A model generated the notes under the pieces. The model had not been told where the DNA came from, did not search any database, and was given only the letters and a program-made list of their open reading frames with translations. A stretch of 32,650 nucleotides of DNA from Candidatus Omnitrophota bacterium (GTDB lineage Bacteria > Omnitrophota > Gorgyraeia > Gygaellales > JAMWCP01), in contig JAMWCP010000006.1 of NCBI GenBank assembly GCA_023819665.1, forward strand, positions 1 through 32,650. The letters run 5' to 3'. Positions 1-32,650 of the stretch are shown piece by piece. The translations under genes were made by a program, and so were the position numbers. How positions within the stretch are numbered: the stretch's first letter is position 1; every line of letters starts with the position of its first letter.

Positions 1-3
1 TTT

Positions 4-66
4 CCACCTCCCTAATAAAATATTTATATAGATTTATATTTTATAATCCCGATATATAACTGTCAA
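4..66 (-). promoter_or_regulatory. Sigma70-type promoter and Shine-Dalgarno site for a gene beyond the left edge
   Basis: Read on the minus strand, TTGACA (61-66) and TAAAAT (38-43) are separated by exactly 17 bases, a near-perfect sigma70 promoter. About 25 bases further on is AGGGAGGTGG (4-13), a strong Shine-Dalgarno sequence. The start codon it serves must lie just outside the window. The promoter begins about 50 bases after the reconstructed end of yjbQ, so it opens a new transcription unit. I see no clear intrinsic terminator between the two. Confidence 0.75.
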
Positions 67-113
67 ACTTTTTTTGGATTAAAATATTTCAAGAAAATAA
101 ATCGGAGGGAAAA

Positions 114-532
114 CTACTCTCCAATTATCTGTAGGATTATTGATCGCCTTCTCGGGCGATGATCAAACTCTGTTAAGACTATGTGCTGCCAGTCCCCAGT
201 AATAAATTCCCATCTTCAAAAGGAATTACTAAAGAAGGTCCCTGTAAAGCTGCTCTTAAATGACTGAAGCCATTGGCGTCAGCCCAAGTATTATCGTGAT
301 GGTAGTGTGTTTTTTCAGGAATGAGTCTTTCGTACAACTCCTGCATATCCTTTATCAGTGCGGGTTCGTACTCAAAGGTGGTGATACCTGCAGTTGAACC
401 CACTACAAAAACCGTGACATTTCCTTTTTTAAGTCCACTGGATTTAATAAACTCTTTAACACTCTGGGTAATATTCACCAAATCCGGATTGCCTTTGGTT
501 TCTAAAGTAATTTTTTCAGTTATAATTTTCAT
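114..532 (-). CDS. yjbQ: YjbQ/UPF0047 family protein, frameshifted near the C-terminus
   Basis: The protein belongs to the YjbQ (UPF0047) family, some members of which show thiamine-phosphate-synthase-like activity; the physiological role is unsettled. The family core is clear, with HYHHDNTWADANGFSH around residues 76-91 and RAALQGPSLVIPF after it. The open frame stops at 179 after LLLGTGST, 117 codons. Family members instead continue GTWQ...EFDGPR. Adding one T after GGGACT (about position 190-191) restores GTWQHIVLTEFDHRPRRR and a stop at 114-116, giving about 139 residues, the normal length. So one base is missing, by mutation or by sequence error. It is the last gene after a putative YvlD-like membrane protein, 72 bases downstream of it, with only a weak ribosome binding site. 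Confidence 0.85.
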
Positions 533-604
533 ATTACATCTATCTATCGCTACTCGTCATTTTTATGGCAGAACTCAGAGTTGCTATGTTATCTATTTAA
601 CATA

Positions 605-952
605 TTAATTTATAATTGGGATAGTCAACATATTTAAAAATAAGCTTATAATACTAAATAAGATGTATCCCCAGAAAGCAGACCAGAATCCAGTGATGCT
701 GAATCCTTTTACAATATTAGCAACTAAATAGAACAAGGCACCATTAATAAATAAAGTAAAAAGACCTAAAGTTAAGATATTTAACGGCAGGGTAATAAAA
801 ATAATCAATGGTCGTAAAAAAGCATTTATAATCCCTACGAGAATTGCTGCTATCAAAACAGCCCAGAGGTTGGTTATTTCTATCCCTTTTACAACATTAG
901 CCACGATAAATATTGCTAAAGAATTAATTAGCCAACGAGTAAAAAATCTCAT
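605..952 (-). CDS. Phage holin family 4 / YvlD-like small membrane protein
   Basis: This 115-residue protein is almost wholly hydrophobic, with four predicted membrane segments (roughly residues 8-24, 28-50, 54-78 and 84-112). The pattern of NVVKGI near the N-terminus, a central IINAFLRPLIIFITLPLNILTLG-type segment split by prolines, and a second repeat-like NIVKGF is typical of the YvlD / phage_holin_4_2 family (PF04020). Despite the name, family members are chromosomal membrane proteins of unknown function and need not be phage derived. AGAGGAGAG sits a few bases before the ATG. It lies 60 bases after tonB and ahead of yjbQ, at the distal end of the riboswitch-controlled B12 unit; a direct role in B12 uptake is not implied. 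Confidence 0.8.
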   Translation of the reverse strand: MRFFTRWLINSLAIFIVANVVKGIEITNLWAVLIAAILVGIINAFLRPLIIFITLPLNILTLGLFTLFINGALFYLVANIVKGFSITGFWSAFWGYILFSIISLFLNMLTIPIIN

Positions 953-1012
953 TTCTCTCCTCTTTTAGTAATGTACTACATAACTGTCGCTGCGTCAACA
1001 TAATATTAAACC

Positions 1013-1669
1013 TTACTCTATCTCAAATGAGATGATCACATTAAAGGTAAGTTGAGGATAGCTCAGTTCTTTAGGAAAGACAGGGAATGGACTGGCGTCC
1101 TTTATACTTTTTAAAGCTACCCCTTTTAGATAAGAATTGGCATTCGTTTTCTCCTCAATTATCCGACAGCTTCCCAGGGTTCCATCAGCTATAATTATAA
1201 AAGTAAGATAGACCTGTCCGGTATCCGAACGATTGTAATTCTGGTAGGCGGATCTTCTTATCTTTTCACGTACGGTCTGATAATAATTTGTGTAAACAGG
1301 ATTGTTTATCTTTTCTAACTCTATGGGTTTTAACTGAACAATCTTCTTTACCAAGATAATATCCGGTTTGGGTATACTGGGTTTAGGAAGAGAACCCATC
1401 ATTCTATTCTTAAATATTTCATCCTTATTTATAAAAGGCGGGGGTTGAATTTTTTTAATCTGGATTCTTTGAGTGGTTTTTAAATTAATTTCTTTTTTCT
1501 CTTCCTCTAATTTAGCATATTGCGTAGTCGCCATCTTAATATAGTTTATTTCTATTTTCTGGTCTTTAGGTTTTTGAGGAAGTTTTAAAACTGAGGGATT
1601 TAAAAAAATTGCTGCATGAACAACCATAGAGATAATTAAAGCATATTTAAAGGTATTATCAGAAATCAT
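1013..1669 (-). CDS. tonB: TonB-like energy-transducing protein
   Basis: The 218-residue protein has the TonB layout: a short cytoplasmic start, one membrane segment at about residues 8-25, a charged and proline-containing periplasmic linker (KPKDQK, IQPPPF, LPKPSIPKPD) and a C-terminal domain from about residue 125. The C-terminal part contains QVYLTFIIIADGTLGSCRII and ends in a beta-strand-like NVIISFEIE, as in TonB C-terminal domains (PF03544 type). It would couple the inner-membrane proton motive force to the receptor encoded just upstream; no exbB or exbD is in the window. It lies 67 bases after the receptor gene and is probably cotranscribed from the same cobalamin riboswitch. The ribosome binding site is weak. 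Confidence 0.8.
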   Translation of the reverse strand: MISDNTFKYALIISMVVHAAIFLNPSVLKLPQKPKDQKIEINYIKMATTQYAKLEEEKKEINLKTTQRIQIKKIQPPPFINKDEIFKNRMMGSLPKPSIPKPDIILVKKIVQLKPIELEKINNPVYTNYYQTVREKIRRSAYQNYNRSDTGQVYLTFIIIADGTLGSCRIIEEKTNANSYLKGVALKSIKDASPFPVFPKELSYPQLTFNVIISFEIE

Positions 1670-1736
1670 CCTATTTTACTTTAAAGTAAATTATATCAGA
1701 ACCATAAAATTTATCAATCTCTTAGGTAAAAATTTT

Positions 1737-3605
1737 CTAAAATGTAAGCTTTGCTCCTAGAAATAAAGAAAATTTGGGCGTCTGATATCCTTTTATCTCT
1801 TCATATTTTTCATCCAGTATATTCTCAATACGACTGAATACTTCAAAGTTATCTTTCAGTTTATAATTTATAGCCAAATTTCCTAATAGATAAGGTTTAA
1901 GAAGCTGATTTCCTGAAGTATCTGAATAGCGATGGCCTGTATAGGAAATATCAAAATAAGTGGTTAATTTATCAAAATCTGTCTTTATTTTAAATAATAC
2001 TTTATTGGAGGGACGTCTGGCAAGTTCTGCATGGTTTTCTTTATTTTCTGTATCTAACCAAGTATACCCTAAACTTAAATCTATATTTTTATTTAAGGAG
2101 TAGATTAATTCATTTTCAACTCCTTCGATTCTGGATTTACTTACATTAACATAACCTTGGCCCCAAACAAAATCTATAAGATCTTTAAGTTGACTGTGAA
2201 AATAAACAAGGCTTAATTTTAAATTATCATTGAGTTTATGTTCAAAACCCATTTCATAGGTTTCTGATTTTTCCGGTTTAAGATTACTATTGCCTACAGG
2301 AAATCCCCAAAGTGGAGGAGCATAAAGTTGATACAAGGAAGGTGCTTTAAAACCTGTACCAAAAGATGCCTTTAGTTTTGTATCTTCAGTAAATAGATAA
2401 CTTGCTCCTATTCTAAATGTACTTTTATTTTTAAAGCTAGAATGATCATCCAATCGATAAGATAAAGAAATTAAAATATTCTTATGTGGCTCAATGAGAT
2501 TTTCCAAAAAATAACCCTTGTTATTTGCCGTTTCTTTAGGAAAGTCAGAACCTCCCCAGCTGTCTGTCCTGAAAGAATCACCCTTTTCTCTTAAATAATC
2601 AAAGCCAAAGATTATCTTATAAAAATCAACTGGTCTTAATTCAAATTGATTATCTAACTGATAGGTTGAACCAAGATACCAGTAGTCTGTAGAAGCATCC
2701 TCCCAGCCTTTTCTGTATATTTTAGTGGAGGCTAAAGTTAATCTATAGTCTATATTATCGGTAATAGAGTGTTTTGCCTTAAGACCTAAAATTCCTTCAT
2801 AGTCATAGGCATAGTTATCATCATCATCTACGGGAAGATATGGAGGTGTCCAGCTACTTCCATCGTATTCATATTTGGCATAGATATAATGCCCGATAAG
2901 TTCAAGTTTTGTTCTATCAGAAACTTCATAATCTAAATTCAAAATGGCATTTAAATTATGGTAAGAGTCTCTTTCGTGATTGTTATTTTTTTCTTTGGCT
3001 AAAGAATAACCGGCGATATCTGTTCTGTCTACCCCTAAATTAAAACCAAAATTCCCTTTTCTTCCATTAAATTCCAAAGATTCTTCATAGGTATGGTAAC
3101 TGCCCATTTTCTGTTGATAGATAAATTTGGGCTTTGCCTCTCCTTTTTTACTTAAAAGATTTATTATTCCACCGATAGCATCAGAACCATAAAGAGAACT
3201 CTGTGGACCTTTAGAGACTTCAATTCTGTCAATACCCACTAATTTAAAATGGGCGAAATTATAATATCCACTAGTAAGTATAGGGTCGTATATCTTTATT
3301 CCCTCAAGCATAAAACGGCTATGATAAGAATTGTGTCCTCTTAAAAATATGGAGGTATCTCCACTTAAACCAGATGAAGCTTTCATAATACTTGTAGATT
3401 CAGCCAGTGCCTCTTTTAAAGAATATATTCCTTTATTTTGGGTTTCTTCTACATCAATTTCTTCTACCGTTGCACCTGCTACTTTAGATAAAATTTCTGT
3501 TCTGTAAGGAGTTATCACAATCTTTTCCAGTTCTACTTCCTGTGCTGGTATATATGCTACCCAAATCCAAAAGAAGGCTACTATTATTAATAAAACTTTT
3601 TTCAT
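1737..3605 (-). CDS. btuB: TonB-dependent outer-membrane receptor, BtuB-like
   Basis: Outer-membrane receptor that most likely imports cobalamins or other corrinoids. The 622-residue protein begins with a signal peptide (about residues 1-21), followed by a TonB box, EKIVITPYR at 27-35, a plug domain with the conserved VSKGPQSSLYGSDAIGG, and a long beta-rich barrel ending in the terminal phenylalanine of FLGAKLTF. Length matches BtuB (about 600). The start codon overlaps the stop of the upstream gene as ATGA and is preceded by GAGGGAGG, so translation is probably coupled. Substrate assignment rests on context: a cobalamin riboswitch precedes the operon, and btuFCD lies just upstream. Sequence alone would allow a related siderophore or metal-complex receptor. 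Confidence 0.88.
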   Translation of the reverse strand: MKKVLLIIVAFFWIWVAYIPAQEVELEKIVITPYRTEILSKVAGATVEEIDVEETQNKGIYSLKEALAESTSIMKASSGLSGDTSIFLRGHNSYHSRFMLEGIKIYDPILTSGYYNFAHFKLVGIDRIEVSKGPQSSLYGSDAIGGIINLLSKKGEAKPKFIYQQKMGSYHTYEESLEFNGRKGNFGFNLGVDRTDIAGYSLAKEKNNNHERDSYHNLNAILNLDYEVSDRTKLELIGHYIYAKYEYDGSSWTPPYLPVDDDDNYAYDYEGILGLKAKHSITDNIDYRLTLASTKIYRKGWEDASTDYWYLGSTYQLDNQFELRPVDFYKIIFGFDYLREKGDSFRTDSWGGSDFPKETANNKGYFLENLIEPHKNILISLSYRLDDHSSFKNKSTFRIGASYLFTEDTKLKASFGTGFKAPSLYQLYAPPLWGFPVGNSNLKPEKSETYEMGFEHKLNDNLKLSLVYFHSQLKDLIDFVWGQGYVNVSKSRIEGVENELIYSLNKNIDLSLGYTWLDTENKENHAELARRPSNKVLFKIKTDFDKLTTYFDISYTGHRYSDTSGNQLLKPYLLGNLAINYKLKDNFEVFSRIENILDEKYEEIKGYQTPKFSLFLGAKLTF

Positions 3606-4294
3606 TGAACCTCCCTCCTTTCTTTTTCTTCAACGCTATATTCCTGAATATCTAAGAACCAGAAATTATTAATCAATAGTTTTTCTGTATTTTTTATATT
3701 TATCCTTTTATTAAAGATTGGACCATCATAGACAAAAGTATGATATTCTCCTCTTTCTCCAGAGAGATCCACCCCCTTTATGGTTTGTAAGTCTTTAATG
3801 AAATCTTTGTCGATTGTGCGACCAATCCAATTCTCATCGAGTTTATCTGCCTGTGCACTTGTAACTATTGCCTTAAAACCTAAATTTACAAATTCATTCA
3901 GTAAATTCAAAGTAGGGCTTTCCCATAAAGGAGAGATAACCTTAAATCCCTCTTGATTACAGATATTCTTAACCCAGTCCTGGAGGTCCTGTAGATGTAT
4001 ATCTCCCCGCACAATTTGATTGATATTCATCTCTTTTAATTCTTTTAATGTTTTTCTGAATACTTCCTCATAGTTATCTTTTGTGGTCTCTTTCTGTATC
4101 AGGGAAATATTTAATGCCTCTGCTTGGAGTTTGACTAAATTACTTTTGGTTCCATGAAAGGATACGCGACCATACTCATAAGAGATAAAATTAAAAAGAT
4201 AGACAATTTTATAGCCTTTTTGTATTGCCCTATATAATGAAAGGCAACTGTCTTTTCCGCTACTCCAGGAACAGGCAGCAATTCTATTTTTCAT
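3602..4294 (-). CDS. Dph6-like PP-loop ATPase (COG2102) in a cobalamin regulon
   Basis: A 230-residue member of the Dph6/MJ0570 PP-loop family (PF01902 type). The PP-loop is CSWSSGKDS near the N-terminus and the family signature GEYHTFVYDGPIF is near residue 185. In eukaryotes and archaea Dph6 amidates diphthine on EF2; bacteria lack diphthamide, so the substrate here must be different. It is the first gene behind a cobalamin riboswitch and overlaps the receptor gene by four bases (ATGA), which argues for a job in corrinoid handling. I chose the ATG at 4292-4294; the longer TTG-started frame to 4306 runs into the terminator U-tract. No strong Shine-Dalgarno is visible. An ATP-dependent amidation or amide-modifying step on a corrinoid or its ligand is a guess. 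Confidence 0.85.
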   Translation of the reverse strand: MKNRIAACSWSSGKDSCLSLYRAIQKGYKIVYLFNFISYEYGRVSFHGTKSNLVKLQAEALNISLIQKETTKDNYEEVFRKTLKELKEMNINQIVRGDIHLQDLQDWVKNICNQEGFKVISPLWESPTLNLLNEFVNLGFKAIVTSAQADKLDENWIGRTIDKDFIKDLQTIKGVDLSGERGEYHTFVYDGPIFNKRINIKNTEKLLINNFWFLDIQEYSVEEKERREVQ

Positions 4295-4304
4295 TAAATC
4301 TACC

Positions 4305-4329
4305 AAAAAACCCGACCTTCTTGGTCGGG
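4305..4329 (-). terminator. Intrinsic terminator of the compact cobalamin riboswitch
   Basis: On the minus strand CCCGACC (4323-4329) pairs with GGTCGGG (4311-4317) around a five-base loop and is followed directly by six T (4305-4310). This is a textbook Rho-independent terminator. It sits between the riboswitch core and the first start codon (4294), so it is the likely expression platform for transcriptional control. GGTCG at 4371-4375 could pair with the CGACC of its 5' arm as an antiterminator. Confidence 0.88.
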
Positions 4330-4371
4330 CTAAATCTTATAGATCTTTTTCCCTTCCCCAGAAGGTACTCG

Positions 4372-4475
4372 ACCTTAAATAGATGATCGACCGGGCTCAT
4401 CCGCTATATATGCGGATATTACCGTTGCCGGGCAGCCCTGGGAATCACACCCAGAGTTCCTTCATCTATTCGGTT
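4372..4475 (-). promoter_or_regulatory. Cobalamin riboswitch, compact and divergent
   Basis: The minus strand contains the cobalamin-riboswitch core: GGGTGTGATTCCCAG hairpin followed by GGCTGCCCGGCAACGGTAAT, close to the consensus GCTGTCCCGCAACGGTAA. A short hairpin ATCCGC/GCGGAT follows, then GAGCCCGG. A perfect nine-base-pair closing helix, AATAGATGA (4462-4470) with TCATCTATT (4378-4386), encloses the core. The B12 box is hard to recognise and the long P6-side extensions are absent, so it resembles compact cobalamin classes rather than the canonical AdoCbl form. It precedes the Dph6-like, receptor and tonB genes. Ligand preference cannot be read from sequence alone. Confidence 0.82.
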
Positions 4476-4486
4476 TGTTTTTAAAA

Positions 4487-4514
4487 AATCTACTACTATA
4501 AAATTTTCAGTCAA
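4487..4514 (-). promoter_or_regulatory. Promoter of the riboswitch-dph6-like-btuB-tonB operon
   Basis: TTGACT (4509-4514) and TAGATT (4487-4492) on the minus strand are 16 bases apart. Transcription would start near 4480, about ten bases before the riboswitch closing helix. It lies 18 bases after the stop of the 52-aa HTH gene. The -10 matches the consensus at four of six positions, so this is weaker than the btuF promoter. Confidence 0.6.
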
Positions 4515-4532
4515 TAGACAAAAATGGACAAT

Positions 4533-4691
4533 TTAAGACATCTTTAAAATCCTACTTATATGCCTTATGCTTAAATTAAATTTTTTGCTCAGATTTTTTA
4601 AAGAAGTCCCTCTTTTTCTTAATCCTATAATTTTTTGGTTGCGTTTTTTTAAAAAATCTTTAAAGATAGAGTTTGTTTTACTCTTTGACAT
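4533..4691 (-). CDS. Small helix-turn-helix protein, 52 aa, in the btu operon
   Basis: An ORF of 52 codons runs from ATG at 4689-4691 to TAA at 4533-4535. AAGGAT lies about five bases before the ATG, overlapping the end of btuD, whose stop is nine bases upstream; it therefore looks like the fourth gene of btuFCD. The product is very basic. Its second half, RNQKIIGLRKRGTSLKNLSK continuing into FNLSIRHISRILK, reads as a helix-turn-helix of the resolvase/Mor/sigma-r4 type: helix, turn around GTS, helix, then a recognition helix with SIRHISRILK. A DNA-binding role is likely; the target is unknown. It is too short to be a full transcription factor unless it dimerises. The clean Shine-Dalgarno and spacing make chance unlikely. 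Confidence 0.7.
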   Translation of the reverse strand: MSKSKTNSIFKDFLKKRNQKIIGLRKRGTSLKNLSKKFNLSIRHISRILKMS

Positions 4692-4700
4692 TCGGTATCC

Positions 4701-5480
4701 TTAAGAAAATAAAATTATAAATGGTTTTCCCGTCAAGGGATTCTCTTTTACTAAAACAGGGGTCTTGTATACTGTTTCTAAGTTGTTATAAGTTAAGACC
4801 TCAAAAACAGAGCCCTGTTTTACAATTCTTCCTTCATTAAGAAGAATAAGCCTTGTGCAGTAATGACTGGCTAAATTTAAATCGTGCAATACCGTTAAAA
4901 CAGTTAAGCCTTCTGTTTGGTTTAATCTTTTTATTAAATCCATAATGTGGATCTGATGTTTAATATCTAAATGCGCAGTGGGTTCGTCTAAAATCAAAAG
5001 TTTGGGTTCCTGTGCTAAAGCACGCGCAATAAGCACCCTCTGGCGTTCTCCACTACTTAAGGTCTCAAAGAATTTATTTCTCAATTCTAATGTATCGGTC
5101 AAAAGAAGGGCGTTTTCTACAACAGAACGATCTTTTTTTGTTTCTGTCTGCAGTCTTTTTAAATGAGGTATCCTTCCCATCAACACTATCTCCCAGACAC
5201 TGTAAGAGAAATAGATCTTTGTCTCCTGGGCTACAAAAGCCACATTCTGAGAGAACTCTCTTAAGCTTACCCTACTTAAATCTCTATTCTGCCAGAACAC
5301 ATGTCCTTTGGTAGGAGCTAAAACCTTACTTATTAACCTTAAAAGCGTGGATTTTCCTGAGGCATTCGGTCCAATTATGCCTAAAAAATCATTTTTATTT
5401 ACTTCAAAGGAGATACCTTTTATTACCTCATTATCTTTATATCCACCAAAAATACTCTCTACTTTTAGTAGATTTTCCAT
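4701..5480 (-). CDS. btuD: ABC transporter ATPase, BtuD/FecE type (vitamin B12 uptake)
   Basis: ATPase subunit of a cobalamin importer. Visible motifs in the 259-residue protein are Walker A GPNASGKSTLL (about residues 37-47), the Q-loop in FVAQET, the signature LSSGERQRVLIARAL, Walker B LLILDEPTAHLD and the switch histidine in TVLHDLN. Note LSSGE rather than LSGGQ, a common variant in this family. It starts one base after btuC and is preceded by AAAGGT within the end of btuC. Together with BtuC and BtuF it forms a complete type II importer, and the whole set follows a canonical cobalamin riboswitch. Iron-siderophore transport uses the same family, but the riboswitch favours corrinoids. Confidence 0.9.
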   Translation of the reverse strand: MENLLKVESIFGGYKDNEVIKGISFEVNKNDFLGIIGPNASGKSTLLRLISKVLAPTKGHVFWQNRDLSRVSLREFSQNVAFVAQETKIYFSYSVWEIVLMGRIPHLKRLQTETKKDRSVVENALLLTDTLELRNKFFETLSSGERQRVLIARALAQEPKLLILDEPTAHLDIKHQIHIMDLIKRLNQTEGLTVLTVLHDLNLASHYCTRLILLNEGRIVKQGSVFEVLTYNNLETVYKTPVLVKENPLTGKPFIILFS

Positions 5481-5481
5481 A

Positions 5482-6447
5482 TCAGGTTACCTTTTGTCTT
5501 TTCTTTAAAAGGAATATAAAAACAGGTGTTCCTAAGAAAGCAGTGATTACTCCTATCGGAATCTCTAAAGGCGGAATTAAAGTACGTGCCAGCATATCCG
5601 AAAAGACCAAAAATACTGCTCCTGATACCGCACTTAAAGGAATCAATCTTTTATGGTTTGGTCCAAAACTAAATCTTATAATATGCGGAATAATCAGACC
5701 AACAAAGCCAATAATTCCACTTATACAGACAATAGATGAGGTAATTAGAGAAACCAATATAAATAGTATCTTTTTTACTTTTTCAACCTCTATTCCTAAG
5801 TGGGTTGCTTCTTCCTCTCCTATACTTATAGCATCTAGATCTCTATAAAATACAAATATAATGAAGATTGAGGGTATAACGATAAAGCTAGACAAGACTA
5901 TAAGTTTTAGATTATAGTTACTTAGACTTCCCCACAACCACCAGAATGCTTCATGTATTACTTTATCCGCATAGATAGATACGATAAATATAATTATTCC
6001 TGACAAAACTATGGATACAATTACTCCTGCTAGTATCAGCGAATACACAGGAAGATGACCATTTTCTTTAGCAATCTGATAGACAAGAATTATGCTAAAG
6101 ATTGCCCCTAGAAAGGCAATTAAGGGTAGAGTTAATCCGGTGCCCCCTAAAACCATTCCTAAAATTGCACCTAAGCTTGCACCACTTGATGTCCCTAAAA
6201 GATAGGGCTCTGCCAGTGGATTTTTAAGGATTGCCTGCAGAACTACTCCAGAAGTCGCCAATCCTGCACCGCTAATTATTCCTAACAGGATTCGCATAGT
6301 TCTTAAATAAAGAATAATCCTGTTTTCTCTTAAAAAGAGTTCTGATAAATTTAATTTTACTGAACCATAATTTAAGCTTAAAAATATAGAGAGAGTGAAT
6401 AATAAAACCAAAAGAAAGATCTTTTTATTAAAATTAGAATCTTTCAT
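5482..6447 (-). CDS. btuC: ABC transporter permease, BtuC/FecCD family
   Basis: Integral-membrane subunit of the B12 importer, 321 residues with about nine or ten hydrophobic segments. FecCD/BtuC signatures include RIILYLRTMRILLGIISGAG near residue 42, GVVLQAILKNPLAEPYLLG, the coupling region after FYRDLDAISIGEEEATHLGI and GLIIPHIIRFSFGPNHKRLI near residue 250. The C-terminus is basic (KKRQK), on the cytoplasmic side. The ATG overlaps the btuF stop as ATGA, showing translational coupling, and btuD follows one base after the stop. Length is normal for the family (about 320-330). Confidence 0.92.
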   Translation of the reverse strand: MKDSNFNKKIFLLVLLFTLSIFLSLNYGSVKLNLSELFLRENRIILYLRTMRILLGIISGAGLATSGVVLQAILKNPLAEPYLLGTSSGASLGAILGMVLGGTGLTLPLIAFLGAIFSIILVYQIAKENGHLPVYSLILAGVIVSIVLSGIIIFIVSIYADKVIHEAFWWLWGSLSNYNLKLIVLSSFIVIPSIFIIFVFYRDLDAISIGEEEATHLGIEVEKVKKILFILVSLITSSIVCISGIIGFVGLIIPHIIRFSFGPNHKRLIPLSAVSGAVFLVFSDMLARTLIPPLEIPIGVITAFLGTPVFIFLLKKRQKVT

Positions 6448-7277
6448 TCTTCAGGATATAATCTTTTATGTATTTTAAAAATGGCCTCGGTTAATCTTGG
6501 TCCCGGTCGTAAAAGAATATCGGGTTCTATATCCGTATAGATACGATTGTCTCTAGTGGCTTTTAAAGTATTCCAAATAAAATTTTTTTTAAAATCAATT
6601 TTATTTTTACCCATATGCGTGGCAATAATACAATCAGGATCTTCTTTAATCAACCGTTCCAAACTAAAATAACTGTAAGGCCTTTTTAATCTATGCGCAA
6701 TATTTATCCCTCCTGCCAGATAAATTAACTCATCAATAAACGAACCGTAACCTGCAGTCATCAGAGGTTCATCCCAAAGGATTAAAAATACTTTAGGTCT
6801 TTTATCGAAAGGGATATTTTTTGTTTTCTCAACAATTACATTTATATCTTTTCTCATATTATTAATCAGAGTTTCTGCTTTTTTTGTTCTATTGGTAAGA
6901 AATCCTATTTCTCTGATGGATAGAAATAATTCTTCTACATTTTTAGGATTACTTATGTAAACATTTAATTTTAATTGCCCTAATTGATTAATCACTTCTT
7001 TCTGCTCCATATCTGTACAAAAAACAATATCGGGTTTTAAAGAAATAATCTTTTCTACATCGGGTTTGCTGAACGAACCTACTTTGGGTCTATTGGATGT
7101 TTTTTTAGGATAATTACAGAAAGAACTTACTCCCACAATTTCTTCATCCAATCCTAAGGCGAACAGGATTTCGGTAATAGAAGGGGTAAGCGATACGATC
7201 CTTATTTTTTCTCCGGCATAAATACTTTTAGATAACCAGACGACAGTAAATAGAATGACTATTAGTTTTTTTGCCAT
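6444..7277 (-). CDS. btuF: Periplasmic cobalamin-binding protein BtuF
   Basis: Substrate-binding protein of the B12 ABC importer (periplasmic-binding family PF01497). The 277-residue form starting at 7277 opens with a signal peptide MAKKLIVILFTVVW followed by an alanine near residue 21; the mature part begins RIVSLTPSITEILFALGL, the standard start of BtuF/FhuD-like domains. Further landmarks are PDVEKIISLKPDIVF, LWDEPLMTAGYGSFIDELI and GPRLTEAIFKIHKRL. A longer ATG-started frame to 7319 encodes the riboswitch terminator stem and must be leader RNA, so 7277 is preferred. Only six bases separate the terminator U-tract from this ATG and no Shine-Dalgarno is obvious. Confidence 0.92.
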   Translation of the reverse strand: MAKKLIVILFTVVWLSKSIYAGEKIRIVSLTPSITEILFALGLDEEIVGVSSFCNYPKKTSNRPKVGSFSKPDVEKIISLKPDIVFCTDMEQKEVINQLGQLKLNVYISNPKNVEELFLSIREIGFLTNRTKKAETLINNMRKDINVIVEKTKNIPFDKRPKVFLILWDEPLMTAGYGSFIDELIYLAGGINIAHRLKRPYSYFSLERLIKEDPDCIIATHMGKNKIDFKKNFIWNTLKATRDNRIYTDIEPDILLRPGPRLTEAIFKIHKRLYPEE

Positions 7278-7283
7278 ATAAAT

Positions 7284-7315
7284 AAAAAACCCCGAAGCAA
7301 TATTGCTTCGGGGTT
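7284..7315 (-). terminator. Intrinsic terminator of the btuF cobalamin riboswitch
   Basis: Positions 7288-7315 form a perfect 28-base palindrome (AACCCCGAAGCAAT and its complement), giving a strong GC-rich stem with a T-run on its minus-strand 3' side (7284-7289). It lies between the riboswitch aptamer and the btuF ATG. GGGT just upstream (about 7317-7320) could pair with ACCC of the 5' arm, a possible antiterminator nucleus. Confidence 0.9.
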
Positions 7316-7351
7316 GCACCCTAGTTTTTCTCTGGCCCGTCCGCGCGAGTC

Positions 7352-7524
7352 TCTTTAATACAGGCAGGTCTTCTGACTTGGAGATCTTCCTACTTGCTCC
7401 TGCCTTCCCGTTCCAGATTTTGGAGCAGTGGCTTTTAACTTAGAGCTTTCGTCCCTCCCTACAGCAGCGGGACTGCGGTCGCTTCTACGACACTTCCCTT
7501 TTAACCTTAAAAGGACCTGTATTG
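7352..7524 (-). promoter_or_regulatory. Cobalamin riboswitch, canonical (upstream of btuFCD)
   Basis: On the minus strand a perfect B12 box, AAGTCAGAAGACCTGCC (7363-7379), is followed by CTGTATT, which pairs with AATACAG (7517-7523) to close the aptamer. Other consensus elements are AAAAGGGAAG, GCAGTCCCGCTGCTGTA and GCCACTG. The aptamer spans about 167 bases, with the extended peripheral helices of the AdoCbl-type class. A terminator lies between it and btuF, so high cobalamin should stop transcription of the importer. The predicted transcription start coincides with the base of the closing helix. Confidence 0.95.
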
Positions 7525-7530
7525 TTAAAG

Positions 7531-7559
7531 ATTTTATGATAACCTATTTAACCTGTCAA
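7531..7559 (-). promoter_or_regulatory. Promoter of the btuFCD operon
   Basis: TTGACA (7554-7559) and TAAAAT (7531-7536) on the minus strand are spaced 17 bases apart, eleven of twelve consensus positions. The predicted start near 7524 is the first base of the riboswitch closing helix. The -35 hexamer begins two bases after the stop codon of cobO, so the new unit begins with no spare intergenic DNA. Confidence 0.87.
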
Positions 7560-7560
7560 G

Positions 7561-8064
7561 TTAAAATTCAAAACCCTTTCTTGCTCTTACACCTTTTTTA
7601 TAATAATGTTTTATTTCTTTTATTTCTGATACAAGGTCTGCTATCTCTATGATCTTTCGTGGTGCATAACGACCAGTTAAAATCACTTCTGTATCTTCAG
7701 AAATAAACCTCAGAAGTTCTACGATACTTTCTAATTTTAAAAGTTTAAGATAAAGTGCTATGTTTACTTCATCCAGAATAATCACATTGTATTTTCTTTT
7801 ATTAATAATATCTTTTACTCTTTCTAAGCCTTTCTGTGCTGATTCTATATCTTTCTTTGAGGGTCTTTTTTTAATAAAACAACCCCTACCAAACTGTTCT
7901 ATTTTTATTCTTCTGATTTTTCTTAAAATCTTTAATTCACTGTATTGGCCTTTTTTGCAAAATTGGGCAATATAGACTTTTTTACCCGCCCCTATTGCTC
8001 TTAAAGCCAGTCCTAAACTAGCAGTGGTCTTACCTTTTCCTTTACCCGTATAGACCTGAATCAC
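7561..8064 (-). CDS. cobO: Corrinoid adenosyltransferase, CobO/CobA/BtuR family
   Basis: ATP:cob(I)alamin (or cob(I)yrinic acid diamide) adenosyltransferase, which attaches the adenosyl group to reduced corrinoids in the cytoplasm. The P-loop is YTGKGKGKTT at residues 5-14; YNVIILDEVNIAL is the Walker B-like strand, TGRYAPRKIIEIADLVSEI the conserved C-terminal motif, and it ends ARKGFEF, close to the family's usual ARKGIEF. Length (167) is a little below the common 170-200. The GTG start overlaps the upstream stop as GTGA and is preceded by AGGTGATTAG. It is the last gene of the envelope-lipid operon and lies before, not behind, the btuF riboswitch, so it appears not to be riboswitch controlled. 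It supports a salvage route, since no cobalamin biosynthesis genes are present here. Confidence 0.92.
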   Translation of the reverse strand: MIQVYTGKGKGKTTASLGLALRAIGAGKKVYIAQFCKKGQYSELKILRKIRRIKIEQFGRGCFIKKRPSKKDIESAQKGLERVKDIINKRKYNVIILDEVNIALYLKLLKLESIVELLRFISEDTEVILTGRYAPRKIIEIADLVSEIKEIKHYYKKGVRARKGFEF

Positions 8065-8540
8065 CTAATCACCTGCCAGGTTAATTTACCTAATATACAG
8101 AGAAAAGTTACTATAATACCTGCAATCAAAACTCCTATGGTTATTGCCAAAATTGCATATCTGAATCTTATCTTAAATAAAGAGGCAGCAATCGCACCTG
8201 TCCAGGCTCCCGTAAAAGGTAAAGGAATAGCTACAAAGATAGTTAAACCTACTGTCTCATATTTTTGGATAATTTCTGTACGTCTACGTGTATGTTCAAA
8301 TAACCATTTAAAAAATCTCTTAAATATAAAAAATCGATGTAGAGAATAAGAAACCGGCTTTAAGAGAAAAAGCACAGGAACTATCGGAATAAGATTACCT
8401 ATAATTGCAAAGAAAAAGGTTTGGGATATACCTAAATTTAAATAAAATCCCAACGGGATTGCTCCTCTTAATTCAAATATAGGAAGCATCCCTACAATTA
8501 AAACCGCTGCTTCTTTAGGTAATTTAAATATCCATCCCAT
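8061..8540 (-). CDS. Small multidrug export protein family (COG2426) membrane protein
   Basis: A 159-residue membrane protein with about four hydrophobic segments. The signatures of PF06695 are present: GMLPIFELRGAIPLG near residues 17-31, GNLIPIVPVLFLL, ETVGLTIFVAIPLPFTGAWTGA and a final hydrophobic span. The two re-entrant-looking, proline- and glycine-rich motifs (ELRGAIP and PLPFTGAW) recall the DedA-like fold. Despite its name the family's function is not established. The ATG directly follows the pcm stop with no gap, and its stop overlaps the cobO start, so it is translated as part of the same mRNA. Confidence 0.85.
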   Translation of the reverse strand: MGWIFKLPKEAAVLIVGMLPIFELRGAIPLGFYLNLGISQTFFFAIIGNLIPIVPVLFLLKPVSYSLHRFFIFKRFFKWLFEHTRRRTEIIQKYETVGLTIFVAIPLPFTGAWTGAIAASLFKIRFRYAILAITIGVLIAGIIVTFLCILGKLTWQVIR

Positions 8541-9176
8541 TTAAAAACCGTATTTGCCAATCAGAGGAACAAATACACAACTACATATCTCGGTTTTAAT
8601 AATCTGGTCTTTTGTTTTTTTTACCACCGTGAGAATCTGACTGAATCTATCTCCCAAAGGAATTACCATAATCCCCTCTTCTTTAAGTTGTTCAATTAAA
8701 GGTGGCGGTATATCTGAATTTGCTGCGGTGACAATAATTCTTTCAAAAGGAGCTTCTTCAGACCACCCTAGAGTTCCGTCTCCTATTTTTATTTTGATAT
8801 TAGCATAACCTAACTCCCTCAATAATTCTTGCGCCCTTTTTGCCAAACTTTCAATCCTTTCAACAGAATATACCTCTTTACTTAATTCTGCTAAAATAGC
8901 AGTCTGATATCCTGAGCCCGTTCCTATCTCTAATACCCTCTCATCTCCTTTAAGAGATAGACACGCCGTCATTAAAGCCACCATATATGGCTGAGAAATA
9001 GTTTGCTCTCCTCCAATGGGTAGAGGAAAATCTCCATACGATGAACTCCGGGATTCCTGAGGGACAAAACGATGACGTTCTATTTTATATAAAACATCAA
9101 TTAATCTCCTATCTCTTATCCCCCGTGCTACAATCTGTTCATCCACCATTTTTTTTCTTAAATTCTGATAATTCAT
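8541..9176 (-). CDS. pcm: Protein-L-isoaspartate O-methyltransferase
   Basis: Methylates L-isoaspartyl residues in age-damaged proteins using S-adenosylmethionine, starting their repair. The 211-residue protein shows the class I methyltransferase core: motif I VLEIGTGSGYQTAILAEL near residue 80, VYSVERIESLAKRAQE (acidic motif after strand 2), GDGTLGW and APFERIIVTAAN. The family-specific segment before motif I, LPIGGEQTISQPYMVA, is intact. Length is normal (205-225). Both ends abut the neighbouring genes with no gap. Its place between a GT2 glycosyltransferase and a membrane protein suggests operon position rather than a shared pathway. Confidence 0.95.
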   Translation of the reverse strand: MNYQNLRKKMVDEQIVARGIRDRRLIDVLYKIERHRFVPQESRSSSYGDFPLPIGGEQTISQPYMVALMTACLSLKGDERVLEIGTGSGYQTAILAELSKEVYSVERIESLAKRAQELLRELGYANIKIKIGDGTLGWSEEAPFERIIVTAANSDIPPPLIEQLKEEGIMVIPLGDRFSQILTVVKKTKDQIIKTEICSCVFVPLIGKYGF

Positions 9177-9845
9177 TTAATGTTTTATGTAATGACGAAT
9201 AATAAACCAAATGAATCTTAAGGTGTCCATTAAAGGATTGATCTGACTTTTTTTATATTTACGATATACACAATTTATAGGTAAAGACTCAATCCGATAT
9301 TTTGCCTTTGCTGTCTTTATAAGTATTTCACTTTCTGTTTCATAACGTTGAGTAGTAAATTTAAATCTTTCTAAAATCTCCTTTTTAATAAGTCTAAAAC
9401 CACATTGGGTATCAGGAATATATTGTTTTACAATAAATGAAATAAAAGCGGACATTGCTAAATTTGTAATTTTTCTGGTTAATGGCATATTCTTCAAATC
9501 ATACATTCGATTTCCTATGAATATGGAAGCATTTGACTCTTCAGCCCTCTTAATAAACTTTGGGATGTCTTCCGGAAGATGTTGTCCATCTCCATCCATA
9601 GTGATTACTGCATCAAAATTGTTCTTTAACACATAGTCAAAACCCTTCTTAAGAGCAGCTCCTTTACCTTCGTTTTTCAAATTCTTTATCACTTTTGCAC
9701 CACAAGCTTCAGCAATTTTAGAAGTATCATCGTAAGATCCATCGTCTATAACCACTACCTCAAGATCATAGTTTTTAAGTTTTTTTATTATATGGGCAAT
9801 ATTTTCAGCCTCATTATAGGTAGGCACAATCACACAGATATTCAT
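9177..9845 (-). CDS. Family 2 glycosyltransferase, DPM1/polyprenyl-phosphate type
   Basis: A 222-residue GT-A fold glycosyltransferase that would transfer a sugar from a nucleotide donor, probably to a lipid phosphate. Motifs are VIVPTYNEAENI at the N-terminus, VVIDDGSYDDT, GKGAALKKGF, the metal-binding DGDGQH, and PDTQCGFRLIKKEIL near residue 145. There is no C-terminal membrane domain, as in soluble DPM1-like enzymes. The ATG at 9845 gives the family N-terminus; a longer frame to 9914 only overlaps the upstream acyltransferase. Its setting with an acyltransferase and an MGDG-type glycosyltransferase points to envelope glycolipid synthesis. The acceptor is unknown. Confidence 0.88.
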   Translation of the reverse strand: MNICVIVPTYNEAENIAHIIKKLKNYDLEVVVIDDGSYDDTSKIAEACGAKVIKNLKNEGKGAALKKGFDYVLKNNFDAVITMDGDGQHLPEDIPKFIKRAEESNASIFIGNRMYDLKNMPLTRKITNLAMSAFISFIVKQYIPDTQCGFRLIKKEILERFKFTTQRYETESEILIKTAKAKYRIESLPINCVYRKYKKSQINPLMDTLRFIWFIIRHYIKH

Positions 9846-9846
9846 T

Positions 9847-10716
9847 TTACTTTTCAAACCAAAATTTTCTGAACATATACCACTGGTCAGGATATCTACG
9901 AATATACCTTTCAAAAATATTTTTATATTGAGAAATCAATATTCTTATATTTTCTTTTAGATTACCATTCTGAGGAGGATATATCGGTTTTTCAAATCTT
10001 AAAATAAAATAATCCTTATATTTTCTTATTATAAATCCACTCACGATGGGGGCGCCTGTACGTAAACTAAAAATTGCTGGTCCCAAAGGAAAAAGTGTTG
10101 GTTTTTGAAAAAAATCTAAAATTATACCTGTAGAAGTAAAATCACGATCTCCTAAAATAGCTACAAGTTTGTTCTGCCTTAGTAATTCCAGAGCTCTCTT
10201 AGTTGCCTCTTCTAAAGGTATAACTTTAAGTCCTTTTTTTTCTCTTTGAAAATTAAAAAATTCATCTACCCTTCTATCTCGGTGAGGTAACGCTACTGCC
10301 CATATAGGAAAACCCATTATTGCCATCAGAATACCACCTAATTCCCAATTTCCAAAGTGTGCCGTTAGGGCAACTATTCCCTTTTGATAAGAAAGAGCTT
10401 CCTTTAGATACTCTATATTTTCTACTTGGATTTTTTTTCTAATATACTCTCTGTCTAGTTTAGAAAAACGGAAGAAATCCACTAGATATTTAGCAAAATT
10501 ACGAAAGAGCTTACGCCTGATAGTGGCAATCTCTTTCTTGCTTTTATAAGGAAAAATAACCTTAAGATTATCAAAGACTTCCTTACGATCCTGATGAGCA
10601 AAAAAATAGTGGACATCTGAAATTATAACTGCAATAAAGTAACTAATACTTACTGGTAGATGTTCTGCTAAAAATCTTCCTATTCTATAGAAAATGATAT
10701 GGTCAAAGATAAACAT
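9847..10716 (-). CDS. LpxL/HtrB-like lipid acyltransferase
   Basis: A 289-residue member of the Kdo2-lipid A acyltransferase family (PF03279). The catalytic HX4E-type motif is in ALTAHFGNWELGG near residue 118; also visible are AVALPHRDRRVDEFFN, GDRDFTSTGIILDFF and PLGPAIFSLRTGAPIVSGF. A hydrophobic N-terminal segment (about residues 16-34) would anchor it to the inner membrane. It would acylate lipid A or a related glycolipid such as the product of the upstream glycosyltransferase. It begins one base after the preceding stop and ends just before the GT2 start, so it is cotranscribed. Lipid A acylation is suggested by family only; other lpx genes are absent here. Confidence 0.85.
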   Translation of the reverse strand: MFIFDHIIFYRIGRFLAEHLPVSISYFIAVIISDVHYFFAHQDRKEVFDNLKVIFPYKSKKEIATIRRKLFRNFAKYLVDFFRFSKLDREYIRKKIQVENIEYLKEALSYQKGIVALTAHFGNWELGGILMAIMGFPIWAVALPHRDRRVDEFFNFQREKKGLKVIPLEEATKRALELLRQNKLVAILGDRDFTSTGIILDFFQKPTLFPLGPAIFSLRTGAPIVSGFIIRKYKDYFILRFEKPIYPPQNGNLKENIRILISQYKNIFERYIRRYPDQWYMFRKFWFEK

Positions 10717-10717
10717 C

Positions 10718-11839
10718 TCAATTGATCAATGCTAAAATCAACTTTGCAATATCTATAGATGAAGTAGGTTTACTTATCTCTGCAGATGCTTTACGCATCC
10801 TCTCTAATTTTTCTTTATTTAAAAGCAATTCCTTCAGTATATCTTTTGTCTGGGCAGGTTTTTCTAACAATACAGCCGCTCCTTTACTTATAAGATAACG
10901 TGCATTACTCATCTCCTGTCCAGGAATCGGTTCTACAATCACCATAGGAAGATTCTTACAGAGTGCCTCTGCAGTAGTTATTCCACCGGGTTTGGTAATA
11001 ATTATATCGGAGATAGTCATAAGTTCGGCAATATTATTCACAAAACCAAATAATAATAATTTGTGCTTAAAATTATTCATCTTTGCTTCTAATATACGGT
11101 AAAGTTTTCTGTTTATTCCCGTAACTACAATTATTTCTAATTCCATATCTATCTCATTAAGAGATTCTACAATACTACTTATCGGTCCCAAACCTTGCCC
11201 CCCACCCATTATTAAGATCTTTGGCAGATCGTCACTTAAACCTAATTTTCTTATAATCTGCTGTTGAGACAATGCTTCTGTAAAACAGATATCAACAGGG
11301 ATTCCTAAGATTTTTATCTTTTCAAGAGATACACCCTTATGAACAAGCTTCTGTGCTACTTCTGGAGAAGGCGCAATATAATAATCAACTGTATCATATA
11401 TCCAATAGGAATGAGGGATAAAATCAGTAAGTACAGCTATCAACTTAATATCAGATGGGTAAAATTTTTTGTAATCCGCAACCATCCCACAAGGGTATGC
11501 CTGAGAACAAACAACTACCTCTGGCTTAAACTGTTGAAATAAATCTCTTAATTTAGGAATATTTACTCTATGCACAAAAATCTTTAAGTAATCAATAATG
11601 CGTTTTATCTTAATATTATCATATAGATAATCCCATATCCAAGGGAATTTTTTTATTGCTCCCATATAGAGTTTATTTACTACTCTTTCGGATATCGGAT
11701 TGGTATAATTGAAGATGTTTATATTAATAACTTTAATCTCATCATTTAAAAATTTAAGAGCTCTTTCGATTGCTAAAGTGGCACTATGATGACCGGAAAT
11801 TTCAGATATATACATAAGAATCACTCTTTTTTTTGCCAT
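10718..11839 (-). CDS. MGDG-synthase / UgtP-like glycosyltransferase (GT28 type)
   Basis: A 373-residue GT-B glycosyltransferase. The N-terminal domain carries the MGDG_synth (PF06925) features SGHHSATLAIERAL near residues 15-28, then a central PEVVVCSQAYPCGMVADYKK and AVLTDFIPHSYWI. The C-terminal GT28 domain shows the donor loop GGGQGLGPI near residue 215 and TKPGGITTAEALCKNLPMVI near 285. Family members glycosylate diacylglycerol (plant MGDG synthase, Bacillus UgtP), so a glycolipid product is likely. It follows the small HTH gene by two bases and precedes an LpxL-like acyltransferase. Substrate and sugar are not determined; a MurG-like role is excluded by the N-terminal domain. Confidence 0.87.
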   Translation of the reverse strand: MAKKRVILMYISEISGHHSATLAIERALKFLNDEIKVININIFNYTNPISERVVNKLYMGAIKKFPWIWDYLYDNIKIKRIIDYLKIFVHRVNIPKLRDLFQQFKPEVVVCSQAYPCGMVADYKKFYPSDIKLIAVLTDFIPHSYWIYDTVDYYIAPSPEVAQKLVHKGVSLEKIKILGIPVDICFTEALSQQQIIRKLGLSDDLPKILIMGGGQGLGPISSIVESLNEIDMELEIIVVTGINRKLYRILEAKMNNFKHKLLLFGFVNNIAELMTISDIIITKPGGITTAEALCKNLPMVIVEPIPGQEMSNARYLISKGAAVLLEKPAQTKDILKELLLNKEKLERMRKASAEISKPTSSIDIAKLILALIN

Positions 11840-11841
11840 TT

Positions 11842-12036
11842 TTAAATATCAAATATTTTTTTATTTTCTTTGATTTCGAGATAATGGATTTTCTGTTTTA
11901 TCCAACGTTCAATATATCTGCGGTAAAATTTCCAATCTCCATCGATTTTAAAAGCGGGTATTTTCCCTTCGCAAGCATACCTATGCACAGTGAAGATATG
12001 TAACTTAAGATCCTGGGCGACTTCTTTGGTGTTCAT
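11842..12036 (-). CDS. Excisionase/MerR-type helix-turn-helix protein, 64 aa
   Basis: A 64-residue DNA-binding protein of the helix-turn-helix_17/excisionase type: TKEVAQDLKLHIFTVHRYAC forms the helix-turn-helix and GKIPAFKIDGDWKFYRRYIERWI the small wing and following helix, where the usual text is GKIPAFKVGGRWRF. These stand-alone domains occur as chromosomal regulators as well as phage excisionases; with no integrase nearby the former is more likely. It is the first gene after a consensus promoter, is preceded by AAAGAGAT, and is followed two bases later by the glycolipid glycosyltransferase. Autoregulation of this operon is a reasonable guess. Confidence 0.85.
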   Translation of the reverse strand: MNTKEVAQDLKLHIFTVHRYACEGKIPAFKIDGDWKFYRRYIERWIKQKIHYLEIKENKKIFDI

Positions 12037-12070
12037 AATCTCTTTATATTTTTTTCATCATTTTAAAATT

Positions 12071-12099
12071 ATTAATATATAAAGAAATTATATTGTCAA
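12071..12099 (-). promoter_or_regulatory. Promoter of the envelope-lipid/cobO operon
   Basis: TTGACA (12094-12099) is followed after 17 bases by ATTAAT (12071-12076), with an alternative TATTAA one base closer. The leader to the HTH start codon is about 25-30 bases. It serves the seven-gene run ending with cobO. No hairpin terminator for the preceding rng gene is evident in 12100-12149. Confidence 0.75.
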
Positions 12100-12149
12100 G
12101 GGATAAAACCTATTCTTAATACCACTCAAATAAAACTTATTTTCTGCAA

Positions 12150-13592
12150 TTACACAAATCTTATCTCTTCAAGATGAAGCGACGAGTCGGAGATCATCTC
12201 TATTCGAGTATGAAATCGATGCTCTAAGGTATTAAGCATATCTTTATTCTGTAAAAGAGCTTCTAGGACTAAAGGATGAACAATTAGTTCTACTTTTCTT
12301 AAAAAGGGGTGATTTTTAATATACTGTTTTAAACCCTTTATAGCATATATAGCAGTAGTAATAGGAGATCTCACTTTACCTTTACCCTCACAGTAAGGAC
12401 AATCTTCGTACATAATTGACTCGACGGTCCTATGGATCCTTTCTCGCGTCATCTCTACTAAACCAAAACGTGATATTCCTAAAATATCATAGTGTGCACG
12501 ATCGGCTCGGAGCGCCTCTTTTAAGGCATTAAAAACCTTCTGACGATGCTGTTCGTCTTCCATATCAATAAAATCAATTACAATTATACCACCAAGATCT
12601 CTGAGACGTAACTGACGCGCAATCTCTTGAGTTGCCTCTAAATTTATTCTAAAGGCTGCTTCTTCCAAAGAAAGCTTCTTTTTAAAACGTCCACTATTTA
12701 CATCGATTACTACCAATCCTTCGGTAGGTTCAATTACAATATAGGCTCCGGATTTCAAATAAACCTTGCTTTCAAATAATTTTTGAATCTGTTTATCAAT
12801 TCCTTTCTCCCAAAAGAGATCGTCGCCTCTATAGAGTTCAATCCGCTTAATAAGGTGTCTTAAAAATGTTTTTACAAATTTATAAACATAACGATATGCT
12901 ATTCTCGAATCTACAACAACCTTATCTACATCTTCAGTAAAGGAATCTCGAATAACCCTTAAGATAATGTTATAATCTTCATAAATTAAACTAGGAGCCT
13001 GTCTATAGCGTAGAGTTCTTTTTATCTTTGACCACAATTTAATTAAAAAGTATGCATCCATCAATAGTTGTTTCTTATTTTTTCCGTAAGCAGCAGTTCT
13101 TACAATAAAACCTAAATCGGAGGGTAAATTCAACTCTCCCATTATCTGTTTTAACCGTTTTCTTTCATTCTCATCTTCAATACGTCGGGATATTCCTATA
13201 CGATGATCCGTAGGCATAAGTACTAAATATCTTCCCGGCAGAGTTATATGAGTAGAAAGACGTGCTCCTTTGTTACCAAACGGCTCTTTTGTTACTTGCA
13301 CCAAAATCTCATCCCCTTTATTTAAAGGAATCTTTGAATAACTCTTATTCTCTATATCAAAATCAAAATCTACTGCCTCTTCCAGATAGAGAAAACCTTT
13401 CTTTTCTAAACCTATATCCACAAAGGCAGCGTTTAAAGATGAAACTATCTCAGAGACCTTACCTTTATAGATATTACCCACAATATTTTTTGCATCTTGC
13501 CTTTCTACATAGAATTCTTCTAAAATAGAGTTATTAACTATTGCTACTGAGATCTGTGGATGTTCTACATTTATAAGAATCTCTTTGGACAT
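12150..13592 (-). CDS. rng: Ribonuclease G/E family protein
   Basis: Endoribonuclease of the RNase E/G family, 480 residues, acting in 5S/16S rRNA maturation and mRNA decay. The S1 domain runs from about residue 35 (NIVGNIYKGKVSEIVSSLNAAFVDIGLEKKGFL split by short loops) to about 125. The metal-binding catalytic aspartates lie in VVIDVNSGRF and IVIDFIDM, and the zinc-link CPYC of YEDCPYCEGKGKV is near residue 415. There is no RNase E-like degradosome scaffold tail, so RNase G is the better name. It follows a DUF2344 gene, a common arrangement in many bacteria, and is the last gene of the pilM-led cluster. Confidence 0.93.
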   Translation of the reverse strand: MSKEILINVEHPQISVAIVNNSILEEFYVERQDAKNIVGNIYKGKVSEIVSSLNAAFVDIGLEKKGFLYLEEAVDFDFDIENKSYSKIPLNKGDEILVQVTKEPFGNKGARLSTHITLPGRYLVLMPTDHRIGISRRIEDENERKRLKQIMGELNLPSDLGFIVRTAAYGKNKKQLLMDAYFLIKLWSKIKRTLRYRQAPSLIYEDYNIILRVIRDSFTEDVDKVVVDSRIAYRYVYKFVKTFLRHLIKRIELYRGDDLFWEKGIDKQIQKLFESKVYLKSGAYIVIEPTEGLVVIDVNSGRFKKKLSLEEAAFRINLEATQEIARQLRLRDLGGIIVIDFIDMEDEQHRQKVFNALKEALRADRAHYDILGISRFGLVEMTRERIHRTVESIMYEDCPYCEGKGKVRSPITTAIYAIKGLKQYIKNHPFLRKVELIVHPLVLEALLQNKDMLNTLEHRFHTRIEMISDSSLHLEEIRFV

Positions 13593-13653
13593 GTTTGTCA
13601 GTTCGTTATTCTCGTTAATTTGGTTTAGGCTTATATCTCATTAAGTTCGTTAA

Positions 13654-13962
13654 TTATTCTTTTAATATAACTTCTTTTATAAAGATACCTTCCGGAAGTT
13701 GTTCCTGTAATTTTTTTTTAAAAATTTCTGGTTTTAAAAATTCAGTTAAAATTACCTCTGCTTCCTCGTTTTCGCTTTCTATACCTAATTTTAATGCCCG
13801 TTTTATCTTGAATTTAGGATGGGGATGGAATCCTTGGGTATATTTAAGAGGAAAATCTGCTCTGCGCATCGCCCGGATAAATAGACGCATAAGATCTAAA
13901 TGCGAGATAAATCTCATCTGTTCTTTTTTGGCAAAGGTAAAATTTATTTTATAAGGAGGCAA
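13654..13962 (-). CDS. DUF2344 / TIGR03936 radical-SAM-linked protein, half length
   Basis: A 102-residue protein matching the N-terminal half of the DUF2344 (TIGR03936) family: INFTFAKKEQMRFISHLDLM at the start, then RAMRRADFPLKYTQGFHPHP, and ALKLGIESENEEAEVILTE. Full members are about 200 residues and are fused to or next to a radical SAM protein; none is visible here. The frame ends cleanly and no second half is found in the 61 bases before rng. A TTG at 13962 is the only start that keeps the family N-terminus; an ATG at 13917 would cut into it. The family's function is unknown, but its position before RNase G is conserved in many genomes, supporting a real gene. Confidence 0.8.
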   Translation of the reverse strand: MPPYKINFTFAKKEQMRFISHLDLMRLFIRAMRRADFPLKYTQGFHPHPKFKIKRALKLGIESENEEAEVILTEFLKPEIFKKKLQEQLPEGIFIKEVILKE

Positions 13963-13990
13963 TTTTCTGAATAGATTTTAAAAAATGTTT

Positions 13991-15571
13991 CTATCTCTTT
14001 TCGTGAGGGTCTCTCCCTAATCTCTTTTCCAATTTAGTAATCTCTTCAGGACTAAAATAACCTTCTTTTATAATCCTGGCGGTAATAAAAATAAGTAAAT
14101 CTATCTTTTCTGTTTCAACGGATCGCTGTTGAAAAAACAAACCCAAAAGTGGAATATCTTTAAGTATAGGAATTCCTTTTATAGTTTTACTTTTTTTATC
14201 CGTAAGCAACCCTCCAATTACTACTGTCTCACCATCTTTTATTAAAATCTGAGTATCCGCTTCTCGAGTAAGGATTATAGGATATTCTGCCATCGTCACT
14301 CCCGTTGAAGAGGTTGCTTTCACCGTAGTAGAGAAACTACTTACCCCCGGATGAATAATTAAATTTATATTATCATTACCTACAATCTGAGGTACGACAT
14401 TTAGTTGGATTCCAATATCTTGATATCTATCTAAAGTAGTACCTGTAACTGCACCGGTTTCTGTGCTAATAGATGTTTTTAAAAGTGGATATTTAGTGCC
14501 AATAAGAATAGAAGCCTCTTGATTATTAAGAGTAAGAATATGAGGAGAAGATAAGGTATTGGCATGACCTTTTTCTTCTAAGGCTTTAAAAACCGCTTCA
14601 AATTCAGTACCGGTGAGCTTCTGAAAGATAAGTTCACCTACTTTGGATCCCGGAATAAACTGTGTACCTAAGACTTTGCTCTCTTTAGTACTTAAAGGAA
14701 TGGTAGGTAAAGTAACTACCTCGTTATAGTTGCCTGAAGTTATCTCTCCTGTAGTTGCGTTGATTGCTTTCCAATACTCTGTTACCAATTCTCGATGAGT
14801 AGATAATGAAGTAGGACCTCCTGATCCTGTCCCCCAATTAAAACCGAGCTCCATTAATTTATCATGACTGACTTCGATAAGCTTTGCTTCAATAAGGATC
14901 TGTTGAGGTTGAATGTCTATTTTACCCAGAAGTTCTTTTATCTTTTCGATTACATAAGGCAAATCAGAGACGATCAGTGTTTTGGAACGAGAAATTCTGC
15001 CCTTTTCGATTCTTTCCCTTTTAGTAGGTTCGTATGCACCAAATTCCCAACCCGCCTGTCCGGTTATCTCCAGAACTGTAATTTTTCCGCGGGGAGAAAG
15101 CTGGGGTTCTAATGCCTTTTTGGCATCCTGGGCATCAATGTATTTAAGATGAAATACTTCAGTTATAGTAGGTTGTATCTGATTAAGTTCAAATTCTTGC
15201 TTTTTTAAAGCAGTAAGCTTCTCGATGGGGGCAACGGTAATTATATTACCAACCCTTTCATAAGCATAACCGTATGTTTTTAGAATCACCTCCAATGCCT
15301 TTTGCCAAGGAACATTTTCCAATCTTATAGAAACATTTCCCATCACCTCAGGAGTAGTTACAATATTTACTCCTGCCTTTAAAGAGATAATTTTTAAGAC
15401 ATTACGGATATCTGCTTCTTTAAAATCCAAAGTGATATTTTCTGATTTTTCTAAACTTTCTACAGTTGCCGTTTGGATAACAACCTCTTCCGTAGGCGCT
15501 TCGGCATAGATAAATCCATAAATTATAGATAACCCCACTATTAAAAATATCCCTGTTTTTTTAAAAATCAT
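13991..15571 (-). CDS. pilQ: Type IV pilus secretin PilQ
   Basis: Outer-membrane secretin through which the pilus emerges. The 526-residue protein has a signal peptide (about residues 1-23), an STN-like domain with ITLDFKEADIRNVLKIISLK (about 47-66) and ENVPWQKALEVILKTYGYAY, a secretin_N domain around VFHLKYIDAQDAKKALEPQL, and the C-terminal secretin domain with VIGGLLTDKKSKTIKGIPIL and LFFQQRSVETEKIDLLIFIT. The ATG follows GGGGGAGGGAA and overlaps the end of pilP by 11 bases. It lacks the multiple AMIN domains of longer PilQ proteins, so it is a compact form. It completes a pilMNOPQ cluster. Confidence 0.92.
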   Translation of the reverse strand: MIFKKTGIFLIVGLSIIYGFIYAEAPTEEVVIQTATVESLEKSENITLDFKEADIRNVLKIISLKAGVNIVTTPEVMGNVSIRLENVPWQKALEVILKTYGYAYERVGNIITVAPIEKLTALKKQEFELNQIQPTITEVFHLKYIDAQDAKKALEPQLSPRGKITVLEITGQAGWEFGAYEPTKRERIEKGRISRSKTLIVSDLPYVIEKIKELLGKIDIQPQQILIEAKLIEVSHDKLMELGFNWGTGSGGPTSLSTHRELVTEYWKAINATTGEITSGNYNEVVTLPTIPLSTKESKVLGTQFIPGSKVGELIFQKLTGTEFEAVFKALEEKGHANTLSSPHILTLNNQEASILIGTKYPLLKTSISTETGAVTGTTLDRYQDIGIQLNVVPQIVGNDNINLIIHPGVSSFSTTVKATSSTGVTMAEYPIILTREADTQILIKDGETVVIGGLLTDKKSKTIKGIPILKDIPLLGLFFQQRSVETEKIDLLIFITARIIKEGYFSPEEITKLEKRLGRDPHEKR

Positions 15572-15920
15572 TTCCCTCCCCCTTTTCTAATTTCAATATA
15601 TATTCCTTCCCCTCTTTTAAAAGTATTACCCTATCCCGTTCTATTTTATATACCTGATGCTCTCCTATCCAGTCTCCAATTCTGACGATTTCTGAATTTA
15701 CTATTGCCGCCGCTCTTCCATAATGGTCATAAAGAATACCTTCCAGTTCTAATTGATTTTCCTTATTATCTTTGAAATTTATCAATCTTCCATCTTCGGT
15801 AACTAAACTGATAAATGGATCGCGTGATAACTGTTCACCCCATATAAAGGTTAAGAAGAAAAAAAGTATAATTATAAATATAAGAATATTACTTATATTA
15901 AATATCCTATTTTTTAACAT
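15561..15920 (-). CDS. pilP: PilP-like pilus assembly lipoprotein/periplasmic protein
   Basis: A 119-residue protein with an N-terminal hydrophobic segment (about residues 9-28) followed by RDPFISL and a small beta-rich domain containing LELEGILYDHYGRAAAIVNS and GDWIGEHQVYKIERDRVILL. This is the PilP/GspC HR-domain pattern: DPF, then LxGI and a repeat VYKI. It would link the inner-membrane PilNO complex to the secretin PilQ. No lipobox cysteine is present, so it is anchored by its membrane segment or by cleavage rather than as a lipoprotein. It overlaps both neighbours, with pilO by 14 bases and pilQ by 11. Confidence 0.82.
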   Translation of the reverse strand: MLKNRIFNISNILIFIIILFFFLTFIWGEQLSRDPFISLVTEDGRLINFKDNKENQLELEGILYDHYGRAAAIVNSEIVRIGDWIGEHQVYKIERDRVILLKEGKEYILKLEKGEGNDF

Positions 15921-16467
15921 ATATCCTTAAAGTTAAATTAATATTATGTTTAAAGATATTATTAGGATTCTGCAATATATCTAACTCCTCTACCGTTATA
16001 ATCACTAAAGACTTTTCCAGTTTATCAATGAATTTTAATAAAGAATAGTAATCAGAATTAAGAGTTAAATAAAAAAGATAAGAATTTACGGTAGATGAAG
16101 AAGCAGCGGATTTTGTTTCTTTCTGTGGCATTATCTGAGAAATCTCTACGTTATTTTGCCTAGCTAAATTAGAAATCTCTTCTACTAAAGAGGATAATTC
16201 ATCTTCACCAATGATCCTAAATACCTGCTGAGAAGAATTTTTTAATGCCCTTTGTATCGATAAGAAGTCATCATTAAACGATTTAATTTTTGTCTTTAAT
16301 TTTTTTATCTCAAGTTCAATATTTCTATTTCTTTTTATCTGTGCACCTAAAATGAAATAAAAATCAAAAATTAGAAAGATTACTATTGTTAAACCTACGG
16401 TTGTAACCTTCTTTTTATCCCAATTTATAACAGGCAATTCTTTTATCTTAGAAAGATTAAAGTTCAT
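15907..16467 (-). CDS. pilO: PilO-like inner-membrane pilus assembly protein
   Basis: A 186-residue bitopic protein: short cytoplasmic head, one membrane helix (about residues 22-41), a coiled-coil (about 45-75, RNRNIELEIKKLKTKIKSFN) and a C-terminal ferredoxin-like domain with LVEEISNLARQNNVEISQI and YYSLLKFIDKLEKSLVIITV, the PilO signature. It would pair with PilN to form the alignment complex. Its ATG overlaps the pilN stop (ATGA). Identification rests on topology and gene order as much as on sequence. Confidence 0.82.
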   Translation of the reverse strand: MNFNLSKIKELPVINWDKKKVTTVGLTIVIFLIFDFYFILGAQIKRNRNIELEIKKLKTKIKSFNDDFLSIQRALKNSSQQVFRIIGEDELSSLVEEISNLARQNNVEISQIMPQKETKSAASSSTVNSYLFYLTLNSDYYSLLKFIDKLEKSLVIITVEELDILQNPNNIFKHNINLTLRIYVKK

Positions 16468-17021
16468 TTTAATTTTGCCTCTATAATAAAATCTAATATT
16501 TCATTATTTGATAGTCTTCTCGTCTTAAGTGGCCCTATTTCAAAGCTTAGAAGATCTTTAAAAAAATCGTTATCCCCTTTTAATCTATCGCAAAAAGTTC
16601 TAAATACGCTCATATGTTGTCCTTCCTGCGCAACTATCGAACCTTCTAATAATAACCCTTTTGATTTTATCTTTAAATGCTTATACCATATACCATCTAC
16701 TATATTTTTACTTAAAGCTTTCAATTTTGGATAGATAACTACTCTCTGTTGATAAATTCTCTCTACTAATTTAAATTCGTCCTTCATCTTTTCATTCTCC
16801 TTCTTCCAGGCTTCCAATTGTTCTAATTCATTTTTACTCATTTGCCATTTTCTATTAAGCATACTGTATTGAAAATTTTTAAACAAAATCATAATAAAAA
16901 GAATAATATGAATACTCAGGATAAATCCTAAAATAAAATAGAGAAATAAATGAAATCTTACAAGAATAAATAGTTTTCTCTTTGGTCTTAAATCCGAAGG
17001 TAATAAATTGATATTAATCAT
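16464..17021 (-). CDS. pilN: PilN-like inner-membrane pilus assembly protein
   Basis: A 185-residue protein that begins MININLLPSDLRPKRK, the conserved cytoplasmic INLLP motif by which PilN binds the groove of PilM. A membrane helix (about residues 25-48) and a coiled-coil region (about 58-90) follow, and then a periplasmic domain with GIWYKHLKIKSKGLLLEGSI. It starts four bases inside the end of pilM (ATGA) and overlaps pilO in the same way, so pilM, pilN and pilO are translationally coupled. Confidence 0.87.
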   Translation of the reverse strand: MININLLPSDLRPKRKLFILVRFHLFLYFILGFILSIHIILFIMILFKNFQYSMLNRKWQMSKNELEQLEAWKKENEKMKDEFKLVERIYQQRVVIYPKLKALSKNIVDGIWYKHLKIKSKGLLLEGSIVAQEGQHMSVFRTFCDRLKGDNDFFKDLLSFEIGPLKTRRLSNNEILDFIIEAKLK

Positions 17022-18031
17022 CTTAAAGCCAATCCCAAAACCACTGCCATCTGCAATGAATATTTTTTAATCTCTTCTATATTTAAATCATTATAAAATT
17101 CAAATTCTTCTAATGGATCAAACAGCGAAATCTCAATACCTAAATAATGTGAAAGAATATCCGCTATAATCTTTATCAAAAGTTGCCCCCCGCAGAGATA
17201 TAATTTTTCTACACTCGCTATACCTTGGCTTTCGTAATAATCAAAGGATATTCTCAATTCCTGTGCTAATAGAGACAAAACGTTCTCTAAAGAAGGTTTT
17301 ATCTTTTGAAGCTGTTCTTCATCAAGGCCGGCTTGAAGTTTTATCCTTTCAGCAGTTTCCAAATCACACACTAAATCAGTAGAGATTCTCGAAGTAATCT
17401 CACTTCCGGCAATGCGTATATCTCTGCTCAAAACAGGAATGTTTCCTTCCAGTATATTAAGATTGCTAAAGGAATTACCTATATTAAGTATAGCAATGGA
17501 TTTATTTGTGGGTAGATTACTTCGTTTAGATAAATTAAAATTAAAGCAATCCACCAAAGCCAAAGAATCTACTCCCACTAGATTCACTTCATAATTTATA
17601 TCTTTAATTAAATTTATGCGCTGAAGTAAGTATTCTTTTTTTACTGCTACCATAACTACCAGCATCTTATTTTGCTGAAGATCTTTTCTTAAAATACAAC
17701 CATCAAAAAATATATCATCTATTGAAAAAGGCACATATTTAACAATTTCAAATTTTAAGGCGTTTTTAAACTCTTCCTCTTCTAACAGAGGTAAATTCAC
17801 ATATCTACATACAATATTCTGGCCACTTAGAGAAATATTAAGAGATATATTCTGTGCTTTTATTCTATTAAGAATATCCTTTGTTAACGAGGAAATAGCA
17901 TTGGAAGAATGGATCTTTGCTATTGCAAAATCTTTAATTAAATGGTGATTATTGGAATGTTCTATCTTTACTGCTTTAATATAAGCTGAACCTAAATCAA
18001 GCCCTATCTTTAAGTTTGATTTTTTAAACAT
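17018..18031 (-). CDS. pilM: PilM, actin-like cytoplasmic pilus assembly ATPase
   Basis: A 337-residue actin-fold protein. KIGLDLGSAYIKAVKIE at residues 8-24 is the phosphate-1 motif; AILNIGNSFSNLNILEGN near 180 and LYLCGGQLLIKIIADIL near 285 are the other nucleotide-pocket strands. It recruits PilN in the cytoplasm and is the first gene of the pilMNOPQ cluster. It has its own promoter just downstream of the pilin terminator. The predicted -10 ends only seven bases before the ATG, so the transcript may start at or next to the initiation codon; no Shine-Dalgarno can be present in such an mRNA. Confidence 0.92.
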   Translation of the reverse strand: MFKKSNLKIGLDLGSAYIKAVKIEHSNNHHLIKDFAIAKIHSSNAISSLTKDILNRIKAQNISLNISLSGQNIVCRYVNLPLLEEEEFKNALKFEIVKYVPFSIDDIFFDGCILRKDLQQNKMLVVMVAVKKEYLLQRINLIKDINYEVNLVGVDSLALVDCFNFNLSKRSNLPTNKSIAILNIGNSFSNLNILEGNIPVLSRDIRIAGSEITSRISTDLVCDLETAERIKLQAGLDEEQLQKIKPSLENVLSLLAQELRISFDYYESQGIASVEKLYLCGGQLLIKIIADILSHYLGIEISLFDPLEEFEFYNDLNIEEIKKYSLQMAVVLGLALR

Positions 18032-18038
18032 CTTTTTT

Positions 18039-18067
18039 ATTCTAAATTAATAAATAAATTAAGTCAA
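18039..18067 (-). promoter_or_regulatory. Promoter of pilMNOPQ, possibly giving a leaderless mRNA
   Basis: TTGACT (18062-18067) and TAGAAT (18039-18044) are 17 bases apart on the minus strand, ten of twelve consensus positions. Only seven bases (18032-18038) separate the -10 from the pilM ATG, so RNA should begin at or within a base or two of the ATG. The -35 lies directly after the pilin terminator's T-run. Confidence 0.75.
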
Positions 18068-18068
18068 T

Positions 18069-18104
18069 AAAAAAATACCCTGCCTCCAACGAGGCAGGGT
18101 ATTT
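18069..18104 (-). terminator. Intrinsic terminator of the pilin gene
   Basis: Minus-strand AAATACCCTGCCTC (18091-18104) pairs perfectly with GAGGCAGGGTATTT (18073-18086) around the loop GTTG, and seven T follow (18069-18075 overlapping the stem end). This is a very strong Rho-independent terminator, 19 bases after the pilin stop. It isolates the abundant pilin transcript from the pilM operon. Confidence 0.95.
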
Positions 18105-18123
18105 AGTGATAACCTTAAATACA

Positions 18124-18534
18124 TCAACCACCGCTTTCCTCAGTCAATACTCCGCCTGTAGTTATCTGGTAGGTCTTTGCTCCTGCATTAGCAATTGTGC
18201 CCTGGGGGGTAGCAGTGCAATTATACCCTGTAGCATTAGCGGTACAGCTATAGGCATATCCCTGACAGGGGGAAGTGGTTGTGCAGTTAGTTACATAATC
18301 GTTATTAAGATATCTGTCGGTTACCAACTGACCTACCGTGACATTGTATGTTCCACCTGAACGAGTAGCATAACTTTCATAAGCAGTAGAGATGGCCCTT
18401 AGAGTTGCCTGTGCTGCTGCTTCTGCTGCGTTTCTTCTTGCGCCTAGAAGGTTAGGTATGGCAATAGCAGCTAATAATGCAATGATAGCAACTACAATCA
18501 TAATCTCCACTAATGTAAAACCCTTCTTCATCAT
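18124..18534 (-). CDS. Type IV major pilin-like prepilin
   Basis: A 136-residue type IVa-like prepilin. After the short basic leader MMKKG the peptidase site is G/FTLVEIMIVVAIIALLAAIA, with the conserved Glu5 of the mature protein and a 25-residue hydrophobic helix ending AIPNLL. The globular part is small, rich in Thr, Ala and Gly, and has four cysteines (NCTTTSPC and SCTANATGYNC) able to form a disulfide-bonded loop. A strong AAGGAGGGAGGAA site, its own extended -10 promoter and a strong terminator make a single-gene unit fit for high expression, as expected of a major pilin rather than a minor one. It could also be a pseudopilin, but PilMNOPQ next door favours a pilus. Confidence 0.92.
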   Translation of the reverse strand: MMKKGFTLVEIMIVVAIIALLAAIAIPNLLGARRNAAEAAAQATLRAISTAYESYATRSGGTYNVTVGQLVTDRYLNNDYVTNCTTTSPCQGYAYSCTANATGYNCTATPQGTIANAGAKTYQITTGGVLTEESGG

Positions 18535-18565
18535 CTTTTATTCCTCCCTCCTTTCCGGGTAAGAT

Positions 18566-18616
18566 TTGACTTTGTGTATCTTAATCCTTAATAAAGCCAC
18601 TTTTACACAAAATCAA
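18566..18616 (-). promoter_or_regulatory. Long stem-loop in the pilin 5' leader
   Basis: In the pilin leader TTGATTTTGTGTA (18604-18616) can pair with TACACAAAGTCAA (18566-18578) as a 13-pair stem with one G-U pair, closing a 25-base loop. The ribosome binding site lies about 15 bases downstream and remains free. There is no T-run, so it is not a terminator. A role in mRNA stability or control is possible. Confidence 0.55.
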
Positions 18617-18628
18617 CCCTCTCTTTAA

Positions 18629-18657
18629 AATATATCACATCTTCTCTTCTGTTTCAA
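18629..18657 (-). promoter_or_regulatory. Extended -10 promoter of the pilin gene
   Basis: TTGAAA (18652-18657) and TATATT (18629-18634) are 17 bases apart, and TGA directly before the -10 matches the extended TGN element. The leader is about 85-90 bases. I see no sigma54 GG-N10-GC element, unlike pilin promoters of many proteobacteria. Confidence 0.75.
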
Positions 18658-18672
18658 TAGTTTTTATATTGA

Positions 18673-19686
18673 CTATCCACGCATTTCCTTATAAATACAT
18701 AACTGATTCTTTCCTTTTGCTTTAGCTATATATAAAGCGAGATCGGCCTTCTCTATGATCTCCATATAACTTTTACCATCATGGGGAAATTGAGAAATAC
18801 CTATACTTAAGGTGACTTTCAATTTTTCATCATATGCTTTTATCTCCTTTATCTCCATGTTCTTACGTATACGTTCAGCAGCAAAACACGCCCCTTCTAT
18901 ATCTGTCTGTGGCAAAAGTACACAGAATTCTTCACCTCCATAGCGACCCACTAAATCTATATGTCGGCTATTATCTTTGATTGTAGAAGCAACCTCTTTA
19001 AGAATATAATCTCCTACTAGATGTCCAAATTGATCATTATAACTTTTAAAATTATCCACATCGATCATTAAAAAAGAAAATTTTAACTTTAACTTTTTAG
19101 TACGCTCCCATTCTTCTTTCAAGCGCTCCAAAAAATAACGTCGATTAAAAAGCCCCGTTAATGAATCTATAATGGAAAGTTCCTGCACTCTCTGATAAAA
19201 TTCTGCCCTCTTAATGGCAAGCAGAAACTGTTGGGCTAAAATGTAAAATTTTTCTCTATCCGCTGCTGAGGAAACGCCTTTAAGTACTAAAAAACCATAT
19301 ACCTCTGAATCAATTATTAACTTAATAACTTCATCATCTGCCTGCGGTATCATATCTAAAGAGGAGCTTCTTATAAATAAGCAATCTTTAAAAACAATAA
19401 AGTTAGAAAGGAGTTCTTTAAAAGATAGAAAAATTTTATCCTCTTCTAAAAATTTATATATCTGTCTTGTCATTTCATAAAGGTGTATATGTGTTTGAAG
19501 TTTCTTGTTTTCCTCTTCTATATTTTTATTAATCAGAGAATGGTCTTTTTCTAAATTTTCTATATCACTCTTTAGTTTTTGATATTTTTTTAATAACTTT
19601 TCTTCTAATTTCCTCTTGAGGATATTTTTAAATAGAAAATAAAAGATAATATTAAAAACAAAAGATACAATAATTATACATAACAT
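18673..19686 (-). CDS. Membrane-anchored GGDEF diguanylate cyclase with I-site
   Basis: A 337-residue protein predicted to make cyclic di-GMP. It has one N-terminal membrane helix (about residues 1-22), a long coiled-coil (about 26-75), a GAF-like region (about 75-165) and a C-terminal GGDEF domain opening with SLTGLFNRRYFLERL and DVDNFKSYNDQFGH. The active-site motif is GGEEF in GRYGGEEFCVLLP, a functional variant. RHID five residues earlier is an intact RxxD inhibitory site, so product inhibition is expected. It overlaps the preceding GGDEF gene by 13 bases and lies just upstream of the pilin gene, suggesting a link between c-di-GMP and pili, which is inference. Confidence 0.9.
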   Translation of the reverse strand: MLCIIIVSFVFNIIFYFLFKNILKRKLEEKLLKKYQKLKSDIENLEKDHSLINKNIEEENKKLQTHIHLYEMTRQIYKFLEEDKIFLSFKELLSNFIVFKDCLFIRSSSLDMIPQADDEVIKLIIDSEVYGFLVLKGVSSAADREKFYILAQQFLLAIKRAEFYQRVQELSIIDSLTGLFNRRYFLERLKEEWERTKKLKLKFSFLMIDVDNFKSYNDQFGHLVGDYILKEVASTIKDNSRHIDLVGRYGGEEFCVLLPQTDIEGACFAAERIRKNMEIKEIKAYDEKLKVTLSIGISQFPHDGKSYMEIIEKADLALYIAKAKGKNQLCIYKEMRG

Positions 19687-20894
19687 ACTCTATCTCTGCC
19701 TTTCTGTTTTGCTTGATATAGGCGGTAATCTGCTTTAAAAATAAGTTCATCCTCTAAAATCGCATCCTCCGGAGCACAGGCAAGTCCAATAGAGACAGTA
19801 ACAGAAGTCTTATATCGACGCAGAAAAATAATCTTTTGACGCACGCTCTCCACTATATTTTGGGCTATAAACAGAGCATTTTTTTTATCGGTATGTGGTA
19901 AAAGTATACAAAACTCCTCTCCTCCAAATCTGAAAACCATCCCCCTGTCTTTTACGATCTTATTTAAAAGTTGTCCTATCTCTTTTAATACTAAATCGCC
20001 GGCGATGTGTCCAAATTTATCATTGTATAATTTGAAATGGTCTATATCTACCATCAATATAGATAGATATTTTGATTCTTTTATATTTCTTAAAAATTCA
20101 TCCGTCAGGCGCTCTATAAGATAGTTCTTCGTAAAACAACCGGTAAGACTATCCTTAATAGCAAGCTCTTTGGCTTCTTCAAGTAACTTTGTATTCTCTA
20201 TAGCAACCGCAGCAAAATCAGCAATAACACCCAAAAGCCTTAGATCTTCCTGATTATAAACATTAGTTAAAGGATTATCTATTCTAATTATACCCAATAA
20301 TTTATCTTGGCTTAAAAGGGGACTACTGATTAAAGAGCCAATGGCTCTTTGAGACGATTTCTCTATGGCTCCGAAATCAAATCGAAAATCACTTCTGGCA
20401 TCCTCCACTAAAAGCGAGTTAGTATGTCTTATTACCCAGAGATCAAATATATCTCCCTCTTTAGCCTTCACTAATGTCCTTTCATCCTCTCTTCGCGTAG
20501 CAAAAAGGTACAATTTCTGCTTTAATGTATCTACTAAATAAAGAAGACAGTTACCTCTTTGGTGAGCGATTAAATTAAATATAAAATCTAAAAGATCATC
20601 TACTACACTATACCGATCTAAATGGCGGTTTAGATTCTCTATTATATACTTTAGGCTTTTATAATTCTCTATTCTCTGTTTTATATTCAAAAGCAAAGAA
20701 GTCATCTTATCAATTTTTATTACAAGAAGATTCATATCTTCATGCAACCTCTGCATGTCTAATGTTAAAGATACTTTCTTTTTAAAATAATTTTTTAATA
20801 GATAAAAAATAATGGGGAAGGTGGGCAAAAAAATAATAACTACTAAGAAAAATATACTCGTTATATTAGATTTAATCAGACACGGAAACGGCAC
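19674..20894 (-). CDS. GAF-GGDEF diguanylate cyclase, membrane anchored, no I-site
   Basis: A 406-residue GGDEF protein. An N-terminal hydrophobic helix (about residues 11-35) is followed by a coiled-coil stretch, a GAF domain (about 75-230) with LISSPLLSQDKLLGIIRIDN and LLGVIADFAAVAIENTKLL, and the cyclase domain opening with SLTGCFTKNYLIERL and DIDHFKLYNDKFGH. The active site is GGEEF (FRFGGEEFCILLP). The position of the inhibitory RxxD reads KDRG, so product inhibition is probably lost, unlike in the neighbouring cyclase. The frame opens with GTG at 20894 and no clear Shine-Dalgarno, so the start is uncertain by some residues, but it must precede the membrane helix. Confidence 0.87.
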   Translation of the reverse strand: MPFPCLIKSNITSIFFLVVIIFLPTFPIIFYLLKNYFKKKVSLTLDMQRLHEDMNLLVIKIDKMTSLLLNIKQRIENYKSLKYIIENLNRHLDRYSVVDDLLDFIFNLIAHQRGNCLLYLVDTLKQKLYLFATRREDERTLVKAKEGDIFDLWVIRHTNSLLVEDARSDFRFDFGAIEKSSQRAIGSLISSPLLSQDKLLGIIRIDNPLTNVYNQEDLRLLGVIADFAAVAIENTKLLEEAKELAIKDSLTGCFTKNYLIERLTDEFLRNIKESKYLSILMVDIDHFKLYNDKFGHIAGDLVLKEIGQLLNKIVKDRGMVFRFGGEEFCILLPHTDKKNALFIAQNIVESVRQKIIFLRRYKTSVTVSIGLACAPEDAILEDELIFKADYRLYQAKQKGRDRVCYV

Positions 20895-20922
20895 TATATT
20901 TAAATAAAATCAAGAGAAGAAC

Positions 20923-22026
20923 TTATATGATTGTCTCTTCGGTATCTTTATCAAAAAAATGCACCTTACTCATATCAAAAACAAGTTCTATCTCTTGATT
21001 CACTCTTGGTCTATCATAATTACCTACACGAGCAACAAATGTATGTAACCCTGTATTTAAATATAAATACACTTCCGAACCCATAGGTTCGACTATATCA
21101 CAGGTTGCTTTAATAACATTTTCAGGTGGTACTTGGGAAATAAATAATTTATCATATATATTCTCAGGTCTTATACCAAAAATCACTTCTTTATCAATAT
21201 AACTATCCATGCTTTTATACATCTCCTGAACAAGTCTCACCCTGAATCTTCCTTCATCAAAATATAGATAACCATCTTTTTTTATAATAGTTCCTTTCAT
21301 AAAATTCATCGGAGGAGAACCAATAAATCCCGCTACAAACTTATTACAAGGTCTATCGTATAGGGTTAAAGGATCAGCTATCTGTTGAATTATACCATCT
21401 TTCATAATTGCAATACGATCTCCCATAGTCATTGCCTCTACCTGATCATGAGTTACATAGATCATTGTGGATTGTAATCTTATATGCAGTTTATGTATCT
21501 CAGTACGCATCTGAACGCGCATCTTAGCATCAAGATTACTTAATGGTTCATCAAATAAAAATACAAGTGGTCTTCTTACAATTGCTCTTCCCACTGCTAC
21601 ACGTTGCCTTTCACCCCCGGATAGCTGCTTTGGTAGACGGTTAAGTAGATGCTTTATCCCTAAAATTTCCGCTGCCTCTTTCACCCTCTGATCAATCTCG
21701 GATTTTGGATAACGCCTTAATTTAAGACCGAAAGCCATATTTTCATAAACTGTAAAATGGGGATACAAAGCGTAATTCTGAAAAACCATCGCTATATCTC
21801 TATCTTTCGCAGGCACATTGTTCACCTTTCTATCTCCGATATATATTTCCCCCGCAGTAACATCTTCTAGACCTGCAATCATCCTTAAAGTGGTAGATTT
21901 ACCACATCCCGATGGTCCCACCAGAACCATAAACTCTTTGTTCTCCACTCCTAAGTTTATGCTATCTACTGCTTTTATCCCCGAAGGGAATATTTTAGTT
22001 ACGTTTTTTAAACTTACCTGTGCCAT
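20923..22026 (-). CDS. MalK/UgpC-type ABC transporter ATPase (orphan)
   Basis: A 367-residue ATPase of the carbohydrate importer class. Motifs in order: Walker A GPSGCGKST near residue 37, Q-loop FQNYALYPH, signature LSGGERQRVAVGRA, Walker B FLFDEPLSNLDAKMR, switch VTHDQVEAMTMGD, and a C-terminal TOBE/OB extension with VIFGIRPENIYD from about residue 280. This length and extension fit UgpC, MsmK and MalK proteins, which may serve several importers. No permease or binding-protein gene lies nearby, so it may power transporters encoded elsewhere. It follows accD by 21 bases; the ribosome binding site is weak. Confidence 0.9.
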   Translation of the reverse strand: MAQVSLKNVTKIFPSGIKAVDSINLGVENKEFMVLVGPSGCGKSTTLRMIAGLEDVTAGEIYIGDRKVNNVPAKDRDIAMVFQNYALYPHFTVYENMAFGLKLRRYPKSEIDQRVKEAAEILGIKHLLNRLPKQLSGGERQRVAVGRAIVRRPLVFLFDEPLSNLDAKMRVQMRTEIHKLHIRLQSTMIYVTHDQVEAMTMGDRIAIMKDGIIQQIADPLTLYDRPCNKFVAGFIGSPPMNFMKGTIIKKDGYLYFDEGRFRVRLVQEMYKSMDSYIDKEVIFGIRPENIYDKLFISQVPPENVIKATCDIVEPMGSEVYLYLNTGLHTFVARVGNYDRPRVNQEIELVFDMSKVHFFDKDTEETII

Positions 22027-22047
22027 AATTAGAATATTATATATATT

Positions 22048-22887
22048 TTAACCTAAATAGTCAAGTAATTGACTTAAAACCGATTTTAAATTTTTACGCT
22101 CCACAATCATATCTATCATACCGTGTTCCAAAAGAAACTCCGAACGTTGAAATCCCGCAGGTAATTTCTGTTTTATAGTCTGCTCAATTACTCTTGGCCC
22201 TGTAAAACCTATCAAAGCCTCGGGTTCAGCAATAATTATATCTCCTAATCCTGCAAAAGAAGCCATGACCCCTGCCATAGTAGGATTAGTGAGAATTGAA
22301 ATATAAAGCAATCCTTTTTTATGATGAAGAGAAAGTGCGGCGCAGGTTTTAGCCATCTGCATAAGACTTAAAACCCCTTCATACATCCTCGCACCTCCTC
22401 CCGAACCAGAAACGATAATCAAAGGAAGTTTTCCCTCAGTGGCTCTTTCTATTGCTCTGGTTATCTTTTCTCCTACCACTGAACCCATAGAACCCATGAT
22501 AAACCGCGAATCAGTAACCCCAAAAACTATTTTTTTATTATCAAGCAATCCCTCACCGGTTATAACTGCTTCTTTTAAACCGGTGGCTTCCTGATCCTGC
22601 TTGATCTTCTCTAAATAAGATTTTGGTCCCTTAAAATTTAAGGGATCGGCGGGAAGCATATCGGAATCATACTCCTTAAACGTTCCTTCATCGATTAACA
22701 GTTTTATTCTCTCCGCCGCGGTTAAGACAAAGTGGAAATTACACCTTGGGCAAACTTTCAAATTTTCCTCGAGTGTTTTATTATAAAGCATCTGATTACA
22801 CTTTTCACACTTTGTCCATAATCCATCGGGTATCTCTCTCTTTTTAACTCTTACAATTGTGTATTTAGGTTTTCCAAAGAGTGCCAT
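22048..22887 (-). CDS. accD: Acetyl-CoA carboxylase carboxyltransferase subunit beta
   Basis: Beta subunit of the carboxyltransferase half of acetyl-CoA carboxylase, which makes malonyl-CoA for fatty-acid synthesis. The zinc ribbon C27-x2-C30 and C46-x2-C49 is complete, as in bacterial AccD. The crotonase-like core shows [34 protein letters not shown] (oxyanion hole) and [20 protein letters not shown]. Length (279) is typical. TAGGAGAT precedes the ATG. accA is not in the window, so the enzyme needs a partner encoded elsewhere. Confidence 0.96.
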
Positions 22888-22892
22888 ATCTC

Positions 22893-24167
22893 CTATTTAA
22901 ACTTATTTATAACTAAACCGGAAATAACTTTTGGATAAAAATAAGTACTTTTAGGAGGTAAACAAAATCCTTCCGAAGCAATCGCGATAATTTCTTCTAT
23001 CTTTATTGGATTTAATAAAAATACCGCACTGTTTTTATCCTCGTTTGCCTGAACAATCAATTTATCTATATCTATATCAAAATAAACTTTTTCTTTGTCT
23101 TCGGCATCTATACTTAAAGTCTCTTTGAGGATAAGGTGATTCAATATTGAAATACCTAATCTACGATAATGCCCAGGCTTATCTTTCATTATATTATCAA
23201 GAATAGTAAAACTCTTCAAATATAAAATAAAATAACGCTTGTTTTTGTATAACCCCAACACCGGTCTACGTAAGCCTGCTTTCTGTAAATACAAAAGGAA
23301 ACTATGTTTCTCTCTTATCTCCTCCAGTTCAAAATACTCTTTCAATTTATTCTTAAATGCTTCGTCAGAAAGATTAATATCTTTTACCAAACGATGAACT
23401 GGTAAGATTGAAAGACCGCGCGATTCTATGTTAGTAAAATAAGTCATAATATAATCGTAATCACGTTGTACAGATTCACTAATACCCTCTTTTTCTCTTT
23501 GATATCTACGGTAAGTAATCGCTACTTCATAACGATGATGCCCATCAGCAATAAATATATCCGTATCCATAATAGACTTCTGGACAAAATCCAAAAGAGA
23601 AGGATCATCTATTCTCCACACTTTATGCAAAATTCCTACCCCATCATTAAGTTGAACAAAAGGTTGATGTTGACTGATATATTGCTCATAAAGCCGTGCG
23701 AGCAATCTGTGTTTATCTTTAAACAAAACAAATATAGGACTGAGATTTGCCTTTACTGCCTCTAAAAGACGAAAACGATCCTCTTTAGGCTCTATCTTAG
23801 TATGCTCATGAGAAAAAATACGTTGATTTTCATCTAAATTTAAAAGAGATATAAAACCCAAACGGGTCTTCTTTTCTCCTTTAATTTTATATTCTTGAAG
23901 ATAAAAATAGATACAACTGGTTTCATCTTGGATAAGTATCTGCTCATCCAACCAGCAACGAAAATATTCTGCTGCCTTTGTGTATTTATCTTCCCCGGGA
24001 ATATCTTTTGTTAGAATTAAACGAATCATATTATATGGGCTTAAGTTATAATAGAATTCCTGTTGGGTAGTATCTATAACATCATATGGAGGGCATACTA
24101 CTTTGGATATGTCGGGTATCTTTTGAGGATTATAGAAAAATGCACGAAATGGTTTTATCTTAGCCAT
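22893..24167 (-). CDS. DUF1015 family protein
   Basis: A 424-residue protein of the widespread DUF1015 family, whose function is not established. Diagnostic segments are [20 protein letters not shown], then CPPYDVID at about residues 25-32, [14 protein letters not shown], the most conserved [20 protein letters not shown] near residue 205, and [22 protein letters not shown]. It is soluble with no signal peptide. It begins 13 bases before the VanZ-like gene ends, so the two overlap, and it is followed five bases later by accD. I do not assign a reaction. Confidence 0.9.
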
Positions 24168-24508
24168 CGATAAAATCTAACTCCCATAAATATACCGATA
24201 CTATCAAGAAAAAAATCCAACCAAGAGAATTTCCTTCCTAAAACCCATAACTGATGCACTTCATCTGTAAAAGCATATAAGACAGAAGAAATAAAAGTAA
24301 CAAAAAAACTCTTTTTGACTATATCTCTAAAACTATTTATTATAGCGCGATCTAATAGTATTGCAAATATAAAATATACAACCAGATGATAGATTATATC
24401 TTGAAAAGAAAAAAATAGTGGTGTCTTATTTTGAGGGAGTGATGAAAAATAAAATATAATGTAAGCCCATATAAAAACTACTAGCCAATATCTTATAAAA
24501 CACTTAAT
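24155..24508 (-). CDS. VanZ-like family membrane protein with apparent AUU start
   Basis: Translating the 336-base gap between fmdB and the DUF1015 gene gives an unbroken 117-codon frame of the VanZ family. Family motifs are FIWAYIIFYFSSLP near the N-terminus, YHLVVYFIFAILL, and near the C-terminus LYAFTDEVHQLWVLGRKFSW followed by a DFFLDSIGIFMG membrane segment; four membrane helices are expected. No ATG, GTG or TTG precedes the first membrane segment. Instead AAAAAGGAG lies seven bases before ATT (24506-24508), which overlaps the fmdB stop. AUU initiation, known from infC, would give the right protein. Stop codon TAA is inside the start of the DUF1015 gene. Function in this family is mostly unknown. 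Confidence 0.85.
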   Translation of the reverse strand: MKCFIRYWLVVFIWAYIIFYFSSLPQNKTPLFFSFQDIIYHLVVYFIFAILLDRAIINSFRDIVKKSFFVTFISSVLYAFTDEVHQLWVLGRKFSWLDFFLDSIGIFMGVRFYRWLR

Positions 24509-24758
24509 CTTTATTCTCCTTTTTATCTATCTGTTCATTAGATACATTAGTAGTAGCTGTTGTTTTCTTATCTTCTTTTTTACGATAATCTGTGGCATAA
24601 AATCCCCGCCCTTTAAAAATAATTCCTGCACCACTACTAATCAATCTCTTAAGGGGCTTACCACATTGAGGACAGGTATCTTTAGCAGGCTCGGTTATAT
24701 ACTGAAAAAATTCAAAATGGCTTTCACAACCTGTACATAAATATTCATATGTAGGCAT
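24504..24758 (-). CDS. FmdB family zinc ribbon protein
   Basis: An 84-residue protein starting MPTYEYLCTGCESHFEFFQ, the FmdB (CxxC_CXXC_SSSS, PF09723) signature, with zinc ligands C8, C11, C29 and C32 and the conserved KRLISSGAGIIFKGRGFYAT. The tail after residue 60 is charged and likely disordered. FmdB was first described as a regulator candidate of formamidase, but the general role is unknown. It follows dnaJ by 19 bases; the ribosome binding site AGAGGAGAG precedes the ATG. Its stop overlaps the AUU of the VanZ-like gene. Confidence 0.93.
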   Translation of the reverse strand: MPTYEYLCTGCESHFEFFQYITEPAKDTCPQCGKPLKRLISSGAGIIFKGRGFYATDYRKKEDKKTTATTNVSNEQIDKKENKD

Positions 24759-24777
24759 ACTCTCCTCTTTTCTGTTT

Positions 24778-25932
24778 CTATCTAAATACTTTTTTTATTT
24801 TATCAGAAAAACTTTCTGTCTTTAAATTCTCTCCAGAAGTACGTGCAAATTCTTCAATTAATCTACGTTGCTCAGAGGTAAGTTCTTTAGGGATAACCAC
24901 GTTTACCTTTACCAATTCATCACCGTATACTTTACGATGAAGATCAATTATACCTTTCCCTTTAAGTCTAAAAATTTTACCCGGTTGCGTCCCCGGCGGT
25001 ATTCTCATTTTAACCTTACCATTGAGCGTAGGAACATCGATCTCTGCACCTAATATAGCCTGGGTAAAGCTTATATCCACTTGAGTTAAAATATCATTGC
25101 CTTCCCTTTGAAAAAGAGGATGAGATTGAACCTCAATGATCACATAGAGATCTCCCCTCCCTAATTCTCCCTCTTCACCTTCACCTCGAATTCGTAATTG
25201 GGAACCCGTATCCACACCGGCAGGAATCTTTACTTTTATTTTACGGGTTACTTTGATTCTGGCTTCACCCTTACATTCGGGACAAGGATTCTGAATAATC
25301 TCTCCTTCCCCTCTACAGCGAGTACAGGTTTGACGGATCTGAAAAAAACCACTGGAAGTTACCGTATAACCTCTTCCTGCGCACTTAGAACAGGTGGTTT
25401 TTTTACTGCCCGGTCTTACCCCTGTTCCATTACAGTTAGAGCAGAGTTCATAACGGGGAATATTCACAGTTTTCTCTGTACCAAAAGCTGCTTCTTCTAA
25501 GCTTATACTCAAGGTGATTTCTAAATCTCTTCCCCGACGTCCTCCTCGCGTAGACCGCGTTTTTGAACCAAAAATATCAAAACCTAAATCCCCAAATATC
25601 TCATCAAATATACTCTTCCCAAAACCAAAATCTGCTAAATCCTCAAATACACTAGCAAAATCCACACCTTTAAATATATCTTCATAAGCATAGCGTTGAT
25701 CAATTCCTGCATGTCCATATTGATCATAGAGTGCGCGTTTTTGGGGATCAGAAAGTACCGCATATGCCTCAGAGATCTCCTTAAATTTTTCTTCTGCCTC
25801 TTTTTTCTGCTCTGCAGGCACTCTATCAGGATGGTATCGCAAAGCAAGTTCCCGATACGCCCTTTTTATCTCATCAAGGGTAGCGCTTTTTTTAATCCCT
25901 CAAATCTCATAATAATCGCGCTTAGTCGCCAT
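24778..25932 (-). CDS. dnaJ: Chaperone DnaJ with an in-frame UGA at codon 11
   Basis: Co-chaperone that delivers clients to DnaK and stimulates its ATPase. From ATG at 25930-25932 the reading is [10 protein letters not shown], then TGA (25900-25902), then [20 protein letters not shown] and RYHPD, so the family's YYEILG has Leu replaced by a stop; one base change from TTA would explain it. Beyond it all is intact: HPD, a G/F region near residues 80-110, four CxxCxGxG repeats ([32 protein letters not shown]) and the C-terminal domains, 384 codons in all, the usual length. The open frame proper begins with TTG at 25842 and would lack helices I and most of II of the J-domain. It is six bases after dnaK. 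Confidence 0.9.
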
Positions 25933-25937
25933 CATCT

Positions 25938-27803
25938 TTATTTCTTCTCATCTTCTTCTTTATACTCCGCATCAATGATATCATCCTTTTTCTCTTTTTC
26001 TTTTCTCTCCTCTTTAGCCTCTGTAGTATCTGTCTTCTCTTTCTCTCTTTGAGTCGCCTGCTTATATACCTCTTCAGCTAATCGGTGTGAAACCCGCGTA
26101 AGTTCTTCCATGGATCTCTTTATCCGCTCTCCATCCTTATCTTTAATTGCCTGCTTTAGCTCGGCAATCTTTGTCTCAATTTCTCCGCGTTCGGATTGAG
26201 AAATTTTATCTCCAAATTCTTTCAAAGACTTCTCAGTAGTGTAAACAAGTGTATCTGCTTGGTTAATCAATTCTGCTTGTTCCTTGCGTTTTGCATCTTC
26301 GGTAGCAAATTTTTCTGCCTCTTTAATCATCCTCTCTATCTCTTCTTTAGAAAGCTTCTTAGGGGCAGTAATACGGATAGATTGTTCTTTGCCCGTTCCT
26401 AGATCCTTGGCAGAAACATGGACAATACCATTGGCATCAATATCAAAAGTTACCTCGATCTGAGGTACGCCGCGAGGTGCCGGAGGAATACCAATGAGAT
26501 CAAACCTCCCCAGCTCTACATTATCGTCTGCCATAGGACGCTCACCTTGAAGCACTCTAATGGTTACCGCAGTCTGATTATCTGTGGCGGTAGAAAAAAT
26601 CTGAGACTTACGAGTGGGGATAGTGGTATTCCTTTCAATAAGTTTAGTAAAAACTCCTCCTAAGGTCTCTATGCCTAAAGATAAAGGTGTAACATCCAAA
26701 AGCAAAACATCTTTAACATCTCCTTTGATTATTGCTGCCTGAATAGCCGCTCCCATGGCCACACATTCCATGGGATCAATTCCTCGTTCAATCTTCTTAC
26801 CCACATAATCTTCCACAAACTTCTGCACACAGGGCATACGGGTAGGCCCTCCCACCATAATAATTCGATCAATCTGATGGGGCTCTAACTTTGCATCTCT
26901 TAGCGCTTGCTCCATAGGATGTCTACATTTTTCCACAATGGGCATTACCAACTCTTCAAGTTTTGCCCGCGTAATGGACATTGTTAAATGTTTCGGTCCT
27001 GTAGCATCGGCAGTGATAAAAGGAAGATTTATATCGGTAGTAAGCGTAGATGATAATTCTATCTTTGCCCTCTCTGCTGCCTCACGCAATCTCTGCATTG
27101 CCATTTTATCATTCCGTAAATCTATCCCTGTTTCTCGTTTAAATTGCTCTACAATGTATTCAATGAGGGCGTTATCCATATCTGTGCCGCCTAACTGAGT
27201 ATCTCCTGAAGTAGATTTTACTTCAAATACACCTTGAGCCATCTCCATGATGGTAACATCGAGGGTTCCACCCCCAAGATCAAATACCATAATTTTTTGT
27301 TCTTTCTGTGATTTCTCTAGCCCATATGCAAGACAAGCAGCGGTTGGTTCATTAATGATTCTTAGAACCTTTAATCCCGCAATCTCACCTGCATCTTTAG
27401 TCGCGGTTCTCTGATTATCGTCAAAATAAGCAGGACAGGTAATTACTACCTCTTCAACTTTTTCACCTAAATAAGCCTCGGCATCCTGTTTAATCTTTTG
27501 AAGAATAAAAGCAGATATCTGCTGGGGAGTATACTCTCTACCGTATACTTTAAATTTATAATCTGTTCCCATTTTACGCTTAGCAGCAAATATTGTCCCC
27601 TCAGGATTAATCGCTGCTTGTCTACGTGCCGGCTCTCCTACCAAACGTTGACCATCTTTGGTAAAAGCAACATAAGAAGGAAAAGCCTTACCTGAAGCAA
27701 CACCTGCCCCTTCAGCAGATGGTATAATTACAGGTCTACCTCCTTCCATAACTGCTGCTGCAGAATTAGAAGTTCCTAAATCAATTCCAATTGCTCTCGC
27801 CAT
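25938..27803 (-). CDS. dnaK: Chaperone DnaK (Hsp70)
   Basis: Central Hsp70 chaperone, 621 residues. The nucleotide-binding domain shows [14 protein letters not shown] at the N-terminus, [27 protein letters not shown] and [14 protein letters not shown]; the linker and substrate-binding domain follow with [20 protein letters not shown] and the helical lid after about residue 500. SAAAV replaces the more usual SCVAV of the first motif, a tolerated variant. The tail is highly charged and ends EEDEKK instead of the EEVD-like or EDK motifs. It is complete, with strong AAGGAGGG before the ATG, and lies one base after grpE. Confidence 0.97.
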
Positions 27804-27804
27804 A

Positions 27805-28374
27805 TTATCCCTCCTTAATTTTTAGATCAGGTTTCTTAGAAACTTTTACCTTAGCCGTACGCAAGACCCTATCATTTAAAAGATAACCTTTCTGTAGCTC
27901 TTCTACTACCGTATTATCTGCAAGAGTCGCATCCTCTACCTGAAGTAAAGCCTCGTGATAATGAGGATCAAATAATTTCCCTTTTGCCTCAATAGGCTTT
28001 AAACCGTGTTGTTTTAACATATCATAAAAATGCGCCAGGATCATCTCTACTCCTTTAAGAAAAGCAGAGAAATCCTGATGACCTGTCTGGGCTAACTCTA
28101 AAGTTCGCTCTAAATCATCTACAATATTGAGTAATTCTAATATTAAACCTTCATTGGCAAACTTTATAAATTCTTGTTTTTCTCTCTCTAAACGTTTACG
28201 TGTATTCTCAAAATCTGCCTGAAGCCTTAAAATTCTATCCCAGTATTCAGAAGCCTTGCTAGCTTCTTCTTTTAATTTAAGATACTCTGTCATCTTTAAA
28301 GAGACAGTCTCTTCTTCTAACTTCTCTTTCTCTTTGATATCTTGATTATTCTGTTCGGTTTTTCTTTCTGACAT
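27805..28374 (-). CDS. grpE: Nucleotide exchange factor GrpE
   Basis: ADP/ATP exchange factor for DnaK, 189 residues. A charged N-terminal coiled-coil is followed by [20 protein letters not shown] (about residues 48-67), [20 protein letters not shown], and the C-terminal beta-domain with [20 protein letters not shown] and [15 protein letters not shown], all family signatures. Length is normal. It sits five bases after hrcA and one base before dnaK. Confidence 0.97.
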
Positions 28375-28379
28375 ATTTT

Positions 28380-29120
28380 TTAAAATATACTCTCTAATAA
28401 TTCAGAGAGAACCTCCGAGGTATATTTCAACGTTGGTATAATATGATAATATTCCATCCTTTTCGGCCCAATAATAGCAATCTTTCCTTTCGGCCTATTT
28501 CTAACTCCGTAACTAGAAACTGCTAAAGCACAATCCTCCATCTCCTTATAACCCAACTCTTCACCAATATAAACCCTCACTTCTTCTTTAAAATCACGAT
28601 TAAGAATCTCTAAAATACGTTTTTTTTCTTCTAATATACCTATGAGCCCATGTAGTTTAGAAATCTCATAAAACTCGGGATGCTCAAGTATAAAACTTAA
28701 ACCTTTATAAAGAAATTTATCCTGCCATTCCAAAAAAGATACAATACTTGCATAATGAGTAATCTCTGCAACAACCTCAGACGTCTTCTCTAAGAGTTGT
28801 TCAATATGTCTAATTCCTTTTTTATATTCCTCCAAAATCTTCTTCTTTTCCTCATCCAAAAGTTCTATCTGAGAAAGCAAAAAATCTACATAATAACGAT
28901 ACCCTTTATCGGTAGGAATTCTACCCGCGGAAGTATAAGGATGAGTCAAATATCCCTCCTCTTCAAGTTCTTTAAAAACATTTCTGATTGTCGCGGAACT
29001 CAAAGAAAATTCTTCTGCCAAATCTTCGGAAGCCACAGGTAAAGCATTTCTTATAAATCTACTTATAGTGGCAGAAAGAATAGTTTTTTTCCGAGTCTCA
29101 TGGTCTACTAATCTTACCAT
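28380..29120 (-). CDS. hrcA: Heat-inducible transcription repressor HrcA, compact form
   Basis: Repressor of chaperone operons, which normally binds CIRCE operators. The winged-helix part is clear: SEDLAEEFSLSSATIRNVFK and the HPYTSAGRIPTDKGYRYYVD wing. At 246 residues it is about 90 shorter than usual HrcA; after about residue 115 much of the GAF-like middle and dimerisation insert is missing, while the C-terminal LAVSSYGVRNRPKGKIAIIG motif is retained. I chose the ATG at 29118-29120 because AAGGAG lies five bases before it; the TTG at 29135 only adds MKGVR. No CIRCE repeat is visible in its promoter region. Confidence 0.92.
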   Translation of the reverse strand: MVRLVDHETRKKTILSATISRFIRNALPVASEDLAEEFSLSSATIRNVFKELEEEGYLTHPYTSAGRIPTDKGYRYYVDFLLSQIELLDEEKKKILEEYKKGIRHIEQLLEKTSEVVAEITHYASIVSFLEWQDKFLYKGLSFILEHPEFYEISKLHGLIGILEEKKRILEILNRDFKEEVRVYIGEELGYKEMEDCALAVSSYGVRNRPKGKIAIIGPKRMEYYHIIPTLKYTSEVLSELLESIF

Positions 29121-29165
29121 CCGAACTCCTTTCAAAATATTTTCCTTTATCTTTATTCAGCTGTA

Positions 29166-29194
29166 ATTTTAACATAACTCATTCCTTATTGCAA
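29166..29194 (-). promoter_or_regulatory. Extended -10 promoter of hrcA-grpE-dnaK-dnaJ
   Basis: TTGCAA (29189-29194) and TAAAAT (29166-29171) are 17 bases apart on the minus strand, with TGT directly before the -10. It lies 20-45 bases past the clpB stop. No TTAGCACTC...GAGTGCTAA (CIRCE) repeat overlaps it, so either HrcA here uses another operator or control is elsewhere. Confidence 0.72.
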
Positions 29195-29211
29195 ATATTA
29201 CGTAGTGATAT

Positions 29212-31788
29212 TTACACCTTTAAAAAATTAATTTTATTATTCTTCAAACACACTCTTATTTTATCTCTATTTTTAAACTTTCCCTCAATAATAAGAGAAG
29301 CTAAAGGATCTACAAGATTTCTTTGAATTATACGTTTCAGTGGTCTTGCCCCAAAATCCGGATTAAACCCCTGTTGCACAAGATACTCTTTTACTTCCTC
29401 ATCAACCTTCAATTCAATCTCCTGTTGGAGCAACCTCTGATTGAGTTTTTTAAGTTGAATTTCTACAATCTTGAGCATGTCTTTTTGGTTAAGACTATTA
29501 AAAATAACAATCTCATCTATGCGGTTAAGAAATTCGGGTCGAAAATACTGCCTTAGACGTATATTTATCTTTTCTTCTATTATATATTTATTTTCGGAAA
29601 ATTTAATATCTTCAGTCCCTATATTAGAAGTCATAATAATTACTGTATTTCTAAAATTGACCGTCCTGCCTTGTCCATCGGTAAGTCGTCCATCATCAAA
29701 AACCTGAAGCAATAGATTAAAAACCTCTAAATGAGCTTTTTCTATCTCATCAAATAAAATAACTGCATAGGGGCGCCTACGGATCTGCTCAGTAAGTTGA
29801 CCTCCTTCTTCATAACCAACATAACCCGGCGGAGCACCTATGAGACGAGAAACACTATGTTTCTCCATATACTCAGACATATCAATCCTTACTAATGCTT
29901 CTTCTGTATCAAACAGAAACTCCGCCAATGATTTTGCCAACTCAGTTTTACCTACCCCCGTAGGACCAATAAACATAAAAACACCCATGGGTCGGTTAGG
30001 ATCATTCAATCCTGAGCGTGCCCGACGAATACAATCAGAGACTATCTTTATTGCTTCATCTTGCCCTACTACTCTCTCTTTTATACGCTCTTCCATCTTC
30101 AAGAGTTTTTCGCCTTCGGATTCCATTAAACGAGTAAGAGGAATACCTGTCCAACGAGAAACAACTTTAGCGACATCCTCGTCATCCACTTCCTCTTTTA
30201 GAAGTAAACCTTCTCTTTGGATATCCTTCAAATTTGTACTTAAATCTTGAAGTTTATTTTCTAAATCCCTTAAACGGCCATAACGGATCTGCGCTATCCT
30301 TTCTAAATCTGCCCTTTTATGTGCTTCTTGCTCTTCATATTTAGCCGCCTCTATCTCTTGTTTTACTTTTCTTATTTCTAAAATAAGCTCCTTTTCTTTA
30401 CGCCATCTCTGAGTTAATTTTTTACTCTCTTCTCTTAATCTCTCCAAATCTTCTTGTAATTCTTTTACTTTTGCTTTTGAAGACTCATCTTGTTCTTTTT
30501 TTAATACCTCTTGTTCAATCTCTAGTTGAAGAATCTTTCGATCAACCTCATCTAAGGCGTTGGGTTTACTATCTATCTCCATACGTAAGCTACTTGCTGC
30601 TTCATCAATCAGATCAATTGCCTTATCAGGTAAGAATCTCTCTGTAATATAACGCTGAGAGAGTAAAGCCGCAGAGATCAAAGCACTATCTCTTATACGT
30701 ACGCCATGGTGAAGTTCATATTTCTCTTTAAGCCCCCTTAAGATCCCAATTGTTTCTTCCACTGTTGATTGATCCACATATATAGGTTGAAATCTTCTCT
30801 CCAGAGCGGGATCTTTTTCAATGTATTTACGATATTCATCAAGAGTAGTAGCACCAATACAGCGCAAAAGTCCTTTAGCTAAAGCAGGTTTAAGCATATT
30901 ACCCGCGTCAATTGCGCCCTCCGCCTGTCCTGCGCCTACCAAAGTATGCAATTCATCAATAAAAAGAATTACACTCCCATTAGCAGATTCTATTTCTTTT
31001 AAAACCGCCCTCAACCTTTCTTCAAATTCACCCCGAAACTTAGTTCCGGCGATTAAACCTGACAAATCCAAAGCAATTATTCTTTTATTCTTTAAACCTT
31101 CAGGGACATCATCGAGACTAATACGTTGAGCTAATCCTTCCACAATCGCTGTCTTGCCCACACCGGGTTCTCCAATCAAGACTGGATTATTTTTAGTACG
31201 TCTTAAAATTACTTGAATCAAGCGCCTTATCTCTTCATCCCTCCCTATAACGGGGTCTAATTTTTGACGACTAGCAAGCTCGGTAAGATCTCTGCCAAAT
31301 CTTTCCAAAGCTTGATACTTATCCTCAGGATTCACGTCAGTGATCCTTTGACTCCCCCGAATTTTTTGAAGAGCAGAAAGAATCTTATCCTTATCCACTC
31401 CATAACGATTTTTTAATTCCGGCGTAAACTTAGAAGTCTCATCCTCTAAAATAGCTAAAAGTATATGTTCACCCGATATGTATTCATCTTTTAAAAAGCT
31501 TGCTTCTTTTTCTGCTTTCTGAAAAAGAAGATTACTCCGATGAGAAAGATAAACTCCTGTTCCACTTACCTGAGGTAAATCCTTAAGATAATTCTCCAAA
31601 AATCTTATTAAATTAAAAGTAGGGATATTTAGTTTATCAAAAATTAAAGAGACAACCCCTTCCCTCTGTTGTAGAAGACTATAAATAATATGCTCTGGCT
31701 CTATTGCCTGATGTCCATACTCAGAGGCAATTCTCACCGCTTCCTGAATTGCTTCATGTAATTTTAAGGTAAATTTATCCTGCTGCAT
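29212..31788 (-). CDS. clpB: ATP-dependent disaggregase ClpB (Hsp104)
   Basis: Hexameric AAA+ chaperone that pulls proteins from aggregates together with DnaK. The 858-residue protein has the two Clp_N repeats (about residues 1-145), AAA1 with Walker A GEPGVGKT near 205 and [20 protein letters not shown], the coiled-coil M-domain (about 395-520), AAA2 with GPTGVGKT near 605 and [16 protein letters not shown], and the C-terminal [13 protein letters not shown] segment. The M-domain and length make it ClpB, not ClpC or ClpA. It overlaps the end of a 53-aa ORF by 14 bases and is followed by the hrcA promoter. Confidence 0.97.
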
Positions 31789-31936
31789 CTGTTTTTGTTT
31801 TAGGTAATTCTTTTACCAGATATTTCCCGTAAAAATATTCATTAGGATTGTATCCTAACTGAAAAAGTCTCTCTCTCAGCTTACGTCTTTTAAGTCTTTG
31901 TCTAAGTTTTATCTGAATTTTCTGTTTAGTACTCAT
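31775..31936 (-). CDS. Small basic protein, 53 aa, upstream of clpB
   Basis: An ORF of 53 codons starts with ATG at 31934-31936, overlapping the stop of the zinc-ribbon gene as TAATG, and ends with TAA at 31775-31777, 14 bases inside clpB. The N-terminal half is strongly basic, for example [20 protein letters not shown], and the second half has aromatic residues, [17 protein letters not shown] do not recognise the family. The double overlap with both neighbours suggests translational coupling in a zinc-ribbon-53aa-clpB unit. Such a basic helix could bind RNA or rRNA, but this is speculation; the chance-ORF alternative is not excluded. Confidence 0.55.
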
Positions 31937-32115
31937 TATAACTTATCCATTTCAAAAAGTTGTCCTCCGCACCAACGACACCTCTTTTCGTTTTCTTTAT
32001 ACCCATCTGTAACTAAACACTTACGACAACGAAAGTTGCCTGCTGATTGTTTTAAAACTCCGTATTCTTTAAATAAAGACAAAACATCCAAATTCTTTAA
32101 AATATTTTCGTTCAT
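31936..32115 (-). CDS. Small zinc-ribbon-like protein, 59 aa
   Basis: A 59-residue protein with two cysteine pairs, C30-RK-C33 and C46-RW-C49, spaced like a zinc ribbon, after an N-terminal helical stretch (ILKNLDVLSLFKEYGVLKQS). I do not recognise a named family. The ATG at 32113-32115 is the natural start; a TTG at 32124 adds three residues and overlaps the hairpin side. The Shine-Dalgarno is weak. It lies between groEL and clpB and its stop overlaps the start of the 53-aa ORF, so it may belong to the heat-shock block. Confidence 0.72.
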   Translation of the reverse strand: MNENILKNLDVLSLFKEYGVLKQSAGNFRCRKCLVTDGYKENEKRCRWCGGQLFEMDKL

Positions 32116-32127
32116 ATTAATCAATTC

Positions 32128-32154
32128 GGCCGCCTATTAAAAAAATAGGCGGCC
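32128..32154 (-). other. GC-rich hairpin with U-rich loop after groEL
   Basis: GGCCGCCTAT and ATAGGCGGCC form a ten-base-pair inverted repeat around seven bases. On the minus strand the loop is TTTTTTA, and no T-run follows the stem. It begins eight bases after the groEL stop. It is not a standard terminator; it may protect the groEL mRNA 3' end, act as a weak attenuator, or be a degenerate one. Confidence 0.6.
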
Positions 32155-32161
32155 AAAATTA

Positions 32162-32650
32162 TTAATATTCAGGAGTATGTGGTGGCATAGGGGGTGTTTT
32201 TTCTTCCTCGGGTTTTTCCGCAACCAAAGCTTCAGTGGTAAGTAAAAGTCCTGCAATACTAGCGGCATTCTGTAAAGCTAACCTTACCACCTTTACCGGA
32301 TCAATAATCCCTGCCTTTATCAAATCAGTGTACTCCAGTTTATCTGCATCAAAACCAAAAGGACCACTCTGTTCTTTTACTTTCTGAGCCACTACCACAC
32401 CTTCTACTCCCGCATTTTGAGCAATCTGTCGAAGTGGCTCTTCTAATGCACGTTTTACAATTTCTAAACCTACTTTCTCGTCACCCTCTAATTTAATTTG
32501 CTCCAAGGCAGGAATTGTTCTTAAAAAAGCAACTCCTCCTCCTGGAATAATACCTTCCTCCACTGCTGCTCTGGTGGCATGAAGAGCATCTTCTACACGG
32601 GCTTTCTTTTCTTTCATCTCAGTCTCTGTAGCTGCTCCTACATTAATCAC
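32162..32650 (-). CDS. groEL: Chaperonin GroEL, C-terminal part (runs off the right edge)
   Basis: The C-terminal 163 codons or so of the 60-kDa chaperonin; the 5' part lies beyond 32650. [20 protein letters not shown], the following [35 protein letters not shown] and [20 protein letters not shown] are diagnostic. The tail is [15 protein letters not shown], without the GGM repeats that many GroEL proteins carry. The apparent Met at the right edge is a GTG valine codon inside the gene, not a start. Confidence 0.97.

Follow-up and report, generated by a model that had tools for sequence, protein, structure and literature searches.

The 32,650-nucleotide stretch that we analysed (hereafter the window), contig JAMWCP010000006.1 of the Candidatus Omnitrophota assembly GCA_023819665.1, carries on its minus strand a group of genes and RNA elements for vitamin B12 uptake, among them a gene of the DUF71/COG2102 family:

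1013–1669, minus strand: TonB-like protein, downstream of btuB (profile matches)
1737–3605, minus strand: BtuB-like TonB-dependent receptor, its start overlapping the DUF71 stop by 4 nt
3602–4294, minus strand: DUF71/COG2102 (PF01902) PP-loop ATP pyrophosphatase of the B12 type, with SSGKDS loop and GERGEYHT motif
4304–4330, minus strand: terminator-like hairpin (cccgacc/ggtcggg) and T-run directly before the DUF71 start (sequence and fold)
4339–4486, minus strand: AdoCbl-type cobalamin riboswitch (RF01482), below the gathering score, structure conserved
4533–4691, minus strand: helix-turn-helix-like mini-ORF of 52 aa between btuD and the riboswitch, a candidate part of the unit
4701–5480, minus strand: BtuD-like ABC ATPase (profile matches)
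5482–6447, minus strand: BtuC-like permease (FecCD; profile matches)
6444–7319, minus strand: BtuF-like substrate-binding protein (profile matches)
7346–7535, minus strand: cobalamin riboswitch (RF00174) before btuF, 98 bits
7561–8064, minus strand: CobA/BtuR corrinoid adenosyltransferase (profile matches)

The DUF71 open reading frame encodes 230 residues from an ATG start, with an alternative in-frame TTG start at 4306, and matches PF01902 over residues 7–220 (E = 3.5e-55; 187 bits against a cut-off of 23.2). Its stop codon and the start codon of btuB overlap in the sequence ATGA. The BtuB-like protein matches TIGR01779 with E = 6.5e-79, but its 266 bits lie below the equivalog cut-off of 600. 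Upstream of DUF71, btuF-btuC-btuD (4701–7319) follow the separate riboswitch at 7346–7535. Because btuFCD and cobA stand under this stronger riboswitch of their own, DUF71 is the first gene of a second unit, DUF71-btuB, and not of the whole B12 uptake operon. The original prediction had made it the first gene of such an operon; its place directly behind a cobalamin riboswitch and its ATGA coupling to btuB hold, but the extent of the operon has to be narrowed. The 52-aa mini-ORF is conserved in two related genomes, G001 (L070:6416–6571) and G034 (L072:4477–4620), and matches helix-turn-helix families only weakly (HTH_35, E = 0.003).

The riboswitch at 4339–4486 matches RF01482 with E = 1.4e-6 and 42.7 bits, below the curated gathering cut-off of 50, and is therefore missed by a default Rfam scan. 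Its region folds with a z-score of −4.3, its structure is kept in G001 and G034, where alignment of the three sequences shows both partners altered in 7 of the 48 consensus pairs, and in G010, G058 and G059 canonical RF00174 elements (97, 91 and 88 bits, respectively) lie directly before DUF71. On these three grounds the element is real, and conservation with paired changes together with the canonical elements in sister loci rules out a chance match. The terminator hairpin is conserved in G001 and G034 as well, and encloses the sequence AGAAGG 9 nt before the TTG.

The DUF71 protein has the PP-loop S-x-G-K-D-S in the form SSGKDS. Its AF2 model (pLDDT 93) shows a HUP fold with a C-terminal domain and, among PDB entries, is most similar to the Pyrococcus proteins PH1257 and PF0828, the latter with ATP bound (entries 2d13 and 3rk1; TM 0.82–0.85). 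The ATP loop and the GE-x-GE-Y/F-H motif near the C-terminus are both preserved, and E180, G182, E183 and H185 are invariant in the alignment. With Dph6 (TIGR03679; PF0828 and PH1257 structures) the protein shares the fold, the ATP loop and about 30% identity over its whole length, and Dph6_archaeal (TIGR03679) is its best NCBIfam match (E = 6.8e-46). However, that match scores 156.3 bits against an equivalog cut-off of 197.3, His185 stands where Dph6 has its proposed catalytic Glu188 (as in 27 of 27 aligned homologues), the substrate loop is another one, and the tree places the protein outside the Dph6 clade with support of 100/100. The score, the motif and the tree rule out a true Dph6, in agreement with the original prediction, which called the gene only Dph6-like. 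To our knowledge, it is also established that bacteria lack diphthamide, and a role in making it here can be practically dismissed. Many bacterial DUF71 genes are nevertheless labelled 'diphthine--ammonia ligase' in databases.

The window protein has close relatives in five genomes (G001, G010, G034, G058 and G059), with which its DUF71 forms one clade (support 100/99). Position 96 is Arg in all six proteins of this clade and Phe in the 21 others of the alignment; by our own reading of the alignment, R96 would sit in the counterpart of the Dph6 substrate loop. Among the three closest DUF71s of the clade dN/dS is about 0.12–0.14, synonymous change far exceeding replacement, so the gene is under purifying selection; these values, the intact motifs and the lack of stops rule out a relic.

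The link of DUF71 to B12 is not new, having been predicted since 2012, when de Crecy-Lagard et al. defined a 'DUF71-B12' subgroup of COG2102 in which Glu188 is replaced by His (PMC3541065). In that work 75 of 102 members adjoined B12 transport (btu) genes and 18 of 102 adjoined cbiB, the subgroup was anticorrelated with CbiZ, and an Ado-pseudo-B12 amidohydrolase or another salvage role was proposed (PMC3541065). In a 2016 paper the function of the group is still given as unknown, no reaction has been assigned to this branch since 2012, and the literature that we searched contained no biochemical or genetic experiment on a B12-type DUF71. The window protein is a member of the subgroup: it has the motif E-x-G-E-F/Y-H (in place of E-G-G-E-x-E) as GERGEYHT, has btuFCD neighbours, comes from a genome without CbiZ and is not a Dph6. 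It differs in that its clade lacks CbiB, CobU, CobT and CobS, in heading a riboswitch-btuB unit, and in R96. The B12 association proposed for the gene in the original prediction is thus sound, with btuB, btuFCD and two riboswitches adjoining, and is general for the subgroup. As to bacterial COG2102 genes at large, the link is a property of the subgroup, because many His-type DUF71 genes elsewhere in bacteria have no B12 neighbours.

We surveyed 117 genomes of the same order by profile searches. PF01902 was found in 58 of them, CbiB in 23, CobS in 58, CobU over cut-off in 59, CobT in 60 and BtuC in 63; CbiZ was found in none of the 117. Six genomes with PF01902 were set aside, either as having only low scorers of another clade (G017, G023 and G099 by the tree, G080 and G091 by score) or for a weak fragment match (G112), leaving 52 carriers of the Omnitrophota-type DUF71. 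DUF71 follows B12 import in these relatives, which is new here: 49 genomes have both DUF71 and BtuC, 3 only DUF71, 14 only BtuC and 51 neither (odds ratio 60), and the 3 carriers without BtuC are all at incomplete contigs. For CobS the corresponding counts are 46, 6, 12 and 53. Within CobS-positive genomes DUF71 still tracks BtuC (44, 2, 5 and 7, in the same order), and seven of them have neither BtuC nor DUF71. In the four of these seven genomes whose loci were inspected, cbiB, cobD and CbiP occur together with CbpB, partly accompanied by cbiA/cbiC-type genes. The Fisher tests treat related genomes as independent, and their p-values therefore exaggerate the association; the direction is clear.

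Importers with CobS carry DUF71 more often (44 of 49) than importers without it (5 of 14), which points to a role near cobamide assembly for most of the family. Because 9 of the 14 importers without CobS also lack DUF71, the protein is not required for using imported cobamide. Nor is it simply part of a cobU-cobT-cobS assembly operon, given that such an operon is missing from six carriers and that DUF71 is missing from seven genomes with assembly genes but no BtuC.

Three operon arrangements recur. In arrangement (a), btuF-C-D-cobC-cobU-cobT-cobS-DUF71-btuB stand together without CbiB, a gene set found in 32 genomes. In arrangement (b), the operons contain cobD, CbiP, CbiB and often CbpB, followed by DUF71 and btuFCD; CbiB, CobS, CobU, CobT and DUF71 occur together in 14 genomes. 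In several CbiB-type operons (L050, L052, L078) the gene immediately before DUF71, which it overlaps, encodes a radical SAM/SPASM protein of the TIGR04163 family (CbpB, 'peptide-modifying'). Arrangement (c) is transport-only, btuFCD-riboswitch-DUF71-btuB, and comprises the window genome (G000), G001, G010, G034, G059 and, with the DUF71-btuB part only on a short contig, G058.

Profile searches found none of CbiB, CobS, CobU, CobT and CbiZ in the six genomes of arrangement (c), the window assembly being 94.8% complete and single-genome absences resting on assemblies of 89–98% completeness. The window genome needs AdoCbl, because it encodes eight proteins with a B12-binding domain, seven of them with a radical SAM motif, as well as cobA and NrdJ, a ribonucleotide reductase of class II (736 bits). 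Cobyric acid, the product of CbiZ, returns to cofactor only through CbiB and then CobU, CobT and CobS, and a cobamide cut to cobyric acid could therefore not be rebuilt in this clade. With assembly genes missing and AdoCbl needed, the substrate of the window protein is most likely a complete imported corrinoid or another item of the B12 economy.

Our preferred reading, to which we give a probability of about one in three, is that the window DUF71 uses ATP to turn a side-chain carboxylate of an imported corrinoid into an amide. This is near to the hypothesis of the original prediction, an amide-forming or amide-exchanging step on imported corrinoids, which gains indirect support from the missing assembly genes and from the operon neighbours described below. 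Family members of known chemistry adenylate a carboxylate or carbonyl to form an amide, thioamide or similar bond, and Dph6 is described as an ATP-dependent amidating enzyme (PMC3585130). A Dph6-derived N-type (PP-loop) ATP pyrophosphatase would here handle imported corrinoids, not EF-2. The AdoCbl riboswitch and the terminator would shut off the DUF71 transcript, whose translation is coupled to that of btuB, so that the protein would be made when B12 is short. The enzyme would adenylate the carboxylate with ATP as in Dph6, and attack by an amine would yield a corrin side-chain amide. In this organism, where the nucleotide loop cannot be rebuilt, the substrate would be a cobamide taken up from outside and complete except for a side-chain amide, either lost or never present. 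The product could then pass through CobA to AdoCbl-dependent enzymes, namely NrdJ and, where they use it, the B12-binding radical SAM proteins. An amide-forming step on a corrin side chain is compatible with each of the three arrangements; because the catalytic Glu of Dph6 is His here, the reaction may differ.

The 2012 proposal makes DUF71 an initiator of remodelling, opening imported (pseudo-)cobamides in the manner of CbiZ for replacement of the lower ligand. The published clustering and the anticorrelation with CbiZ speak for it, as does the presence of DUF71 in 44 of 49 importers with CobS. G093, the sole genome with CbiB, CobS and BtuC but without DUF71, has a CbiR-like xylose-isomerase-fold gene (PF01261, L135:3064–3867) that overlaps cobU, which also suits remodelling. 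Against these points, the co-occurrence with CbiB that entered the functional guess does not hold in the window genome or in 38 of the 52 carriers overall, although CbiB is needed to use cobyric acid; the window clade lacks CobU, CobT and CobS as well; 8 of 11 Bacteroidota genomes with a His-type DUF71 lack CobS; and the established chemistry of PP-loop ATPases is to make such bonds, not to hydrolyse them. CbiZ (PF01955) and CbiR resemble DUF71 in lying near B12 transport or salvage genes, but they are unrelated families whose products need CbiB (CbiZ) or CobU and CobS (CbiR), absent from the window genome. With the downstream enzymes absent, a CbiZ-type role is disfavoured for the window clade, and we consider remodelling improbable. 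It stays alive for the assembly-linked clades, because most carriers have CobS and because of the CbiR-like gene beside cobU in G093; in the window clade the function may have become a different one. Less probable again is a substitute for CbiB that joins (amino)propanol to cobyric acid at the expense of ATP and feeds the resulting cobinamide to CobU, CobT and CobS. Such chemistry suits a carboxylate-adenylating enzyme, 32 genomes have DUF71, CobU, CobT and CobS without CbiB, and in six of those the gene for CbiP, the producer of cobyric acid, shares 4 nt with DUF71. However, CbiB and DUF71 coexist in 14 genomes, the inspected CbiB-less loci did not show CobD, which usually supplies aminopropanol phosphate, and the activity would be useless in the window genome, where CobS is absent.

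Almost as probable as our preferred reading is that the window clade now serves a different ATP-dependent step of the B12 economy, such as delivery or activation of imported cobamide, or works on another metabolite made when B12 is short. The clade is distinct, with its diagnostic R96 in what appears to be the substrate loop, its gene is under purifying selection in importers that lack assembly genes, and homologues in Chryseobacterium lie downstream of icmF, which encodes an AdoCbl-dependent acyl-CoA mutase. Yet no specific reaction can be named for such a step, and the icmF synteny comes from a single genus. The setting of the window clade contradicts the published remodelling idea for that clade and favours an amide-forming step, without proving it. 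For one clade the distribution eliminates the remodelling proposal and confines the choice of substrate to a complete corrinoid that the cell has imported.

Enzymes that form amides, or are likely to, share the operon neighbourhood of DUF71. CbiP/CobQ, cobyric acid synthase, forms amides on corrinoid carboxylates; it occupies the same operon slot in some relatives, but has an unrelated ATPase and glutaminase architecture. In six CbiB-less genomes (G029, G064, G067, G068, G094 and G101) CbiP lies between cobS and DUF71, overlaps DUF71 by 4 nt and scores 525–539 bits, above its own cut-off. Two genomes without CobS, CbiB and DUF71 have a full-length CbiP among their transport genes: in G038 the order is riboswitch-btuF-C-D-cobC-cbiP-btuB, with CbiP (L126:8063–9733) in the DUF71 slot before btuB, and in G104 it follows btuD (L127:2470–3978). 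These replacement cases are suggestive only, because CbiP may be what a deletion left of a larger operon. A narrower version of the amide-forming reading, which we regard as rather unlikely, is that the R96-type clade acts on intact imported cobamides to repair or complete their side-chain amides, and that CbiP has been recruited to this task where DUF71 is missing, as in G038. If true, cobamide auxotrophs would have a B12 salvage step that repairs or completes the corrinoid; as far as we searched the literature, no such corrinoid 'amide repair' has been described before.

Likewise only suggestive is an asparagine-synthetase-like protein in the cob operon of G039, which has no DUF71. Asparagine-synthetase-like PP-loop proteins also occur in cob operons without CbiP (L084:9417–10355, L134:5661–6716, and at L069 and L088), where they are a possible amide-forming substitute; in the one scanned, that of L084, no glutaminase domain was matched.

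Outside Omnitrophota our sample was small, a contig scan with one query sequence that returned 13 loci. One of the eight Bacteroidota genomes in which CobS was absent is a complete chromosome. The icmF arrangement holds for most of the Chryseobacterium loci that we fetched (L092–L099, L102), and in most of these no B12 transport genes lie near DUF71. Annotated plasmid-borne homologues are mostly without B12 neighbours.

Within the order, G017 and G023, in which the BtuC profile found no match, have a DUF71 of a different clade directly after cobA, followed by a DUF6580 membrane protein and btuB (L086, L087); a riboswitch lies at L086:8213–8390.

Follow-up and report, generated by a model that had tools for sequence, protein, structure and literature searches.

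The window, that is the whole stretch of 32,650 nucleotides analyzed here from contig JAMWCP010000006.1 of a Candidatus Omnitrophota bacterium, carries on its minus strand the genes hrcA, grpE, dnaK, dnaJ, fmdB and vanZ, followed by a DUF1015 gene, an accD-like gene and the gene for an ABC ATPase. Pfam profiles identified grpE, hrcA, fmdB, the DUF1015 gene, the carboxyl transferase and the ATPase; dnaK was recognized from the translation of its open reading frame and dnaJ by PF00226. The gene upstream of vanZ (24504..24758, minus strand), present in the ORF list, encodes an FmdB-type zinc-ribbon protein of 84 aa (PF09723, E 4.4e-14). Its stop codon TAA (24506-24504) shares a single base, 24506, with the ATT triplet from which vanZ is read (gATTAA); an overlap of the two had been stated in a preliminary description of this DNA. 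Downstream, the DUF1015 gene (22893..24167, minus strand; PF06245, E 7.5e-83) begins with an ATG located within the last codons of vanZ. The overlap between the vanZ stop and the DUF1015 start measures 13 bases (24155-24167, minus strand) and is kept in G001, a genome from another genus and, next to the window genome, the second of the two members of the family in our collection; vanZ is hence linked into the operon at both ends. The gene order dnaJ-fmdB-vanZ-DUF1015 is common to both genomes.

The vanZ-family gene spans 24155..24508 on the minus strand. It reads ATT AAG TGT TTT ATA AGA TAT TGG and onwards to a TAA, with 117 sense codons. The deduced protein scored above the cut-offs of both Pfam VanZ (PF04892; E 5.4e-10, 40.4 bits, cut-off 30.1) and NCBIfam vanZ_1 (NF037970; E 1.6e-15, 57.7 bits, cut-off 20), which bears out the earlier claim of an open frame with VanZ motifs. 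Residues 8-116 cover positions 2-125 of the 126 positions of the PF04892 profile. The ortholog in G001, with a protein identity of 57%, also exceeds both cut-offs (41.4 bits for PF04892 and 53.8 bits for vanZ_1). Eight residues (D37, H41, D82, E83, H85, Q86, D98 and D102) are invariant across 12 aligned sequences. VanZ has been placed in the Lipocone superfamily, and a DxxxD motif in H4 together with RKxxH in H2 are given for VanZ-2 in that study (PMC12419801). The window gene resembles the Lipocone VanZ families in its profile match and in the DxxxD of the last helix, present as D98 and D102 and likewise invariant in the 12-sequence alignment. It differs from VanZ-2 in H2, where the protein reads DIIYH (DILYH in G001); since RKxxH is absent, it is kept out of VanZ-2. 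The motif is present in the VanZ proteins of several relatives from the order. The same study proposes that VanZ enzymes cleave head groups from lipid-linked precursors of the cell wall or of polysaccharides (PMC12419801). No glycopeptide-resistance gene was found among the vanZ neighbors checked, and nothing observed here suggests glycopeptide resistance.

The earliest ATG, GTG or TTG in the vanZ frame is a GTG at codon 84 (24259-24257), within the conserved TDEVHQ/DEVHQ motif, in agreement with the preliminary description, which had found no such codon before the first membrane helix. A start at this GTG would cost most of the VanZ membrane domain including the first helix. Residues 1 to about 27 are hydrophobic and the first membrane helix is complete only if the frame is read from about the AUU (24506..24508, minus strand). 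In the upstream direction the frame is bounded by a TAG seven codons 5' of the ATT, followed by ATA AAA AGG AGA ATA AAG and then the ATT itself, and a start inside fmdB, which the preliminary description had named as evidence against AUU, is thus ruled out in the window genome. A Shine-Dalgarno sequence AAGGAG (24516..24521, minus strand) lies, exactly as had been described, seven bases before the ATT; the spacer reads AATAAAG. At the equivalent position G001 has AAAAAGGGAG, and the 16S 3' end with the anti-Shine-Dalgarno is GGATCACCTCCTT in both genomes. On this strand of the window, 2.1% of the 2776 ATH triplets are preceded by AGGAG, GGAGG or GGGAG at a distance of 4-9 bases; the conservation in G001 is a stronger argument than this chance rate. 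A further candidate, the GTG at 24503-24501, was rejected: it opens a different reading frame of only about 25 codons and has no counterpart in G001. The ORF list (ATG, GTG or TTG starts, at least 60 aa) holds no entry for the vanZ frame. The gap between fmdB and the DUF1015 gene (24168-24503) measures 336 bases, as noted earlier, and gene callers restricted to these three codons would miss vanZ.

Initiation at another near-cognate codon, either the AUA at 24514-24512 or a codon further 3' than the AUU, is improbable. The AUA lies in frame two codons 5' of the AUU, and at the aligned start of infC in the order AUA is found more often than any other codon (19 of 29 loci, see below), which would speak in its favor, but it stands one base past AGGAG, too close for Shine-Dalgarno pairing, and is AAA in G001.

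Comparison of the orthologous starts, advised in the preliminary description, gave ATT in the nearest relative in our collection; at greater distance, in families f2 and f4, the aligned codon is ATG. The fmdB/vanZ junction of G001 reads AAAAAGGGAGAAAAAGATTAG, with the Shine-Dalgarno sequence upstream, ATT at the aligned codon and an fmdB stop TAG which shares its T with the start (gATTAG). Accordingly, AUU and the one-base overlap of stop and start (ATTAA/ATTAG) are kept in two of two family genomes, a single pair of genera. G001 has in-frame GTG and ATG codons 30-33 codons 5' of its ATT, inside fmdB, and these could serve as a start there, though not in the window genome; they are poor evidence for a start, because the stretch encodes GFYATD, common to both FmdB proteins. 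Across the order, VanZ matches were found in 76 of 128 genomes (78 matches in all), of which 75 were examined; the three set aside are a pair of incomplete matches in G052 and a match in G024 that touches the edge of its contig. Two distant relatives from the scan of the genome contigs were not used. A canonical start (ATG, GTG or TTG) within 25 codons upstream of a conserved Trp is present in 73 of the 75 loci, and in 52 of 75 it lies six to nine codons from that Trp. The window gene and its G001 ortholog are the two exceptions; outside the family, all 73 loci have a canonical start near the aligned position. In G002 and G009, an ATG occupies the exact codon that is ATT in the window, counted from the Trp, and N-termini such as MKKFFSLW and MRRFFSLW begin at the aligned codon. 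The ATG seven codons before the Trp marks this as a start position in use among relatives, and ATT there is peculiar to the family of the window genome. The ATG in f2 and f4 is as expected if AUU were the derived state of this family. In three of the f2 and f4 loci (L004, L008 and L010), the place of the ATT is taken by an ATGA in which the vanZ ATG and the fmdB stop overlap, and the reading register from fmdB to vanZ differs by one base from that in the window family.

The same loci bear on the alternative that ribosomes shift by +1 as they approach the fmdB stop, which would yield an FmdB-VanZ fusion and dispense with a separate vanZ start. The vanZ frame is indeed +1 relative to fmdB, and with its Shine-Dalgarno-like sequence ahead of GAU UAR the arrangement resembles the layout of the prfB frameshift site. 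In prfB, however, the Shine-Dalgarno sequence is located three bases before the shift codon, as opposed to six bases before the GAU codon here, and the tRNA on GAU, the final sense codon, would need to slip onto AUU, presumably a poor fit. No fmdB-vanZ fusion was found in 44 loci with a same-strand fmdB, in addition to the canonical vanZ starts near the conserved Trp in 73 of 75 loci, and we consider a frameshift very improbable.

The coding stretch itself is under purifying selection. Between the window gene and G001, differences at codon positions 1, 2 and 3 amount to 35, 20 and 52, respectively, and the Nei-Gojobori estimates are dN 0.29 and dS 0.95 overall; restricted to aligned codons 1-82 they are dN 0.25 and dS 1.07. 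The ratio dN/dS is therefore about 0.23-0.30. The values for codons 1-82 show that the stretch preceding the GTG is selected as protein. In the alignment of the fmdB tails of both genomes, the last bases, comprising Shine-Dalgarno sequence and start, are conserved and the preceding bases are not, as expected if this end served vanZ initiation; the ATT bases are also part of the fmdB codons GAT TAR, and some of the conservation could stem from fmdB. Loss of the start codon in a pseudogene undergoing decay would account for the missing canonical start, and the gene can evidently be lost: 52 of the 128 order genomes gave no match, hence vanZ is dispensable in many relatives. Yet the frame is open in both genera, the core residues are invariant and the Shine-Dalgarno sequence is kept in both, and together with the dN/dS ratio this renders decay very improbable. 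A sequencing or assembly error concealing an ATG, for which a second suspicious site in the contig (a TGA that interrupts the sole DnaJ-domain match of the genome) might be quoted, is scarcely credible given this ratio, the ATT at the aligned codon of a separate genome, and the fact that an ATG would abolish the fmdB stop in both genomes.

Taken as a whole, the observations are best explained by a real, conserved gene for a VanZ-family membrane protein with translation from the AUU at 24508-24506, a reading that upholds the preliminary description and to which we assign a probability of about 0.83. It is probably an easily overlooked gene with a low-level product. In the mechanism we envisage, a ribosome finishing fmdB, or a fresh 30S subunit, would be retained by the AAGGAG located seven bases 5' of the AUU, where the initiator tRNA would start vanZ. 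Output of vanZ is expected to be low, IF3-sensitive and linked to the translation of fmdB. Such coupling and IF3 sensitivity would be in keeping with the single shared base, the Shine-Dalgarno sequence and the apparent ATC and ATA starts of infC in the two genomes (see below). RNA folding predicted for the surroundings of the vanZ start was indistinguishable from shuffles (z -0.25), so the coupling derives no support from a special RNA structure.

The overlap with fmdB offers a possible reason for the persistence of the AUU. All stop codons begin with T, and in the fmdB stop this T doubles as the third base of the vanZ start. As long as the fmdB stop is kept, the vanZ start must therefore end in T and cannot be ATG, GTG or TTG. 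Without that stop, fmdB would extend through mostly hydrophobic codons to another one that stands 26 codons further on in the window genome as well as in G001. The overlap would in this way lock the AUU, excluding codons ending in G unless fmdB is extended by 26 codons. The sequence itself imposes this constraint; our inference is that AUU persists on account of it. The fuller proposal, in which the register admits only a T-ending codon, AUU with a strong Shine-Dalgarno sequence was kept by selection, and vanZ became a lasting, IF3-sensitive, fmdB-coupled gene of low output, is tentative and, in all its parts together, rather doubtful. The overlap does provide a simple, structural and testable reason why an AUU start can persist. 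If register locking holds true, other operons may contain genes in the same register which are invisible to callers limited to ATG, GTG and TTG.

The translation initiation factor gene infC was found in 54 of 58 genomes. Of 30 infC loci, 29 were parsed, the start codon being taken as the codon six before the alignment motif and the counts being read from the aligned rows. At this position AUA occurs in 19, AUU in 9 and AUC in 1 of the 29 loci, mostly after a strong Shine-Dalgarno sequence; an automated tally, in which four loci were scored at a codon two positions further 5', gave 18/10/1. In 5 of the 29 loci there is no canonical codon within 30 codons upstream, which leaves little alternative to near-cognate initiation. 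In 22 of the 29 loci a GTG stands in frame three codons 5' of the aligned start, mostly inside the Shine-Dalgarno stretch; it was not taken as the start. The window genome (L051) and G001 have apparent infC starts ATC and ATA, respectively, after a strong Shine-Dalgarno sequence, and both carry this earlier GTG within the Shine-Dalgarno stretch. The lineage thus appears to use AUH starts at infC. The infC genes of E. coli and Streptomyces start at AUU and ATC, respectively, and IF3 rejects such a codon, whereby translation becomes IF3-sensitive in E. coli (PMC5472188). In E. coli, excess IF3 lowers re-initiation, and less so in the presence of a Shine-Dalgarno sequence (PMC2268962). By analogy, IF3 sensitivity of the window vanZ is plausible.

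With these infC genes, vanZ would share an AUH start behind a Shine-Dalgarno sequence (PMC5472188). It differs in that its start overlaps an upstream stop and, as vanZ does not encode IF3, no autoregulatory loop would result. Few bacterial AUU starts are documented outside infC, among them those of pcnB, Borrelia pncA and cvfC1, and the window vanZ is, judged by sequence, a candidate member of this small class. E. coli pcnB, a chromosomal gene other than infC, is reported to be limited by an AUU start, as vanZ would be; it encodes a different protein. Staphylococcus aureus cvfC1 is likewise a small gene with a strong Shine-Dalgarno sequence, and its AUU is conserved among staphylococci; in poor medium a reporter with this AUU reached about 10% of what AUG gave. 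In contrast to vanZ, cvfC1 is the first gene of its operon, encodes a potential zinc-finger protein and had its initiation mapped by experiment (PMC13009471). The AUU start of Borrelia burgdorferi pncA (bbe22) was missed by databases, as would be expected for that of vanZ, but pncA had been annotated in a shortened form, not wholly missed, and its structure is solved (PMC13398362). Streptomyces sigR provides a conserved non-canonical start outside infC as a control point; it differs by its GTC/GTT start and by an IF3 repression shown experimentally (PMC5472188). No VanZ gene with an AUU start was found in a literature search that covered few subscription journals. To the documented cases the window vanZ would add an AUU kept in two genera of an uncultured family, at a stop-start overlap that bars codons ending in G.

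Within the genome, AUU starts are rare as far as a codon-usage scan can see. The scan covered 217,262 bases, or about 17.5% of the genome (20 whole contigs, one stretch of 6 kb and the window), and requires a coding stretch of at least 30 codons before the first canonical start, which makes it blind to infC-like cases. It returned five candidates, with family support for vanZ only; of the other four, one runs off a contig end and three are short and weakly scored. The vanZ start is thus the sole convincing case and a rarity in the 217 kb examined, not the rule.

A minor observation concerns the nearby dnaJ of the window genome, which has an in-frame TGA early in the gene (25901-25899, minus strand) at a point where the frame is open in G001. 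This gene is the genome's only DnaJ-domain match, and in the ORF listing DnaJ begins late, from a TTG at 25842. The TGA may have arisen in assembly, be a mutation of the strain or have another origin.
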